Source: Bacteroidota bacterium
Lineage (GTDB): Bacteria; Bacteroidota; Bacteroidia; Flavobacteriales; Flavobacteriaceae
NCBI GenBank assembly: GCA_024279425.1
Contig: JAJRRO010000046.1
Coordinates: 124,001 to 188,000, forward strand
Length of the DNA stretch: 64,000 nucleotides
Reading direction: 5' to 3'
A model generated the notes under the pieces. That model searched no databases. It saw only the letters and a program-made list of their open reading frames with translations, and was not told the origin of the DNA. Below are positions 1 to 64,000 of this stretch, piece by piece. Within the stretch, counting starts at the first letter, position 1; every line of letters starts with the position of its first letter. The position numbers and the translations under genes were made by a program.

Positions 1-1184
1 CCATCTTTCCCATTTGGAAGAAAAAAGCGGCGGTAATAAGGGATGATAAAATAAGTCTGTATACCAAATTTGGACTTTTTGTGACCAAGCAACCAGCGCG
101 GCTTACCCTAATTTCTTTGGTCATCATTGCTAGTTTGACCTATTTAGCAACATTGAATGTCTTTAACGATGAATTTGTAGAATATTTTGATGATTCCGTG
201 CAATTTAGAAGAGACAGTGATTTTATAAACGACAATCTAACCGGATTTTACAATGTAGAGTTTTCTGTGGGAAGCGGTGAAAGTGGAGGAATCAACGAAC
301 CGCAATACCTGAAAAAATTGAACGATTTTGAAGATTGGCTCAACGAACAACCCGAAGTGGTTCATGTTAATGCATTTAGTGAGGTGGCCCGAAGGGTAAA
401 CCGTTCCATGCACGGCGATGATGAAAATTACTATCGGGTTCCTGAAAATCGTGAAGAAGCAGCCCAATATCTGTTATTGTATGAGCTCTCATTGCCATTT
501 GGATTGGATTTAAATAATCAAATCAATGTAGATAAATCTGAATCACGGGTTACAGCAACATTGAAAAATATTTCCAGCGCAGAAATGATTGCCTTCTCCG
601 ACCGTTCTGAGCAATGGCTAAAGGATAATACGCCCGATGCTATGCATGCCCTTGGTGTAAGTCCCACCATGATGTTTTCTAAACTGGGTTTTAGACAAGC
701 CGACAGTATGTTTAATGGTAACATTGTAGCACTTATCCTAATCTCCTTAGTACTAATGCTTGCACTTCGTAGTTTCAAACTTGGTCTATTGAGCATTATA
801 CCCAATGTTGCCCCAGTTTTGGTAGGTTTTGGAATTTGGGCACTTTATAAAGGACAGATCAATACAGGAATGGTTATCGTTTTTGGGATGACCTTAGGTA
901 TTATTGTTGATGATACCGTACACTTTATGAGCAAGTTCCTGCGCGCACGACGCGAATTGGGATATGATGCCAAACAGGCAGTAATATATGCCTTTGAGAC
1001 CGTTGGGCGCGCCTTAACAACTACCACCGTGGTATTGTTAGCGGGATTCACTGTGCTTTCAACATCCTCATTTGCTTTGAACAGTTACATGGCGCGCATA
1101 ACCGTAATCATCGTCTTGTCAGCACTGATTATCGATTTTATACTACTTCCTTCACTTTTGATCTTGGTGAGTAAAAAAAAGTGA
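1..1184 (+). CDS. MMPL/RND-family exporter, C-terminal part (5' end outside window)
   Basis: The frame is open from base 3 without a stop, so the GTG at 81 is internal and the gene begins before the window. The visible ~393 residues hold one membrane segment near the left end (TLISLVIIASLTYLATL), a periplasmic loop of about 190 residues, then five closely spaced membrane segments including GMVIVFGMTLGIIVDDTVHF, whose paired Asp residues are typical of the second half of RND/MMPL transporters. It is an inner-membrane, proton-driven exporter. The two genes behind it encode a LolA-like carrier and an outer-membrane barrel, which suggests export of a lipid or lipoprotein to the outer membrane (inference). 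The substrate cannot be told from the sequence. Confidence 0.85.
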   Translation, partial: IFPIWKKKAAVIRDDKISLYTKFGLFVTKQPARLTLISLVIIASLTYLATLNVFNDEFVEYFDDSVQFRRDSDFINDNLTGFYNVEFSVGSGESGGINEPQYLKKLNDFEDWLNEQPEVVHVNAFSEVARRVNRSMHGDDENYYRVPENREEAAQYLLLYELSLPFGLDLNNQINVDKSESRVTATLKNISSAEMIAFSDRSEQWLKDNTPDAMHALGVSPTMMFSKLGFRQADSMFNGNIVALILISLVLMLALRSFKLGLLSIIPNVAPVLVGFGIWALYKGQINTGMVIVFGMTLGIIVDDTVHFMSKFLRARRELGYDAKQAVIYAFETVGRALTTTTVVLLAGFTVLSTSSFALNSYMARITVIIVLSALIIDFILLPSLLILVSKKK

Positions 1185-1265
1185 GGTCACCCTAGGCACA
1201 AGTCAATTAAAACCAGAATTAAAACTAGATAAATAATGTTCACATTAAACGTAAATCACACAACG

Positions 1266-2039
1266 ATGAGAAAATCAATATTAACTATCATGGCATTTTT
1301 TGGGCTAATCCTTATTTATGCCCAGACCGCGGAAGATCGCGGATTGCAAATAGCCATAGCGGCCGAAGAGGCCGATTTGGGATTTGAGAGTTCCACTGTA
1401 GAGCTTAAAATGATCCTAAAGAACAAAAACGGACAAACCAGCGAAAGATCCATGACTACTAGGACATTGGAGTTGACTGAGGATGGGGACAAGTCTCTAA
1501 TAGTATTCAACAGTCCCAAAGATGTTAAAGGAACAGCGACCTTAACCTACACACATAAAGAGGGTTCTGACGATCAATGGTTGTATTTGCCCTCCATAAA
1601 AAGGGTAAAACGAATTTCATCCAATAACAAATCCGGTCCATTTGTTGGGAGCGAGTTTGCCTATGAGGACCTTTCGTCGCAAGAGGTAGAGAAATACGGC
1701 TATAAGTTCTTGGAAGAGAAGGGAAGTCTGCTTTTGGTAGAGCAAGACCCAGTGGATCCAAAATCGGGATATACACGTCGCATAGTGACCTATAATAAAG
1801 ACAAAGGGTATAGAATTGAAAAAGTGGAGTTCTATGATCGAAAGAATGCCTTATTAAAAACTCTGACCTATAACGACTATAGACTGTATAAGAACAAATT
1901 TTGGCGTGCAGCCACTTTTAATATGGTCAACCATCAGAGTAATAAGGAAACCCTATTGGAATTTAGCAACTACGACTTTGGGGTAAACTTTTCCGATGAC
2001 GATTTTTCACAGGTGGCACTTCGACGGGCAGGAAACTAA
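1266..2039 (+). CDS. LolA-like outer-membrane lipoprotein-sorting protein
   Basis: The protein of 257 residues starts with a signal peptide (MRKSILTIMAFFGLILIYAQ). The frame is also open from an ATG at 1236, but the signal peptide fits the ATG at 1266. The mature part carries the pattern of the LolA/LppX-like 'outer membrane lipoprotein-sorting' family: an early stretch on RSMTTRTLEL, a WLYLPSIKRVKRISS core, GSEFAYEDLSSQ, and a YRIEKVEFYDRKN segment. Such proteins form an open beta-barrel that binds acyl chains in the periplasm. It lies 81 nt behind the MMPL exporter and 139 nt before the barrel gene, a recurrent trio in Bacteroidota and Proteobacteria. The specific lipid is unknown. Confidence 0.8.
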   Translation: MRKSILTIMAFFGLILIYAQTAEDRGLQIAIAAEEADLGFESSTVELKMILKNKNGQTSERSMTTRTLELTEDGDKSLIVFNSPKDVKGTATLTYTHKEGSDDQWLYLPSIKRVKRISSNNKSGPFVGSEFAYEDLSSQEVEKYGYKFLEEKGSLLLVEQDPVDPKSGYTRRIVTYNKDKGYRIEKVEFYDRKNALLKTLTYNDYRLYKNKFWRAATFNMVNHQSNKETLLEFSNYDFGVNFSDDDFSQVALRRAGN

Positions 2040-2178
2040 ATCGATAAGGATTATTGAATTAAAGGACAGGACCTATTCGCTGTATAGGAAGTTATGTCTT
2101 TCATAACTCATGGTTAGTGTTATTGGTTTTAATACCATAGAATCAGGTCTTGTCTCTTTTATGACGAAACATTGAAAA

Positions 2179-3384
2179 ATGAATATGGAAAGGATACTAC
2201 AAATGATATTCATGCTCAGTATGTTCTACGGTCTGGGCCAGAACGGTGAGGTGAAAAAGGTAAATCACGATGTTGAATTGGAGCTGGAAGCGGAGTACCG
2301 TTACTTCTTTGATGAGGCCCGGTTTGATGGACAAGAAGATCATTTTCTCTCTTTTGCTTTACAACCCGAATATTCCGTAAGTTGGAACAAGGGGTATGAG
2401 AGTATCAACCTTCAAGGCTTTTTTAGATTAGATCGGGATGATGAACGTACCCATTGGGATATTAGAGAACTCTACTATCAAAAGGCGAAGGGCAATTGGG
2501 AATTGAATGTAGGGTTGAAAAAAGTGTACTGGGGGGTCATTGAGAGCAATCATCTGGTGGATATCATTAACCAGACCGATGCAGTGGAGAGTTTTGATGG
2601 AGAAGAAAAGTTGGGACAGCCTATGGCGCAGTTCAGTTGGATTACAAACAACTTTGGCACTTTCGATTTCTTTTATCTGCCTTACCATCGGAAGCGCACC
2701 TTTGCAGGAGCTTCGGGAAGGTTGCGTTTTGGAACTATTATCAATCAAGATGATTTGGGTTATGAGAGTGGTGCAGCTGAATGGCGCCAGGACCTTGCGG
2801 TGCGTTGGAAGTACTATTTCGGAATTTTCGACATCGGTCTTTCCCATTTTTATGGTAACGGAAGAGAGCCATTGTTTGTTTTTGACCAAGCTGGAAATAT
2901 CAATGCGTTCTATCCGGTCATCAACCAAACGGGATTGGAAGCACAGGTGACCCATGATGCCTTTCTTTGGAAATTGGAATCCATTTACCGAAATGCCGAA
3001 GCGCAGAGTTTCTTCGCCTTGGCTGCAGGGTTCGAATATACCTTTAGCAATATTGACGGAAATGGCTTGGATATTGGTGTTTTGGGGGAATATTTATACG
3101 ATGAACGCGGTGAATTGACATTGAACGCCCTTCAAAGCGATTTTTTCTTTGGAAGTCGAATAGCCTTTAACGATACTGCGGATACCGCGATTTTGATTGG
3201 TGGGATAGCCGATTTGAACTCAAGCAGCAAAATTTTCAGCTTAGAAGCTTCCCGACGTTTGGGAAGCACTTGGACGGTTGAAGCAGAAGCCCGGATTTTC
3301 AATTCTATTGCGCCTTCCGAATTGATTCTTTCCAATTTTGAGAATGATAGTTTCTTTAGACTATCTATTTCGAAGTTTTTTTAA
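2179..3384 (+). CDS. Predicted outer-membrane beta-barrel protein (DUF1302-like)
   Basis: The protein of 401 residues has a short hydrophobic N-terminus (MERILQMIFMLSMFYGLGQ), then many alternating amphipathic strands rich in Tyr, Trp and Phe, and it ends in FFRLSISKFF. A C-terminal aromatic residue in this setting is the signature of an outer-membrane barrel. The segment LKKVYWGVIESNHLVDIINQ resembles DUF1302-type porins often encoded beside MMPL and LolA-like genes. I infer that it is the outer-membrane part of the export trio. The ATG at 2185 is an equally good start. No TonB plug domain is present, so it is not a TonB receptor. Confidence 0.65.
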   Translation: MNMERILQMIFMLSMFYGLGQNGEVKKVNHDVELELEAEYRYFFDEARFDGQEDHFLSFALQPEYSVSWNKGYESINLQGFFRLDRDDERTHWDIRELYYQKAKGNWELNVGLKKVYWGVIESNHLVDIINQTDAVESFDGEEKLGQPMAQFSWITNNFGTFDFFYLPYHRKRTFAGASGRLRFGTIINQDDLGYESGAAEWRQDLAVRWKYYFGIFDIGLSHFYGNGREPLFVFDQAGNINAFYPVINQTGLEAQVTHDAFLWKLESIYRNAEAQSFFALAAGFEYTFSNIDGNGLDIGVLGEYLYDERGELTLNALQSDFFFGSRIAFNDTADTAILIGGIADLNSSSKIFSLEASRRLGSTWTVEAEARIFNSIAPSELILSNFENDSFFRLSISKFF

Positions 3385-3797
3385 AAAGAATCAAAGGAGC
3401 CATCTTTAGACAGTTCGGTTAAAATTTGAATGGTTTTTTGACCATCCTTGCAATCAACAAATAAGTGATCATGGTAATATCCTGCCATTATATTGCAACT
3501 GATGTTGTTCTTGGCGAGCAAAGTCGAAATAATAGCAGTGAATCCCACAGCTTCTAAGGATGAGTGAATGCTAAGTGTAATCCACGAAGCGATATACGTA
3601 TAAGGAAGGTTATAAGCGTCTGCTTTTTGCCGTTCCATGACAAGAGTTGTCCCTTCTGCTTCCTTAAACTCACATAAGATATCCTTTCTCTGTATGTTCT
3701 CGACAGTTTTTAGTGTCGAAAATATGTATTCACCAGTATTAAGCACAGGTTTCATACCTGCAATCAATTTTTTAAGATGAGTTTGTCCAGACATCAT
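3381..3797 (-). CDS. ACT-domain protein (ACT_3/ACT_7 type)
   Basis: The gene encodes about 139 residues. The frame extends to a GTG at 3833, but family members begin at MSGxTxL, which here matches MMSGQTHLKKLIAGMKP, so I place the start at 3797. The first half is the ACT_3-like segment (GEYIFSTL) and the second half is an ACT domain (GFTAIISTLLAKNNISCNIMAGYYHDHLFV). These small cytosolic proteins are thought to bind amino acids or similar ligands; no reaction is assigned. It is convergent with the barrel gene, with stop codons overlapping by 4 bp, and divergent from ctlX. Confidence 0.75.
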   Translation of the reverse strand: MMSGQTHLKKLIAGMKPVLNTGEYIFSTLKTVENIQRKDILCEFKEAEGTTLVMERQKADAYNLPYTYIASWITLSIHSSLEAVGFTAIISTLLAKNNISCNIMAGYYHDHLFVDCKDGQKTIQILTELSKDGSFDSF

Positions 3798-3938
3798 TCT
3801 AATTGTAAGAAACGGTTTGGCAATCTTTGTCACTTTAGGTAAAAGGTTCTTTTTTTGGTTACATAAAATACTATAAAAGTCATAATTTAGCCCTTAAGGA
3901 TTGTAAATGTACAAACATCAGGTTCAAGTAAGATTCCA

Positions 3939-4871
3939 ATGAAACAAATCACCAACACCATAGTAATGATTCGCCCTGTCGGTTTTCGTATGAATGAACA
4001 GACCGCGGTGAATAATTATTTTATGGAAAAGATAGATGTAGCGGATACATCAATCAATGAAAAGGCGCAGGAAGAGTTTGATGCGTTCGTGACTATTTTG
4101 AGGGTCAAGGGTGTCAATGTCATTGTGGTTGAAGATACCAAACAGCCGGATACCCCTGATTCAATTTTTCCAAATAACTGGGTATCGTTTCATGCCAGTG
4201 GAACCGTGGGGCTTTACCCGATGTTCGCCGAAAATAGAAGAAAGGAAAGGCGAGAGGATATTTTGGATATCCTTGAAGAAAAAGGATATCTTATAAAGGA
4301 TGTGGTTGATTATACATCCGCAGAGGACGAAGGCCTGTTTTTGGAAGGGACTGGAAGTATTCTTTTGGATAGGGTAAACCAAAAAGCCTATTGTGCCTTA
4401 TCGGAAAGGGCGCATGAAGCGTTGTTTATTGAGTTTTGCGAGGATTTTGATTGTTTCCCTGTCATTTTTACGGCCTACCAAACGGTTAACGGAGCGCGTT
4501 TGCCCATTTATCATACCAATGTTATGATGGCCATGGCTGAGTATTTTGCTGTTATCTGCCTAGAGGCCATAGATGATAAAAAAGAACGTAAGAACGTTGT
4601 GGACCATTTGAAAAAAGATGGTAAGGAGATCATTGAAATTACAGAAGAACAGATGCATCATTTCGCTGGAAATATGCTACAAGTTGTTGGGGCAGATAAT
4701 CAAAGATTTATGGTAATGAGCTCGGCTGCATATCATAGTTTGGACACTTTGCAAATAGAGGCCATAGAAAAATATTCTGAAATTATACATAGCTCTTTAC
4801 ATACCATTGAGACCTGCGGAGGGGGGAGTGCCCGTTGCATGATGGCCGAAATATTTCTTCCCCAAGCTTAG
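3939..4871 (+). CDS. ctlX: Citrulline utilization hydrolase CtlX (amidinotransferase/arginine deiminase fold)
   Basis: The protein of 310 residues belongs to the pentein superfamily that includes arginine deiminase and dimethylargininase. Visible hallmarks are the N-terminal MIRPVGFRMNEQTAVNNYF, the substrate-loop SIFPNNWVSFH, GLFLEGTGSILLDR, the YHTNVMMA histidine segment and, near the C-terminus, ETCGGGSARCMMAE, whose Cys is the likely nucleophile. The CtlX clade is associated with hydrolysis of citrulline or related ureido/guanidino compounds in the cytosol. It is divergent from the ACT-domain gene and tail-to-tail with the BCCT transporter, with the stop codons overlapping by 4 bp. Coupling of transporter and hydrolase is possible but not shown. 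Confidence 0.85.
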   Translation: MKQITNTIVMIRPVGFRMNEQTAVNNYFMEKIDVADTSINEKAQEEFDAFVTILRVKGVNVIVVEDTKQPDTPDSIFPNNWVSFHASGTVGLYPMFAENRRKERREDILDILEEKGYLIKDVVDYTSAEDEGLFLEGTGSILLDRVNQKAYCALSERAHEALFIEFCEDFDCFPVIFTAYQTVNGARLPIYHTNVMMAMAEYFAVICLEAIDDKKERKNVVDHLKKDGKEIIEITEEQMHHFAGNMLQVVGADNQRFMVMSSAAYHSLDTLQIEAIEKYSEIIHSSLHTIETCGGGSARCMMAEIFLPQA

Positions 4872-6301
4872 CGCTTCTTGTTTTTTGAAACATCATTCAA
4901 AAAAACTCCGGTCATTACCACTATAAATAATGCGAAAGGAAGAGAAGTGATAATCAATAGCTTCTGAACGGCTTGCAAAACATCAATATCGGGTTTGATA
5001 TTTCCCAGTAGAATGAGTGCTATAGTAGCCAATAGAATAAATACAGACCAAAGTAACCTGTGGCTTTTACGTGGCGTTTTCTTTCCTCGGTCAGTGAACA
5101 TGCTCAATACAAAGACTGCTGAGTCTACAGAAGTTACCAAAAAACTGATCAAAAGAAGAATTGTTGTAATGTTTAGTAGCGTGGCTAAGGGATAGTTTTC
5201 AAAAAAAACAAAAATCGAGGAAAATACATTTGAAAACTCATTGTTATAAGTACCCCAACCTTCGATAATTTGAAATGCAGAGGTGCCAAAAACCGAAAAC
5301 CAAAAGAAAGTGCCTAGCGAAGGAATTATCATTACCCCTAACAATAGTTGTCGTAATGACCGTCCTTTGGAGATTCTTGCTATGAAAATGCCGGTAAAGG
5401 GCGCCCAAGCTAACCAGAAAGCCCAATAATAGAAGGTCCAATCAGAAAGGAATATCAAACCGGGGTCGTAATCACCCAAGGCTAAACTCATAGGGATAAA
5501 ATCAAATATATAATTAAAAGTAGCTTCTGCGAACGCAGACAGTATTGCACCCATGTCACTTAGAAAAAAAACAAAAAGCAAAAGTGCCAACGTAATGACA
5601 ATGTTGAACTTCGAAATCACCTTTATTCCCTTTTCAACCCCTTGCCAAGCTGAATAAAAAGCTATGGCTGAAATGACCAGAGCTAATAGCAAGGTAGTCG
5701 CCAATCCAAAATCAGCATCAAGAAGATGATTGAGTCCTCCGGTTATTTGAGTGGTCCCCAGTCCGACGGCGGCTATTAGTCCAAAAACAGTGGTGATTAT
5801 GGTCATTACATCAATTCCGTTTCTAGCCATTTTACTAGGGATAAAATTTTCTATTGTTGAACTGACTTTCACTTTTCTTTTTTTAACAAAGAGCGCATAG
5901 CCAACGACCATGGCAAAAAGACCATAAAAAGCCCAGGCTGTAAAACCCCATTGGTAAAAAGTAAATTCCAAAGCAAGAATATCTGTAGGCAAATCAGAGG
6001 AATATGGTGGGTTTTGCTGCATAAAAACGGGCTCCTGTACGGCCCGCAACAATATTCCCGATCCCATTCCTGCGCTGTAGAGCATCGCTATCCATGCCCA
6101 AAACGAATGTTCTGGTTTTTGGTCTGCCTTTCCCAGTTTTATTTTCCCTATAGGAGATATTGCAAGGCCCAGAAGCAAAAGCACACACCCAAGCCCAAGA
6201 TATAAATAGAAATACCCAAAATAATTTCGCACCCAAACAGAGGCATCCTCGATAGCGTTATAACTAAGTTCAGTCGCAAAAAAAATGATGATAGAGAACA
6301 A
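4868..6301 (-). CDS. BCCT-family (betaine/carnitine/choline) transporter
   Basis: The protein has at least 477 residues and about 12 membrane segments. The BCCT signature region is visible as FYYWAFWLAWAPFTGIFIARISKGRSLRQL, shown here in pieces: WAFWLAWAPFTG and FIARISKGR. Other family motifs are AWIAMLYSAGMGSGILLRA and QWGFTAWAFYGLFA. It should import quaternary ammonium osmolytes such as glycine betaine with Na+ or H+. The first canonical start is a TTG at 6301, but this falls in the middle of the first membrane helix. The frame stays open upstream to a stop at 6383-6385 and encodes FKKNILISVSLGILF, which completes that helix, yet contains no ATG, GTG or TTG. The true start is therefore uncertain. 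Confidence 0.88.
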   Translation of the reverse strand: MFSIIIFFATELSYNAIEDASVWVRNYFGYFYLYLGLGCVLLLLGLAISPIGKIKLGKADQKPEHSFWAWIAMLYSAGMGSGILLRAVQEPVFMQQNPPYSSDLPTDILALEFTFYQWGFTAWAFYGLFAMVVGYALFVKKRKVKVSSTIENFIPSKMARNGIDVMTIITTVFGLIAAVGLGTTQITGGLNHLLDADFGLATTLLLALVISAIAFYSAWQGVEKGIKVISKFNIVITLALLLFVFFLSDMGAILSAFAEATFNYIFDFIPMSLALGDYDPGLIFLSDWTFYYWAFWLAWAPFTGIFIARISKGRSLRQLLLGVMIIPSLGTFFWFSVFGTSAFQIIEGWGTYNNEFSNVFSSIFVFFENYPLATLLNITTILLLISFLVTSVDSAVFVLSMFTDRGKKTPRKSHRLLWSVFILLATIALILLGNIKPDIDVLQAVQKLLIITSLPFALFIVVMTGVFLNDVSKNKKR

Positions 6302-6653
6302 GAAAAGTATCCCGAGAGATACGGAGATAAGAATATTTTTTTTAAAAAGTGTATAGATTTTGATAGGTCGGTTTTTAGTTGTTTAATTTTGGTTCAGGTC
6401 ATAGGTCCTTCAGGTTGGAGGTGGTATTATCCGTCTTATAATCGATCATTTTTCTAGAGAATTTCTGTGGTCGTCCAATATCAAAAGGTTTCGTATGACC
6501 ATACACGTCTCGGCAATAAACAATGTTGTGGAGCCTATGTCTCCCATGTCACATCATTCTTTAAGGGTGAAAGGACAACCAGCGGCCTTATTCACCTTTT
6601 TGGTGACCTCTTTGTTTATTGTATGGGATATTTAAGAGCATGCCATAGGTTTG
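6302..6653. other. Non-coding gap between yjbR-type gene and BCCT gene
   Basis: These ~350 bases hold no convincing gene. The part nearest the transporter (to 6383) probably codes for its N-terminus. A weak inverted repeat (ggtgaa near 6567 and ttcacc near 6590) is visible, but there is no T-tract that would make it a clear terminator. The plus-strand open frame from 6467 has no recognisable protein. Confidence 0.4.
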
Positions 6654-7025
6654 TTATATGCCGTGATTGTCGTCTTCTAATTGCAACCGCGTTTTTTTTG
6701 GGAGGTTGGCCACGACCAGATCATAGGAGATGTCCAACCATTTAAAGAGCAATTCTTTTGCTATGGTTCCGTCAAACACCACCCGACTCCAATGTTTCTT
6801 GCTAAAATAGGAAGGTTCTTCCAGTGCTTGGTATTCAGACCTAAGTTCTTCAATAGTATCAGGATTACATTTAATGCTAAAACCTGTAAACGCATTAATA
6901 TCCGTTGCGGTAAACATTTTCCCTTTCACTTTAAAAACCAACACATCTGGAAGTTTGGGGAATGGAATGGATTCGGTGACTCCTTTTTTTGCCAAACAGT
7001 ATAGTCTATATTCTTCAATATTCAT
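6654..7025 (-). CDS. MmcQ/YjbR-family protein
   Basis: The protein of 123 residues matches the MmcQ/YjbR fold: N-terminal MNIEEYRLYCLAKKGVTES, a FPKLPDVLVFKVKGKMFT strand pair, NPDTIEELRSEY, and the C-terminal HWSRVVFDGTIAKELLFKWLDISYDLVV, broken here as HWSRVVFDG and WLDISYDLVV. The family has a DNA-binding-like (CyaY-like) double-wing fold; its role in the cell is not established. It is divergent from argS, with an intergenic region of 163 bp that carries the argS promoter. Confidence 0.85.
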   Translation of the reverse strand: MNIEEYRLYCLAKKGVTESIPFPKLPDVLVFKVKGKMFTATDINAFTGFSIKCNPDTIEELRSEYQALEEPSYFSKKHWSRVVFDGTIAKELLFKWLDISYDLVVANLPKKTRLQLEDDNHGI

Positions 7026-7161
7026 TTTTCATTGCTAGAATTGATTATAGGGTTTCCATAGTTCGATCACAAATGTGTCTTATAGGATAAAGTTAACCAA
7101 AAATGAAGGCTTTTACCTTGTGTTGCTATTCTTTTCGAACCAAAAAAGCAGAATTTTTACG

Positions 7162-7170
7162 TAGTTTTGC
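7162..7170 (+). promoter_or_regulatory. Putative -7 box of argS promoter
   Basis: The sequence tagttttgc fits the Bacteroidota consensus TAnnTTTG and lies 18 nt upstream of the argS ATG. A clean TTTG -33 box is not obvious; ttttcg at 7133-7138 is the nearest candidate. Confidence 0.4.
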
Positions 7171-7188
7171 AGCCTTAAAAGGGAATAG

Positions 7189-8985
7189 ATGCAAATTCAA
7201 AGCGTATTGGAAAAAAAAGTAAAGGAAGCAGTAAAATCAATTTTTGGGGTGGATTTGCCCACCGTGGAATTTCAGCCGACCAGGAAGGATTTTGAAGGTG
7301 ACATTACTGCGGTCGTATTTCCCATGCTTCGCTTTGTAAAAGGGAATCCTGAAGTGATAGGAACCCAAATTGGTGAATATCTTCAGGAACAGCTTGATGA
7401 GGTTTCTGGTTTCAATGTGGTTAAAGGGTTTTTGAATATCGTTATCAGCGATGTTTTTTATTTAGATTTTTTCAATTCGATTAAAACCACCAACGATTTT
7501 GGCTGTGTAGCCCATGCTGGTGAAGATGCAGTAATGGTCGAATATTCGTCGCCCAATACCAATAAGCCCTTGCATTTGGGACATATTCGCAACAACTTAT
7601 TAGGCCACTCCGTCGCTGAAATTTTAAAGGCTTCGGGAAAAAAGGTATACAAGACCCAAATCATTAATGATAGGGGTATACATATTTGTAAAAGCATGTT
7701 GGCCTGGCAAAAATTTGGCAAGGGTGAAACCCCCGAAAGCTCGGGATTAAAAGGGGATAAACTTGTCGGGAACTATTATGTGGCCTTCGATAAGACCTAT
7801 AAGGCTGAAATTTCAAAGATGGTGTCCGAAGGGAAAGTAAAAGAGGTTGCGGAAAAAGAAGCACCAATATTATTGGAGGCCCATGAAATGCTCCAAAAAT
7901 GGGAGGCAGGTGATGAAGAAGTAGTTGGCCTTTGGAAAACAATGAACAGTTGGGTATATAAGGGGTTTGATGAAACCTATAAGAACTTAGGGGTAGACTT
8001 TGATCAATTGTATTTTGAAAGCGATACCTATTTATTGGGCAAGGACGTGGTTGCTGACGGTCTAAAAAAAGGAGTTTTCTATAAGAAGGAAGATGGCAGT
8101 GTTTGGATAGATTTGACCGATGACGGACTTGATGAAAAAATCGTCCTTCGATCAGATGGTACTGCAGTTTATATGACGCAAGACATTGGTACTGCCATAC
8201 AAAGGGTTACCGACTATCCCGATATTAACGGAATGGTATATACTGTTGGTAACGAGCAGGACTACCATTTTAAGGTATTGTTCCTAATCTTGAAAAAGCT
8301 TGGGTTCTCCTGGTCAGAAAGCTTACATCACCTGAGTTATGGAATGGTGGACTTGCCAAGCGGGAAAATGAAGAGCAGGGAAGGAACAGTGGTCGATGCC
8401 GATGATTTGATGGATGATATGACTCAAACTGCAGCGACCATTTCACAAGAATTGGGAAAACTGGAAGATTATTCAGATAGTGAAAAACAGGAGTTGTACA
8501 GAATGATAGGGCTGGGGGCTTTAAAATACTATATTCTCAAGGTGGATCCAAAAAAAAGAATTTTATTCAATCCAGAAGAATCTGTTGATTTTCATGGAAA
8601 TACGGGGCCTTTTATTCAATACACATACGCTAGGATACAATCCATTTTAAGAAGGGCAGTACGCCTAGACCTGTCAGGTTTTGAAAACCTGACAGGTCTA
8701 GAAAATGCGATAAAATTACATGCAAAAGAAAAGGAATTGATAAAACAGATCCAATTATTTCCCGAGACCATACAGTCGGCAGCAGAAAATTTCAGTCCAG
8801 CCTTGATTGCCAATTATACCTATGACCTGGTAAAGGAATTCAATTCATTCTATCAGCAGGTTTCCATCTTAGGTGAACCAAACGAACAAAAGAAAATTTT
8901 ACGGGTACAGTTATCCAAAAAAGTTGGGGAGATTATTCAATCTGCCTTTTTGCTATTGGGAATCCAGGTTCCTGAACGAATGTAA
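7189..8985 (+). CDS. argS: Arginyl-tRNA synthetase
   Basis: The class I synthetase of 598 residues attaches arginine to tRNA-Arg in the cytosol. The N-terminal domain contains RKDFEGDITAVVFPML, the HIGH motif appears as HLGHIRNN at about residue 127, and a KMSKS-like loop as GKMKSREGTVV near residue 390. The C-terminal anticodon-binding DALR domain begins near FHGNTGPFIQYTYARIQ and ends at LGIQVPERM. Length and order are normal for the family. Unusual is a perfect 37-bp palindrome at 8665-8701, inside the DALR domain, translated in frame as LDLSGFENLTG in a region that should be a variable loop (residues ~493-504). This looks like an in-frame insertion tolerated by the enzyme. Confidence 0.97.
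   Translation: MQIQSVLEKKVKEAVKSIFGVDLPTVEFQPTRKDFEGDITAVVFPMLRFVKGNPEVIGTQIGEYLQEQLDEVSGFNVVKGFLNIVISDVFYLDFFNSIKTTNDFGCVAHAGEDAVMVEYSSPNTNKPLHLGHIRNNLLGHSVAEILKASGKKVYKTQIINDRGIHICKSMLAWQKFGKGETPESSGLKGDKLVGNYYVAFDKTYKAEISKMVSEGKVKEVAEKEAPILLEAHEMLQKWEAGDEEVVGLWKTMNSWVYKGFDETYKNLGVDFDQLYFESDTYLLGKDVVADGLKKGVFYKKEDGSVWIDLTDDGLDEKIVLRSDGTAVYMTQDIGTAIQRVTDYPDINGMVYTVGNEQDYHFKVLFLILKKLGFSWSESLHHLSYGMVDLPSGKMKSREGTVVDADDLMDDMTQTAATISQELGKLEDYSDSEKQELYRMIGLGALKYYILKVDPKKRILFNPEESVDFHGNTGPFIQYTYARIQSILRRAVRLDLSGFENLTGLENAIKLHAKEKELIKQIQLFPETIQSAAENFSPALIANYTYDLVKEFNSFYQQVSILGEPNEQKKILRVQLSKKVGEIIQSAFLLLGIQVPERM
8665..8701. repeat. Perfect 37-bp palindrome inside argS
   Basis: The left arm ctagacctgtcaggtttt (8665-8682) is the exact reverse complement of the right arm (8684-8701), with one central g. 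It keeps the argS reading frame open. The core acctgtcaggt looks like a dispersed flavobacterial palindromic repeat, here sitting in a coding region. Confidence 0.9.
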
Positions 8986-9006
8986 TAGATTGCCCTAAAA
9001 CTATAA

Positions 9007-9786
9007 ATGATTTCGCTCTACGATATTTTTCCTATAGTATTCCTAATCTTGATTTTAGGGTTCTTTTTGTATATCGTTTACTATACATTGGATTTGTTCT
9101 TTCTAAATCCTTTTAAAAAGATTCCACCGCTTACTGCGCAGGAAGAAAGTTTAATGGCTTCATACCTCCCATTTTATCGGCAACTTTCAGCTTCCAAAAA
9201 GCAAAGGTTTAAAAAGAGGGTTGTACGTTTTAGGGATAGAAAGAAGATAGATTTTCATGAGGAGGTTACCGAAAGGCACAAAATAACATTATTGTTGAGT
9301 GCAACTGCAGTTATGTTGACTTTGGGAATGGCCGATTTTCTTATTTTATCCATACATAGGATAATTGTTTATCCTACACAGTATTATTCCCGAATAACAA
9401 AGAAGAATCATTATGGGGAATACAACCCTGGATTAAAGACTATTGTGTTCTCGGCAGACCACCTATTGGAAGGTTTTAGGATTCCCAATGACAATATTAA
9501 TCTGGCAGTACATGAATTTGCCCATGCCATTAGTTTTAATGTAGCCAATAAATTACATACAAGGTCTTATGTCTTTATTTTAGGAATGAAGAAAATTAAA
9601 AGGTTGTTTACAGATGTTGATTTCGTTTCAAGAATGGAAAGTTCGCAATACTTCCGATCGTATGGGAAAACCAATATTCACGAATTTTTTGCCGTATCCG
9701 TTGAGAATTTTGTTGAAACTCCGGCGGAGTTTGAAAATCAATTTCCTAAACTGTATGCAATTATTAAAAGAATGTTGAATTTTTGA
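9007..9786 (+). CDS. MtfA-like zinc-dependent peptidase (M90)
   Basis: The protein of 259 residues has an N-terminal membrane anchor (FPIVFLILILGFFLYIVYY, residues 8-26), a second hydrophobic stretch near residue 98, and the zinc-binding motif HEFAH in NLAVHEFAHAISFN at about residue 168. A downstream Glu in HEFFAVSVENFVE supplies the third ligand region. It matches the MtfA/M90 family; E. coli MtfA is a peptidase that interacts with the Mlc repressor, but flavobacterial members differ in carrying a membrane anchor, so the target here is unknown. It follows argS by 21 nt in the same direction and may be cotranscribed. Confidence 0.85.
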   Translation: MISLYDIFPIVFLILILGFFLYIVYYTLDLFFLNPFKKIPPLTAQEESLMASYLPFYRQLSASKKQRFKKRVVRFRDRKKIDFHEEVTERHKITLLLSATAVMLTLGMADFLILSIHRIIVYPTQYYSRITKKNHYGEYNPGLKTIVFSADHLLEGFRIPNDNINLAVHEFAHAISFNVANKLHTRSYVFILGMKKIKRLFTDVDFVSRMESSQYFRSYGKTNIHEFFAVSVENFVETPAEFENQFPKLYAIIKRMLNF

Positions 9787-9813
9787 TTTTACAGAATGCC
9801 TCGCTAATTACGG

Positions 9814-11850
9814 TCAAAAACTTACCCTAAAACTAAAATTCGGGGTCAGTCCCAAAGAGACACTTTCAACAGATTCAATCTCATCAGTATCTTTTAATCG
9901 ATAATACGTATTCAGAATATTTTTTCGGTTGGTGAGATTAAGGACAGAGGCGCCCAACGTGGCTTTTAGTCCGGGAGACAAATTAAAGTCATAAATGGCG
10001 GAGGCGTCTATTCTAATATATTCGGGTAATCTACTCCTATTGGGTTCCTGATAATTGATCATACTGGGAAAAACAGTGGTGTCAATAGGATTGACCGAAT
10101 CAGGTTTGGTATAAGGCTTTCCAGTTCTATAATTTAATCCAACACCAATTTTAAAGCCATTGTAAATGTAATTGCCGGCAAACGTAATTGTATGTCTCAC
10201 GTCCAAATTGTTGGGAAAAGTCCTTGGCACAATTTCTTCGAAGGTATAATTGTTCAGGTTATAGGTATAGCTTAGCCAAACACTATAGTCATTGTTTTTT
10301 TTATTGATCAGAAATTCAATGCCCTTGATTTCATATAGCCCTATCTCTTCATTGAACTGGCCTTCACTTTGAAACTCTTGCGTTCTAGCACTTATACCCT
10401 TGACTTCTTTATAAAAACCTTCAACCCCAACATATAGACTATGATGGTCATAATTGAATCCTAGGGAGCCTTGTTTGCTTTTGGTTATGGGAAGTGGTAC
10501 TAGATCGTTATCTGGGTCAGCTATTTGCCAACGACGTTTTTCAATACCCAAAAAATTTTGCTCCAAGTCAACTACTTGGTGAGTCGTCTGGTTTTTGAAC
10601 TCCCCAAGAAACTCCGTTTTAAAATTATTGGCAATGGTGTAATTTATGTTTAGCCGGGGTTCAATAATATATTCGCTAAAAGTATCCAGGTTTTCAACAT
10701 AATTTAATCGAGCACCCCCACGGGCATATAGTTTCTCATCCGGAGATTTATAGTCCAGCTCAGAAAATAGGGCATGGGTTCTAATGACTCCTTTGATATT
10801 ATTGTCATAGCTTGGTTGGGTGACCTCAGAAAAGTTGGTAATTCCCACTTCATTCAATTGATAGCCGTTCAACCAATTTAGGCTATTACCCAATTGATAA
10901 TTTGTATTCAATTTTAGGGATGTTTCTTTGACTTCATTTCTTTGCGACAGGATTTGTGCTGAAAAGGCTGAGGTGTTTTTGGAATCAAGCTCGTAACGCG
11001 TATAATAGGCGTTCAGTTTGGTCGTAAAATTGTTGCCCCAATCGCTTTCCAGGCTTCCCCCTACAGAAAGATTAGTCTGGTTTAAGCGGCTATTGGTCTC
11101 ACGTAGCGAGGTAAGATTTTGCTCCGTGTAATTCAAATTGTTATTGATATTGATAAAACTGATCCTGGCTTTATGGGCTTCGTTGATGTCGTACAAAAGC
11201 TTCCCTGTAAAATCATAAAAATAAAAGTTTTCTTCGCGACGAATGTCGTCAGCCTGACCAGTAGTCCCTTTTATTTGAGTATTCTGAAATACCTTTTTGA
11301 AGAATTCATCATAGGTCGGGGTATTGAAAAAATCGGTTAGGGAGCGTCTTGCCGAAAATTGAAATGCCATGTTGTTGGCCAGCGGAGCTTGCCCGTAAAT
11401 ATCTCCATTTATCAAATTGAAACCGGCTCCTCCAAAATAATCGTCGGCTATTTCATTTTTGGTCTGAATATCAAGCACTCCACTTACACCGTCTCCAAAT
11501 TGGGCACTGGTGCCATTTTTGATTAGGGTGACCTTATCTGTCAAATAAGGATTGAATGCCGATATTAAACCAAAGAAGTGACCCGATTGGTACATCTTGA
11601 TTCCATCCCATAGTATCAGGTTTTGATCATTGGTGCCACCGCGGATATTGATGTTCGATACGGTTTCATCAATACTCTTAATGCCTGGTAGAGCTTGAAT
11701 AGTTTGCAACACATCAGGTTCTATTAAACCCGGAAGGATTCCGAAGTCTCCCGTATTCAATTGAATGCTGGCATCGAGTTGTTTGCTTAGTCCGGTAGTA
11801 AGGAATTGATAAACAATAACCTCCTGAAGTTGCTCAAAACTCTCGTTCAA
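9814..11850 (-). CDS. TonB-dependent receptor, plug and barrel part (3' fragment of a frameshifted gene)
   Basis: This 678-residue frame contains the TonB plug (IQALPGIKSIDETVSNINIRGG, here IKSIDETVSNINIRGG, then NLILWDGIKMYQSGHFFG) and a 22-strand-type barrel ending in TPNFSFRVSF. It is the outer-membrane receptor of a FecIR signalling set. The nominal TTG start at 11850 is not real: the frame is open further upstream and encodes AEDLTKRNPCKTLLLNESFE, continuing the carboxypeptidase-regulatory-like domain of the fragment at 11880-12383. Adding one base to the A6 run at 11899-11904 would join both parts into one protein of about 850 residues. The ligand (iron chelate or another nutrient) cannot be told. 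Confidence 0.85.
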   Translation of the reverse strand: MNESFEQLQEVIVYQFLTTGLSKQLDASIQLNTGDFGILPGLIEPDVLQTIQALPGIKSIDETVSNINIRGGTNDQNLILWDGIKMYQSGHFFGLISAFNPYLTDKVTLIKNGTSAQFGDGVSGVLDIQTKNEIADDYFGGAGFNLINGDIYGQAPLANNMAFQFSARRSLTDFFNTPTYDEFFKKVFQNTQIKGTTGQADDIRREENFYFYDFTGKLLYDINEAHKARISFININNNLNYTEQNLTSLRETNSRLNQTNLSVGGSLESDWGNNFTTKLNAYYTRYELDSKNTSAFSAQILSQRNEVKETSLKLNTNYQLGNSLNWLNGYQLNEVGITNFSEVTQPSYDNNIKGVIRTHALFSELDYKSPDEKLYARGGARLNYVENLDTFSEYIIEPRLNINYTIANNFKTEFLGEFKNQTTHQVVDLEQNFLGIEKRRWQIADPDNDLVPLPITKSKQGSLGFNYDHHSLYVGVEGFYKEVKGISARTQEFQSEGQFNEEIGLYEIKGIEFLINKKNNDYSVWLSYTYNLNNYTFEEIVPRTFPNNLDVRHTITFAGNYIYNGFKIGVGLNYRTGKPYTKPDSVNPIDTTVFPSMINYQEPNRSRLPEYIRIDASAIYDFNLSPGLKATLGASVLNLTNRKNILNTYYRLKDTDEIESVESVSLGLTPNFSFRVSF

Positions 11851-11879
11851 AAGGAGTGTTTTGCAAGGATTGCGCTTGG

Positions 11880-12383
11880 TTAAATCTTCTGCCGCAACAA
11901 AAAAGGCTTAAAGCCAATATGTTTTATTTGTACAATTGCCTTTCTTGGGATATTGTCAAAAGAAAAATGGCCATTATGATCCGTAACGGCCGCAATGGAA
12001 CTTCCCAACACTTCAACTGAAGAACCGATGACCGTATTTTCTTTGAAATTGTCAAGAACAACTGCGCAAATGTCAACCGTAGTACTCTTGGTTAAAGTAT
12101 AGTAGCGGTCACTGAGCTTTTGGATTATGATCTGGGTTTGGTACTGAACATAGGAAAGCACCTCTTTGAGATTTTCATCTTTGGGAATATTGATTTGTAT
12201 TTCCTTGATATCTTCGTCTACGTAGGAGAACTTTATACTGTACTTTTCTTCCAAATCACCAATGAATGTGATAAGATTTACAGAAGGTACCGTAACATCT
12301 TGTGCCATTACATTTTTGTGGAAAAAAGATAATAGCAGGAGGGCAATAACAGATATTATGCGTTTACGGTGTGTTTTCGGCAT
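11880..12383 (-). CDS. STN and CarboxypepD_reg domains of the TonB receptor (5' fragment)
   Basis: The 167-residue frame has a signal peptide (RIISVIALLLLSFFHKNVMAQ), then an STN signalling domain (TFIGDLEEKYSIKFSYVDED ... LKEVLSYVQYQTQI) and a carboxypeptidase-regulatory-like domain (VVLDNFKENTVIGSSVEVLG ... IGFKPF). In FecA-type receptors the STN domain touches the periplasmic part of FecR and passes the 'ligand bound' signal. The frame ends early because of a one-base loss in a T6 run of the coding strand (11899-11904). It overlaps the fecR stop by 20 bp, so translation is likely coupled. If the lesion is real, the cell would make a secreted STN domain without barrel. Confidence 0.85.
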   Translation of the reverse strand: MPKTHRKRIISVIALLLLSFFHKNVMAQDVTVPSVNLITFIGDLEEKYSIKFSYVDEDIKEIQINIPKDENLKEVLSYVQYQTQIIIQKLSDRYYTLTKSTTVDICAVVLDNFKENTVIGSSVEVLGSSIAAVTDHNGHFSFDNIPRKAIVQIKHIGFKPFLLRQKI

Positions 12384-13275
12384 AGAATAACACTTTATTC
12401 CCTTCTAATTTAAACTTTATTTGAGAAGGAACACTAATACTCTGTAACGCTAAATCTGTATTTGTGTTGCTAAAAGTGCCAGTAAATAATGTATTGATAT
12501 CAATATTTTGAGTCTCTACCTTGATATCGTGTTGTCGCTCAAATTCATCTAAAACAAATTTTAACGGAATACTCTTAAAAGAACTTTCATTATTCATCCA
12601 CGAAGGGGTTGTCGTATTGGGTTTTTCGCTGTCAATGACCTTACCGTCAATAACCATGAAAGTGGTACCCGCTGGTAGTTTAGTTATATTATTGTTATAG
12701 GTTACACTGACCAAACCTTCAAAACAGGTCACCTCAAAATAACCCTTTCTGTTCTCTACATTGAATTGAGTTCCTAACACGGCTATGGTGCCATGATCAG
12801 TACTTACCGTAAAACGTTTCCCTTTGGCTACTTTAAAGAAGGCCTCACCCTCTAAGGATACATTCCTTTCCTTATCCCACTTTTTCTCACTATATGAGAG
12901 TTCGGAATCGGCATTTAAGATTATTTCGGAAGCATCGGGGAGAACCACCTCTTTGTTTTCAGCATATTGGGTAGTTATATTTTCATTTAAGGTATTCAGA
13001 TAAAAATAAGATCCTACCATTAGAACGGTTACGGCTGCGGCCACCTTTAAAAACTTTGTAAAGGGATTTAACTGCACGACCTTGGTTTCTAGAAGCGTTC
13101 TTCTGTTATTTACTGCTTCCAAGGCATTTACCATATCAAAATCAGGGGCTTCCAAAGTACCGGAGGCCTCAAGAATACGCTGATAGGATGCATACTCGTC
13201 GGACTTTTTAAATTCCGAGAGCTCCACCTCAGTGAGTTCATTATTGAGCCATTTTGCCAAGTAATTTTCTTGCAT
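12364..13275 (-). CDS. FecR-family anti-sigma factor
   Basis: The protein of 303 residues has a cytosolic N-terminal part (NYLAKWLNNELTEVELSEFK) that should hold the sigma factor, one membrane helix (FLKVAAAVTVLMVGSYFYL, about residues 73-91), a periplasmic FecR domain (VVLPDASEIILNADSELSYS ... FFKVAKGKRFTVSTDHGTIAVLGTQFNV, quoted in parts) and a C-terminal DUF4974 domain (IPLKFVLDEFERQHDIKV) that contacts the receptor STN domain. It lies between the sigma gene, 250 bp upstream, and the receptor, which overlaps its end. A GGTAGGG-T-rich motif stands 36 nt before its start codon and may be its promoter or operator. Confidence 0.92.
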   Translation of the reverse strand: MQENYLAKWLNNELTEVELSEFKKSDEYASYQRILEASGTLEAPDFDMVNALEAVNNRRTLLETKVVQLNPFTKFLKVAAAVTVLMVGSYFYLNTLNENITTQYAENKEVVLPDASEIILNADSELSYSEKKWDKERNVSLEGEAFFKVAKGKRFTVSTDHGTIAVLGTQFNVENRKGYFEVTCFEGLVSVTYNNNITKLPAGTTFMVIDGKVIDSEKPNTTTPSWMNNESSFKSIPLKFVLDEFERQHDIKVETQNIDINTLFTGTFSNTNTDLALQSISVPSQIKFKLEGNKVLFYAENTP

Positions 13276-13311
13276 GATTTCTAGCTTTATACCTTAATAA
13301 CAATTCAAAAT

Positions 13312-13325
13312 AAAAAAACCCTACC
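13312..13325 (-). promoter_or_regulatory. GGTAGGGT-T-rich motif upstream of fecR
   Basis: On the minus strand the sequence reads ggtagggttttttt and ends 36 nt before the fecR ATG. Nearly the same string (ggtagggtatttt) occurs at 14085-14097 before the divergent lipoprotein gene, in the same orientation toward its gene. This shared placement suggests a binding site, for example a promoter of the local ECF sigma factor; this is inference. Confidence 0.4.
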
Positions 13326-13341
13326 TTTTTTTGAAAAACTT

Positions 13342-13376
13342 AAATTCCAAATTCCAAATTCCAAATTCCAAATTTT
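13342..13376. repeat. Heptamer array aaattcc (4 copies plus partial)
   Basis: Four direct copies of aaattcc with period 7 are followed by aaatttt. The array lies between the sigma and anti-sigma genes. The reverse complement ggaattt is repeated upstream of queE at 31045-31064. Confidence 0.85.
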
Positions 13377-13430
13377 AAAAAAAACTAAGCAGAGTGAAAC
13401 AGTATTCTTTCAATAAATAAAATATATTCG

Positions 13431-13523
13431 GCTAACTGCTAACTGCTAACTGCTAACTGCTAACTGCTAACTGCTAACTGCTAACTGCTAACTGCTAACT
13501 GCTAACTGCTAACTGCTAACTGC
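13431..13523. repeat. Heptamer array gctaact (about 13 copies)
   Basis: A perfect period-7 tandem array of 93 bp starts at 13431 and ends 2 nt from the sigma-factor stop codon. There are no spacers, so it is not a CRISPR. The copy number may vary between strains by slippage. Confidence 0.95.
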
Positions 13524-13525
13524 CA

Positions 13526-14038
13526 TCATATCCCCTCAATCTGTTCACGCAACGTTTTCAGGGCCAAGTGCATTCGTTTTTCTATGGCCTTCACACTAAC
13601 ACCTTCCATTTCTGCAATCTCTGCATATTTCTTGCCGTCTATACGATTCAATAAAAAAGTGGTTCGTTGGTTTTCCGGTAAAGCATCCAATGCTTTGTCC
13701 AATTTTTCCTTGAACTGGTTTTCTTCCATTAAATATTCAGGAGACTCATAATTGGTGTTATTTACCTTGTCGGCATGCTTTAATCGCACTTTTTCAGCCT
13801 TTATAACATTAAGGTAAAGGTTATTGGCAATCGTATATACATAGGCTTTTGCCTTTTCGGGCGAAACTTTGGCGCAGTTCTCCCAGAGCTTTACAAAAGC
13901 CTCCTGTACAGCATCGTAGGCCTTTTCTTCATTGCCGAACTTATAATATATATAGTTAAATACCGTTTTGGAATTAGCTTTGAAGAGATGGCTATATACC
14001 TCTTCCTCACATACGTTATCCTTGGTATCTGTACTCAA
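13526..14038 (-). CDS. ECF RNA polymerase sigma factor, FecI-like
   Basis: The protein of 170 residues has sigma region 2 (VFNYIYYKFGNEEKAYDAVQ, then EAFVKLWEN) and region 4 (ALPENQRTTFLLNRIDGKKY, then AEIAEMEGVSVKAIEKRM). It should direct RNA polymerase to promoters of the receptor system when FecR releases or activates it. It is the first gene of the sigma-fecR-receptor run, but the 250-bp gap to fecR is unusually long and is filled with heptamer repeats. Upstream it is divergent from a lipoprotein gene, leaving 108 bp between the two start codons for promoters of both. Confidence 0.95.
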   Translation of the reverse strand: MSTDTKDNVCEEEVYSHLFKANSKTVFNYIYYKFGNEEKAYDAVQEAFVKLWENCAKVSPEKAKAYVYTIANNLYLNVIKAEKVRLKHADKVNNTNYESPEYLMEENQFKEKLDKALDALPENQRTTFLLNRIDGKKYAEIAEMEGVSVKAIEKRMHLALKTLREQIEGI

Positions 14039-14084
14039 TGGGTTGGTTTTACATCAAAGATATTTGAAAAAAATGAAATATTGG

Positions 14085-14097
14085 GGTAGGGTATTTT
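14085..14097 (+). promoter_or_regulatory. GGTAGGGT-T-rich motif upstream of lipoprotein gene
   Basis: The string ggtagggtatttt ends 49 nt before the ATG at 14147. It matches the motif before fecR apart from one base, and both point toward the gene they precede. It may mark the target promoters of the neighbouring ECF sigma factor (inference). Confidence 0.4.
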
Positions 14098-14146
14098 AAA
14101 AGTTGGTTGTTTAATGGTCATACGAACAAAAAAAATCCAAATCGTT

Positions 14147-15907
14147 ATGAAAAAGTTTTTGAATTACTCATTTTACCTAAGCCTACTAGTATTGGCGCTG
14201 ACATTTACATCATGTCAAGACGAGTTTGAACAATTGCCTGAGGAAGATGGGCTAGAAGCCATTGCCGCTACTTCATCTACTGCGCAACTTGTAGAAAGAA
14301 CAGTGTCCAATGATGGTTCTTTTGACAATATTGTTGATGGAACTAGCTGTTTCAATGTCAAACTTCCATATTCCGTTGAGGTTAACGGATTAGAACTTAC
14401 CATCAACTCTTATGAAGATCTTCATTTGATCGAGGAAATTTTTGATGCCATAGAGGATGATGATGATATTTTAGAGATTATTTTCCCCATTACCATTACT
14501 CTGGCAGATTATGCTGAAGTTACCATAAATGGTATTGATGATTTACGCGAAATCGCCCAAAAATGTAGAGAAGGCGGTGATGATGATGATATTGAATGTA
14601 TAGATTTTGTATACCCTATTACCGTATACACTTTTGACCTTAACAATCAGGAAACCGGAAATGTAACGGTAGAGAGTGATAGAGATCTTAGACGTTTCTT
14701 TGAAGGGTTGGATGATAACGACCTTATCGGTATTGATTTCCCTGTAACCTTGAAATTATATGATGGCACTACGATGGTGGTTGATTCTAACGCTGAATTG
14801 GCGATGGCTATTGAGAATGCGAAGGAAATGTGTGATGAGGATGATGATAATGATCATAACGATGATGATTTTACCAAGGAGCGTTTGGACAATTATTTAG
14901 TAGAATGTCCATGGTTGATTCATGAAGTAGAGAGAGATACCCAGTTACAGAGCGATCAGTATTTTGAATATGTAATGAACTTCATGGAAGATGGTACAGT
15001 AAAGGTGAAGGATAGACAAGGTAATAGCCTAATGGGTGCATGGAGTACAAGGATGTCCGATAGAGGGGTATTGTTGAAATTGGAATTTGATGTATTGGTC
15101 GACTTTACTTTGGAATGGATTGTTTATGAAATAGGTGAAGGGCGTATTAAGCTTTATGCCGAAGGAGGAAACAAGATTATCATGAAGAGAGGTTGCGATA
15201 TCATCAATGATGACCCAACTGCCTTAAGGGAAATCTTAAAAGAGTGTAGCTGGATAATCAAAAAGGTAAAAGTTGATGGCGAGGAGATCAAAAGATTATT
15301 AGGTTTTGAATTCAAATTTATGCCAGAAGGAGTTGTTACCCTAAGCCATGGAGATATTGTATCTGAAGGCAGTTGGGAGATAACAACCAATGACCAAGGA
15401 CGTTTGGTAATGGCAATTACAATGGGTCAAGAACCTGGAGTAAGTTTTGTATGGCCATTGAGCGATTTGAGACACGATCGATTGAGATTCGAAATACCTG
15501 GTACGGACTATGAGTTGATACTGCAGAGAGATTGTGAAGGTAATGATGACGGTGATGTTCCTGAGATTCGTAATGTGATGATGGCCGGTGACTGGATGGT
15601 GGCCCATTATTCAGAAGGTGATATAGATCAAACCGATGTCTTTGCGGCCTATACCTTTGGTTTTGGTGCGGAGCATGTCTTGAGTGCTACTTTGGGAGAG
15701 ACCGGACCTGCATTATTAGGGTCATGGAGGATATTGAGAAACAGCGACGGTTATTTGAAGGTATACTTGAATTTGGGTGACCAAGACCCCCTAGGTGAGT
15801 TGACCGACGATTGGAAATTCGTTTCCATAACCGCTGATCGTATTGAGTTGAAAGACATCAGTGGAGGCGATGGTACTATCAGCACCCTTGTTTTTGAGAA
15901 GAAGTAA
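14147..15907 (+). CDS. Large acidic repeat lipoprotein beside the sigma factor
   Basis: The product of 586 residues begins with a lipoprotein signal (LLVLALTFTSC). The frame is also open from 14114, but the ATG at 14147 starts directly with MKKFLN and the signal peptide. The first half has three related ~80-residue units built on 'FPITITLADYAEVTINGIDD', 'YPITVYTFDLNNQETGNVTV' and 'FPVTLKLYDGTTMVVDSNAE', joined by Asp-rich linkers (EDDDD, GGDDDD, DEDDDNDHNDDD). The second half has three lipocalin-like units, each with W near the start (CPWLIHEVE, CSWIIKKVK, GDWMVAHYS). The last unit resembles the whole next gene. The Asp runs may bind Ca2+ (inference). Function unknown; its position suggests control by the adjacent ECF sigma factor. 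Confidence 0.8.
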   Translation: MKKFLNYSFYLSLLVLALTFTSCQDEFEQLPEEDGLEAIAATSSTAQLVERTVSNDGSFDNIVDGTSCFNVKLPYSVEVNGLELTINSYEDLHLIEEIFDAIEDDDDILEIIFPITITLADYAEVTINGIDDLREIAQKCREGGDDDDIECIDFVYPITVYTFDLNNQETGNVTVESDRDLRRFFEGLDDNDLIGIDFPVTLKLYDGTTMVVDSNAELAMAIENAKEMCDEDDDNDHNDDDFTKERLDNYLVECPWLIHEVERDTQLQSDQYFEYVMNFMEDGTVKVKDRQGNSLMGAWSTRMSDRGVLLKLEFDVLVDFTLEWIVYEIGEGRIKLYAEGGNKIIMKRGCDIINDDPTALREILKECSWIIKKVKVDGEEIKRLLGFEFKFMPEGVVTLSHGDIVSEGSWEITTNDQGRLVMAITMGQEPGVSFVWPLSDLRHDRLRFEIPGTDYELILQRDCEGNDDGDVPEIRNVMMAGDWMVAHYSEGDIDQTDVFAAYTFGFGAEHVLSATLGETGPALLGSWRILRNSDGYLKVYLNLGDQDPLGELTDDWKFVSITADRIELKDISGGDGTISTLVFEKK

Positions 15908-15914
15908 TATACAG

Positions 15915-15949
15915 AATACCCCGATGTTATAGGTCGGGGTATTTCTTTT
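15915..15949 (+). terminator. Rho-independent terminator
   Basis: The arms aataccccga (15915-15924) and tcggggtatt (15934-15943) form a 10-bp stem with a 9-nt loop, followed by tctttt. It closes the large lipoprotein gene and precedes the small paralogue. Confidence 0.85.
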
Positions 15950-15974
15950 AAGGATTATCAAAAAAATCCCAGCT

Positions 15975-16445
15975 ATGAAAAACGCCCTAACACACAAAAT
16001 GATTGCCGTTCTCGGCATATTGATTTTTTTAACCTCATGTGACAAGGACAATGCCGATGATAATGGTATCGCCGCTGATAAAACCGAAATAGAGGCGGCA
16101 GTAAAATCAGGGGAATGGCATATTACCTATTATTTTGATTCGGACAAGGACGAGACCAATGATTATGTGGGTTATGTCTTTACATTTAATGCCAATGGTA
16201 CCTTAGGGGCCACGAATGGAAACATATCGGTTTCAGGGGCATGGTCTGTTACAGATTCTGCTACTAGTAATGACGACAGTAGTGATGATGATATTGATTT
16301 CAATATCTTTTTTACATCTCCTCTACTATTTGAGGAATTGACTGATGATTGGGATATACAAAAATTTACGAACACCAAAATAGAATTATATGATGTAAGT
16401 GGAGGTGATGGAACGACCGACTACCTCACTTTTGAAAAAAGTTAA
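15975..16445 (+). CDS. Lipocalin-like lipoprotein, paralogue of the upstream C-terminal unit
   Basis: The product of 156 residues has a lipoprotein signal (GILIFLTSC). The mature part matches the last unit of the preceding protein in order and key residues: GEWHITYYF versus GDWMVAHYS, GYVFTFNANGTLGAT versus AYTFGFGAEHVLSAT, LTDDWDIQKFTNTKIELYDV versus LTDDWKFVSITADRIELKDI, and the shared SGGDGT near the end. This shows duplication between the two genes. It lies at the cell envelope; no function is known. A terminator between the genes suggests separate expression or partial readthrough. Confidence 0.8.
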   Translation: MKNALTHKMIAVLGILIFLTSCDKDNADDNGIAADKTEIEAAVKSGEWHITYYFDSDKDETNDYVGYVFTFNANGTLGATNGNISVSGAWSVTDSATSNDDSSDDDIDFNIFFTSPLLFEELTDDWDIQKFTNTKIELYDVSGGDGTTDYLTFEKS

Positions 16446-16468
16446 CCCTTTTTTGCCCCACATCCCCC

Positions 16469-16507
16469 AAAAAAGCATCCATCTCGTATGGGTGCTTTTT
16501 TCTTTTT
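16469..16507 (+). terminator. Rho-independent terminator
   Basis: The arms aaaaaagcatccat and atgggtgctttttt, with a 5-nt loop and one G-T pair, are followed by ctttttc. It separates the lipoprotein gene from ffh. Confidence 0.85.
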
Positions 16508-16614
16508 CCCTATCCAGCTCCAAACGAGCGTTTGTTTATTTTCAGGATAAAAATTGAAAGATCAATATCCGTTGGGATTATACTGAAGAATTGACTTTTC
16601 TTATCAACACCCTC

Positions 16615-16646
16615 TTGCCAATGGGCACTATATTTCTTTACTTTGC
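16615..16646 (+). promoter_or_regulatory. Putative ffh promoter
   Basis: A ttg core at 16615-16617 and tactttgc at 16639-16646 (TAnnTTTG type) are 21 nt apart. The ffh ATG follows 25 nt after the -7 box. Spacing fits the Bacteroidota housekeeping promoter. Confidence 0.55.
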
Positions 16647-16671
16647 AAACCCCTGCTAATAACGCAAAAAG

Positions 16672-18012
16672 ATGTTTGATAATTTAAGCGAAAAGCTAGA
16701 TAAAGCACTGCACGTCCTTAAAGGACATGGACAGATAACAGAAATAAATGTTGCCGAGACAACCAAGGAAGTCCGTAGGGCCTTATTGGATGCCGATGTC
16801 AATTTTAAGATAGCCAAGGAATTTACCAATAGGATAAAGGAAAAGGCCTTGGGTCAAAATGTTTTGACCACTTTGCAACCTGGCCAATTGATGGTCAAAA
16901 TTGTAAAGGACGAATTAACCCAATTAATGGGTGGTGATACTGAAGGGATAGACCTTTCAGGTTCTCCATCGATTATTTTAATGTCGGGTCTTCAAGGTTC
17001 GGGAAAGACTACTTTTTCGGGAAAATTGGCCAATTACCTTAAGACCAAGAAGTCCAAAAACCCTTTGCTGGTAGCTTGTGACGTGTACCGTCCCGCGGCC
17101 ATAGATCAATTACATATTGTTGGTGATCAAATAGGTATTGAGGTGTATTCGGATCGTGAGAATAGTGATCCGGTATCCTTGGCAAAGGCCGGTGTCGCCC
17201 ACGCCAAGGCAAATGGCCACAATGTTGTCATTATAGATACCGCAGGCCGTTTGGCGGTCGATGAAAAGATGATGACCGAGATATCCAATATCCACAGTGC
17301 GGTACAACCTCAAGAAACCCTTTTTGTGGTCGATTCAATGACTGGGCAGGATGCTGTGAATACGGCCCAGACTTTTAATGATATCTTGAATTTTGACGGG
17401 GTTATCCTTACCAAATTGGATGGTGATACACGAGGTGGCGCGGCGATATCAATTAAATCTGTTGTAGATAAACCCATCAAGTTCATAGGAACCGGTGAAA
17501 AGATGGAGGCCATTGATGTGTTCCATCCTTCAAGAATGGCCGATCGTATCTTGGGAATGGGAGATGTTATCTCTTTAGTAGAAAGGGCCCAGGAGCAGTT
17601 TGATGAAGAGGAAGCACGAAAAATCCAGAAGAAAATCGCCAAGAACAAATTCGGTTTTGATGATTTCTTGAGCCAAATCCAGCAAATCAAAAAGATGGGG
17701 AATATCAAGGATCTTATGGGAATGATCCCAGGTGCTGGTAAGGCTCTAAAAGGTTTGGATATAGATGATGATGCCTTTAAACATATAGAGGCTATAATCC
17801 ACTCTATGACACCGGATGAGCGTTCAACGCCCTCTAAACTCAATGCCAGTCGTAAAAAACGTATTGCCAAAGGTAGCGGAACAACAACCCAGGAGATCAA
17901 TCAGCTGTTAAAACAATTTGACCAAATGGGTAAGATGATGAAAATGATGCAAGGTGGTGGCGGTAAAAAAATGATGCAAATGATGGGTGGTATGAAGGGA
18001 ATGCGGCCATAA
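16672..18012 (+). CDS. ffh: Signal recognition particle protein Ffh (SRP54)
   Basis: The protein of 446 residues is the GTPase of the signal recognition particle, which binds 4.5S RNA and signal sequences and docks at FtsY. The N domain starts MFDNLSEKLDKALHVLKG. The G domain has the P-loop GLQGSGKTTFSGKLA (about residue 108), the DVYRPAAIDQL box, DTAGRLAVDE and TKLDGDTRGG. The Met-rich M domain ends in GKMMKMMQGGGGKKMMQMMG. Length and motifs are normal. It starts a region with an S23-type gene and folD in the same direction. Confidence 0.97.
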   Translation: MFDNLSEKLDKALHVLKGHGQITEINVAETTKEVRRALLDADVNFKIAKEFTNRIKEKALGQNVLTTLQPGQLMVKIVKDELTQLMGGDTEGIDLSGSPSIILMSGLQGSGKTTFSGKLANYLKTKKSKNPLLVACDVYRPAAIDQLHIVGDQIGIEVYSDRENSDPVSLAKAGVAHAKANGHNVVIIDTAGRLAVDEKMMTEISNIHSAVQPQETLFVVDSMTGQDAVNTAQTFNDILNFDGVILTKLDGDTRGGAAISIKSVVDKPIKFIGTGEKMEAIDVFHPSRMADRILGMGDVISLVERAQEQFDEEEARKIQKKIAKNKFGFDDFLSQIQQIKKMGNIKDLMGMIPGAGKALKGLDIDDDAFKHIEAIIHSMTPDERSTPSKLNASRKKRIAKGSGTTTQEINQLLKQFDQMGKMMKMMQGGGGKKMMQMMGGMKGMRP

Positions 18013-18023
18013 AGTGGGCAGTC

Positions 18024-18035
18024 TCAGTATTCAGT
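18024..18035. repeat. Left 12-bp inverted repeat flanking the S23-type gene
   Basis: The string tcagtattcagt is the exact reverse complement of actgaatactga at 18441-18452. The pair brackets the four-helix-bundle gene between ffh and folD. Confidence 0.75.
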
Positions 18036-18053
18036 TAAATATGTCCAGACAAT

Positions 18054-18380
18054 ATGGGTTTTCAGAAATTAATTGCATATCAGAAAAGTTTTAGTTTGGC
18101 CATGCAGATTTTTGAAATGACTAGACAATTTCCAAAAGAAGAAACATATTCCCTGACGAATCAGATAAGACGTTCATCACGTTCAGTCTGTGCAAATTTG
18201 GCCGAGGCGTATAGGAAAAGGAGATATGAAAAACATTTTATCAGCAAATTAACCGATGCTGATAGTGAGAATTCAGAAACTTTGGTTTGGTTGGAATTCT
18301 CGGAATCGTGCAAGTATATTTCAAAAGAGCAAAAAGAGAAATTAGTAAGTGAAAACCAAGAAATTGGGAAACTAATTTAA
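18054..18380 (+). CDS. Four-helix-bundle protein (23S rRNA intervening-sequence type), with early stop
   Basis: The 108-residue product starts MGFQKLIAYQKSFSLAMQIF and contains the family signature LTNQIRRSSRSVCANLAEAY and ISKLTDADSENSETLVWLEF, typical of S23/IVP four-helix-bundle proteins, which form pentamers of unknown role. The frame ends in TAA at 18378-18380. After this stop the same frame goes on as YMINNPRKFGV and a second stop at 18414-18416. That tail is the usual end of the family, so one nonsense change has removed the last ~12 residues. The gene is flanked by 12-bp inverted repeats and degenerate ACTG-rich heptamers, which suggests insertion as a unit. Confidence 0.85.
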   Translation: MGFQKLIAYQKSFSLAMQIFEMTRQFPKEETYSLTNQIRRSSRSVCANLAEAYRKRRYEKHFISKLTDADSENSETLVWLEFSESCKYISKEQKEKLVSENQEIGKLI

Positions 18381-18440
18381 TATATGATTAATAACCCTCG
18401 CAAGTTTGGCGTGTAATGATACTGCCTACTGCAACTACGG

Positions 18441-18452
18441 ACTGAATACTGA
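18441..18452. repeat. Right 12-bp inverted repeat flanking the S23-type gene
   Basis: This is the partner of 18024-18035. The surrounding bases (actgcct, actgcaa, ctgaata, ctgaaaa) are degenerate period-7 units like those at 31723-31769. Confidence 0.75.
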
Positions 18453-18457
18453 AAAAA

Positions 18458-19342
18458 ATGCAAATACTTGACGGAAAGAAAATTTCGAACCAGATTAAAG
18501 AGGAAATTGCCGTTGAAGTGGCAGAAATGAAAGAAAGAGGGGAGAAGGTACCCCATTTGGCTGCCGTACTGGTGGGGAATGACGGTGCTAGCCTTACCTA
18601 CGTGGGAAGCAAGGTGAGGTCCTGTAAAAAAATAGGTTTTGAATCCACTTTGGTCCACTTGCCCGAAGAAACTACGGAAGAAGAATTATTGGTACAGGTA
18701 CAGCGGTTAAATGCCGATGATGCCATTGACGGCTATATTGTACAACTGCCGCTACCCAAACACATTGATGAACAAAAAGTCTTGATGGCCGTACACCCGG
18801 ATAAGGATGTAGACGGATTCCATCCCACCAACTTTGGTAAAATGGCCTTGGACATGGAATCTTTTATTCCGGCTACCCCTTATGGCATTATGGAACTCTT
18901 ACGCAGGAATAAGGTTGAGACAGCGGGAAAACATGCCGTGGTCATCGGCCGAAGTCATATTGTAGGACGGCCAATGAGTATTTTGATGAGTCAAAAAGGC
19001 GAGGCTGCCAATTGCACGGTGACCCTGACCCACAGTAGAACCAAGGATATTAAGTCGCTGACCCTTCAGGCAGATATTATTATTTCGGCACTGGGAGTAC
19101 CTAATTTTCTGAAGGCAGATATGGTAAAGGACGGTACAGTTATTATAGATGTGGGAATTACCCGTGTCCCGGATGATACCAAGGAAAGGGGATATTATAT
19201 AACGGGGGATGTCGATTTTGAGAATGTAAGCAAGAAGGCCTCATTCATTACTCCTGTTCCCGGTGGAGTGGGTCCTATGACCATAGCTATGTTGTTAAAG
19301 AACACCCTATTGGCTCGGGAACGTCACAGAAGCAGAAAATAG
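18458..19342 (+). CDS. folD: Bifunctional methylene-THF dehydrogenase / methenyl-THF cyclohydrolase
   Basis: The protein of 294 residues interconverts 5,10-methylene-, methenyl- and 10-formyl-tetrahydrofolate in the cytosol with NADP. Conserved segments are [19 protein letters not shown] with the catalytic Lys, [27 protein letters not shown], the Rossmann loop [17 protein letters not shown] and [20 protein letters not shown]. Length is normal. It is convergent with a tiny lipoprotein gene just downstream. Confidence 0.97.
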
Positions 19343-19351
19343 GCCCAGTCT

Positions 19352-19498
19352 TCATTTAAATTCAGTTGGTAAAAGCATACCCGTCTGTATGCTGTCATTA
19401 GGCGTAATGATATCAATGTCATTGCTATCATCATAATCGCAGCTGCTTATGGCAATAAGGCCATAAAGCAATATTCCAATACAAAATAACTTTCTCAT
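19352..19498 (-). CDS. Small lipoprotein, 48 residues
   Basis: On the minus strand an ATG at 19498 opens a frame of 48 residues. It starts MRKLFCIGILLYGLIAISSC, a clear signal peptide with lipobox ISSC, and is followed by an acidic tail (DYDDSNDIDIITPNDS) and ends LLPTEFK. The mature peptide would have only 29 residues. It is tail-to-tail with folD, with 9 bp between the stops. No homologue is known to me; the complete signal peptide and lipobox make it a real gene candidate rather than a chance frame. Confidence 0.65.
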   Translation of the reverse strand: MRKLFCIGILLYGLIAISSCDYDDSNDIDIITPNDSIQTGMLLPTEFK

Positions 19499-19638
19499 TT
19501 CTGGCAATTTAGTAGGTGTTATTACCGTGTTATTCTATTTGATAAACGCTGAAAAATTAGAAATGTTACCTGCCTGTCGTAGAGAGCTTTGATTGAGTGC
19601 TTGTAAATCAGTACCTTTTGTTGCAAATGACCGTAACC

Positions 19639-21372
19639 ATGAAAAAACTGATTCTTTACGCCCTACCGCTGTTTTGTATTCTAGTGGGATGCCATACTTC
19701 CAACGAAAAGAGCATGAATACCATCAAGGTTTCCTTTTCAGAAACAATACATGCTGAAAATGTGGATGGACGTTTGTTATTGATGTTGTCTAACAACGAT
19801 GAAAAAGAACCGCGATTTCAGATAAGCGATGGTCTGGGTACCCAATTGATCTTTGGAATGAACGTGGAGGATTTGGCAGCTGGGGAAATAGCACCTTTTG
19901 ACGATTCCGTTTTTGGTTATCCCTATGAAAGTTTGGCCGATGTTCCTCCTGGGGAATACAATGTGCAGGCTTTGTTGCATGTATACGAAACGTTCAATTT
20001 GTCAACAGGGCATACCGTGAAATTACCCATGGATAATGGAGAGGGCCAACAGTGGAACCAATCTCCGGGTAATATCTACAGCAAGCCCTTTAAGCTCACC
20101 ATTACCAAAGAAGCAATTCAAAATGTTGAGGTGGTCATGGACCAAGTTATTCCGCCTATTGAGGGTCCTGAAGATACCGAGTGGATAAAGCATATACAGG
20201 TAAAATCCGAAAAGCTTTCCCAGTTTTGGGGAAGGGATGTGTATTTGGGAGCCCATGTGTTATTGCCCAAGGGTTTTGAGGACCATCCTGAGGCCAAATA
20301 CCCGTTGATGGTTTTTCATGGCCATTTCCCTTCCGATTTTGGCGGATTCAGAACTACGCCTCCAGATCCAAACCTAAAGCCTGAATATTCGGCGCGATTC
20401 GATTTAGATGGATACAATATCGTTCAACAACAGGAGGCCTATGATTTTTATAAACGATGGAACGAGCCCGATTTTCCACGGTTCCTAATCATTGAAATAC
20501 AGCATCCTACACCTTATTATGACGATTCGTATGCTGTAAATTCGGCAAGTCAAGGGCCCTATGGCGATGCCATTACCTATGAACTGATTCCTGAAATCGA
20601 AAAACAATTTCGTGGCATTGGCGAAGGTTGGTCCCGTTTTTTATATGGCGGTTCAACTGGAGGTTGGGAAGCCTTGGCCGTTCAGGTCAAATATCCTGAG
20701 GAATACAATGGTTGCTTTGCGGCTTGCCCTGATCCCATTGATTTCAGGGCCTATTGTTTGACCAATATTTATGAAGATGAAAATGCCTACTATTATCAAA
20801 GCGACCACAAGAAATTGGAAGTGCCCAGCCATAGAAATAATCTGGGTCAAATACAATCTACCTTAAGGCAAGGGAATCATTTGGAGTATGTACTTGGCGA
20901 CAAATCCCGATCGGGCCAACAGTGGGATATTTGGGAAGCCACCTATTCCCCACAAGGTGAAGATGGCTATCCGGTGCGCCTTTGGGACAAAATGACCGGG
21001 GATATTGATCATAAAGTGGCTGACTATTGGAAAGAGAATTATGATCTGCGACATATCTTGGAAAGGGATTGGGAGAAACTCGGCGATAATTTGAAAGGAA
21101 AAATTCATATCTACTGTGGTGATATGGACAATTATTATCTGAACAATGCGGTCTATCTCATGGAGGACTTTTTAGAAAGCACTACGGAACCCTATTACGG
21201 GGGAGAGGTCACCTATGGAGATATGGACGAACATTGTTGGAACGGGGATCCGGACCAACCCAATGCCATAAGTCGGCTGCGTTATAACTCGATGTACGTA
21301 CCCAAGATTATGAAACGTATTGCCGAAAGTGCGCCCAAAGGGGCCGATCTAACAAGTTGGAGATACCAATAG
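19639..21372 (+). CDS. Secreted alpha/beta-hydrolase-fold lipoprotein (esterase-like)
   Basis: The product of 577 residues starts at the ATG at 19639 with a lipoprotein signal (LYALPLFCILVGC); the longer frame from 19597 adds 14 residues without signal character. Residues ~180-400 carry an alpha/beta-hydrolase core: YPLMVFHGHFPSDFGG, FLIIEIQHPTPYYDDSY and the nucleophile elbow YGGSTGGWEA. A His in DEHCWNGDPDQ near the end could complete the triad. The first 170 residues look like a beta-sandwich (VSFSETIHAENVDGRLLLML). It resembles putative esterase-like proteins of Bacteroidota, substrate unknown. It stands alone between folD and an AT-rich cassette. Confidence 0.7.
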   Translation: MKKLILYALPLFCILVGCHTSNEKSMNTIKVSFSETIHAENVDGRLLLMLSNNDEKEPRFQISDGLGTQLIFGMNVEDLAAGEIAPFDDSVFGYPYESLADVPPGEYNVQALLHVYETFNLSTGHTVKLPMDNGEGQQWNQSPGNIYSKPFKLTITKEAIQNVEVVMDQVIPPIEGPEDTEWIKHIQVKSEKLSQFWGRDVYLGAHVLLPKGFEDHPEAKYPLMVFHGHFPSDFGGFRTTPPDPNLKPEYSARFDLDGYNIVQQQEAYDFYKRWNEPDFPRFLIIEIQHPTPYYDDSYAVNSASQGPYGDAITYELIPEIEKQFRGIGEGWSRFLYGGSTGGWEALAVQVKYPEEYNGCFAACPDPIDFRAYCLTNIYEDENAYYYQSDHKKLEVPSHRNNLGQIQSTLRQGNHLEYVLGDKSRSGQQWDIWEATYSPQGEDGYPVRLWDKMTGDIDHKVADYWKENYDLRHILERDWEKLGDNLKGKIHIYCGDMDNYYLNNAVYLMEDFLESTTEPYYGGEVTYGDMDEHCWNGDPDQPNAISRLRYNSMYVPKIMKRIAESAPKGADLTSWRYQ

Positions 21373-21460
21373 CGCTTTGGGGATAAATACCGCTGTGTTT
21401 TTTATTTCAGTTTACTTGTTTTCCCAAATTTTTTGTAGGAATTTTAAGAAATATTGCATT

Positions 21461-21510
21461 GTGTATATAACAAGATATATTATCAATGATTGTATTCAGT
21501 TGTTAGGCAC
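21461..21510 (+). repeat. Possible attC-like imperfect inverted repeat before the HNH-like gene
   Basis: The outer parts gtgtatataacaa and ttgttaggcac are nearly complementary. The right end contains gttaggc (GTTRRRY, the core-site consensus of integron cassettes) at 21502-21508, 8 nt before the gene's ATG. The left box matches RYYYAAC with one mismatch. This is suggestive, not proof. Confidence 0.35.
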
Positions 21511-21516
21511 AAGCCA

Positions 21517-22547
21517 ATGAACGCTAACCAAAAGAAAAAATATTGCATATTTAAACTATTCTCTAAAAACCTAGAGTTTGTAAAAGAACATCCTGAAATA
21601 AGATTTGAACCTGACTTTAATAAAGGATATTTATGTCCATTATGCTTTGATATTTTCTTAGAAAAGACCTCCTTGACACAGCAGAAAACCCTTTGACTCT
21701 TGAAAATATTCCTCCAAAATCATTAGGAGGAAAAGTTAGGGCGTTAACATGTAAAAAATGTAACTCAGTTGCTGGACATACATTAGATAATCATTTACTA
21801 AAAAGGCTAACTGAAATAGATTTCCATTCTTTTTTACCAAATTCTCAATCTAATACGACTTTTAGCCACAAAGGGAACAAAGTAAATGGAAGAGTAAATA
21901 TTGATAATAAAAGAACTTTCATTATTAATTTGGACACACTAGGATCAAATCCAAAAGAAAGTGAAAAATTCATGAGTAACGTTTTTCCGCCAAGAACAAT
22001 TTATGGTCCAATACATAAGTTTCTAAATCCTGATTTTATTGAGCCTGAATATAAGACTGAATCATTTGAAATAAAAAAAGAAGAAAGGTCAGATGAAAAA
22101 AGGGCAGAAATCGCGTTATTAAGAATTGCCTATTTATACGCTTTTAGTCTTTTTGGTAATGGATTTCTTATAAACGGATATTTATTCAAAGTTCGTGAAC
22201 AAATTCAAAAACCAGACGAAAAAATATTGAACCCTGTTTATTGGATAAAATATGAATTTCCTGAAAACATGATAGGTTTAAATATTATTAAACAGCCCAA
22301 AGAATTACAGAGTTTTTTAATTATATTCAATCTTGAAACTAGTAGTACAAAACGTCAATTTGCTATATGTTTACCTGGACCAACTGAACCTGGTATTGAA
22401 GTTTATGAAAATATTCAAAAACTTTTGTGTGAAGAAGGAGAATCAATTGATGTAGATATAGAACATATAGATGAAAAAGATTTGCTGACTCAAAAAGGTT
22501 ATGAATTCGCGGCTAATTATTATTGGAACAAAATAGCCAGGGCCTAA
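21517..22547 (+). pseudogene. HNH-endonuclease-like gene, frameshifted
   Basis: Two frames together make one protein of about 343 residues. The first (from ATG 21517, MNANQKKKYCIFKLFSKN) carries CPLCFD and ends in a stop at 21694-21696. The second, in another frame, continues DTAENPLTLENIPPKSLGGK and then LTCKKCNSVAGHTLDNHLL. CPLC plus TCKKCN with LTLENIPPKSLGG is the layout of HNH-like zinc proteins in which an E/H-x-x-P segment replaces the first His. One extra A in the A4 run at 21662-21665 restores the frame. The region is more AT-rich than its neighbours, which suggests transfer; it may be a defence or mobile cargo gene (inference). Confidence 0.7.
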
Positions 22548-22688
22548 TACGGTGTCCTATGAAAAGCCTTATTTCTATACCTTAAAAGTCACTTTTTTTT
22601 ATTTAGCTTATGCTCTTGGTTTTAGGATGTTGGATTATTTTGAGCACACCCAAAAGATTAGATGTAATACCTTAGAGATATTGAAAAC

Positions 22689-23310
22689 ATGAAAAATACA
22701 ACCAATAAGGTTTCTTGGACCGTCTTTGTGGTCTTGGCCACTGTAATTGGACTTTATCCGTTGATTTATTTTTTTGTCGATGGGAAGATTGGTCTGTTGG
22801 AATCCAAAAGCGATGAATTACTGAACAGTATCGTCTGGAATATTGGATTCTATGGGCATATACTATTGGGGGGCCTTGCCTTACTTGTGGGATGGGTTCA
22901 GTTCTCTAAAAAACTTAGAAACGCCAATTTAAAAAGACACCGAACCATGGGTAAGGTGTATGTGTTGGCAGTTTTGATCAGTGGCATATGTGGCCTTTAT
23001 ATCGGATTTTTCGCAAATGGAGGAATTATTGCCTCCTTGGGTTTTATCAGCTTTGGTGTGGTATGGCTTTCTACTACGGTAAAGGCTTATATAGCTGCCC
23101 GAAATAGGAACTTTACACTTCACAAAGGGTTTGGTCTATAGTTATGCCGCTTGCTTTGCGGCGGTAACCTTGCGCATATGGCTTCCCCTTTTGAGTATCG
23201 TGTTTGAGGATTTTATAACCGCATATCGTATGGTTGCTTGGCTGTGTTGGGTGCCCAATATGGTTTTTGCCTTTTTCTGGGTTAGAAAAAGAGGATTGAT
23301 AATCGGGTGA
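22689..23310 (+). pseudogene. DUF2306 membrane protein, frameshifted
   Basis: The first frame (150 residues) has membrane segments WTVFVVLATVIGLYPLIYFF, IGFYGHILLGGLALLVGW and YVLAVLISGICGLYIGFF, and the motif NLKRHRTMGKVYV typical of DUF2306. It stops at 23139-23141 just after FTLHKGFGL. In another frame the family's C-terminal end follows at once: YSYAACFAAVTLRIWLPLLS, then DFITAYRMVAWLCWVPNMV, and a stop at 23308-23310. Removing one base near 23127-23133 joins both parts into ~206 residues. The function of the family is unknown. It is tail-to-tail with the FG-GAP gene with no gap. Confidence 0.8.
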
Positions 23311-25023
23311 TTAATTATTTATCAGGCTTATAAATTCAACTTGATCTCCTGTTCTGACTTTTAAATAATATATCCCCTTGGATAAATTGCCTATGTTTAT
23401 CTCTTCATTTGAATCTGGTAATTCCTTGTTCAGGACATTTTGTCCAGTAACATTAAATACTTCAAGTTGTGTAGCCCCTTCCAGTTGCTCAACGTTAATA
23501 TTAAAAATACCATTTTCACTAGGATTTGGATATACCACTACATCGATGGAGTCACTTGTTTCTGGTAATTTAATTCCTTCTCCCTCTACAATGGTAATGC
23601 TCTGGTTTGACTGAACATTGTTGATTATATCAACTGTGCCACTAAGCCATGTAACCTTGATATAATCAATATTGATGGCGTCTTGTAACCCGAAAAATTC
23701 ATAGTTTGAATTTTGCCCAAGATATCCTTCACCACACAGGGTATAACGATATTGTTTCTTCCCATTGGAGGAAATCTCAATCTTACTTCCTATGCCATCC
23801 CGATTACTTTGCGTGCCTTGCAATTTGACCTTTAACCAAGTATTGGAACCTACAGATCTGTTTTTCCATAAAAAAGGCAAATCAGTATCATTCATGACTA
23901 TAATATCGACTAGGCCATCGTTGTTAATATCCCCTATGGCATTGGCAAAACTTATTCTATTATCATTTTCAAATCCGGCATTTTCCGGAATATTGAAAAG
24001 GTCATTTTGGTTTTCGTAAAAAGCAGAAGGAAGTCTATCATCTAATCCGGTTAGCATGCCGCTTACATATAAATCCAAATCCCCATCATTTTCAGCATCC
24101 AAATAACTAGCGCCCCAGGCTATACTGTAAAACGCTGTTCCCAATGCTTCGGCCACATTGGTAAAAGTACCATCCCCATTATTTCTCAAATGATAATTGC
24201 CTCCACTTGTATTGGTCACATAAATATCCAACCATCCATCATTATTGTAATCTTCAATGGTTGTTGACATGGCATCTATAGCCATACCTGCACCACTTGT
24301 TTCGGATACATCTTCAAAAGTAAGGTCTCCCTTGTTTTTATAAAGTCTATTTATTTTGGTGTACTTATCGCTAGACACATAAATGTCTTGATACCCATCA
24401 TTATCGTAATCAAAAAAAGAGGCACAGAAAGAAAGTTCATTACCCAAAAATAGCCCTGCACTTTCAGTAATATCAATAAAATCATTGTTGTTATTTAAAT
24501 AAAGATAATTCCGTTGGTTTTTTGTGGTTACGTCCCTATTTGTAATAAAAATATCCAAATCCCCATCGTTATCAATGTCTCCGAATGCAGCTCCATAGGA
24601 ATACAGATTCGAAGTGAACAGACCACTGGAGGCAGAAATATCAGTAAAAACCAAATTGCCATTATTTTCGTAGAACTTATTTAAGCCTGTTATACTGGTT
24701 ACAAATAAGTCTTTATCCCCATCATTGTCATAATCTACCCAAAGGATTTGTTTGGTTTCAAGGGTATCTGTTATACCTAGATTCACCCTGCTAAACGTCC
24801 CTTGTTGATTTTTGAAGAAATAAGTTTCTTTACCTTTTTCCGAAGTAAGCGTAATATCATCCCAACCATCACCATCGAAGTCCACAAATGAAACCCCACC
24901 ACCTAAATTACTTTCCCCATAGGTCAAATTAACCCCTAATTCGGATGCTTGATCTTGAAATGAAATCTGGGAATAAATAGATTGAAAATTACCTAATAGA
25001 AAAAAAATTAACCATTTATTCAT
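23311..25023 (-). CDS. FG-GAP/VCBS repeat protein with ASPIC/UnbV domain and T9SS sorting tail
   Basis: The start is the ATG at 25023 (MNKWLIFFLLGNFQSIYSQ, signal peptide); the frame runs on to a TTG at 25068. The product of 570 residues has at least six FG-GAP units with the Ca-binding pattern DxDxDGxxD (VDFDGDGWDDITL, GDIDNDGDLDIFIT, FDYDNDGYQDIYVS, DAENDGDLDLYVS), which should fold as a beta-propeller. An ASPIC/UnbV domain follows (KVKLQGTQSNRDGIGSKIEI). The C-terminus is a type A type IX secretion tail (VYPNPSENGIFNINVEQ ... GIYYLKVRTGD). It is therefore exported to the cell surface; the ligand is not known. Confidence 0.92.
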   Translation of the reverse strand: MNKWLIFFLLGNFQSIYSQISFQDQASELGVNLTYGESNLGGGVSFVDFDGDGWDDITLTSEKGKETYFFKNQQGTFSRVNLGITDTLETKQILWVDYDNDGDKDLFVTSITGLNKFYENNGNLVFTDISASSGLFTSNLYSYGAAFGDIDNDGDLDIFITNRDVTTKNQRNYLYLNNNNDFIDITESAGLFLGNELSFCASFFDYDNDGYQDIYVSSDKYTKINRLYKNKGDLTFEDVSETSGAGMAIDAMSTTIEDYNNDGWLDIYVTNTSGGNYHLRNNGDGTFTNVAEALGTAFYSIAWGASYLDAENDGDLDLYVSGMLTGLDDRLPSAFYENQNDLFNIPENAGFENDNRISFANAIGDINNDGLVDIIVMNDTDLPFLWKNRSVGSNTWLKVKLQGTQSNRDGIGSKIEISSNGKKQYRYTLCGEGYLGQNSNYEFFGLQDAINIDYIKVTWLSGTVDIINNVQSNQSITIVEGEGIKLPETSDSIDVVVYPNPSENGIFNINVEQLEGATQLEVFNVTGQNVLNKELPDSNEEINIGNLSKGIYYLKVRTGDQVEFISLINN

Positions 25024-25185
25024 AGCAAAGCAACTAAGTACAGTTAATATTACGATATTGGTCACCAATTTGCAAAGAAATTACTTGGTTTAAAGATTTG
25101 TGATTAAGTTGATAAAATTTTGGCAATTTCTTAAATCTAGGGAATAATAGTTTCATAACTTATTTCCTGTATTAAAATGAGACAA

Positions 25186-26046
25186 ATGAAATATATTACA
25201 AAGTTTATCTTCCTGATTTGTTCGGTTAATTTTTGTGCGATTGCCCAAACCGCTAAGGTCTACGACAATCTTTCAATGACCAGTGAAATTCTTAAAAGCG
25301 AACGAAAATTCGCGGTGTACCTACCACCCGATTATGAAACCTCTGAACGGAGCTACCCTGTACTATATTTATTGCATGGGGCAGGTGACGACCAAACCGG
25401 ATGGGTGCAATTTGGCGAAGTACTTCGGATTACGAACAATGCCATAAAGGATGGAACGGCTACCCCTATGATCATTATTATGCCAGATGCAAACACAGGA
25501 AAAAGAGGCTATTTTAACCAAGGAGAGGATTGGCGGTATGAAGATTTCTTTTTTGAGGAATTAATGCCTTATGTAGAACAGAAATATCGCATCAAGGGTG
25601 AAAAACGTTATAGAGCCGTAGCCGGACTTTCCATGGGCGGAGGAGGATCCTTCATGTATGCGCTCCACCATCCGGAACTATTTTCTTCGGCCTGCCCTTT
25701 AAGCGCCTATGTAGGCCCTCTGACCATTGAGAATCTTAAAGAAAGGCTCAAAAGAAACAACACCTCATATTCCAATGCAGAGACTAAGGAATATTTTGAA
25801 AGGCACAATGCTATTAATCTAATTGAAAGCGTACCGGTCGATAATATCAAGTCCGTTCGTTGGTATATAGATTGTGGTGATGACGATTTTCTGTATGAGG
25901 GCAATAGCCTGGTCCATATTGCTATGAAGAAAAAGGAGATTCCACATGAATATAGGGTTCGTGAGGGGAGACATAGTTGGACCTATTGGAGGGGATCATT
26001 GCCCAAAGTGCTTGAATTCGTGTCACAGGCATTTCATCAATATTAA
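25186..26046 (+). CDS. Secreted esterase (Fes/feruloyl-esterase D-like alpha/beta hydrolase)
   Basis: The product of 286 residues has a signal peptide (MKYITKFIFLICSVNFCAIAQ, first 20 quoted as MKYITKFIFLICSVNFCAIA). The alpha/beta core is clear: RKFAVYLPPDYE, YPVLYLLHGAGDDQTGW, TPMIIIMPDAN, the nucleophile elbow AGLSMGGGGSF at about residue 151, an Asp in WYIDCGDDDFLYEGN and a His in REGRHSWTYWRGSL. This is the layout of family CE1-like and enterochelin-type esterases. The substrate may be an acylated sugar (inference). A small membrane protein gene follows 6 nt after the stop. Confidence 0.88.
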   Translation: MKYITKFIFLICSVNFCAIAQTAKVYDNLSMTSEILKSERKFAVYLPPDYETSERSYPVLYLLHGAGDDQTGWVQFGEVLRITNNAIKDGTATPMIIIMPDANTGKRGYFNQGEDWRYEDFFFEELMPYVEQKYRIKGEKRYRAVAGLSMGGGGSFMYALHHPELFSSACPLSAYVGPLTIENLKERLKRNNTSYSNAETKEYFERHNAINLIESVPVDNIKSVRWYIDCGDDDFLYEGNSLVHIAMKKKEIPHEYRVREGRHSWTYWRGSLPKVLEFVSQAFHQY

Positions 26047-26052
26047 GGCGGA

Positions 26053-26241
26053 ATGATAGAAAGAAAATTTATCCTTCAGGCGTTGGCCGCAGTTGTTTTA
26101 TACGTTGTTATTTCTTTGCTATTGGAAAAAGAATATACCAATGAAATTATTCTAAGCGAAGTTTTAGAGGGTTTGGTATTTGGCCTGTTATACGGGGTCT
26201 TTATATGGTTCAGGGAAAGATTAAAAAAGAAAAATAAATAA
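26053..26241 (+). CDS. Small two-helix membrane protein
   Basis: The product of 62 residues has two hydrophobic segments, LQALAAVVLYVVISLLLEK and VLEGLVFGLLYGVFIWFRE, and a Lys-rich tail (RERLKKKNK). It sits 6 nt after the esterase gene and 10 nt before the aldo/keto reductase gene, so it is probably translated from the same mRNA. No family is recognised. Confidence 0.7.
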   Translation: MIERKFILQALAAVVLYVVISLLLEKEYTNEIILSEVLEGLVFGLLYGVFIWFRERLKKKNK

Positions 26242-26251
26242 ATTCATATAA

Positions 26252-27223
26252 ATGAAATATAGAAGGTTTGGTAGAACCCGTTGGGAAGTCAGTGAAATAG
26301 GTTACGGCATGTGGGGAATGGGCGGATGGACAGAGTCTGACGACATTCAATCCGCAAAGTCCTTGGATTTGGCAGTTGAAAATGGAGTCAATTTTTTCGA
26401 TACGGCTTGGGGTTATGGTGAAGGTCATAGCGAAAAGTTATTGGGACAATTGGTAAGACGGCATCCCAATAGCAAATTGTATACGGCAAGTAAGATTCCT
26501 CCTAAAAACTTTCAATGGCCAGCAAAGCCCGAATACAAATTTGAAGATTCTTACCCTAGCACGCATATCATTGCATATACCGATAAGACCCTGCAAAATT
26601 TGGGATTGGAGCAAATAGATCTTATGCAATTACATACATGGGATGATGTATGGGCAGATCGGGAAGAATGGCAAAGGTGTATTGAGGACTTAAAATCTTC
26701 TGGTAAGGTGGCTGCAATGGGTATAAGCATGAATCGTTGGGAACCTGAGAATGGTATTGAGGCTTTGAAGACCGGAAGCTTGGATGCGGTTCAGGTTATC
26801 TACAATATATTTGATCAAGCCCCAGGGGACGTGCTTTTTCCTTTATGTAAGGAATTGGATATTGCCGTCATTGCCCGAGTCCCTTTTGATGAAGGAACTC
26901 TTACAGGCAACATTACCAAAGAAACAACCTTTCCAGAAGGTGATTGGCGAGGTACCTATTTTGTGCCTGAAAACCTGAATGCAAGTGCTGAAAGAGCAGA
27001 TGCTTTACGACCATTGATTCCGAAGGATATGACCATGGCCGAAATGGCACTACGCTTTATCGCTATGAATAAAACAGTTGGCACAATGATTCCTGGAATG
27101 CGGAAAGAAAGGAACGTATTGGCCAATACCGCTATTAGCGACGGAAAAGGCATTTCAAAAGAATTGTTGTCAGCGTTAAAAAAACATCGATGGGATAGGG
27201 TGCCAACTTCATGGTCTCAATAG
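26252..27223 (+). CDS. Aldo/keto reductase
   Basis: The product of 323 residues is an NAD(P)H-dependent oxidoreductase of the AKR fold. It starts RRFGRTRWEVSEIGYGMWGM and shows the catalytic tetrad regions NFFDTAWGYGEGHSE (Asp, Tyr), TASKIPPK (Lys) and DLMQLHTWDDVW (His), followed by AVQVIYNIFDQAPGD. The C-terminal GTMIPGMRKERNVLANT binds the cofactor phosphate. The substrate cannot be predicted. It is the last gene of the esterase run and is followed by a terminator. Confidence 0.92.
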   Translation: MKYRRFGRTRWEVSEIGYGMWGMGGWTESDDIQSAKSLDLAVENGVNFFDTAWGYGEGHSEKLLGQLVRRHPNSKLYTASKIPPKNFQWPAKPEYKFEDSYPSTHIIAYTDKTLQNLGLEQIDLMQLHTWDDVWADREEWQRCIEDLKSSGKVAAMGISMNRWEPENGIEALKTGSLDAVQVIYNIFDQAPGDVLFPLCKELDIAVIARVPFDEGTLTGNITKETTFPEGDWRGTYFVPENLNASAERADALRPLIPKDMTMAEMALRFIAMNKTVGTMIPGMRKERNVLANTAISDGKGISKELLSALKKHRWDRVPTSWSQ

Positions 27224-27247
27224 CACCAAGTTTAATCGAAAAGAATT

Positions 27248-27270
27248 CCCCGATGCTTGCATCGGGGTTT
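27248..27270 (+). terminator. Hairpin terminator after the aldo/keto reductase gene
   Basis: A perfect 9-bp stem (ccccgatgc and gcatcgggg) with a 2-nt loop is followed by ttt. The short T-tract makes termination strength uncertain. Confidence 0.65.
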
Positions 27271-27351
27271 CCAATGAAATTGTTATCCCAAACTTGTTTC
27301 GAGATTTAAATAATCAAAACAAATCTTGCCTATGGCTATTTGGAAAAAGGA

Positions 27352-27795
27352 TTATTTCGCGAACAATTGTCCCATGTCCTTGAACGCCTTAAATTCAAGG
27401 GTGTTGCCTGCAGGGTCTAAAAAGAACATGGTGGCTTGTTCACCGACCAAACCTTCGAATCTGATATAAGGTTCTATGACGAATTTGATTCCTTTTAATT
27501 TTAATTCTTCCGAAAAAGTTTGAAAGGTATCCCAAGGAAGCACCACCCCATAATGGGGGACGGGTACATTTTTACCATCAACAGGATTGGTATGTAATTC
27601 ATTTTCGGACCTGCCTGCCGGTAAGGTAGGCTTGGGTTTGTAATGAATGACCAACTGATGCCCGAACAGATTAAAATCAACCCAATGATCACTGCTGCGA
27701 CCCTCTTCACAATTTAAGACTTCACCATAAAATTTTCGGCATTCAGGTAAATTATGAACAGGTATGGCGATATGAAAGGGTGTTATGGTTTGCAT
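27352..27795 (-). CDS. VOC-family protein (glyoxalase/dioxygenase fold)
   Basis: The product of 147 residues has the VOC pattern: [35 protein letters not shown], a [20 protein letters not shown] unit and [16 protein letters not shown] with the metal-binding Glu; the His of PFHIAI and of PVPHYGVVL are further ligands. The reaction is unknown. Between IHYKPK and [10 protein letters not shown] there is a short segment PTLPAGRSE encoded by an imperfect palindrome (27610-27630), which looks like an in-frame repeat insertion. Confidence 0.88.
27610..27630. repeat. Imperfect palindrome inside the VOC gene
   Basis: The plus strand reads cctgcct, a 7-nt loop, then aggtagg, pairing with one G-T. It stays in frame and codes for PTLPAG on the minus strand. 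It resembles the cctgcctgccgg-type dispersed repeat of flavobacteria. Confidence 0.6.
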
Positions 27796-27815
27796 TCAAA
27801 AATTTTTAATTGATA

Positions 27816-27908
27816 GATTGTCCCCTTGATGGGACAGCCGATAGGCAGGGGTGTTTTTGAATGACACTCCTAATCCCGATAGTTATCGGGACCTTCAAGG
27901 AGACAATC
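27816..27908. repeat. 93-bp nested inverted-repeat element
   Basis: The outer arms gattgtccccttga (27816-27829) and tcaaggagacaatc (27895-27908) pair with one mismatch. Inside lie two more hairpins: aggggtgt with acactcct (27847-27871) and the palindrome cccgatagttatcggg (27875-27890). The whole can fold as a branched structure. It fills the gap between the hydrolase stop and the VOC start codon; a MITE-like repeat or a structured terminator is possible. Confidence 0.75.
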
Positions 27909-27931
27909 CCAATGATAAAATTAGTCTTTTT

Positions 27932-28771
27932 CTATGATTTAATGAAGTTCATTATTTCATGGCTCACCTCATCCTGGTGCATGGAATGCCCAAAGCCACT
28001 AGTTTTGAATAAGGTGCTATTTTTCCAGGTGGAGTGGACACTTTCTGAAGCACTAAAAGGAGCTATGGTGTCTAATTCATCATGGATTATCAATCCTTTT
28101 TTAGCTTGATGTCCATCAAATTTATAGGTTGAGAATTCATGAAACGAAAACCCCAAATGTATTTTGAAATAATGGTCAAGACCAGATAGGACCGTAGCAT
28201 TGAACTTGAGCATGTTTTGATAGTGCGACATGATGTCCTTTAATTTGGCAGGTGATCCAATGGTCACGATTTTTTCAACCTCTTTATTTGGATATTTCTG
28301 TTGATTATAAAGGGCGTTCATACCACCTAACGAATGGCCAATAAAAATTTTCGGATGGTATGTATTTACTATTGCTTGGGTGCAATCCGTATAAAGGGGG
28401 ACGTTAAAAACTTTTCCTGTGGAATAACCATGGGCAGGAGCATCGAAGGCAATGATGTTGTAATTCTCCTTTTGTAAAAAAGAGATTAGGTTTTGCCAGC
28501 GAAATGTATTGCTTTCCCAACCGTGTAATAGGAGTATAGTTTCCTTGTTGCCTTTCCATTGGTACGTTTGAAGTTCAATACCTTCAACTTTAACTCGATC
28601 TTTTTTGGCATTTTCAAGAAAACCTGCCTGTTCGGGTTCTACCTTACCTTTTCGAGGAGTGCAGAATAGGGCAAATGCTTTCTCTGCCGCTTTCTTTTGA
28701 AAAAAAAAAGCAAGTATGTTTAAGTATGCGCCATACGCCAAGGGAAGGTATGTGTTGAATATTTTTTTCAC
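27932..28771 (-). CDS. Alpha/beta hydrolase
   Basis: The likely start is the GTG at 28771 (VKKIFNTYLPLAYGAYLN), because relatives begin with a similar KK-helix; the frame extends to a TTG at 28804. The product of 279 residues has TILLLHGWESNTFRW (oxyanion loop), IIAFDAPAHGYSTG, the nucleophile elbow FIGHSLGGMNAL, an Asp in IIHDELDTIAPF and the final His in SGFGHSMHQDEVS. The N-terminal hydrophobic stretch may hold it at the membrane. Substrate unknown. A lipoprotein gene lies just upstream in the same direction. Confidence 0.88.
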   Translation of the reverse strand: MKKIFNTYLPLAYGAYLNILAFFFQKKAAEKAFALFCTPRKGKVEPEQAGFLENAKKDRVKVEGIELQTYQWKGNKETILLLHGWESNTFRWQNLISFLQKENYNIIAFDAPAHGYSTGKVFNVPLYTDCTQAIVNTYHPKIFIGHSLGGMNALYNQQKYPNKEVEKIVTIGSPAKLKDIMSHYQNMLKFNATVLSGLDHYFKIHLGFSFHEFSTYKFDGHQAKKGLIIHDELDTIAPFSASESVHSTWKNSTLFKTSGFGHSMHQDEVSHEIMNFIKS

Positions 28772-28818
28772 AAAAACTAATGACTTACGTTTTATCAAAA
28801 GCAAACCAGCTCACCCTA

Positions 28819-29373
28819 TTAATCCCAACCTATCATCAAATATTTGATTTTTGCATTATCCGGCACCTGTACAGCTTCGATAATAGGGCTTGATACATAT
28901 CTAAGATTAGCGGGCAGCTCACTTTTGTCTATCGTAAAATACACATCATGGTCTTTTACAAAAATGACAATATTGTTTATTGAAGTGACTATTTTTTTGA
29001 TGCTATATTTCTCCCTAATATCCTTAAAGGTGCTGTTGAGCCCAATTCCTTTCTCTGTCATGAATCTAGGATCGTTAATACGAACATTCTCAACTTTGGG
29101 AATACTATCCCGACTTGGGGTGATGGTCAAAAGATGACTCCCACCCTTTTCGTAGACATTGATTCTTTTGGCACCAAAACCTAAAGTCAATCTCGTGGTA
29201 TCCTTTACGATGGAATCTTGCTCATAAATGATGTCCAAATCTCTTACCAAACTTACTTTATCCAATTTTCCAACACTGGTATTTGTAATTAGAAAAGACG
29301 TATTTTTCTCTTTTTGACATTGTGTTAAAAGTACTAAGGCACATAGGGCCACAGTGAAAAGTATTTTCCTCAT
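28819..29373 (-). CDS. Lipoprotein of unknown function (DUF1131-like fold possible)
   Basis: The product of 184 residues starts with a lipoprotein signal (FTVALCALVLLTQC). The mature part holds beta-rich segments (SFLITNTSVGKLDKVSLVRD, GGSHLLTITPSRDSIPKVEN, IVIFVKDHDVYFTIDKSELP) and a conserved-looking TEKGIGLNSTFKDIREKY. This layout resembles periplasmic proteins with an NTF2- or RpoE-regulated lipoprotein-type fold, but I cannot assign a family with certainty. It lies 6 nt after the HerA-like gene and may be cotranscribed with it. Confidence 0.75.
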   Translation of the reverse strand: MRKILFTVALCALVLLTQCQKEKNTSFLITNTSVGKLDKVSLVRDLDIIYEQDSIVKDTTRLTLGFGAKRINVYEKGGSHLLTITPSRDSIPKVENVRINDPRFMTEKGIGLNSTFKDIREKYSIKKIVTSINNIVIFVKDHDVYFTIDKSELPANLRYVSSPIIEAVQVPDNAKIKYLMIGWD

Positions 29374-29379
29374 ATTCTT

Positions 29380-30888
29380 TTATCGCATTACCTTTTTTAA
29401 TATTCCTAAAACCCCACGAATAAAAGTAGCACTTGTCAAAACCTTGATAACCGGATTTTGCCGCGTACTTCTTCTACGGCTGTAGGTTCTTCTACTTGTG
29501 GGTTTTTCTTTTTCCTTTTCGCCCTCTTTGTCAGCCTTTTCTATTTTCTCATTAAGAATTTCGTAGGCACTTTCCCTATCTATGATTTTATTGTATTTCG
29601 AAACCAGATCAGAGTTTTTGATGACTGATTTTAATTCTGCATCTGTTAGGACATCCATTCGACTCATTGGAGCTCTCAATAATGTGGCTGCTAGTGGCGT
29701 TGGGCGCCCTTTTTCATCCAAGGCAGAAATCAAAGCCTCCCCTATACCCAAGGATGTTAAAACCTCTTTGGTATCATAATATTCAGATAACGGATAATTC
29801 TCTGCAGTAAGTTTTATGGCTTTTCTATCCCTCGCCGTAAAGGCACGTAAAGCATGTTGAACTTTTAGACCCAGTTGTGCCAATACTTCATCGGGTACGT
29901 CAGTTGGGTTTTGGGTGACAAAATAGAGTCCTATGCCTTTGGACCGTATGAGTTTTACAATACTTTCAATTTGATCCAATAGAGCCCGGGACGCTTCCTT
30001 AAAAATAAGATGGGCCTCATCAATGAAAAGGATGAGTTCTGGTCTATCGCTATCTCCTTGCTCCGGAAATGTAGAATAGATTTCAGCTAATAGGCTTAGC
30101 ATAAAAGTCGAAAACAACTTGGGCCTATCTTGAATATCAGTTAATCGAATTATATTGATGTAGCCTCGTCCTTCCTCATCAATTCGGGTAAGATCATCAA
30201 TCTCAAAGGACTTTTCGCCAAAGAACAAGTCTGCTCCCTGTTGTTCCAATTCAATAACTTTCCTTAATATGGCACCCGTGGAACTCGTAGAAATGCGTCC
30301 GTAATCTTTGGTGAATTCTTTCTTCCCAGACCCTGTGGCGTACTGAAGGACTTTCTTGAAATCCTTTAAATCAAGGAGAGGTAATTTATTGTCATCACAA
30401 TATTTAAAGATTACAGCAACTATACCTTCCTGGGTTTCACTAAGGTTCAGGATTCTTGATAAGAGGACGGGTCCAAATTCAGAAACCGTCGCCCGTAGTT
30501 TAACACCATCTTGTTCGGAAAGTGAAAGAATTTCAACAGGAAAACTTTTTGCATCGAAAGGAATGCCTATTTTTTCGTGACGCTCATCTATTTTTGGATG
30601 TCCTGGACTTGGTTCAGCAATGCCGCTAAGGTCACCTTTGAGGTCCATTAGCAACACTGGGATACCTTTGTCAGACAAATTTTCTGCCATGACTTGAAGT
30701 GTCTTTGTTTTCCCGGTACCCGTAGCGCCAGCTATTAAACCATGTCGGTTCAAAGTTTTTAATGGCACTTTAACCAGGGCATTGGTCACGGCTTCGCCTT
30801 CGAGCATTGCGGCACCCATGGTTATATAATCACCTTTGGTAGCATACCCTTTTTCTATATGTGCAAAGAATACATCTTTGGTGCTCAT
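29380..30888 (-). CDS. HerA-like helicase-domain ATPase (DUF853 family)
   Basis: The product of 502 residues has a Walker A motif (AGATGTGKTKTLQ at about residue 55), Walker B region (ELILFIDEAHLIF at about residue 286) and the downstream GIGLYFVTQNPTDVPDEVLA sensor stretch. These are hallmarks of the bacterial HerA/DUF853 family, hexameric FtsK-HerA-type ATPases. The C-terminal ~80 residues are highly charged (EKADKEGEKEKEKPTSRRTY) and end in a short hydrophobic helix. Its role is not established; no NurA-type nuclease gene lies beside it, so it is not an obvious defence or repair pair. Confidence 0.9.
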   Translation of the reverse strand: MSTKDVFFAHIEKGYATKGDYITMGAAMLEGEAVTNALVKVPLKTLNRHGLIAGATGTGKTKTLQVMAENLSDKGIPVLLMDLKGDLSGIAEPSPGHPKIDERHEKIGIPFDAKSFPVEILSLSEQDGVKLRATVSEFGPVLLSRILNLSETQEGIVAVIFKYCDDNKLPLLDLKDFKKVLQYATGSGKKEFTKDYGRISTSSTGAILRKVIELEQQGADLFFGEKSFEIDDLTRIDEEGRGYINIIRLTDIQDRPKLFSTFMLSLLAEIYSTFPEQGDSDRPELILFIDEAHLIFKEASRALLDQIESIVKLIRSKGIGLYFVTQNPTDVPDEVLAQLGLKVQHALRAFTARDRKAIKLTAENYPLSEYYDTKEVLTSLGIGEALISALDEKGRPTPLAATLLRAPMSRMDVLTDAELKSVIKNSDLVSKYNKIIDRESAYEILNEKIEKADKEGEKEKEKPTSRRTYSRRRSTRQNPVIKVLTSATFIRGVLGILKKVMR

Positions 30889-31047
30889 CAGGTCTAATTT
30901 TTGATAAAAATAGTGGAATTTTTTATGGATTGGAAGTTTATTGGTTGAGGAGTATATAATTTTTTGATTGTTAGTGCCATGGTAGAGAGGATTGCCCTAG
31001 TCATTTTTTTAGAGCCTTGAATCAAACCTTGAAATTGTGGGTTGGAA

Positions 31048-31080
31048 TTTGGAATTTGGAATTTGTGAAGCCTATCTTTG
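31048..31080 (+). promoter_or_regulatory. Putative queE promoter inside a ggaattt heptamer run
   Basis: tttg at 31048-31051 and tatctttg at 31073-31080 (TAnnTTTG) are 21 nt apart. The upstream part lies in three ggaattt repeats, so TTTG recurs every 7 nt. The ATG at 31085 is only 4 nt after the -7 box, so the mRNA would be nearly leaderless. Confidence 0.55.
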
Positions 31081-31084
31081 CCAA

Positions 31085-31717
31085 ATGGTTAATGATGATG
31101 TTTTAGCATTAGTGAACAAAGGATTGATGCTTCCTCTAATGGAGGAATTCTATACTATTCAGGGAGAAGGTTTTCACAAAGGAACAGCAGCATATTTTAT
31201 ACGTGTCGGAGGTTGCGATGTCGGTTGCCATTGGTGTGATGTAAAGGAGAGTTGGAACGCCGAAACACATCCTCCAACACATATTGAAAGTATAGTGGAG
31301 AAAGCTGCGAATAATTCTGACACAATAGTGATTACAGGTGGCGAGCCTTTAACTTGGGACATGGGGCCATTGACCAAGGCCTTGAAGGCAAAAAATGTCC
31401 AGACCCATATCGAGACTTCCGGAGCTTACAGACTAACTGGGAATTGGGATTGGATCTGTCTTTCGCCCAAAAAGAATAAACTCCCTTTTGGAGAAATATA
31501 TGAGAAGGCAGACGAACTGAAAATCATTGTCTATAATAAACATGATTTGATTTTTGCTGAAGAACAGGCTGCCTTGGTAAATGAAAATTGTATTTTGTTC
31601 CTACAACCTGAATGGAGTGTCAGGGATAAGATAATTCCAATAATCGTCGACTTTGTAATGGAAAACCCAAAATGGAAAGTGTCGTTACAAACCCATAAGT
31701 ATCTTAATATTCCGTAA
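31085..31717 (+). CDS. queE: 7-carboxy-7-deazaguanine synthase (radical SAM)
   Basis: The product of 210 residues makes the 7-deazaguanine ring of queuosine from 6-carboxy-tetrahydropterin. The radical-SAM cluster motif is Cx3Cx2C in GGCDVGCHWCDVK, preceded by MEEFYTIQGEGFHKGTAAYF and followed by TIVITGGEPLTWD. The end (LQPEWSVRDKI ... VSLQTHKYLNIP) is typical. The frame is open from 31037, but those first 16 codons are translated heptamer repeat; homologues begin about 12 residues before GLMLPLMEEFY, which fits the ATG at 31085. Confidence 0.95.
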   Translation: MVNDDVLALVNKGLMLPLMEEFYTIQGEGFHKGTAAYFIRVGGCDVGCHWCDVKESWNAETHPPTHIESIVEKAANNSDTIVITGGEPLTWDMGPLTKALKAKNVQTHIETSGAYRLTGNWDWICLSPKKNKLPFGEIYEKADELKIIVYNKHDLIFAEEQAALVNENCILFLQPEWSVRDKIIPIIVDFVMENPKWKVSLQTHKYLNIP

Positions 31718-31720
31718 GTT

Positions 31721-31770
<50 letters not shown>

Positions 31771-31880
31771 TCGTTTATCCTGGATTCTAATTTTGTTAAC
31801 TGTTCACTGCTCACTCTTCATTGTTCACTGCTCACTGTTCAGCATCTCAAAACTCAAAACTTATAATTTAAAACTCATTA

Positions 31881-32702
31881 CTATCGCCCTCCATTAGCCT
31901 GGAGATCTAAAATGCATTCAGCATCTAAACCGGGTACGTCCACGATTCCTTTGGAGGCCCTCTTCTCCAACATTTTTTTCATTCCAGCACCAAACTGAAG
32001 TTCAGCTTGCATTAAACAACCGTCCACCGTACAATGATTGTCACCAACTTCAGTTCCATCCTCATCAGTCGTTATGCCCTCATGATCATTGACAGGGGGT
32101 GAACCTAAATTCACCAACCCCAACAGGTGACCGAATTCGTGGTTCAATGTTGCCGTTTCTACATCAGCAATAGAAACCAAGCTACTTTTACTGGCCAGAG
32201 CTCGAATGGTTTCTTCATAAATAACCATTGAGGTGTTCAAATAAACGGCACCTAATGTTACTAAATTTTCTTCTTCCACATCATCTTCTGATGGCGCATC
32301 GGCAAAGTAAATATAGATTGCCAAGGTGGATCCTTCATTATAGACGGTTCTATTCTCAGATTCTAAATCAACAATCTCGGCAAGGGTCAATTTTTCTTCG
32401 TTGGGGGAGGCTAATTCCCTGTAGATTACTTCTATATCCTGTTTAAATGAATGTTGCTTCAAAAACGTCTCAAAATTTAGCATCGATGCAGCTGTAGGTT
32501 TAAATCCGGAAACATAAGTGGCCTCTATTAACAATTTGTCAAAATTATCATTGGATAGAATGTCGTTGGCCGAGTCACCGGTAGTCTTTAAATTTGCTGT
32601 CTTATTTATTATAACAGGAGTTTTGCCGCCATCGTCCGAACTTTTGGAGCAACCCAGTGTACTTAAGAACAAAATCATTAAAGCAAGAATCCGATTTTTC
32701 AT
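31881..32702 (-). CDS. Membrane-associated zinc metalloprotease lipoprotein
   Basis: The product of 273 residues has a lipoprotein signal (LALMILFLSTLGCSK) and the metzincin motif HExxHxxG in TATLNHEFGHLLGLVNLG at about residue 188. A long propeptide-like part precedes it (LLIEATYVSGFKPTAASMLN). The C-terminus has CTVDGCLMQAELQFG, where the Met after Cys may serve as the Met-turn. It should act at the outer membrane or in the periplasm. The target is unknown. Heptamer arrays fill its downstream flank. Confidence 0.85.
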   Translation of the reverse strand: MKNRILALMILFLSTLGCSKSSDDGGKTPVIINKTANLKTTGDSANDILSNDNFDKLLIEATYVSGFKPTAASMLNFETFLKQHSFKQDIEVIYRELASPNEEKLTLAEIVDLESENRTVYNEGSTLAIYIYFADAPSEDDVEEENLVTLGAVYLNTSMVIYEETIRALASKSSLVSIADVETATLNHEFGHLLGLVNLGSPPVNDHEGITTDEDGTEVGDNHCTVDGCLMQAELQFGAGMKKMLEKRASKGIVDVPGLDAECILDLQANGGR

Positions 32703-32752
32703 ATTTTATTGTATTGATCAAAAAGATAACGCAAAAAGCGTGCCTACTAGTA

Positions 32753-33469
32753 TCAAAGGTGGGTTAATCTGGCTAAATAGTCGTAATGTTCGCCTTCACT
32801 TACGAGTTCACAATGTAACGCATTGTCGGATGCGGCATTTTGTAAGGTATTGAAATCCAGATATAACCAAGAGAATGGATTGCTTTTTTGTTCACGATAC
32901 TGCATGATAAAAGTTACTTCTCCATAATACGTATTTGAGTTGGGAATCCAATCCCGAGAGCTATCCGAACCATCATCGTCCTCATCGAACATATAAATAA
33001 TATCACTGGAATCCAGCAGTATTTGCCCACTAGGTTTTAATAATGATTTCAAATGGGTCAAAAAGTCTTTCAATACGGTTAATTTACCAGCAATTCCAAT
33101 ACCGTTCATTAGTAGTAAAAGGGTATCGAATTCTTGATTCTTGAAATCTAGAACTGACGCATGTATTGTTTCTTTGACACCTCTTAGCTTGCTAGTTTTG
33201 ATGGCCCCTATAGAGCTGTCCAAGCCAGTCACCTTGAACCCATTTTCCTGAAGATAAAGACTGTGACTACCTGCTCCGCATCCAATATCCAAAACATGAC
33301 CTTTACAAAGTTCGAGTGCTTTTTGCTCCAATAGGGGCATTTTTTCGAATGTTCTAAAAAGATAGGGGACGGGAATGGTATCTTTTTCATCCAAGGATGA
33401 ATAGGTAATTATGTCTTGGGTATAGTTTCCTTTATGGTAATCCAATAATGCCCGTCCAAAAATATCCAT
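32753..33469 (-). CDS. Class I SAM-dependent methyltransferase
   Basis: The product of 238 residues has SAM-binding motif I (GHVLDIGCGAGSHSLYLQ), motif II region (VTGLDSSIGAIKTSK) and a LLLLMNGIGIAGKL motif IV region. The substrate is not predictable. It is divergent from the YkgJ-type gene, with 157 bp between the starts. Confidence 0.9.
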   Translation of the reverse strand: MDIFGRALLDYHKGNYTQDIITYSSLDEKDTIPVPYLFRTFEKMPLLEQKALELCKGHVLDIGCGAGSHSLYLQENGFKVTGLDSSIGAIKTSKLRGVKETIHASVLDFKNQEFDTLLLLMNGIGIAGKLTVLKDFLTHLKSLLKPSGQILLDSSDIIYMFDEDDDGSDSSRDWIPNSNTYYGEVTFIMQYREQKSNPFSWLYLDFNTLQNAASDNALHCELVSEGEHYDYLARLTHL

Positions 33470-33626
33470 TCGCCTATTTGTTGTACTTTGCCCACAAAAA
33501 TGGGGTTTTTAGCCAATGATAAAAAATTTAAATGAGTTCTTATTCTTAAAAGAGGATCATGCATAACTTTAAAAAGTATTTCTTTTTCTTTGGTATATAT
33601 GAAACTTTCCTAAAGTTTACTGAATA

Positions 33627-34121
33627 ATGGATAAGATACTAAAACAGCTTCCTTTGCGAGCAAAAGAAAGGCAGAATGAGAATAAAAAGTTTTTGTCCAA
33701 GCTAAAAAAGAAGCCTCCCAAGAATTTGGATTATGTAATGGATGATTTGCATGAATCGGAATTTAAAAAGACCGATTGCCTGAGTTGTGCCAATTGTTGC
33801 AAAACCACTGGGCCTCTTTTTACCAATGCCGATATTGAAAGAATTTCGAAACATCTCCGTTTAAGGCCACAGCAATTTATAGCACGATATCTGCAGGTAG
33901 ATGAAGACAATGACCATGTCTTACAGCAGTTGCCGTGTGCTTTTTTAGGTGCTGATAATTACTGTGCCATCTATGATGTGCGCCCAAAAGCATGTCGGGA
34001 ATTTCCGCATACCAACCGCAAAAAATTCCATCAGATCAATGATCTGACTTTAAAGAATGTAGCCATATGTCCCGCCGCATTTAACATTGTGGAAGAAATG
34101 AAAAGGCGGCTGAAAGCCTAA
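33627..34121 (+). CDS. YkgJ-family cysteine-cluster protein
   Basis: The product of 164 residues contains the cysteine pattern CLSCANCCKTTGPLF near residue 55, QLPCAFLGADNYCAIYDVRP, KACREFPHTN and VAICPAAFNIVEEM. This layout is the YkgJ/CxxCx2C family, thought to bind zinc or an Fe-S cluster; its role is unknown. The N-terminus is a charged helix (KERQNENKKFLSKLKKKP). Confidence 0.9.
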   Translation: MDKILKQLPLRAKERQNENKKFLSKLKKKPPKNLDYVMDDLHESEFKKTDCLSCANCCKTTGPLFTNADIERISKHLRLRPQQFIARYLQVDEDNDHVLQQLPCAFLGADNYCAIYDVRPKACREFPHTNRKKFHQINDLTLKNVAICPAAFNIVEEMKRRLKA

Positions 34122-34164
34122 AAATTGAATTTTTATGGGAAATCGATTTTTGTATATTTAAAGC

Positions 34165-34992
34165 ATGGAAAGTATTATTGATTATTTTGAGAATATCCCA
34201 TCATGGCATAGAAGTATCATCTTGGTCGGGGGTATTACTTTTTTTTGGCTGTTGGAAGGAGCGGTGCCATTATTTAAATTCAACTACAAAAAATGGCGGC
34301 ATGCCGTGCCTAATTTCTTTTTCACATTAACGACCATCGTAATAAATTTCACCTTGGCATTTCTATTGTTAAAGACAGCCGACTTTACAGTAAAGAATGA
34401 TTTTGGAATCCTAAACTGGTTGCCAGATATGCCTTTGTGGTTATATGTTGTCCTAGGCGTTTTGCTATTGGATTTTGTTGGGGCTTATTTGGCACATTAT
34501 ATAGAGCACAGGGTCAAACCTCTTTGGATGATTCACTTGGTGCACCATACCGATCCTAATGTAGATACGACAACGGCAAATAGGCACCATCCTTTAGAGA
34601 GCATCATCAGATTTGTATTCACTTTGGTAGGGGTCTCTATTATTGGAACGCCTATTGGCATTGTAATGCTGTATCAATCACTATCCTTGGTCGCCACCCA
34701 GTTTAGTCATGCCAATATAAAATTGCCTAAAAAGACTGACGAAATATTAAGTTGGGTAATTGTTTCGCCAGATATGCATAAAATTCATCATCATTACAGA
34801 TTACCTTATACAGATAGCAATTATGGTAATATATTCTCTATCTGGGATCGGATTTTTGGGACCTATATGAAATATGATAGGGAATTTATTGTATATGGTG
34901 TTGACACATTCCCAGATGAAAAGGAGAATGGTAGTTTAATGGGGTTATTAAAACAACCGTTTCACAAATATAGAAGACCAACAAGCGAATAA
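34165..34992 (+). CDS. Sterol desaturase / fatty acid hydroxylase family protein
   Basis: The product of 275 residues is an integral membrane di-iron enzyme. The eight-His signature is visible as HYIEHR, HLVHH with TANRHH, and HKIHHHYRLPYTDSNYGN. Four to five membrane helices precede or separate these. Relatives hydroxylate or desaturate lipids or carotenoids; the substrate here is unknown. It is tail-to-tail with the namZ-like gene, with no gap. Confidence 0.92.
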   Translation: MESIIDYFENIPSWHRSIILVGGITFFWLLEGAVPLFKFNYKKWRHAVPNFFFTLTTIVINFTLAFLLLKTADFTVKNDFGILNWLPDMPLWLYVVLGVLLLDFVGAYLAHYIEHRVKPLWMIHLVHHTDPNVDTTTANRHHPLESIIRFVFTLVGVSIIGTPIGIVMLYQSLSLVATQFSHANIKLPKKTDEILSWVIVSPDMHKIHHHYRLPYTDSNYGNIFSIWDRIFGTYMKYDREFIVYGVDTFPDEKENGSLMGLLKQPFHKYRRPTSE

Positions 34993-36234
34993 TCAGTCGT
35001 AAAGAAGATATTTCGCTCTCGTTTTTTTGAACTTCTCCAAGTCGGGTTGCCAAGTTTTCTTTATTTCTTCTTCCGAAAGTCCAGCTTCAATTTGTTCTTG
35101 CAATTTTTCGGTGCCGGCATGTTTTGTGAATCCGGCAGTATTGAAAACCGACTTTTTATCTTTGGTATTTTTATAGGCATCAATAAGCCACTTCAAAGAC
35201 ACCTCGCTCATTTTGGGAATCTTTGATAAATCTTTTCCGTAGCAGACCTTGCCATCTTCTTTTGGGTTTTTTGAACCAAAATTAGGTTTTGGCCAGTATC
35301 TAAAACTGTATTGGGTACTATCTAAAAATGATGCCCCATACCGTTGAAATTGAAATTCTGTTCCTCTGCCAGCATTTATATTTGTGCCTTCGAACAATCC
35401 AAGACTTGGATATAGGTCTATGGCTTTATCATTGGGTAGATTTGGCGAAGGTCGTATGCTTAGATGGTATTCATCCGTATGTTCATAGTTCTTTAACTTA
35501 ATAACCGTAAGATTGGACTTTAAGTCATTATCCAAACAACCTTCCTCATTGATCATGTGGGCATATTCACCTATGGTCATTCCATAAACCAAAGGTATGG
35601 TGGTCATCCCCAAAAAACCTGTATTTTCTTTTTCCATTGTAGGCCCATCTATGTAATGGGCGTTAGGATTGGGGCGATCCAAAACAAGTATAGGTATATT
35701 ACTCTTGGCACAGGCTTCCATGGCCAGTTGTAAAGTGGCAATATAAGTGTAAAACCGAACACCGACGTCCTGTATATCAAAAAGAACAATATCTAAGTCC
35801 TGCAAAAGTTCTTTGGAAGGCTTTCTGTTTTTTCCATAGAGCGAAATGAGGGGTAGCCCAGTCTTGGAATCCAGTCCATCTTTTACTTTTTCGCCAGCAT
35901 CGGCTTGTCCTCGAAAACCATGTTCTGGTGCGAAGACCTTTTTAATGTCTATTTTCAAACTTAAAAGGGAGTCAACCAAATGGGTATAGCGACCTTCACT
36001 TTTAAAAATGACACTTGTTTGGTTGGCAATGATTCCCACGCTCTTTCCTTGCAGCAAATGAATATATTCAGAGGTTCTATTGGCGGCAACAACTATGGGA
36101 GCATTTTGCGCAATGGAGGAGTTGTCCAAAGTAACTTCTTGAACATTCTTAGCCGATTTTTCGCTGTTTCTACACGCCGTGAGTGCTAAAACCCACAAGA
36201 AAACTGTACTTTTGAAACTGGATAAAGACACCAT
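34993..36234 (-). CDS. NamZ-type exo-beta-N-acetylmuramidase (DUF1343)
   Basis: The product of 413 residues has a lipoprotein-like signal (TVFLWVLALTACR) and the DUF1343 pattern: GKSVGIIANQTSV, KVFAPEHGFRGQADAGEKV, LVFDIQDVGVRFYTYIATL (here VLFDIQDVGVRFYTYIATL), PILVLDRPNPN and LGLFEGTNINAGRGTEFQFQ. NamZ removes N-acetylmuramic acid from non-reducing ends of peptidoglycan fragments, as known for Tannerella. It should act in the periplasm in cell-wall recycling. It is divergent from the FtsX-type permease with only 3 bp between start codons, so promoters must overlap coding DNA. Confidence 0.9.
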   Translation of the reverse strand: MVSLSSFKSTVFLWVLALTACRNSEKSAKNVQEVTLDNSSIAQNAPIVVAANRTSEYIHLLQGKSVGIIANQTSVIFKSEGRYTHLVDSLLSLKIDIKKVFAPEHGFRGQADAGEKVKDGLDSKTGLPLISLYGKNRKPSKELLQDLDIVLFDIQDVGVRFYTYIATLQLAMEACAKSNIPILVLDRPNPNAHYIDGPTMEKENTGFLGMTTIPLVYGMTIGEYAHMINEEGCLDNDLKSNLTVIKLKNYEHTDEYHLSIRPSPNLPNDKAIDLYPSLGLFEGTNINAGRGTEFQFQRYGASFLDSTQYSFRYWPKPNFGSKNPKEDGKVCYGKDLSKIPKMSEVSLKWLIDAYKNTKDKKSVFNTAGFTKHAGTEKLQEQIEAGLSEEEIKKTWQPDLEKFKKTRAKYLLYD

Positions 36235-36237
36235 AAT

Positions 36238-37476
36238 TTGAATTTAGAATATTTTATAGCCAAAAGACTCATTAGGGGTAAAGAGCATAAAATTAGTATA
36301 TCTGCACCAATAATAAAAATTGCAATAACCGCTATTGCCATTAGTGTTTTTATGATGTTGATGGCCATTGCGACAGGTGTTGGCCTAAAGCATAAGATTC
36401 GTGAGAAGGTAGTTGCATTTAATGGCCATATCCAAATTTATAACTACGACAATAATACTTCTGATGTTTCGGTAGTTCCCGTATCCATAGAGCAGGAGTT
36501 TTATCCTGAATTTAATTCAGTTGAAGGCGTTTCCCATGTTCAAGCTGTGGCTACCAAAGGTGGAATAATTAGAACGGAAAATACCTTTGAAGGATTTATA
36601 GCCAAAGGGGTAGGGGATGATTATAATTGGAATATTTTCAAGGAGTATCTGGTAGCTGGCCAATTGCCGGACTATTCAGGAGAAGTGAACACCCAAGTGT
36701 TAGTATCACGGTTCATGGCCAATCGCTTGCAGTTAAAGGTCGGCGATTCATTTTCCGCTTTTTTTCCAAAGGAAGAAGATCCGTTAAAACCCAACCAACG
36801 CAAATTTACCCTTGTGGGTATCTATGATAGTGGTTTTGAAGAGATTGATAGTATGTATGTCTTTGTTGACATACGGCATATTCAGCGTATGAATAAATGG
36901 GATGCGGACCAAGTTGGAAACTTTGAGGTTTTTTTGGAAAGTTTCGATCAACTGGATGAAAAAATAAAAGAGATCTACGGAAAGACAGTGTCTACACTTG
37001 ACGCTCAAACCATAACCAATAAGTATTATAAGATTTTTGAATGGATCGATCTTTTTGATTTCAATATTGCCTTGATTATCGGTATTATGGTTATTGTGGG
37101 AGGTATTAATATGATAACGGCCTTGTTGGTTCTTATTTTGGAGCGCACTCAAATGATAGGGATTTTAAAAGCTTTAGGCTCTGCCAATTGGAGTATTCGA
37201 AAGGTGTTTTTGTACAATGCTACTTATTTGATAGCCATTGGCCTATTCTGGGGCAATGTATTAGGACTGGGACTTATATGGGTACAACAAAAATATCAGG
37301 TACTTAAATTTCCGAATCCTAAGGAATATTATATGGACTATATACCGGTTCATATTGATATTTCTACAGTGTTGATTCTCAATATTGGGGTTTTGATTCT
37401 TTGTATGCTAATGCTAATGGTACCTTCATACATTATCACTAAAATAAACCCGGTGAAGGCGATAAAGTTCGAGTAG
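36238..37476 (+). CDS. FtsX-like ABC transporter permease (LolC/E-like)
   Basis: The start is TTG (36238), giving MNLEYFIAKRLIRGKEHKIS, which is the usual N-terminus of this family. The product of 412 residues has one N-terminal helix (IKIAITAIAISVFMMLMAIA), a periplasmic MacB-like domain of ~230 residues, and three C-terminal helices with the FtsX motif TQMIGILKALGSANWSIRKV. In LolCDE it would help release lipoproteins from the inner membrane; the matching ATPase gene is not in the window. Its start codon is 3 bp from that of the divergent namZ-like gene. Confidence 0.88.
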   Translation: MNLEYFIAKRLIRGKEHKISISAPIIKIAITAIAISVFMMLMAIATGVGLKHKIREKVVAFNGHIQIYNYDNNTSDVSVVPVSIEQEFYPEFNSVEGVSHVQAVATKGGIIRTENTFEGFIAKGVGDDYNWNIFKEYLVAGQLPDYSGEVNTQVLVSRFMANRLQLKVGDSFSAFFPKEEDPLKPNQRKFTLVGIYDSGFEEIDSMYVFVDIRHIQRMNKWDADQVGNFEVFLESFDQLDEKIKEIYGKTVSTLDAQTITNKYYKIFEWIDLFDFNIALIIGIMVIVGGINMITALLVLILERTQMIGILKALGSANWSIRKVFLYNATYLIAIGLFWGNVLGLGLIWVQQKYQVLKFPNPKEYYMDYIPVHIDISTVLILNIGVLILCMLMLMVPSYIITKINPVKAIKFE

Positions 37477-37545
37477 AAGCTCAGTGATATCATACAATCG
37501 AGAAGCGTGGGACAAAGGAATTTCTCAATATGTGGTGCATATGTT

Positions 37546-37704
37546 GAACTCGTTTACACTTTATGGATTGTAGTGAAAATCAGGGCTTTTGTGTCCGCTT
37601 GAAAACTTTTTTAAGTTGCATAGTAGGGCTACGGAAAGAAAAAAGACAAAAAGCAGGTGCAAAAGAGAAATTTTTTAGCTAATTGAAAAAAATTAAACGA
37701 GTTC
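37546..37704. mobile_element. 159-bp MITE-like element, copy A
   Basis: The element is bounded by gaactcgttta and its reverse complement taaacgagttc. Its whole length aligns with 61970-62130. Shared internal landmarks are ggattgtag, cttttttaagttgcatag, gctacgga and aaaaagacaaaaagc. It ends 34 nt before the M20 peptidase start codon. There is no open frame inside. Confidence 0.75.
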
Positions 37705-37738
37705 ATTAACTATTTTTTTATTAAACCCTTAGCAGATT

Positions 37739-39037
37739 ATGAATACTAGAGCAATACTTCCATCCATCTTTATTTTTCTTTTTTGTTTCCAGGTTTCGGC
37801 CCAGAGGCTATCAAGAACCGAGAAGAAATTAGTCAAAACTATTGAGGCAAATAATGCCAAGGCTATTACATTCTTGGAGAGAACCGTGAATATTAATAGT
37901 GGCACTTTAAATGCAAAAGGTGTTAAGCAGCTTGGAGAGGTGTTTGGATCGGCCTTCAAAACCATAGGCTTTGAGACCTCATGGATTGATATGCCTTTGG
38001 AAATGAACAGAGCAGGGCATCTGTTTGCTGAAACAAAAGGAACTAAGGGAAAGAGATTGTTACTTATAGGACATCTGGATACGGTTTTTGAAGAAGACAG
38101 TCCATTCCAATCATTTGAAATGGTCAATGACAGTATTGCCCATGCTCCTGGCGGAAATGATATGAAAGGAGGGGATGTGATCGTGCTTTTTGCATTAAAG
38201 GCCCTGCATGAAAACGGACTTCTTAATAATGCCCAGATCATTGTGGCATTCACAGGAGACGAGGAGAGCACGGGAAAACCCTTGGATATTAGTAGGAGGG
38301 ATTTGGTGAATGCCGCCAAGCGCAGTGATATTGCTTTGGGCTTTGAAACCTCGACAGGATTTAATTATGCAACCGTGGCACGCAGGGGATCATCGGGCTG
38401 GGAGGTTGAGGTTGAGGGTAAACGTGCCCATTCATCAGGTATTTTTAATGAAAAGGTGGGTGCCGGAGCCATTTTTGAAATGTCACGAATTTTAAATGGA
38501 TTTTACAATGAAGTCCGAGGTGAAGAATACTTGACCTTTAATCCTGGGATGCTGCTGGGAGGGACCTTTTTAGATTATGACATAAAAACCGGAAAGGGTA
38601 ATGCTTTTGGAAAAAGTAATGTGGTTGCCCAAACGGCTATCGTAAAAGGTGGATTGAGATTTATGTCGGAAGAACAAAAAGAAAATGCACGGGGTCAAAT
38701 GCGGGCAATAGTCGCCAATAATCTTCCAAATACTTCAGCAAAAATCAAATTTACCGATAGCTACCCCGCGATGGGTCCTACCCGGGGAAATAAAGATTTG
38801 TTGAAGCAATTGAACCAAGTGAGTTTGGCTTTGGAGCAGGGTAAGGTTTTGGCCTATGACCCTGGAAAGCGCGGAGCAGCGGACACTTCATTTGTTGCGG
38901 TTTATGTTGATTGTTTGGATGGATTAGGGACTATCGGGTCCGGGGCACATACTCCTCAAGAAACGGTTAATTTGAATACGATTGAGGCCTTGACCAAACG
39001 CGCGGCGGTATTGATTTACCGTCTCATTAACCAATAA
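37739..39037 (+). CDS. M20-family metallopeptidase (carboxypeptidase G2-like), secreted
   Basis: The product of 432 residues has a signal peptide (LPSIFIFLFCFQVSAQ). The di-zinc site is visible as GHLDTVFEEDSPF (His, Asp), GGNDMKGGDVIV (bridging Asp) and AFTGDEESTGKPLD (catalytic and metal Glu), followed by GFETSTGFNYATVARRGSSG and the dimerisation domain. The last His is in GSGAHTPQETVNL. It should cleave C-terminal amino acids from peptides or folate-like compounds in the periplasm. A MITE-like element lies directly upstream; the mutarotase gene follows after 3 nt. Confidence 0.93.
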   Translation: MNTRAILPSIFIFLFCFQVSAQRLSRTEKKLVKTIEANNAKAITFLERTVNINSGTLNAKGVKQLGEVFGSAFKTIGFETSWIDMPLEMNRAGHLFAETKGTKGKRLLLIGHLDTVFEEDSPFQSFEMVNDSIAHAPGGNDMKGGDVIVLFALKALHENGLLNNAQIIVAFTGDEESTGKPLDISRRDLVNAAKRSDIALGFETSTGFNYATVARRGSSGWEVEVEGKRAHSSGIFNEKVGAGAIFEMSRILNGFYNEVRGEEYLTFNPGMLLGGTFLDYDIKTGKGNAFGKSNVVAQTAIVKGGLRFMSEEQKENARGQMRAIVANNLPNTSAKIKFTDSYPAMGPTRGNKDLLKQLNQVSLALEQGKVLAYDPGKRGAADTSFVAVYVDCLDGLGTIGSGAHTPQETVNLNTIEALTKRAAVLIYRLINQ

Positions 39038-39040
39038 AGG

Positions 39041-39817
39041 ATGATTGTATTAAAGTCAGATGATCAAATAGTTAAAATTGATATGGGTGAATTAGTTGGT
39101 TATGAGGTTGATGGCCATGAATTCATACATCAAAAAGGAAGTCCGGGATGGCGAAATTCAGATACAGAGATGTTTCCGATTATCGGTCCAACGGCTGAAG
39201 CGGATTTCAAGGTTAAAACACTTTACGGGAATGCAATACAAGACCAACATGGGCTTTTAAGGGAGCTTGAGTATGTTGTTGTTCATCGATCTGATCGAAT
39301 AGTCGTTTTTGAGAAAGAATATAGGGCTGGTACCAAGGTCAAGAATTCTAAGTATCCAGAAAAATCATGGGTTGAGGACTTGTCCTGGCCTTATAGTTTT
39401 AGGTTTCTAAAAACAGTTCAACTCAATGAGAAAGGACTAAAAATAACATTCAATATTTCAGGGGAAAGAGGTATGCCTTTTATGTTGGGGTATCATCCTG
39501 CATTTAAACTTTATCTTGAAAGTACGCTGATTGAGGCATTTGACAAGAGCATATCAATACCTGAAATAATGAAAGCCGGAAGCAAGGCACTGCAAGTTGC
39601 GGATTGTGAGGTGATTACTTTGAAAGATGTCAAAAATCTAACCATTAGAACCGAAGGTTTTGGTAATTTTATGCTATGGACGGAAGTGACCAATATGCTT
39701 TGTATTGAGCCAATTACTTTTTATCCCTATGCTGTGGAACAACAGAATTTGGATCAGGGGTTTATGATATTAAATAAGGATGAAGCTGAATTTGTCGTAG
39801 AATTACTTCCATTTTGA
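39041..39817 (+). CDS. Aldose 1-epimerase / galactose mutarotase-like protein
   Basis: The product of 258 residues has the beta-supersandwich pattern of this family: HEFIHQKGSPGWRNSDTEMF, FPIIGPTAE, a DQHGLLRELEY segment with His, PFMLGYHPAFKL and FMLWTEVTNMLCIEPITFYP with the catalytic Glu. It should interconvert sugar anomers in the cytosol. It starts 3 nt after the M20 peptidase stop and is likely in the same operon. Confidence 0.88.
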   Translation: MIVLKSDDQIVKIDMGELVGYEVDGHEFIHQKGSPGWRNSDTEMFPIIGPTAEADFKVKTLYGNAIQDQHGLLRELEYVVVHRSDRIVVFEKEYRAGTKVKNSKYPEKSWVEDLSWPYSFRFLKTVQLNEKGLKITFNISGERGMPFMLGYHPAFKLYLESTLIEAFDKSISIPEIMKAGSKALQVADCEVITLKDVKNLTIRTEGFGNFMLWTEVTNMLCIEPITFYPYAVEQQNLDQGFMILNKDEAEFVVELLPF

Positions 39818-39853
39818 AAGGACAAACAACTTATTAATTATAAAAAGAACCAG

Positions 39854-40444
39854 ATGAAATTTTATTTGACCTTAATCACGATATTGCTGACAAGTTTAAC
39901 ATTTGCACAAGAAACCATGAAAGAAACATTACCCTATAAGACTATACCTAAGGCCCCGGAAACGTATACGGCCGCCAATGTAACGGCGCGAATGATCGAC
40001 GGCCTTGGTTTCCGCTATTATTGGGCGACCGAGACGCTTTCAAACGAAGACCTTAGGTATAGGCCAAATGCAGAAGGACGATCTATTGCAGAAACCATGG
40101 AGCATATTTACAATCTATCACGGACCATACTTAATTCGGCAAAGAAAGTGCCCAATGACCGAACCCTAAAACAAGACAAACCCAAAATCGCGGACTTGAG
40201 AAAACGCACGCTTGAAAATTTAGAAATGGCAAGTGGACTGATTAAAAAATCGACAGATTTGTCGGAGCATAAGATTGTTTTCATCAATGCTAAGGGTTCT
40301 AGCGAGTTCCCGTTTTGGAATCAAATCAACGGTCCTATTGAAGATGCTGTTTGGCATGCCGGCCAAATTGTACTGCTGCGTCGTTCTGCAGGAAATCCTT
40401 TCAATTCCAAGGTTAGCGTTTTTATGGGAAATGTAAGGGATTAA
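39854..40444 (+). CDS. DinB-family protein with signal peptide
   Basis: The product of 196 residues begins with a signal peptide (LTLITILLTSLTFAQ) and is followed by a DinB/YfiT-like four-helix bundle: MIDGLGFRYYWATETLSNED, RSIAETMEHIYNLSRTI with a metal-ligand His, and DAVWHAGQIVLLRRSAGNP with a second His. DinB-like proteins are metal-dependent, many act as thiol transferases; a secreted form is less common. It lies in the M20-mutarotase-GNAT run. Confidence 0.85.
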   Translation: MKFYLTLITILLTSLTFAQETMKETLPYKTIPKAPETYTAANVTARMIDGLGFRYYWATETLSNEDLRYRPNAEGRSIAETMEHIYNLSRTILNSAKKVPNDRTLKQDKPKIADLRKRTLENLEMASGLIKKSTDLSEHKIVFINAKGSSEFPFWNQINGPIEDAVWHAGQIVLLRRSAGNPFNSKVSVFMGNVRD

Positions 40445-40446
40445 CA

Positions 40447-40899
40447 GTGGTCAAAATTATTAGAACCAGTTCTGAGAATCAAGATTTTATTGATCTTGTA
40501 AAACTTCTTGATGCTGATTTGGCTGAAAGGGATGGGGATGACCATGCTTTTTATGATCACTTCAATAGTATCGATGGTATCAAACATGCCATTATACTGT
40601 ATGAAAATGGTAAACCTGTGGGCTGTGGTGGTATTAAGGAGTTTGAACCTGATACCATGGAGGTAAAACGCATGTATACCAAACCGGAAAGTAGGGGCAA
40701 GGGCTTTGCTTCTGAAATATTAATGGAGCTGGAATACTGGACAACTGAAATGTCTTATGAAAAGTGTATTTTGGAAACGGGAAAAAGACAACCTGAGGCA
40801 ATTGCGCTTTATGCTAGAAATGGGTATAAGGTTATGCATAATTATGGCCAATATGCTGGTATTGAGAACAGTGTTTGTTTCGAAAAAATATTGAATTAA
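40447..40899 (+). CDS. GNAT-family N-acetyltransferase
   Basis: The product of 150 residues starts with GTG, 2 nt after the DinB stop. The acetyl-CoA-binding motif A is VKRMYTKPESRGKGFASEIL and motif B is ETGKRQPEAIALYARNGYKV. It should acetylate an amine in the cytosol; the substrate is unknown. It is the last gene of the run that starts with the M20 peptidase. Confidence 0.9.
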   Translation: MVKIIRTSSENQDFIDLVKLLDADLAERDGDDHAFYDHFNSIDGIKHAIILYENGKPVGCGGIKEFEPDTMEVKRMYTKPESRGKGFASEILMELEYWTTEMSYEKCILETGKRQPEAIALYARNGYKVMHNYGQYAGIENSVCFEKILN

Positions 40900-41029
40900 T
40901 TAGCATAGTATGACGATTATCATGTTTTTTTCCAATAATAGGCATTAGTTTTGTACTTTTTTGGATACTTTTCAAACGTAATGATGAAGGGGTATCTTAA
41001 AAAATTTTAACCTATTTATCAATGAATTT

Positions 41030-42859
41030 ATGACAAAAGCGCACTCATTCCATATTCCTGTTATGGGCATTGGATTTACTATTGATACCCCCTTGAAAGT
41101 TGCCCAATATGGTATTGATTCGGTTATATCGCTCGTAGATGACATTCTTCTTGAAAAACTGAGAAAGATGTATTGCGAGCTATACGAACTTCCTTATAAA
41201 GAGATTACGGATAAAATTGAGGATTTTAGGGCTAAGAGAATTACATCTTATCTCAACTTGATCAATGATCTGACCGAAAATAAATTTAAGGAATTAAAGA
41301 ATGCCACCATTGACAAAGGCAATGAACTAAGGGAGTATTTAAATATGTTGCCAGATGGTACGACCTTAAAAAAAGAATTCAAGGACCTAACGGACAAATA
41401 TCTTAATATAAATGATGCGAGTAGCTGGATAAAGGATAATTTATCTATAGGTAGTATAGATGTCAATATTATGACCAAGATAGATAAGGTCAACTACGTA
41501 AAGGGAGAGAAACTATCCTCAGAATTTAACGATGCACATGCCGCCCTAAGGGGGTTTGCCCAAAGCGACCTTGAGTCCTCTGTAATTCTATCCGCAGGAA
41601 TGAATCCGAGGTTATATGGTTATATAGAACAATTTGAGGATTTTTATCCAGATGAAAATGGGTATGTAAAAAAGAAGCTCGTATTAAAGGTAAGTGATTA
41701 TAGATCTGCGTCTATCCAAGGTAAATTTTTGGCAAAAAAAGGAATTTGGGTTTCTGAATATAGAGTAGAATCGGGGTTAAATTGTGGCGGGCATGCATTT
41801 GCCACCGATGGATATCTCCTTGGACCTGTATTGGCCGAGTTTAGGGATAAAAGAGAAGAATTGATACAATCAACGTACGAAGTTTTGGTACAAGCGCTGA
41901 ACAACAAGGGCAGAACTGTTCCAAGAACAACCTTACCGTTGAAAATTACGGCCCAAGGAGGTGTTGGTACAGCAGAAGAACACCAATTTCTAATTGATAC
42001 CTACAATTTGGATTCAGTGGGTTGGGGGACGCCATTCCTTTTAGTTCCCGAAGCAACAAGCGTAGATGATTCTACTTTGGAAAAATTGATTGGAGCAAAG
42101 GAAGACGATTTGTATTTGAGCCATATCTCCCCACTTGGAGTTCCGTTCAATAGTTTAAGGGGTAATACCAAGGATGTTGAAAAAGCAACTCTGATTGAAA
42201 AGGGAAGGCCCGGTAGTTCGTGCCCAAGAAAATTCGTTTCTTTGAATACAGAATTTACTGATAAAGCCATTTGCGTGGCCTCTCGTCAATATCAACATTT
42301 GAAGTTAAAGGAGTTAAAAAAGGACGGAATTTCTTCGGAAGCCTATACTAGGGAATATAATAAAATAGTGGACAAATCATGTATCTGTGTAGGTTTGGGC
42401 ACTTCGGCCTTATTGGTGAATGATTTGAACACCAAGGTTGAAGGAGAAGGTGTTTCAATATGTCCAGGACCGAATATGGCCTATTTTTCCAAATCAATGA
42501 GTCTAAAGGAAATTACGGATCATATTTACGGAAGGACCAATGTGATAACTAGATCTGATCGTCCCAACATGTTTATAAAAGAGTTGTCGATTTATATTGA
42601 TTATTTAAAAAACAAGATTGCGGAAACACGTGATGTCCTAAATAAGAAGCAAGAAAAGTACCTCTTCACTTTCGTGAATAACTTAAAAGAAGGGGTCAAC
42701 TATTATGAAAGCTTGTTTAATGCATCAAAAAGTATAGTTGAGGATGCAAAATCCCTGATTTTGGATGAATTAAATGCAAGTAGGCAAACTTTACAATTGA
42801 TACAGGTAGAAATTGAGAACTTGATCGCTTCCAAAAATATGATTGGGACTGGAGTTTAA
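41030..42859 (+). CDS. Conserved protein of unknown function, 609 residues (FMN-TIM-barrel-like core)
   Basis: I do not recognise a characterised family. The N-terminus VMGIGFTIDTPLKVAQYGID and the central LPLKITAQGGVGTAEEHQFL, VGWGTPFLLVPEA resemble phosphate-binding parts of nitronate-monooxygenase or glutamate-synthase-like FMN barrels. Cysteines occur in conserved-looking contexts: SGLNCGGHAFATDGY, GSSCPRKFVSL, DKSCICVGLGTSALL and SICPGPNMAYFSKSMS; they might hold an Fe-S cluster. The last ~100 residues form a long coiled coil (YIDYLKNKIAETRDVLNKKQ). No signal peptide, so cytosolic. It stands upstream of the peroxidase-SulP-persulfide genes, with 54 nt to the peroxidase. Confidence 0.75.
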   Translation: MTKAHSFHIPVMGIGFTIDTPLKVAQYGIDSVISLVDDILLEKLRKMYCELYELPYKEITDKIEDFRAKRITSYLNLINDLTENKFKELKNATIDKGNELREYLNMLPDGTTLKKEFKDLTDKYLNINDASSWIKDNLSIGSIDVNIMTKIDKVNYVKGEKLSSEFNDAHAALRGFAQSDLESSVILSAGMNPRLYGYIEQFEDFYPDENGYVKKKLVLKVSDYRSASIQGKFLAKKGIWVSEYRVESGLNCGGHAFATDGYLLGPVLAEFRDKREELIQSTYEVLVQALNNKGRTVPRTTLPLKITAQGGVGTAEEHQFLIDTYNLDSVGWGTPFLLVPEATSVDDSTLEKLIGAKEDDLYLSHISPLGVPFNSLRGNTKDVEKATLIEKGRPGSSCPRKFVSLNTEFTDKAICVASRQYQHLKLKELKKDGISSEAYTREYNKIVDKSCICVGLGTSALLVNDLNTKVEGEGVSICPGPNMAYFSKSMSLKEITDHIYGRTNVITRSDRPNMFIKELSIYIDYLKNKIAETRDVLNKKQEKYLFTFVNNLKEGVNYYESLFNASKSIVEDAKSLILDELNASRQTLQLIQVEIENLIASKNMIGTGV

Positions 42860-42913
42860 GCCGATTGATTCTTTCGATGTATATTGGGCGATAGACCTTA
42901 ACAAACTTTTGCA

Positions 42914-44092
42914 ATGAGAAGTAATTATTTGGTTGCATTACTCTTTTTTCTGCAAATCCTTTGGATGGGTTGTGGAGAGTCTGTTTCCAAAAATGAAGAC
43001 GTAAAAAAAACTCTGAGGCTTTCTACCACCATTACTGCATTACCCAAAATTGTAAAATCACCTAAGGATAATCCACTTACTAGTGAAAAACATGAACTTG
43101 GACGATTATTGTTTTACGATCCCATTCTCTCAGGAAGTAAGGATGTGGCCTGTGCAACCTGTCATCACCCCGATAATGGCTATGCCGAGTTCTTGGATAT
43201 TTCAATAGGTCCAAATTCCAAAGGGCTAGGAAGTAAAAGAAAGTTCAATACTCCAAATGATATACCTTTTGTAAAACGTAACTCCCAAACCATCATTAAC
43301 ACGGCATTTAATGGAATAAACACCTATAGTAGATACAATCCTGCAAATGCCCCAATGTTCTGGGACAATAGGGTGAAAAGTTTGGAACAACAAGCTTTGG
43401 AACCGATAAAGGCTTTTGAGGAAATGCGCGGGCATGATTTTTCGGAAACTGAAATTTTGGATGAGGTTGTTGGCCGTTTAAATAAAATCCCGGAATATCG
43501 GGAATTATTTAAGAAGGCCTTTGGTACTGAGGAGGTCAATATTGAGAATCTTGGAAAGGCAATTGCGACTTTTGAACGTAGTTTGGTCACCAATAACTCT
43601 CGTTTTGACAAGTATATGCGAGGGGATAATGATGCCATCTTGATTTCAGAAAAAGAAGGTTTTGAGCTTTTTAAGAAAGTTGGCTGCGCCAATTGTCATA
43701 ATGGACCTATGTTCTCTGATTACAAGGTCCACGTGCTCAGTGCCCCAAAGAATAATAAACTGCGTACTCCGGATATGGGCGTAAAAGATAGCTTCGGATT
43801 TAGGACGCCATCCTTAAGAAATCTTAGATTCACAGCACCTTACATGCACAATGGGAGTCTAAAAACCTTAAAAAGAGTATTGGAGTTTTATGAAGATATC
43901 TCAAATGGGAAAAGCAGACATCCTTTGGTTGCTAAAGAACAATTTGATCCTTTGGTTCGGGAATTGGAACTGAGCGTAAAGGAAATGTCACTTATTATAT
44001 CCTTTTTGAACACCCTTAATGATGATAGCTTTGACAAAACTTTTCCGGAAAACGTTCCTAGTGGTTTACCTGTGGGAGGGAATATTCATTGA
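42914..44092 (+). CDS. Di-haem cytochrome c peroxidase (MauG/CcpA family), lipoprotein
   Basis: The product of 392 residues has a lipoprotein signal (ALLFFLQILWMGC). Two c-type haem sites are present: CATCHHPDNGYAEF near residue 76 and CANCHNGPMFSDY near residue 259, followed by TPSLRNLRFTAPYMHNGSLK with the distal Met region. It should reduce hydrogen peroxide with electrons from small cytochromes in the periplasm; MauG-like oxidation of a protein is the alternative. Its stop overlaps a TTG codon of the SulP frame. Confidence 0.93.
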   Translation: MRSNYLVALLFFLQILWMGCGESVSKNEDVKKTLRLSTTITALPKIVKSPKDNPLTSEKHELGRLLFYDPILSGSKDVACATCHHPDNGYAEFLDISIGPNSKGLGSKRKFNTPNDIPFVKRNSQTIINTAFNGINTYSRYNPANAPMFWDNRVKSLEQQALEPIKAFEEMRGHDFSETEILDEVVGRLNKIPEYRELFKKAFGTEEVNIENLGKAIATFERSLVTNNSRFDKYMRGDNDAILISEKEGFELFKKVGCANCHNGPMFSDYKVHVLSAPKNNKLRTPDMGVKDSFGFRTPSLRNLRFTAPYMHNGSLKTLKRVLEFYEDISNGKSRHPLVAKEQFDPLVRELELSVKEMSLIISFLNTLNDDSFDKTFPENVPSGLPVGGNIH

Positions 44093-44121
44093 AAATTAGC
44101 CGTTTTGCTTACATTTGGATA

Positions 44122-45852
44122 ATGCAAAGGTTTTTTCCATTTCTCGATTGGGGCTCAAAATATCAAAAAGGTTTTTTTGCCAAAGACTTGGTTGCGGGTC
44201 TAACGGTTGGGATTGTCTTGATTCCACAAGGTATGGCATATGCCATGATTGCAGGGTTACCACCTGTATATGACCTATACGCATCCCTATTCCCATTAGT
44301 AGTGTATTTGTTTCTGGGAACATCCCGAGAATTGGCGATAGGCCCGGTTGCTATGGATTCTCTTTTGGTAGCGGCGGGATTGGGGGCTTTGGCGTTGACA
44401 AATGTTGAGAGTTACATTGCAATGGCTATTTTTCTTGCCTTTTTGGTTGGGGCAATACAAGTATTACTAGGGCTTTTTCGCATGGGGTTTTTGGTCAATT
44501 TCTTGTCAAAACCGGTAATTAGTGGTTTCACCTCGGGTGCAGCATTTATTATTGTATTTAGCCAACTACAACATCTATTGGGAGTTGATATTGAAAAAAG
44601 CAATAGATTCCATCAATTGATTATCAACGCTTTCGGAGAAATCGCCCAGACCAATGGGTATGATTTGGTGATTGGAATTGTGGGAATCTTGATTATTGTG
44701 CTAATCAAAAAATTGAATAAAAAAATACCTTCGATTTTATTAGTTGTAGTTTTAGGTGTTTTGGCGGTTTATTTTTTAGACCTTCAGAGTTATGGGGTAA
44801 AGATTGTCGGCGAAATCCCAATGGGTTTACCAGAATTTCAAATTCCTGATATTACATTCAAAAATAGTATGGATCTTTGGCCCATTGCCTTGGCCTTGGC
44901 CCTGATAGGCTATCTAGAGGCTATCTCGATTGGGAAATCTATAGAGGAAAAAAAGGATAAGGAAACCATTGATGCCAATCAAGAATTGGTTGCTCTTGGG
45001 ACTTCGAATATCGTAGGTTCATTTTTTCAATCCTATCCCGTGACTGCGAGTTTTTCCCGTTCGGCCATTAATTTTGAAATTGGGGCCAAGTCAAATATGT
45101 CGGCATTGTTCAGCGTGATAATGGTAGTTTTTACATTGCTATTTTTGACACCATTGTTCTACTACCTGCCAAATGCTATTTTGGCTAGTATTATTATGGT
45201 CTCCGTAATCGGACTCGTTGATTTTAAATATCCGAAAACTTTATGGAAGTTTAGGAAAGATGAATTTGTAGTGCTCATATGTACCTTTCTTATCACTCTG
45301 TTCATAGGAATAAAGGAAGGTATTTTGATTGGGGTTCTTTTTTCCCTTTTGCTAATGGTATATAGAACCTCAAAGCCACATTTCGCTATTCTAGCAAAAA
45401 TTCGTGGTTCTGATTATTACAAGAATGTGGAAAGATTTGGGGAGGAAATAGAAAATCGTGATGACTTACTCATATTGAGGTTTGATGCTCAATTATATTT
45501 TGGCAACAAAAATTATTTTAAGGCCCATTTGTTAAAACAGGTAAATGCCAAAGGAGATAAATTAAAAGGAGTCATTTTGAATGCGGAAGCTATTAATTAT
45601 ATAGATTCTACAGCTGCCAATATGTTGATTTCGGTGATCAATGATTTGCATGGGAGAAACCTTCAATTTTATATAGCTGGTGCAATAGGGCCAACGAGGG
45701 ATATTATCTTTAGTGGTGGAATAATCGATGTACTACGAAAAGATTTTCTGTTTGCAAAAACCAAGGAAGCAGTAGCTTATTTTGACACCCCTGGGGTTGT
45801 GCCTGATTTTCGCAAAAAAATAGCACATCAGAATACGGACTACCGTAACTAG
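44122..45852 (+). CDS. SulP-family anion transporter with STAS domain
   Basis: I place the start at the ATG at 44122 (MQRFFPFLDWGSKYQKGFFA); a TTG at 44089 would overlap the peroxidase gene. The product of 576 residues has the SulP signature DLVAGLTVGIVLIPQGMAYA and YASLFPLVVYLFLGTSRELA, about 12 membrane segments, and a C-terminal STAS domain (LILRFDAQLYFGNKNYFKAH ... NYIDSTAANMLISVINDLHG). It imports sulfate, bicarbonate or another anion. Next to a persulfide dioxygenase-type gene, export of sulfite or uptake of sulfate is plausible (inference). Confidence 0.93.
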   Translation: MQRFFPFLDWGSKYQKGFFAKDLVAGLTVGIVLIPQGMAYAMIAGLPPVYDLYASLFPLVVYLFLGTSRELAIGPVAMDSLLVAAGLGALALTNVESYIAMAIFLAFLVGAIQVLLGLFRMGFLVNFLSKPVISGFTSGAAFIIVFSQLQHLLGVDIEKSNRFHQLIINAFGEIAQTNGYDLVIGIVGILIIVLIKKLNKKIPSILLVVVLGVLAVYFLDLQSYGVKIVGEIPMGLPEFQIPDITFKNSMDLWPIALALALIGYLEAISIGKSIEEKKDKETIDANQELVALGTSNIVGSFFQSYPVTASFSRSAINFEIGAKSNMSALFSVIMVVFTLLFLTPLFYYLPNAILASIIMVSVIGLVDFKYPKTLWKFRKDEFVVLICTFLITLFIGIKEGILIGVLFSLLLMVYRTSKPHFAILAKIRGSDYYKNVERFGEEIENRDDLLILRFDAQLYFGNKNYFKAHLLKQVNAKGDKLKGVILNAEAINYIDSTAANMLISVINDLHGRNLQFYIAGAIGPTRDIIFSGGIIDVLRKDFLFAKTKEAVAYFDTPGVVPDFRKKIAHQNTDYRN

Positions 45853-45955
45853 TGTTATTGGGAGATTGAAACTAATGTTCCAGTATTGATGGGATAGTAG
45901 CAGAATGAAAAACTACATTCTTGATTTTTTAGGAATGAATTTTAAAAGAGGAAAG

Positions 45956-47365
45956 ATGAATATTGAACAGATTTATACAGGATGCTTGGCCCAAGGGGCT
46001 TATTATATCGAAAGCAATGGGGAGGTTGCCATTATTGACCCGTTACGTGAGGTTGAACCCTATCTGAAAAGGGCCAATGCAGACAGGGCGAAAATAAAAT
46101 ATATTTTTGAAACCCATTTTCATGCGGATTTTGTAAGCGGACATATAACGCTTTCCAAGGAAACTGGCGCGCCTATTGTTTACGGACCAATGGCCAATCC
46201 TTCTTTTGATGCCATCATTGCAGAGGATAATCAGGAGTTTACATTAGGAGAGGTTACTATCAAAGTGCTGCATACCCCAGGCCATACCATGGAAAGTGCG
46301 ACCTATCTTTTAAAAGATGCAAACGGAAAGGATTATGCCATATTTTCGGGAGACACCTTATTTTTAGGTGATGTAGGTCGGCCAGACCTTGCGCAAAAGG
46401 CAGCTGATATGACCCAAGAGGATTTAGCAGGAATTCTCTATGAAAGTTTGCGAACAAAAATAATGCCCCTGGCAAATGAAGTTATTGTTTATCCAGCCCA
46501 TGGGGCAGGATCTGCTTGTGGCAAGAACATGATGAAAGAGACTGTGGATACCTTGGGCAATCAAAAAAAAATGAATTATGCGCTGCGTTCCGACATGACC
46601 AAGGAGGAATTTGTCACAGAAGTTACCGCAGGTTTATTGCCACCACCAAAATATTTCCCCTTGAATGTTAAAATGAACAAAGAGGGTTACGATGATTTCA
46701 ATGTGGTGCTGGATAGAGGCAACAAGGCCCTATCACCAAGCGTATTTGAAATAGCCGCAAATGACACAGGGGCCGTGGTATTGGATGTTCGACATCAAAG
46801 TGATTTTATAGAAGGACATATACCTCGATCTATTTTTATTGGCCTAAACGGTGATTTCGCTCCATGGGTTGGGGCCTTGATAGCAGATATACAACAACCT
46901 TTATTACTGGTTGCTCCAGACGGCAAAGAAAAAGAGGCAGTAACCCGTTTGTCAAGAGTAGGTTTCGATGGTACAATTGGTTATTTAAAAGGAGGGTTTG
47001 AAGCTTGGAAGAAAGAGGATAGGGGTTATGACACCATAACATCAGTGACAGTAGATAGTGTTCAGGAGCAAATAAACGCTAAGGAAATACCTGTTTTTGA
47101 TGTTCGTAAGGAAAGCGAATATCAGTCCGAACATGTTGTTGATGCAAAAAATACGCCATTGGACTTTCTAAATGACCATTTGGCTGAGTTTCCCAAGAAT
47201 CAACCTTTCTTGCTGTATTGCGCCGGAGGGTACAGGTCAATGATTGCGGCATCAATTCTAAAAAGTAGGGGAATACATAATCTAATTGATATTACTGAAG
47301 GATTTAAGGTCATTAAAACTTCAGGAATAGGAGTGACCGACTATGTGTGCCCTACTACCCTATGA
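45956..47365 (+). CDS. MBL-fold persulfide dioxygenase-like protein with two rhodanese domains
   Basis: The likely start is the ATG at 45956 (MNIEQIYTGCLAQGAYYIES); the frame extends to 45905. The metallo-beta-lactamase part shows ETHFHADFVSGHITL, HTPGHTMESATYLL, SGDTLFLGDVGRPDL and VYPAHGAGSACGKNM, matching ETHE1/persulfide-dioxygenase proteins. Two rhodanese domains follow: the first (VVLDVRHQSDFIEGHIPRSI) has no active-site Cys (LLLVAPDGKE), the second has LLYCAGGYRSMIA with the persulfide Cys. It should oxidise glutathione or other low-molecular persulfide to sulfite in the cytosol. SulP and DUF2892 genes flank it. Confidence 0.93.
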   Translation: MNIEQIYTGCLAQGAYYIESNGEVAIIDPLREVEPYLKRANADRAKIKYIFETHFHADFVSGHITLSKETGAPIVYGPMANPSFDAIIAEDNQEFTLGEVTIKVLHTPGHTMESATYLLKDANGKDYAIFSGDTLFLGDVGRPDLAQKAADMTQEDLAGILYESLRTKIMPLANEVIVYPAHGAGSACGKNMMKETVDTLGNQKKMNYALRSDMTKEEFVTEVTAGLLPPPKYFPLNVKMNKEGYDDFNVVLDRGNKALSPSVFEIAANDTGAVVLDVRHQSDFIEGHIPRSIFIGLNGDFAPWVGALIADIQQPLLLVAPDGKEKEAVTRLSRVGFDGTIGYLKGGFEAWKKEDRGYDTITSVTVDSVQEQINAKEIPVFDVRKESEYQSEHVVDAKNTPLDFLNDHLAEFPKNQPFLLYCAGGYRSMIAASILKSRGIHNLIDITEGFKVIKTSGIGVTDYVCPTTL

Positions 47366-47486
47366 ATGGATTGGATTTAGAAATCGAAATCCAATAAAAT
47401 AAATGACCGCTAGGATGCATTATCTGTCCGGCTGAAATTGAAGTGGTAGTTTTTATTTAGCATATTAACCGATAAAATAGAATAGT

Positions 47487-47696
47487 ATGAAAAAGAATAT
47501 GGGCGGTTTAGATAGATGTATTCGAATTGCCTTGGCATTGGTTGCAGGGCTTTTGGTATATTTTGAAATGGTCGGAGATTCATTATCCTTTGTCTTGCTA
47601 GGCGTTGCCGCAGTATTTGTGATAACGAGCCTCGTTGGTTTTTGTCCTTTATATGGACTATTGGGACTGAATAGTTGTAGCGCGAAACGCAATTGA
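47487..47696 (+). CDS. DUF2892 (YgaP-like) small membrane protein
   Basis: The product of 69 residues has the DUF2892 pattern MKKNMGGLDRCIRIALALVA, a second helix and the closing GFCPLYGLLGLNSC. In other proteins this domain follows a rhodanese domain (YgaP), which agrees with the rhodanese gene 121 nt upstream. It may handle persulfide or thiocyanate at the inner membrane. Confidence 0.9.
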   Translation: MKKNMGGLDRCIRIALALVAGLLVYFEMVGDSLSFVLLGVAAVFVITSLVGFCPLYGLLGLNSCSAKRN

Positions 47697-47799
47697 GTTA
47701 CAGTTTTGATTAAAGTCTCTTCCCAATGCTGATTTTTATCATAGTTTGAAATTTTAACAGGGTTTATTTTTACTTTTTGATGAATAAAAACTTAAGATA

Positions 47800-47931
47800 A
47801 TGTCAAATGTACTACCCTTAGTCAATTGGAGCAACGGAATAATAATGATTGCCGTTTTTGCCATTGTAGTTGTAGCCTTGGTTATAGCACTACTTATCTT
47901 TATGAACAGTGGAAAAAAAGATCAGGGTTAA
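47800..47931 (+). CDS. Tiny single-helix membrane protein, 43 residues
   Basis: The ATG at 47800 opens a frame of 43 residues: a polar start MSNVLPLVNWSNG, one long hydrophobic helix IIMIAVFAIVVVALVIALLI and a KKDQG tail. It follows DUF2892 by 103 nt in the same direction. The clean membrane topology and position support a real gene; the family is not known to me. Confidence 0.65.
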   Translation: MSNVLPLVNWSNGIIMIAVFAIVVVALVIALLIFMNSGKKDQG

Positions 47932-48000
47932 GCAAGGATTGCTTCTTTTTTACGATTTGGTCCGAACCGTCTGAATTTTAAAAGATTCTATGTGGACTGA

Positions 48001-49392
48001 TTAATAGTGTTCAAAATCCATGACTTTTGAAAACTGCCGTGGTTTGTGTGGATTTCTGGCTACGAATGATTGAATGATCCGTTCAGTTTCCAATGTGTTT
48101 TTTTGGCGAATAATAAATGTTTCCAAATCTTCGAATTTATTTATTTGGATTTCTTTTTCGATAAAACCGTACCCAGCATATATCCCATCCCTTATAAATA
48201 CAAAAGCACTTTCACTTGGGGTTCTTCCTTTTTCTTGGATAATGAGATGGTCACTTTTGTCCTTTATAGAATGTATGGCCTGCTCTACTTTTTTATTGTA
48301 GGATTTTGGGCTTTCATTCCCTCGACAAATCCCCTCACATTGTTTGATTCTATAATGGGAACAGGAATCCACATTTTCCTGCAAATGACAATACTTGGCG
48401 CAAAGGGAAAAGGCCTTACAGATTTCCTCAAGATATAATCTGCAATCCGTAATAGTATAGAATATGGCAAAAGGGCGTGGCGCCATTTTTATTTTATTGA
48501 AGGCGAGATGCATAACACCATTCCTATCCTCATAACTGAAAATACCATAACGCTGTACATTTCTTTTCTGTGAGCGGTTATATTCAGGAAAATGGTGCTT
48601 TATAGCCGCAGATTCCATGAGAAGTGCCACTAAATCACTTCCCGAAAGCTCATAATCAATATCTGCCGTTTCTTTGCACATCTCAATTTCTTTCGTTGCT
48701 TTGTCATAGAAATGACTGAGCACCCGCTTTTTAATATTGATGGCCTTTCCCACATAGATTATTTTGCCTTTCGCGTTTTTGAAATAATATATTCCCGGGG
48801 TGGCTGGTAAATCATCATAAACATGTTTTGGTAATGCCGGGGGTAATGTTGTTTCTTGGGACCTAGCGTTTAAGAAGGTCTTGAATACAGGTTCGGCACC
48901 TTCTATTCGTAATAGTTTTTGGAATAAAATCGTAGTGGCATGGGCATCACCTCGAGCTCTATGTCTATCGGTTAGCGGAATGCCCAGCACGGAACAAAGC
49001 TTACCAAGGCTATATGAGTTATAGCCGGGAATCAACTTTCTGGACAAACGCACCGTACACAGTTTTTTCCTAGTGAAGTCGAGCCCTAGGGTCTTAAGTT
49101 CATTTTTGATAACATTGTAATCGAAATTTACACTGTGGGCCACGAAAATGGTGTCTTTGGTAATTTCAAGAATTTGATCGGCAATTTCCATTAGCTTGGG
49201 CGCATCCCGAACCAGATCATTATCAATTCCCGTAAGCCCTGTAATAAAATAAGGAATCTCACACTCAGGATTGACCAAGGAAGTAAATTCATCGATGATT
49301 TCATATCCATCATATTTGAATATGGAGATTTCAGTGATTTTATTTCCCTTAATACCGTTTCCAGTAGTTTCTATGTCCACTATGGTGTACAT
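48001..49392 (-). CDS. DnaQ-like exonuclease fused to a GIY-YIG (UvrC-type) nuclease domain
   Basis: The product of 463 residues has an N-terminal DEDDh 3'-5' exonuclease: TIVDIETTGNG (motif I), FVAHSVNFDYNVIKNEL (motif II) and HRARGDAHATTIL (motif III). From residue ~196 a GIY-YIG domain follows: TPGIYYFKNAKGKIIYVGKA, INIKKRVLSHF. The rest includes cysteines (CRLYLEEICKAFSLCAKYCH) as in UvrC-like proteins. This fusion (epsilon-subunit plus UvrC N-terminus) is widespread in Bacteroidota; a DNA-repair role is likely but not proven. Confidence 0.92.
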   Translation of the reverse strand: MYTIVDIETTGNGIKGNKITEISIFKYDGYEIIDEFTSLVNPECEIPYFITGLTGIDNDLVRDAPKLMEIADQILEITKDTIFVAHSVNFDYNVIKNELKTLGLDFTRKKLCTVRLSRKLIPGYNSYSLGKLCSVLGIPLTDRHRARGDAHATTILFQKLLRIEGAEPVFKTFLNARSQETTLPPALPKHVYDDLPATPGIYYFKNAKGKIIYVGKAINIKKRVLSHFYDKATKEIEMCKETADIDYELSGSDLVALLMESAAIKHHFPEYNRSQKRNVQRYGIFSYEDRNGVMHLAFNKIKMAPRPFAIFYTITDCRLYLEEICKAFSLCAKYCHLQENVDSCSHYRIKQCEGICRGNESPKSYNKKVEQAIHSIKDKSDHLIIQEKGRTPSESAFVFIRDGIYAGYGFIEKEIQINKFEDLETFIIRQKNTLETERIIQSFVARNPHKPRQFSKVMDFEHY

Positions 49393-49470
49393 ATTTCGCT
49401 AGATTAAATTAGAAGATTTGTCGTTCAACGTTCAATTCAACGGGTATCAGTGATTTGCCATTTATATTAA

Positions 49471-51078
49471 TTATTCACCACCCATCAGGTCGAACAGATC
49501 TTTGTCTTTCTGGGGTTGTACCACACAGGTATTGTCAAAATGCATTGTAGGTGTTGATGCACTGGTGTAATTAGGCCATTTGGGTAGACCATCATGATTC
49601 GGATCCCCTTTTTTTGCAAAATTAATCCAAGCTTGGCTCATTATATCTGCAAGAACATATGCCTCTTTACCACCACCTGTCATTGCTTCACATCTTGCTA
49701 TATTATTGAAAACAAAGGGTAATTCCATGCAGTGCATGGCTTTATATTTTCCATTAAAGATTGGGGACTGCCAAGTGAATAAATACATATAAACAGGTGC
49801 GCCATCGACTACGGATGATTTCAAATCCGCCTGCTCAACGGCCCCAGGTCTAAACATGGTGTCAATACTTAATAAGTCCGAAGGATTTGTGTCATTGGGA
49901 TAGGCCTTTTTCACTGCCGTAACAAAGGTATCTGCCTTATCTTTATACTGTTCTTTTATTTTTGCCATTATCTGAGCTTCAGAAGCATTGTATAGTCTAG
50001 CATTCATAAAGGGGGTGAATTCGTTTTTAACGGTTCCCAACATTAATGGAATCTCTTTGGAGAATTCAAAGGCCTCTTTTGAAAATAGTTGGTAGGGTAA
50101 ATCCTCACCGTCTCGACTTGGACCCCAGCTTAGACCAAACCCAATAACAGGTTTCCCTGCGGCCTTCATTTTTTCTTCTACTATTTTTAATGCTTTAGAG
50201 CTTGCTGCACTTAATTGATCAAAAGGAATTTTTTGTAAGCTATCTACCTGACTACCATTTAAACCAAGAATGGTCAACACTTCCGAGGCAATGGCTTGGG
50301 TGTCCGTTTTTTCCAACATGGCCATCCTAAATGAACCACTTTGGTTAATGGCCTTTTGGAATAAGCCTTTTGCTTTGGGCATGGCCATGAGGGTGTTTAC
50401 CTTGGCACCACCGCCCGATTGTCCAAAAATTGTAATATTATTGGGGTCTCCTCCGAAATTTGATATATTGGTCTTAACCCATTTTAAGGCAGCTACCAAA
50501 TCCAAAATACTTAGATTGGCCGAACTTTTATATTTTTTTCCATAGGCTGATAAATCTAAAAAGCCCAATACATTTAAACGATGATTAATGGAAACTACAA
50601 CCACATCCCCCTTTTTACTTAGATTCTCGCCGTCATAGGAAGGAAGTTCTTGACTGGACCCAGCTGTGAATCCCCCTCCATGAATCCAAAATAAAACAGG
50701 TCGTTTTTTACCATCGCTAATACTTGGGGTCCAGACATTGGCCCGTAAACAATCTTCATTCGGATAGCCCCAATCATGGTTGAAAACAAATTCTCCCTCG
50801 TCAATTACAGAAGTTGTAGGTTGCATTAATGGGGCTACGGGACCATAGGTCAGCGAGCTTCTAATACCTTCCCAATTTTTTGGTGCTTGTGGTGGCATAA
50901 ACCGTTCGGCCTGTGCATAAGGCATTCCTTTATAAATATAAGTGTCATTGTGTATAAATCCTCGGACTTTTCCTGATTCGGTAGTGGTTACAGCTACATT
51001 CTCACCCATCTGAATGCTTTGGGCAGCTACTTGTGCGAAAATGGATAACATACAAGCGATAAAAAATCTTTTTTTCAT
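49471..51078 (-). CDS. Type B carboxylesterase, secreted
   Basis: The start is the ATG at 51078 (MKKRFFIACMLSIFAQVAAQ, signal peptide); the open frame to 51168 is inside a repeat element. The product of 535 residues has GMPYAQAERFMPPQ, the oxyanion loop VLFWIHGGGFTAGSSQELPS, the nucleophile elbow ITIFGQSGGGAKVNTLMAMP, a Glu in GTVKNEFTPFM and the His in KAMHCMELPFVFNN. It should hydrolyse carboxylic esters, maybe acetyl or feruloyl groups on algal sugars. The GH30 gene lies upstream in the same direction, and a MITE-like element fills part of the gap. Confidence 0.93.
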   Translation of the reverse strand: MKKRFFIACMLSIFAQVAAQSIQMGENVAVTTTESGKVRGFIHNDTYIYKGMPYAQAERFMPPQAPKNWEGIRSSLTYGPVAPLMQPTTSVIDEGEFVFNHDWGYPNEDCLRANVWTPSISDGKKRPVLFWIHGGGFTAGSSQELPSYDGENLSKKGDVVVVSINHRLNVLGFLDLSAYGKKYKSSANLSILDLVAALKWVKTNISNFGGDPNNITIFGQSGGGAKVNTLMAMPKAKGLFQKAINQSGSFRMAMLEKTDTQAIASEVLTILGLNGSQVDSLQKIPFDQLSAASSKALKIVEEKMKAAGKPVIGFGLSWGPSRDGEDLPYQLFSKEAFEFSKEIPLMLGTVKNEFTPFMNARLYNASEAQIMAKIKEQYKDKADTFVTAVKKAYPNDTNPSDLLSIDTMFRPGAVEQADLKSSVVDGAPVYMYLFTWQSPIFNGKYKAMHCMELPFVFNNIARCEAMTGGGKEAYVLADIMSQAWINFAKKGDPNHDGLPKWPNYTSASTPTMHFDNTCVVQPQKDKDLFDLMGGE

Positions 51079-51092
51079 AGCATTTGATTTAA

Positions 51093-51250
51093 GGCCTGTT
51101 AACAATAAACGGAAAGTATAAGTTTTTCGATGATTTTTTCGGATTTCGAGACTGTTTTTTCCAAACATAGCGTGCTACGTTGTCAAAAACGAACGAAGAA
51201 ATACGGAAAAAGAGCGGAAAACCCGCTTTTAGGCTTAGTGTTAACAGGCC
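51093..51250. mobile_element. 158-bp MITE-like element, type C
   Basis: The ends ggcctgttaaca (51093-51104) and tgttaacaggcc (51239-51250) are a perfect 12-bp terminal inverted repeat. The inside is AT-rich with a catagcgtgctacg segment that recalls catagcagagctacgg of the 61970 element. It ends 14 nt before the carboxylesterase start codon. Confidence 0.7.
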
Positions 51251-51360
51251 CTAGTTGAATATGATAGGTTGGTGCCAAATCACACAGCAAAAACCTTTAG
51301 ACGAATATAATGAAAATTAGGGTCCTTTCTCCCCTTGAAGGTATGATAAAACTAAATAAT

Positions 51361-52786
51361 TCAGGGAATAACGAGCGTTCCTACCGCACCGGCTTTTAAT
51401 GAAATAGCATATGATTCCTTGCCCAATTGTACGTGCACCTTGCTTTCTTCTTCTGTCTTATTTTGAATAAGGATCACTTTTTCACCTTTCGGGGTTTTAA
51501 AGGCTACGTTTGGAATGTTTTCAACTAGATTTGAAGCAATGCGATGTGAACCACTTGGGACAAATTTAGAAGCTTGTGCAACAATGTAATAGGCCGGGTT
51601 TCTGGTAACTTGATCACCAGTAATTGTAATGGCTCCCAAACATCTATCACAACCACCACGATCAGTATGTGGATCTTGGTTTTCGTCGTTTGCTAGATTC
51701 CATTCCAAAACTGTCTTACACCAATTACGGCTAGCACCTATAATCAGATTTTCAACATGCCAGCTGAAATCTTTGGCGAAATCTCCTGGTGCACCAATCC
51801 ATTGTTCCGTGAAATACAAGTTTTTATTAGGATATGCTTTATGTACTTCCGAAAGGGCATTTATAGTGCCTCCATATAAATGAAAGGCAGAACCATCAAT
51901 ATATTTGGCAACCTCAGGGTCATTTAAAATTGTAATGGGGTAATCAGGTCTGTCAGCATTATGGTCATAAACTATTATTTTGGTGTCTATCTTATTTTTT
52001 TCAAAAGCCGGCCCCAAGCTATTTTTGATAAATTCCGCTTGTTGGTCTTCCAACATGAGTAAACTTGGGTTGTTACCGGGATGAAGAGGTTCGTTTTGAA
52101 TGGTAAGTGCATCAATAGTAATCCCCTCACTTTTTATTGCCCTTATATATTTAGTCAAATAATGGGCATAAACATCATGATATTCCATTTTTAAGCTACC
52201 GCCTCGCGTATCATTATTGTCTTTCATCCATTTGGGAGGGGACCATGGCGAAGCCATAATTTGGATTTTTGGTGAGATTTCAAGTATTTCCTTTAAGGTT
52301 GGGGTCAAGTATAAAGTATCATAGGCTAAAGAAAATTTTTCAAGCTGTACATCGGTTTCGCCATCGGCGAGGTCATTATAGGACCAAGGAGCCTCATCCA
52401 AATCAGAGGCGCCTACGCTAATGCGCAGATAATTAATACCGATTTGATTGGAATCCCTTCCGAAAAGTTCTTGAAGCAATTTATGTCGTGTATCTTCTGA
52501 CATCTTTTGAAGATGCAATGCGCTTCCACCAGTAAGTGTAAAGCCAAACCCATCCATTTGTTGATAAACTTGGGTTGTGTCAATACTAATTGTAGTCCCT
52601 ACTGGTTACGCCACTTAAAGCGACAGGCTGTTTTTCCAATAGACTTTGTTGGTCAAGGGTAGTGACATATAGATTAGCCGAGGGTTTTTGATCATCTGAT
52701 TTTGCTGATTCACCACAGCCAAAAAAACTCTATAGCAATAAGAACAATGCTAAGGTTGATAATCGATGGTATCTTCTAGCGGTCAT
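51361..52786 (-). pseudogene. GH30-family glycoside hydrolase, 5' end broken
   Basis: The intact 3' frame of 398 residues (from 52557) shows GH30: MDGFGFTLTGGSALHLQKMS, INYLRISVGASDLDE, IMASPWSPPKWMKDN, the acid/base IQNEPLHPGNNPS and the nucleophile LYFTEQWIGAPG. It resembles glucosylceramidase-type GH30. Upstream the true N-terminus is present but damaged: ATG at 52786, a TAG at 52730-52732 inside the lipoprotein signal (LALFLLL, stop, SFFGCGESAKSDD), and one extra base near 52600 that separates VALSGVTS from GTTISIDTTQVYQQ. Both lesions lie ahead of the catalytic domain. The gene belongs to the fucose-glycan locus but may be inactive. Confidence 0.85.
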
Positions 52787-52982
52787 ATTTTCATTATTTT
52801 TCGTAAATGTAATTAGAATAGGTCAACATGTTTTAGTCCTATTCAAGTTTGCTCTACATTTTACCCTTAAAAAAAAAGAATGAGATTTGGTGCCAAAAAA
52901 GTATCACTAAAAATGATTAAAAAGGTAGCTATTCAGAACTGTAAAAATTAGATTTGATTATATCAAATGAGGCAGGAAATAA

Positions 52983-53198
52983 AAAGCACATATTGAAAAT
53001 ATCAAAGTAGATGATAATTCGGTTATTGGAAGGTCGGCAATTGAGCCCGATGATGTTATCGTTTCCTGTGAAGGTGAAGCATTGGAAACGGTTGCTGATT
53101 TAATGAAATCATACCAAAAAAATAACTGGTTGGGAAAATTGGATTTGAAAATCTTTCGAAATCAAAAGGAAATATCCATTACCTTATCCACTAAATAA
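52983..53198 (+). pseudogene. PDZ-domain remnant
   Basis: A frame of 71 codons without a start near its left end encodes VDDNSVIGRSAIEPDDVIVS, CEGEALETVADLMKSYQKN and LDLKIFRNQKEISITLSTK, then a stop. The pattern is the second half of a PDZ domain. A stop at 52980-52982 closes the frame on the left. It looks like the 3' end of a lost larger gene. The sulfatase gene begins 37 nt later. Confidence 0.6.
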
Positions 53199-53235
53199 AA
53201 AAATAGTTAAGGCAATACTAAATCAAACACATAAA

Positions 53236-54840
53236 ATGGGACGAGGACATCAATTTATAGCTTTATGTACACTCATCATCGTTGTTCTCTTAGGCTGTGG
53301 GAAAAAAGAAAAAAAGATAATCGCTAGCGAGGAAAAAGACCCCAATATCATTTACGTTTTGGCCGATGATTTGGGATATGGCGATATCGGGGCCTTTAAT
53401 CCTGAGGGGAAAATACAAACTCCGAATATTGATAAATTGGCTTCCGATGGAATGATATTTACAGATGCACATACCCCATCAGCTGTGTGTACACCAACTC
53501 GCTATGGAATATTGACAGGAAGATATAATTGGAGAAGTCCGATCAAAAGTGGGGTGTTAACGGGGAAATCAAAGGCGCTTATTCCAAATAATAGGACGAC
53601 CGTGGCTTCCTTGGTGAAGAAGAAAGGATATGCAACGGCTTTTATAGGCAAATGGCATTTGGGATGGGACTGGGCCCAAAAAGATTCATCGAATTTTGGG
53701 GGAGAAGGATGGAATGCCTTGGATTTTGATAATCTTGATTTTACGAAGCCAGTGAAGAATTCACCAAATGATTTGGGATTCGATTATGCATATGGCCATT
53801 CAGGTTCTTTGGATATGGCCCCCTACATATATGTGAAGAATGGACTGGCCACAGCTGAAGTAGATAGGGTTACCGAAGATACCGGTAAATATACTTGGTG
53901 GCGAAAAGGCCCTACGGCATCCGATTTTCAGCATGATGATGTAACCCCCAATTTTTTTAGGAAGTCCATGGAATTTATTGAACAGAAATCCAAAGAGGAC
54001 GCCCCCTTCTTTTTGTACCTGGCCTTGCCCTCGCCTCATACACCCATACTTCCTACCGAAGAGTGGCAAGGTAAAAGCAGATTGAATCCCTATGCCGATT
54101 TTGTCGTTATGATCGATGACTATATGGGGCAACTTATGAATGTTTTGGGACAACAAGGAGTGATGGAAAACACTATTGTAATTTTCACTAGTGACAATGG
54201 TTGTTCACCGGAGGCCGATTTTAAAATATTGGAAGATTTGGGACATGATCCAAGTGCAATGTACAGAGGTCATAAAGCAGATATTTATGAAGGGGGGCAC
54301 CGTGTACCTTTTGTTGTAAAGTGGCCGGCTAGGATTAAACCGGGAACAATTTCTAAAAAGACCATTTGTTCGACCGATCTAATGGCTACAGTAGCTGATA
54401 TTTTGAATATTGATTTAAAGGAGGATGAGGGTGAAGATAGTTATTCGCTGGTACCGCTGCTCGAAGACCCTAATTCGGATACGTTTAAAAGAGATGTAAC
54501 TGTACACCATTCTATTAACGGAAGTTTTGCCATTCGCAAGGACAATTGGAAGATGATTTTTTGTCCGGGCTCTGGTGGATGGAGCGATCCCAAACCCAAT
54601 GCCAAGGAAATAAGCCAACTGCCCAAGTTTCAACTCTATGACCTTGATAAGGATCCTGGGGAAAAAGACAATCAATATGGAAAACAATCTGAAGTGGAAA
54701 CTGATTTGAAAAACCGTATGCTGGCCCTTATCGAAAACGGAAGAAGTACATGGGGTGAAAAGCAGGAAAACGACCCGGAAGGGTATGGGCCAAAAGAATG
54801 GCGACAGCTCGCGTTACTTAGGAACAGAATCAACGAATAA
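53236..54840 (+). CDS. Sulfatase (family S1), lipoprotein
   Basis: The product of 534 residues has a lipoprotein signal (LCTLIIVVLLGCGKK). The type I sulfatase site is visible: PNIIYVLADDLGYGDIGAF (metal Asp pair), CTPTRYGILTGRYNW whose Cys becomes formylglycine, GKWHLGW with the catalytic His and IFTSDNGCSPEADF (metal Asp-Asn). It should remove sulfate esters from a polysaccharide outside the inner membrane. It is the first of a same-strand run with GH95, phosphodiesterase, a second sulfatase, GH36-like and GH29 genes. Confidence 0.95.
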   Translation: MGRGHQFIALCTLIIVVLLGCGKKEKKIIASEEKDPNIIYVLADDLGYGDIGAFNPEGKIQTPNIDKLASDGMIFTDAHTPSAVCTPTRYGILTGRYNWRSPIKSGVLTGKSKALIPNNRTTVASLVKKKGYATAFIGKWHLGWDWAQKDSSNFGGEGWNALDFDNLDFTKPVKNSPNDLGFDYAYGHSGSLDMAPYIYVKNGLATAEVDRVTEDTGKYTWWRKGPTASDFQHDDVTPNFFRKSMEFIEQKSKEDAPFFLYLALPSPHTPILPTEEWQGKSRLNPYADFVVMIDDYMGQLMNVLGQQGVMENTIVIFTSDNGCSPEADFKILEDLGHDPSAMYRGHKADIYEGGHRVPFVVKWPARIKPGTISKKTICSTDLMATVADILNIDLKEDEGEDSYSLVPLLEDPNSDTFKRDVTVHHSINGSFAIRKDNWKMIFCPGSGGWSDPKPNAKEISQLPKFQLYDLDKDPGEKDNQYGKQSEVETDLKNRMLALIENGRSTWGEKQENDPEGYGPKEWRQLALLRNRINE

Positions 54841-54864
54841 AAGATAACTCCAAAACTTTTGAGA

Positions 54865-57225
54865 ATGAAATTGAAAAAATCGTTTTTAAGTATACTGATA
54901 CTGCTGATCATATATTCATGCAGTTCGGAAAAAGAACAATCCAACAATATGTTATGGTATGCCCAACCTGCCGAGAAATGGATGCAGGCCTTGCCTGTCG
55001 GAAATGGCAGATTAGGTGCCATGGTATTTGGCGACCCACAGCACGAACGCATTCAGTTAAATGAAGATTCAATGTGGCCTGGAGGGCCGGACTGGGGAGA
55101 TTTTAGAGGGTCTCCAGAAGATTTGAATCAAATAAAGGCCTTGTTGGACCAGGGTAAGACCCATGAGGTAGACAGCTTGATTGTTGAGAAATTTTCCTAT
55201 AAAACAATCGTGAGGTCCCATCAGACCATGGGCGATCTGTATATAGATTTTCATGAAGACAAGACAATAGAAGATTATTCCAGGTCCTTGAGCTTGAACG
55301 ATGCCTTGGTTCAGGTGAACTATACGTCTGGCGGAAATACCTATACGCAAAAAGCATTCACCTCAAAACCAGATGATGTCTTGGTAATTGAGTTGACCAC
55401 GACCAATCCTTCAGGAATGGACTTTTCACTCAAAATGGACCGTCCCAAGGATAAAGGTAGACCAACAGTAATCACAAACAATCCCTCGGATAACGAAATT
55501 AGTATGAAGGGTATTGTTACCCAGTTCGGTGGCAAAAGGAATTCTAAACCGTTTCCTTTGGATTATGGAGTGAAATTCGAATCAAGGTTAAAAGTAAAAA
55601 ATGAATCGGGTTCTGTTACTGCGGATAAAGGACAGTTGGTGCTAAAAGATGTGATGAAAGCGACGATCTACTTGGTAGGGAATACATCATTTTACAACGG
55701 TGAAAACTACGAGGCAAAAAATCTGGAAACCCTAGAAAAAGCGTCGAATAAATCATTCAAAGATCTGTTAGTGGCACATAAAGAAGATTACCAAAACCTC
55801 TACGCGCGTATGCACTTTGACCTGGGTGGTAAAGACTTGGACAGTTTACCAACAGATGTTCGTTTGCAACGGATAAAAGATGGGTCTGATGACCCTGATT
55901 TAGCAGCTAAATTGTTCCAGTATGGCCGATATCTATTAATTTCGTCATCAAGGCCTGGGACCAATCCTGCTAATCTACAAGGCATATGGAATGAGCATAT
56001 TGAGGCTCCATGGAATGCGGATTATCACTTGAATATTAATCTTCAGATGAATTATTGGCCTGCCGAGGTTGCCAACTTGAGTGAACTGCATCAACCTTTT
56101 TTCAAGTATCTCGATAGAGTTTTAGAAAGGGGAAAAAACACAGCGAAAAATCAATACGGTATTCAAAGAGGAACCATGGCACATCACGCTTCAGATTTGT
56201 GGGCACCCTCATTTATGCGTGCCGAAAGGGCCTATTGGGGCTCATGGATTCATGGTGGCGGTTGGTGTGCACAACACTATTGGGAACACTTCAGATTTAC
56301 GCAGAACAAGGATTTTTTAAGAGATAGGGCCTATCCTACCCTAAAGGCCATCGCGGAATTTTATTTAGACTGGTTGGTTTGGGATGAACAAAGTGGTTCC
56401 TGGGTATCAGCCCCTGAAACATCCCCTGAAAACTCATATCTTACAGAAGATGGTAAATCCGCTGCGGTATCGTTTGGTAGCGCCATGGGGCACCAGATAA
56501 TTGCGGAAGTTTTTGACAACGTCCTTGAAGCAGCGGAGGTTTTGAACATTAAAGATGAATTTACCCAAGAAGTGCACAGTAAAAGGGAAAAGCTCTTTCC
56601 TGGTGTTGTTGTAGGTGCATATGGAAGGTTGTTGGAATGGAATGAACCCTATGAAGAGCCAGAGAAAGGGCATAGACATATGTCCCATCTGTATGCATTG
56701 CACCCTGGAGATGCAATAACCCAGTCCAACAAGGCTACCTTTTCTGCTGCTCAAAAAACAATTGATTATCGTTTGCAACACGGAGGTGCTGGTACAGGAT
56801 GGAGCAGGGCATGGATGATAAATATGAATGCCCGGTTGTTAGATGCCAAGTCTGCGGAAGAGAATATTCGTAAGTTCTTGCAAATTTCCATTGCCGATAA
56901 TTTATTCGATGAACACCCGCCGTTTCAAATTGATGGTAATTTTGGTTATACTTCGGGTGTAGCCGAATTATTGTTGCAATCGCATGAAAGTTTCATGAGA
57001 ATCCTACCCGCGCTTCCTGAAAACTGGAGCAATGGAAGTATTAAAGGTTTAAAGGCTAGGGGAAACATTGAGGTGGACATAGAATGGGAAAATGGCAAAC
57101 TTGCAAATTTAGAATTAATGGCCAAAGAAGACAAAACCATAAAGTTGAAATATAACACCCATGAAGTCGAAGTGGCTTTATCTAAAGGAAAAAAAATAAA
57201 ATTAGATGGTAATCTTAATAAGTAA
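54865..57225 (+). CDS. GH95-family glycoside hydrolase (alpha-L-fucosidase/galactosidase type)
   Basis: The start is the ATG at 54865 (lipoprotein signal FLSILILLIIYSC); a TTG lies 6 nt earlier. The product of 786 residues has the GH95 N-terminal motif WMQALPVGNGRLGAMVFGDP with LNEDSMWPGGPDW, then LQGIWNEHIEAPWNADYHLN, INLQMNYWPAEVANLSEL, TSPENSY, and the catalytic-base region FQIDGNFGYTSGVAELLLQS. GH95 enzymes cleave alpha-1,2-linked L-fucose or L-galactose by inversion. It lies 24 nt after the sulfatase and 9 nt before the phosphodiesterase gene. Confidence 0.95.
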   Translation: MKLKKSFLSILILLIIYSCSSEKEQSNNMLWYAQPAEKWMQALPVGNGRLGAMVFGDPQHERIQLNEDSMWPGGPDWGDFRGSPEDLNQIKALLDQGKTHEVDSLIVEKFSYKTIVRSHQTMGDLYIDFHEDKTIEDYSRSLSLNDALVQVNYTSGGNTYTQKAFTSKPDDVLVIELTTTNPSGMDFSLKMDRPKDKGRPTVITNNPSDNEISMKGIVTQFGGKRNSKPFPLDYGVKFESRLKVKNESGSVTADKGQLVLKDVMKATIYLVGNTSFYNGENYEAKNLETLEKASNKSFKDLLVAHKEDYQNLYARMHFDLGGKDLDSLPTDVRLQRIKDGSDDPDLAAKLFQYGRYLLISSSRPGTNPANLQGIWNEHIEAPWNADYHLNINLQMNYWPAEVANLSELHQPFFKYLDRVLERGKNTAKNQYGIQRGTMAHHASDLWAPSFMRAERAYWGSWIHGGGWCAQHYWEHFRFTQNKDFLRDRAYPTLKAIAEFYLDWLVWDEQSGSWVSAPETSPENSYLTEDGKSAAVSFGSAMGHQIIAEVFDNVLEAAEVLNIKDEFTQEVHSKREKLFPGVVVGAYGRLLEWNEPYEEPEKGHRHMSHLYALHPGDAITQSNKATFSAAQKTIDYRLQHGGAGTGWSRAWMINMNARLLDAKSAEENIRKFLQISIADNLFDEHPPFQIDGNFGYTSGVAELLLQSHESFMRILPALPENWSNGSIKGLKARGNIEVDIEWENGKLANLELMAKEDKTIKLKYNTHEVEVALSKGKKIKLDGNLNK

Positions 57226-57234
57226 ACTGCAAAA

Positions 57235-58161
57235 ATGAATGGCATAAACAGATCGCTAGTATCAATTGTAATAGTAATATTGGCCCTATTTAATTCCTGC
57301 ACTAATAAAAAGCTAGATGATAAAATGCAGCCAATAGCAAAGCACGTGATTTTGATTGGCTCGGATGGCTTTGGCGCTTATGCTTTTGAAAAGGCCAAGA
57401 TTCCAAATCTAAGGATGATGATGGATGCCGGAGCCTATTCTTTAAAGGCAAGGTCAGTGCTGCCTTCTTCAAGTGCTGTCAATTGGGCATCCATGATTAT
57501 GGGTTCTGGGCCAGAATTACATGGTTATACAGAATGGGGAAGCAAAACTCCTGAGTTACCCTCCAGGGAAATAGGCGGAGGGAACATTTATCCTACAATT
57601 TTTAGCTTAATAGATGAACAGATACAAGGTGCTAAAAAAAGGATTTCATATACTTGGGAGGGTATCGGTTATCTTTTTGAAAAGAATATTGTCGATTTGG
57701 ATTTCAACGGTGAATCTGATGAAGCAACTGCCGAAAAGGCCATGGAGTTTATTCTCAAGGAAAAACCCATTTTGACTTTTATTCATTTTTCTCAACCCGA
57801 TGGGGCAGGGCATAATATTGGTCATGATACGCCTGAGTACTATGAGGCCGTTGAAGGGATAGACAGTCTTATCGGACAGATTCTAGCTTCTCTCAAGGCC
57901 AATGGAATGATGGATGATACCATAATACTGTTTAGTTCCGATCATGGCGGTATTGAAAAAGGGCATGGAGGAAAGACCTTGTTAGAGGTAGAGATACCAT
58001 GGATTATATATGGTAAGAATATCCCAGTCAAAGGTAACTTGGATACTAGCATAGTTACATATGATACGGCACCTACCATTGCCTATTTGTTAGGATTGAA
58101 AATACCTGAGTTTTGGCGAGGTAAACCTATTTTGAAAATATTTGAAAATGATAGACTATAG
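57235..58161 (+). CDS. Alkaline-phosphatase-superfamily phosphodiesterase, lipoprotein
   Basis: The product of 308 residues has a lipoprotein signal (VIVILALFNSCTN). Metal ligands are seen in VILIGSDGFGAYAF, HFSQPDGAGHNIGHDTPEYY and FSSDHGGIEKGHGG. The nucleophile region PSSSAVNWASMIMGSGPELH has Ser where nucleotide pyrophosphatases usually have Thr, and it lacks the CxPxR of sulfatases. The enzyme may cleave phosphodiesters or phosphonates in the glycan. It overlaps the next sulfatase gene by 14 bp. Confidence 0.88.
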   Translation: MNGINRSLVSIVIVILALFNSCTNKKLDDKMQPIAKHVILIGSDGFGAYAFEKAKIPNLRMMMDAGAYSLKARSVLPSSSAVNWASMIMGSGPELHGYTEWGSKTPELPSREIGGGNIYPTIFSLIDEQIQGAKKRISYTWEGIGYLFEKNIVDLDFNGESDEATAEKAMEFILKEKPILTFIHFSQPDGAGHNIGHDTPEYYEAVEGIDSLIGQILASLKANGMMDDTIILFSSDHGGIEKGHGGKTLLEVEIPWIIYGKNIPVKGNLDTSIVTYDTAPTIAYLLGLKIPEFWRGKPILKIFENDRL

Positions 58162-59710
58162 ATTAATACTACTATTTTTTGCTGTTATGGCTTTGGGAGC
58201 TTGTGAATCCGAAGAATTACCAGAGCCACCGCCAAACATTGTTTTGTTTTTTGTCGACGATATGGGGTGGCAAGATACCTCAGTGCCATTTTGGGATAAA
58301 AAAACGCCTTTCAATGAAATCTATCAAACACCGAACATGGAGCGTTTGGCATCTGATGGGGTTAAATTCACACAGGCTTATGCGACAGCCGTATGTTCGC
58401 CAACACGGGTAAGTTTAATGACCGGAATGAACGCTGCTCGACACCGGGTTACGAATTGGACCTTGAGAAAGGATAGTATTCAGCCCATGGAAAAAAATCA
58501 TCCCACCCTTGAATTTCCGATGTGGAATGTAAATGGCATGAGCTCTGTTCCCGGAGATCCCAAGGCGGTATATGCAACACCCCTGGCCCAGGTCTTGAAT
58601 GATGCCGGATATTATACCGTACATTCGGGGAAGGCACATTTTGGAGCTATTGGTACCCCTGGTGCAAATCCACTGAATTTAGGGTTTGATGTGAACATTG
58701 CCGGACATGCGGCAGGAGCCCCGGCAAGTTATTTAGGAAAGGATAACTATGGTAATGGAAAAGAAGGGAAAGAAGTATGGGCCGTTCCCGGATTGGAGAA
58801 ATATCACGGTAAAAACATGCATTTAACAGAGGTTATTACAATGGAAGCGCTAATGTCTCTCGATTCGGTGGTAGCCAATCAACAACCTTTTTTCCTCTAT
58901 ATGGCGCACTATGCAGTGCATACCCCAATTATGCCCGATGACCGTTTTGTGAAAAAATATTTTGAAAAAGAAATGGATTCCACCGAGGCAAAATACGCCT
59001 CGATGGTCGAAGGTATGGACAAAAGTTTGGGGGATATAATGGATTATCTCGAAGAGAAAAAAATAGCAGAGAATACGATTATCCTTTTTATGTCAGACAA
59101 TGGAGGTCTAAGTGCTGTAGCAAGGGGTGGTGAAAAACACATGCATAACAAACCATTGGCCAGCGGAAAAGGCTCTGTCTATGAAGGAGGGATTCGAGAG
59201 CCAATGTTGGTGAAATGGCCGGGAAGAGCCGCTCCCAATACCATATCGGATAAAAAAGTCATTATAGAGGATTTTTATCCAACGATACTTGAAATGGCAG
59301 GGATTGAAACTGTTGAAACGGTACAGACCATTGATGGTAGAAGTTTCGTTCCTGTTTTGACCGAAGAAAAGGAAAGGGAAACAAATGAAGAACGACCGTT
59401 ATTTTGGCACTACCCCAATGAATGGGGACCCGATGGTCCTGGTATTGGGGCATCTAGTGCAGTACGAAAAGGGGACTGGAAGTTTATATATTTCCATGCC
59501 GATAGAAGCATGGAATTATTCAATCTAAAACTGGATATAGGGGAGACTAAAAACCTAGTATCTGAAAACCCTGAAAAGGCGAGGGATTTGGCCGCCGTTC
59601 TGACCCTTTTTCTTAAAGAGGTAAAAGCCCAAATGCCTATTGATCGATCAACAGGAGAACAGGTAGAATACCCTTTTTCATTGATGCAAATGACCGAAAA
59701 CGAGAAATAA
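58148..59710 (+). CDS. Sulfatase (family S1), lipoprotein, second copy
   Basis: The ATG at 58148 lies inside the end of the phosphodiesterase gene, so translation is likely coupled. The product of 520 residues has a lipoprotein signal (LLFFAVMALGACESE), PNIVLFFVDDMGWQDTSVPF, the formylglycine site CSPTRVSLMTGMNAARHRV, HSGKAHFGAIGTPG and LFMSDNGGLSAVARGGEKH. It is only distantly similar to the sulfatase at 53236, so they probably act on different sulfate positions. Confidence 0.95.
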   Translation: MIDYRLILLFFAVMALGACESEELPEPPPNIVLFFVDDMGWQDTSVPFWDKKTPFNEIYQTPNMERLASDGVKFTQAYATAVCSPTRVSLMTGMNAARHRVTNWTLRKDSIQPMEKNHPTLEFPMWNVNGMSSVPGDPKAVYATPLAQVLNDAGYYTVHSGKAHFGAIGTPGANPLNLGFDVNIAGHAAGAPASYLGKDNYGNGKEGKEVWAVPGLEKYHGKNMHLTEVITMEALMSLDSVVANQQPFFLYMAHYAVHTPIMPDDRFVKKYFEKEMDSTEAKYASMVEGMDKSLGDIMDYLEEKKIAENTIILFMSDNGGLSAVARGGEKHMHNKPLASGKGSVYEGGIREPMLVKWPGRAAPNTISDKKVIIEDFYPTILEMAGIETVETVQTIDGRSFVPVLTEEKERETNEERPLFWHYPNEWGPDGPGIGASSAVRKGDWKFIYFHADRSMELFNLKLDIGETKNLVSENPEKARDLAAVLTLFLKEVKAQMPIDRSTGEQVEYPFSLMQMTENEK

Positions 59711-59814
59711 TAAGCTCATTTTATTAGATTGATAAAAAAGATTATCAAGATAACCGAGGTACATAAAATATGAGAATCCTAACGTTGAACTTAAAGCTAA
59801 AATTGACTGAAAAC

Positions 59815-61965
59815 ATGCTAAAATCGCACGTATTAACAATACTGCTTACGGCGAGCACATTTTGTTTCGCACAAAATACTAAGGTTTCGACAGACTGGTT
59901 ATTGAATACTAATGGTTTTACCGCAGAAGTGATTGAAAAAGGAAAAAACATCGTTTTAGACAATGGTCTTGTACATCGTACCATTCGAATTGCCCCAAAT
60001 GCGGCGACGGTCGAATTCAAGAATATCACAACAGGAGAGTCCATGCTACGCAGCATAAAACCTGAAGCCGAAGTTTCAATCAACGGAAAGGCATATGCTG
60101 TGGGAGGATTGCTTGGTCTTAAAGAACATGGATATCTGTTGGAGGAATGGATTGATGATTTAACTGCAGACCCAAATGCCTTTCAATATGTAAAACACCA
60201 TGTGTCCGAAATTAAACCCAAATTAAACTGGAATACTAAAAAGCGGTATCACACAGCAAAAAACACGGTTCCAAAAGGAAAGGAATTAATACTTCAATTT
60301 GAGCATTCAGCAGAGGAAGTACAAGGTGTTTTGGTAAATGTTCATTATGAAATCTATGACGGAATTCCATTAGTGTCAAAATGGATATCCATCGAAAACA
60401 CTTCAAATGCAAAAATTGAAATTACAGGGTTTAAAAGTGAAATATTGGCGTTTCCTGAATTGGAGAACTTTGTTGAACCTTCCAAAAGATGGCGACGGCC
60501 CAATATGCATGTTGAAAGTGATTATTCATTTGGAGGTTTTAGCTCGGAGGAGTCTGAAACTTCTATATTTTGGGAATATGACCCTGAATATACCTCTCAA
60601 GTCAATTGGTTGATGAAAACAGAATGCTTATTGGTCAGTAAATTGGAAGTAGGTCCAAATGTGACGCTTGCCCCCAATTCAACATTCGAAAGCTTTCATA
60701 CTTATGAACTATTGCAAGATAGTTCCGCTCGGGAGCGCAGCTCATTGGGGACAAGAAAAATGTATAGGTTATTGGCGCCTTGGTCTACCGAGAACCCCAT
60801 TTTTATGCATTTGACAACAACCGATCCTAAGAAGGTGAAAAATGCAATAGACCAATGTGTGGACACCGGATACGAAATGGTAATCTTAAGTTTCGGGAGT
60901 GGTCTTAACATGGAGGATAATTCGCAAAAGAATATCCAAAAATTCAAAAGGTTGGCTGATTATGCGCACTCAAAGGGGATAGAACTTGGAGGCTATTCGC
61001 TGTTCTCAAGCCGAAAAATCAGTGATTCGGTCGATGTTATTGATAAGGAAACGGGTAAGCCAGGAGGTGCGAAATTCGGGAACGCCCCATGCTTGGCCTC
61101 GGAATGGGGACATGGGTACTTGGAGAAAATAAAACACTTCTTGGACAAGACCGGATTTGATCTTTTGGAACATGACGGCCCTTACCCCGGGGATTATTGC
61201 GCTTCTACCAACCATAAATATCATAAGGGCTATGAGGATTCGCAATGGGAGCAATGGAATATGACCAAGGATTTTTACCATTGGTTGAAAGAAAAAGATA
61301 TTTATTTGAATGCTCCTGATTTCTATTACTTACAAGGTTCGAACAAATGTGGTATTGGGTATAGGGAAGTGAATTGGTCCTTACCAAGGGAGCAGCAGAT
61401 AATTTTGGGCAGACAAAACATTTATGATGGCACCTGGGAAAAAACACCATCCATGGCATGGACGTTTGTACCTTTAACCGAGTATCATGGCGGTGGGGCC
61501 GAGGCGACCTTGGAGCCATTGAATGATCATTTGGATTCGTACCGGGCACACATGGCTCAAAATTATGGTTCAGGGGTTCAGGCTTGTTATAGAGGACCTA
61601 GGCTTTACGATACTGAGGCGACAAAGAAACTTGTAATAGAACAGATTTCACATTACAAGAAATATCGAGATTTGCTCAATTCGGATATTATTCACCTGCG
61701 TAGGCCAGATGGTAGATTTTGGGATGGCTTTATGCATGTAAATCCACAGTCGAATGATAAAGGTTTGGTGATGCTTTTCAATCCAACTTCAAAAATGATT
61801 AAGGAAAAAGTAAAGTTACCTTTGTATTATACGGGTTTGGAGGATGAAATCTCAATATTGGATAAGGATGGGAATTCAAGGAAAGTAAAATTGAATCGAG
61901 ACTTTGATGCTATGGTTGAGGTTAGTATACCTGCCAAGAATTATATGTGGTTTGTTATTCGTTAA
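59815..61965 (+). CDS. Predicted glycoside hydrolase with GH36/clan-D-like architecture
   Basis: The start is the ATG at 59815 (MLKSHVLTILLTASTFCFAQ, signal peptide); a longer frame starts at 59770. The product of 716 residues has an N-terminal supersandwich (NGLVHRTIRIAPNAATVEFK), then a barrel with YEMVILSFGSGLNMED, AHSKGIELGGYSLFSSR, a likely nucleophile Asp in GFDLLEHDGPYPGDYC, and a C-terminal all-beta domain. This order matches GH36-type alpha-galactosidases, but the classic signatures are diverged. In this locus it may release alpha-galactose or a related sugar. It follows the second sulfatase by 104 nt. Family assignment is uncertain. Confidence 0.65.
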   Translation: MLKSHVLTILLTASTFCFAQNTKVSTDWLLNTNGFTAEVIEKGKNIVLDNGLVHRTIRIAPNAATVEFKNITTGESMLRSIKPEAEVSINGKAYAVGGLLGLKEHGYLLEEWIDDLTADPNAFQYVKHHVSEIKPKLNWNTKKRYHTAKNTVPKGKELILQFEHSAEEVQGVLVNVHYEIYDGIPLVSKWISIENTSNAKIEITGFKSEILAFPELENFVEPSKRWRRPNMHVESDYSFGGFSSEESETSIFWEYDPEYTSQVNWLMKTECLLVSKLEVGPNVTLAPNSTFESFHTYELLQDSSARERSSLGTRKMYRLLAPWSTENPIFMHLTTTDPKKVKNAIDQCVDTGYEMVILSFGSGLNMEDNSQKNIQKFKRLADYAHSKGIELGGYSLFSSRKISDSVDVIDKETGKPGGAKFGNAPCLASEWGHGYLEKIKHFLDKTGFDLLEHDGPYPGDYCASTNHKYHKGYEDSQWEQWNMTKDFYHWLKEKDIYLNAPDFYYLQGSNKCGIGYREVNWSLPREQQIILGRQNIYDGTWEKTPSMAWTFVPLTEYHGGGAEATLEPLNDHLDSYRAHMAQNYGSGVQACYRGPRLYDTEATKKLVIEQISHYKKYRDLLNSDIIHLRRPDGRFWDGFMHVNPQSNDKGLVMLFNPTSKMIKEKVKLPLYYTGLEDEISILDKDGNSRKVKLNRDFDAMVEVSIPAKNYMWFVIR

Positions 61966-61969
61966 TTAT

Positions 61970-62130
61970 GAACTTGTTTAAACTTTTTGGATTGTAGCGA
62001 AAATTTTGGACTTTTGTGTCTGGTCGAAGACTTTTTTAAGTTGCATAGCAGAGCTACGGAAGGAAAAAAAGACAAAAAGCGGGTGCAAGAGGGGAATTTT
62101 TTAGCCAATTGAAAAAGTTTAAACGAGTTC
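61970..62130. mobile_element. 161-bp MITE-like element, copy B
   Basis: The ends gaacttgtttaaacttttt and aaaaagtttaaacgagttc are a 19-bp terminal inverted repeat with one mismatch. It aligns over its whole length with copy A at 37546-37704. It ends 16 nt before the GH29 start codon. No open frame. Confidence 0.8.
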
Positions 62131-62146
62131 TATAGAAGTAAATAAG

Positions 62147-64000
62147 ATGAAAGAATTGAAGTTGGTTGTATTGGGTGTTTTAGGATTATTCATTTCATGT
62201 TCAAAGGTTGAACCTCCAAAACCGATTGGTCCGTTGCCTTCCGAGCGTCAATTGGCCTGGCATGAGCTGGATTATTATGCTTTTGTTCACTTTAATATGA
62301 ACACTTTTACCAATATGGAATGGGGAACTGGCGGTGAGAAACCCGAACAGTTCAATCCATCTGAATTAGATACTAGACAATGGGCAAGGGTGGCCAAGGA
62401 AGCCGGAATGGAAGGTATCATTCTAACAGCAAAGCATCATGATGGTTTTTGCTTGTGGCCTACAAAGACCACTGAACATTCAGTAAAGAATTCTCCGTGG
62501 AAAGATGGCAAAGGCGATGTGTTGAAAGATTTATCAGAGGCTTGCAAAGAATTCGGGCTCAAATTCGGAATCTACCTATCTCCATGGGACAGAAATCATG
62601 AGGACTATGGTAAACCAGGATACGTCCTTGATTTTCACGAACAATTGCGAGAACTGCTTACCAATTATGGGGAAATTTTCGAAGTTTGGTTCGATGGTGC
62701 CAACGGGGGTTCTGGATATTACGGAGGGGCCAATGAAACCCGTAAAATAGACAATAAAACCTATTACGAATGGGAAAAGACAACGGCCATGATCCGTGAA
62801 TTGCAACCCAATGCGGTGATTTTTAGTGATGCAGGTCCAGATATTCGATGGGTAGGTACCGAAGAAGGTTGGGCCAATGAAACCAATTGGAGTATCATGC
62901 GGGCAGATGAGGTTTACCCCGGATGGCCGAGATATGTCGAATTGCGTTCCGGACATGAAGATGGTACACATTGGTTGCCCGCAGAAGTGAATACCTCTAT
63001 CCGCCCGGGTTGGTACTATCACCCGGCAGAAGACCACCAAGTAAAAAGCCTTCCCAGACTGGTGAGAACGTACTATGAGTCTGTGGGCAGAAATGGGAAC
63101 TTTTTGCTTAATCTTCCTGTGGATCATCGAGGGTTGGTACATGAAACAGATGTTCAACAACTTATGGCCTTAAAACAGCAGATAGATAAGGATTTTGCGG
63201 AAGAACTCCTCGTAGGAATACGAGTAGAAGCTACAGATGAGAGAGGAACAGGTTCTGAATATAGGGCTGCCAATGTGAACGATGGGGATAGTAATACCTA
63301 CTGGGCAACGAACGACTCAATAAAAAGGGCTTCCATAACGTTTAGTTTTGATGCACCGACAGAGGTCAACCGCATCTTGTTGCAGGAATATATTCCTTTA
63401 GGGCAACGAGTGAAAAATTTTATTCTTCAGGCCGAGATAGATGGGGAATGGAAAGAAATTGATGGGCAAACCACCATCGGCTATAAAAGGATCTTACGTT
63501 TTGATACCGTTAAGGCAACCAAATTCCGTATACTCTTTATGGATGCCAAGGGTCCCTTGGCCATTTCAAATATTGAAATGTATAGAGCGCCAAACTTATT
63601 GACACAGCCTATAGTGCAACGTAAGAAGGATGGTATGGTGAGTCTTTCTGTTCCCGACAAAAATGTAGCAGTATACTATACCTTGGATGGATCTGAACCA
63701 TCAAAGGCATCCTTAAAATATACCAAACCTTTTCTAGTAGACAGGCCAACTACCTTAAAGGCCATAAGTGTTGATCCAGATGACGGTCAGCAGACCGAAG
63801 CTGTCTTGCGAAAATTGGACATCCCCAAAAAAGATTGGAAGATTTTCGATACTTCTTCCGGAAATTTAATGGCCACGGATAAATTAATGGATGAAGATCC
63901 CAACACCTATTGGGCCACAGATGAAGGAGTAAATACCATTCAAGAGGTCATCATAGACCTGGGTAAGACGTATACCCTTAACGGATTTACCTATTGGCCC
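62147..64000 (+). CDS. GH29 alpha-L-fucosidase with F5/8-type C-terminal domains, 3' end outside window
   Basis: The frame runs from ATG 62147 to the end of the window (618 codons) without a stop. It starts with a lipoprotein signal (LGVLGLFISCSK). The GH29 barrel shows ELDYYAFVHFNMNTFTN, AGMEGIILTAKHHDGFCLWP, WKDGKGDVLKDLSEACKE, FGIYLSPWDRNHEDYG, the nucleophile Asp in EVWFDGANGGSGYYGG, and VGRNGNFLLNLPVDHRG. A discoidin-like domain (RAANVNDGDSNTYWATNDSI) and a chitobiase-like C-terminal domain (VAVYYTLDGSEPSKA) follow, then a second discoidin start (DEDPNTYWATDEG). It should release alpha-L-fucose by retention. It closes the visible fucose-glycan locus. Confidence 0.95.
   Translation, partial: MKELKLVVLGVLGLFISCSKVEPPKPIGPLPSERQLAWHELDYYAFVHFNMNTFTNMEWGTGGEKPEQFNPSELDTRQWARVAKEAGMEGIILTAKHHDGFCLWPTKTTEHSVKNSPWKDGKGDVLKDLSEACKEFGLKFGIYLSPWDRNHEDYGKPGYVLDFHEQLRELLTNYGEIFEVWFDGANGGSGYYGGANETRKIDNKTYYEWEKTTAMIRELQPNAVIFSDAGPDIRWVGTEEGWANETNWSIMRADEVYPGWPRYVELRSGHEDGTHWLPAEVNTSIRPGWYYHPAEDHQVKSLPRLVRTYYESVGRNGNFLLNLPVDHRGLVHETDVQQLMALKQQIDKDFAEELLVGIRVEATDERGTGSEYRAANVNDGDSNTYWATNDSIKRASITFSFDAPTEVNRILLQEYIPLGQRVKNFILQAEIDGEWKEIDGQTTIGYKRILRFDTVKATKFRILFMDAKGPLAISNIEMYRAPNLLTQPIVQRKKDGMVSLSVPDKNVAVYYTLDGSEPSKASLKYTKPFLVDRPTTLKAISVDPDDGQQTEAVLRKLDIPKKDWKIFDTSSGNLMATDKLMDEDPNTYWATDEGVNTIQEVIIDLGKTYTLNGFTYWP

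Follow-up and report, generated by a model that had tools for sequence, protein, structure and literature searches.

What a perfect inverted repeat is doing inside the reading frame of an arginine–tRNA ligase, and how it came to be there, is the question raised by this locus. We addressed it for the whole stretch of DNA analysed (64,000 nucleotides, hereafter the window), which belongs to a 5.27-Mb Flavobacteriaceae genome. The first-pass annotation had reported a perfect 37-bp palindrome lying in frame in argS, in the anticodon-binding domain, where it contributes LDLSGFENLTG-like residues, and this observation held up. The assignment of the gene is supported by a TIGR00456 score well in excess of the cut-off of 261.65 bits, and the features of the locus are collected in Table 1. 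The palindrome, CTAGACCTGTCAGGTTTT-G-AAAACCTGACAGGTCTAG, consists of 18 bp on either side of one central base, leaves the frame unbroken, lies within DALR_1 (the anticodon-binding domain, residues 476–598) and specifies residues 493–504 together with the first base of codon 505. No other perfect palindrome with a centre of 0 or 1 base and a stem of at least 9 occurs in the window, and 20 first-order Markov sequences of window size yielded stems of 11 at most, against the 18-bp arms in argS, which rules out a chance palindrome. Residues 493–511 form a predicted coil between helices 472–492 and 512–522 in an AlphaFold model (mean pLDDT 72.9; ~67 locally).

Table 1 Features of the argS locus, with positions counted from the first letter of the window
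Feature	Position	Strand	Basis
argS, arginine--tRNA ligase, 598 aa	7189..8985	+	ORF; TIGR00456 427 bits; Arg_tRNA_synt_N, tRNA-synt_1d, DALR_1
Perfect 37-bp palindrome, 18-bp arms, central G at 8683	8665..8701	.	Direct sequence reading
33-nt REP unit AGACCTGTCAGGTTTTNAAAACCTGACAGGTCT, 11 codons long	8667..8699	.	0 mismatches to search consensus
Palindrome-made codons 493-504 = LDLSGFENLTGL	8665..8700	+	Translation
12 bp of palindrome centre that the sister species G002 (L130) lacks, in frame, in its argS	8673..8684	.	Sequence comparison; ends ambiguous (repeated bases)

The palindrome is a member of a dispersed family. Its arm, ACCTGTCAGGT, matched the genome 26 times on the forward and 28 times on the reverse strand, compared with 0 and 0 matches for the reversed control, and it is therefore a repeat and not a product of chance. 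A 33-mer consensus located 27 places with at most 3 mismatches, and in the loci fetched around the matches 29 copies departed from it at no more than 4 of their 33 nt; counted apart from these 29 are two 32-nt variants (L010 5915 and L030 1995), a copy with an enlarged centre (L022 4692), half-copies (L011, L027, L028) and strongly decayed copies. The count of in-gene copies that the first-pass annotation had suggested, made on these 29, gave a single case, the argS copy, in frame inside a gene body, a call that is based on open frames of at least 150 codons without annotation, treats small frames over some copies as spurious and leaves room for GTG and TTG starts. Seven other copies lie within open frames of more than 150 codons yet ahead of the first ATG (for example, two before an enolase-superfamily gene, L019). 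Half or truncated copies were also seen at C32:46987, C124:19975 and C129:64965 of the same genome.

Conservation at 52 arm flanks stops at an A at position −1 of the 31-nt core (51/52) and, weakly, a T at −2 (29/52), with G at −3 in 9/52, from which we take the unit to be ~33 nt, or 11 codons; no conserved GTAG foot was found at these flanks. The family hairpin has the sequence GACCTGTCAGGTTTT. When the unit is translated in three frames, one is always closed, another is open only with a central C or T, and the frame reading DLSGF[E/Q/K]NLTGL is closed only by a central T, so that a copy landing in this last frame would leave its host gene readable.

Four near-perfect copies are concentrated within 3.1 kb of contig C37, around a Y1/RAYT gene (L015 2703–4229) whose locus includes three exact copies. 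The N-terminal part of the encoded protein matched nearly the whole of NF047646, the model for REP-associated tyrosine transposases (E = 1.9 × 10−13), with 50.6 bits against a cut-off of 80, and the score was likewise below the cut-off in all six RAYT proteins tested, from this genome and five relatives. Its Y1_Tnp score was 22.7 in one search and 25 in another, the cut-off being 23. The HUH (NHYH) and catalytic tyrosine (YIHTNP) motifs of a Y1 nuclease are intact and 61 residues apart; a search of the PDB with the protein gave no match. The other Y1 transposases of the genome were ruled out as partners, as none of the six further Y1_Tnp matches had a copy within 11 mismatches in its 2.2–3.4 kb locus.

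The association extends beyond this genome. Among 62 genomes (12 of the genus, some of them incomplete, and 50 named relatives), this RAYT was present in 8 of 9 palindrome-positive genomes compared to 3 of 53 palindrome-negative ones (Fisher test uncorrected for relatedness, P = 4 × 10−7; P = 1 × 10−5 without the window genome and its sister). One genome (G062) had two palindrome copies without this RAYT, and three of the 62 had RAYT homologues without the palindrome. In 397 genomes of the family, 49 had a RAYT at E ≤ 1 × 10−30, with 56 matches in total. We assembled 39 distinct RAYT loci from 11 loci of the 62-genome survey and the best 30 of the 56 matches (with one overlap, and with L338 duplicating L262), leaving 26 weaker matches outside the set. 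A hairpin of at least 11 pairs stood on both sides of the gene in 26 of these 39 loci and on at least one side in 37, compared with 5 of 78 control stretches of 320 bp taken at locus ends. The arms differ between genomes (TGTC/GACA, TGCA and CACA types), and the outer GACCT...AGGTC is mostly retained.

In the parts of the two reports drawn on here, REPs are described as mainly extragenic units (Bertels and Rainey 2011, PMC3116915) that flank RAYT (TnpA-REP) genes (Nunvar 2010, PMC2817692). Like those systems, the present family consists of short dispersed palindromes (33–37 bp, within the 20–40 bp expected of REPs) that are mostly extragenic (28 of the 29 copies with at most 4 mismatches) and bracket a cognate Y1/HUH gene whose presence is correlated with theirs. 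It differs from them in its small copy number (the 27 places and about 29 copies given above, where more than 100 per genome are usual), in the lack of a GTAG or CGTC tetranucleotide foot, in its near-perfect 31–33 bp hairpin with a one-base centre, and in the fusion of its RAYT to HemF that is described below. We propose that the argS palindrome is, very probably, a REP copy of a flavobacterial RAYT/REP system that landed in frame in a variable loop between two helices and was tolerated there.

Comparison of the ArgS loop among relatives bears on how the copy arrived. We scored 140 distinct loops (L082, L206, L296, L298 and L300 fell outside the count through filters); just four had a clear full, deleted or decayed copy, and the full palindrome was found in the window alone. 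The loop has 20 codons in the window, 17 in six species of the same genus (L120–L124, L126), 33 in another congener (L125) and 16 in the sister species G002, whose ArgS is 95% identical over the part found. In the fragmented assembly of this sister, argS retains the same element less 12 bp, with the frame preserved, and the argS event is probably older than the divergence of the two species. The loops of the six congeners are palindrome-free, unrelated in sequence and not alignable with the window flanks. Given their length, the element appears either to have displaced native codons or to have been accompanied by a deletion. In the comparison with close strains that the first-pass annotation had suggested, as a check on whether the ~12 residues are absent elsewhere, none of the loops scored had the full palindrome, but six same-genus loops are only three codons shorter and the sister keeps a deleted copy; the palindrome does supply 12 codons, but a plain addition of 12 residues is rejected. 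There was no clean empty site among the relatives' loops, and a simple 33-nt insertion is hence not demonstrated.

Outside the genus, decayed copies were recognized in the Pricia lineage, in a Pricia MAG (L058) and a relative (G479), with local alignment scores of 22 and 23 against a reversed-control maximum of 11. Both begin at the same codon as the window copy, and all four copies, in the window genome G000, in G002, in L058 and in G479, begin two codons past an RxA motif. L125 gives a match in the same register whose score of 12 is too low for a call, and the loops of L294 and L084 score 11, equal to the control maximum. A 63-aa ArgS loop probe matched 386 of the 397 family genomes, and reading the loops of its best 30 loci (L194 is the window itself, and L206 was filtered out) added 28 loops without a palindrome of this family. 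In the loops read, we found no ArgS of a distant relative in which the same residues are encoded without the palindrome, the case that would have refuted the first-pass annotation; the similar residues of the Pricia lineage come from decayed copies. In a tree of loop-stripped ArgS whose bootstrap is not settled, the window genome and its sister fall in a clade separate from the Pricia pair, and palindrome-free ArgS of the Zobellia type and of the same genus lie between the two. Such a pattern could reflect two independent gains at a single codon, or else an old insertion followed by losses. In Maribacter halichondriae (L041), the ArgS loop has a different insert, GRSSHSTSLETST, whose DNA holds the inverted repeat GTCGAGCCACTCGAC; this is possibly another repeat family at the same ArgS site.

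The older history, in which one ancient REP insertion, made before the window genus and Pricia diverged, was lost or blurred in most descendants and refreshed in the window lineage by conversion from other REP copies, would explain why the copies sit at one codon and why the net change in length is small. The common register two codons after the RxA motif and the weak match of L125, one point above the control maximum, are in line with it; the separation of the two carrier pairs in the tree, unsettled as its bootstrap is, and the 136 of 140 distinct loops without a clear remnant weigh against it, and we regard this history as rather unlikely. A broader alternative is suggested by the parallel that the first-pass annotation drew with palindromic elements inside Rickettsia genes, namely a protein-invading family adapted to the loops of many proteins. 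The position of the argS copy, in frame, in a predicted loop and in a conserved gene, the open frame of the unit, and the occurrence of copies at the same codon in two separate ArgS lineages all resemble such behaviour, and Rickettsia palindromic elements (RPE) are likewise palindromic, in frame in conserved proteins and tolerated (PMC2229807, in the part considered). The RPE reported there are 105–146 bp long and occupy 19 reading frames, whereas the flavobacterial unit spans 33–37 bp, is tied to a RAYT and places just one of its 29 examined copies within a gene, strongly decayed copies being uncounted genome-wide. On length, host and this fraction we reject a family of the Rickettsia type as improbable: the parallel is an analogy in behaviour and not a kinship, the present family being a RAYT-associated REP family. 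The proposed loop-inserting repeat family survives to the extent that the family exists and one copy occupies a variable ArgS loop, but a specialisation for loops is not supported.

Two further readings concern the argS copy by itself. The fold of the 37-mer as RNA (−27.8 kcal/mol) would suit a pause or attenuation site in the argS mRNA, that is, a regulatory hairpin and not a passenger, yet the core is missing in the sister species and the six other same-genus loops lack a palindrome, which makes a regulatory role very improbable. An error of assembly or annotation might be suspected, as contigs C141 and C264 of the sister genome (L165, L173) end or join at palindrome copies in a way that resembles assembly chimeras; against this, the window copy has argS sequence on both sides and an intact frame, and the sister retains part of the element at the same place, so that we consider an artefact extremely improbable. 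If the frame is translated as predicted, the tryptic peptide of ArgS expected across the REP-encoded part is LDLSGFENLTGLENAIK.

A second coding context for the same repeat emerged from the RAYT loci. In 21 of the 39 distinct loci, which are the best-scoring ones, the RAYT frame continues without a stop into HemF, the oxygen-dependent coproporphyrinogen oxidase; these include the locus on C37 of the window genome as well as L255, L256, L260, L261 and L316–L320. Both domains were detected (by NF003727 and by the sub-threshold NF047646 matches) in the six proteins tested. Open frames of at least 490 aa occurred in 17 of the 56 RAYT matches listed and in none of the 26 unfetched weaker ones, so that the fusions are commonest where the RAYT is closely related to this one. 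Through its DLSGFENLTGL frame, the REP on the 3′ side supplies the predicted linker between the two domains, with a recognisable peptide in 20 of the 21 fusions (much decayed in L319, absent in L332), and in L316, L317 and L320 this peptide is identical to the core of the ArgS insert. Of the 21 fusions, 14 have another codon in place of the ATG of HemF itself (13 scored, L337 by reading) and seven keep it (six scored, L329 by reading). For 10 of the 13 scored losses there is no ATG, GTG or TTG within 25 codons upstream of HemF; the HemF of the window genome has a GTG six codons upstream. We found no published report of a RAYT–HemF fusion in open-access papers, and a fusion through a REP-encoded linker is apparently new.

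The linker REPs also vary as hairpins. Among 18 distinct ones, changes on both sides were seen at 7 of the 15 hairpin pairs; they amounted to 19 cells, where shuffling gave 7.3 on average and reached 19 in none of 500 rounds, and stood far above slid versions. Counts of this kind can be inflated by relatedness, or by conversion from REP copies elsewhere. Further pair types were not raised in number (13 versus 12.3 in shuffles, 218/500). The linker REP of the window genome is decayed, with 9 of 15 pairs, while that of its sister has 14 of 15.

These observations suggest how the argS copy may have arisen. As an HUH/Y1 nuclease, the RAYT would recognise the hairpin in single-stranded DNA, cut it and rejoin it, and copies would spread in this way. 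No clean donor/target pair was seen, nor any target-site duplication, and no clean empty site was found at argS or at C423:34051 of the sister genome; at the latter, the palindrome is present in the sister (46 bp between anchors) and absent in the window genome (12 bp), and the flanks differ. A second site on C423 is common to both genomes and decayed in the window genome. Because the REP 3′ of the RAYT is read as the linker to HemF, selection on HemF would hold that frame open in the resident copy. We tentatively hypothesize, with somewhat less than even confidence, that the RAYT-adjacent REP is under double selection, serving the transposase as a DNA hairpin and linking the two parts of a RAYT–HemF protein whose HemF start is lost in most of the fusions seen, that this keeps one frame free of stops, and that daughter copies are thereby pre-adapted for coding loops like the one in ArgS, in which two lineages have them at one and the same codon.

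By definition, REPs are extragenic, and here one REP family stands in coding frames twice over, within ArgS and, across many genera, as the RAYT–HemF linker. A stop-free linker frame would give a testable reason why REP insertions in genes can be tolerated. If HemF were made only as a fusion, the transposase reading frame would become indispensable to the host. The sections available of PMC6006769 raise as an open question why, and by what means, tnpA-REP genes persist, and an obligate fusion, if true, would be one concrete answer to it.

Insertion of REPs in frame, tRNA synthetases included, is already published. The portion of Di Nocera 2013 (PMC3733652) considered here describes in-frame intragenic GTAG/CGTC REPs, among them copies in tRNA synthetases of X. 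oryzae, E. litoralis and S. alaskensis, and REPs that two Xanthomonas species have at roughly the same position in recB. The argS copy is comparable in being in frame within a gene of this class; it belongs to a different repeat family and phylum, and its peptide doubles as the RAYT–HemF linker. Among the TnpA-Y1 subclasses, as set out in the available sections of PMC6006769, subclass 2.6 shares with the present system its occurrence in Bacteroidetes, atypical flanking structures without a GT[AG]G foot, additional genomic copies and an SS motif, and subclass 2.4 shares REPs inserted inside the transposase gene. The HuH–Y distance of 61 aa sets the RAYT apart from subclass 2.6, with its median of 82, and the NHYH and YIHTNP motifs are nearer to subclass 2.1, reported there without REPs. 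That study discarded unexpectedly long proteins, and fusions would therefore not appear in it.

The region behind the RAYT varies further within the genus. In L256 and L257 (from the same-genus genomes G007 and G004) it is enlarged by in-frame repeats, which in L256 are spaced ~200 bp apart, carry palindromes and make up the linker to HemF; the contig stretch of L257 stops before any HemF. At the 3′ end of hemF in the window genome (L015 4180–4350, compared with L175 of the sister G002), an extra ~140 bp with an intact palindrome alters the C-terminus; behind it lies what appears to be the old end of hemF, and a related stretch is found near L015 5020–5190.
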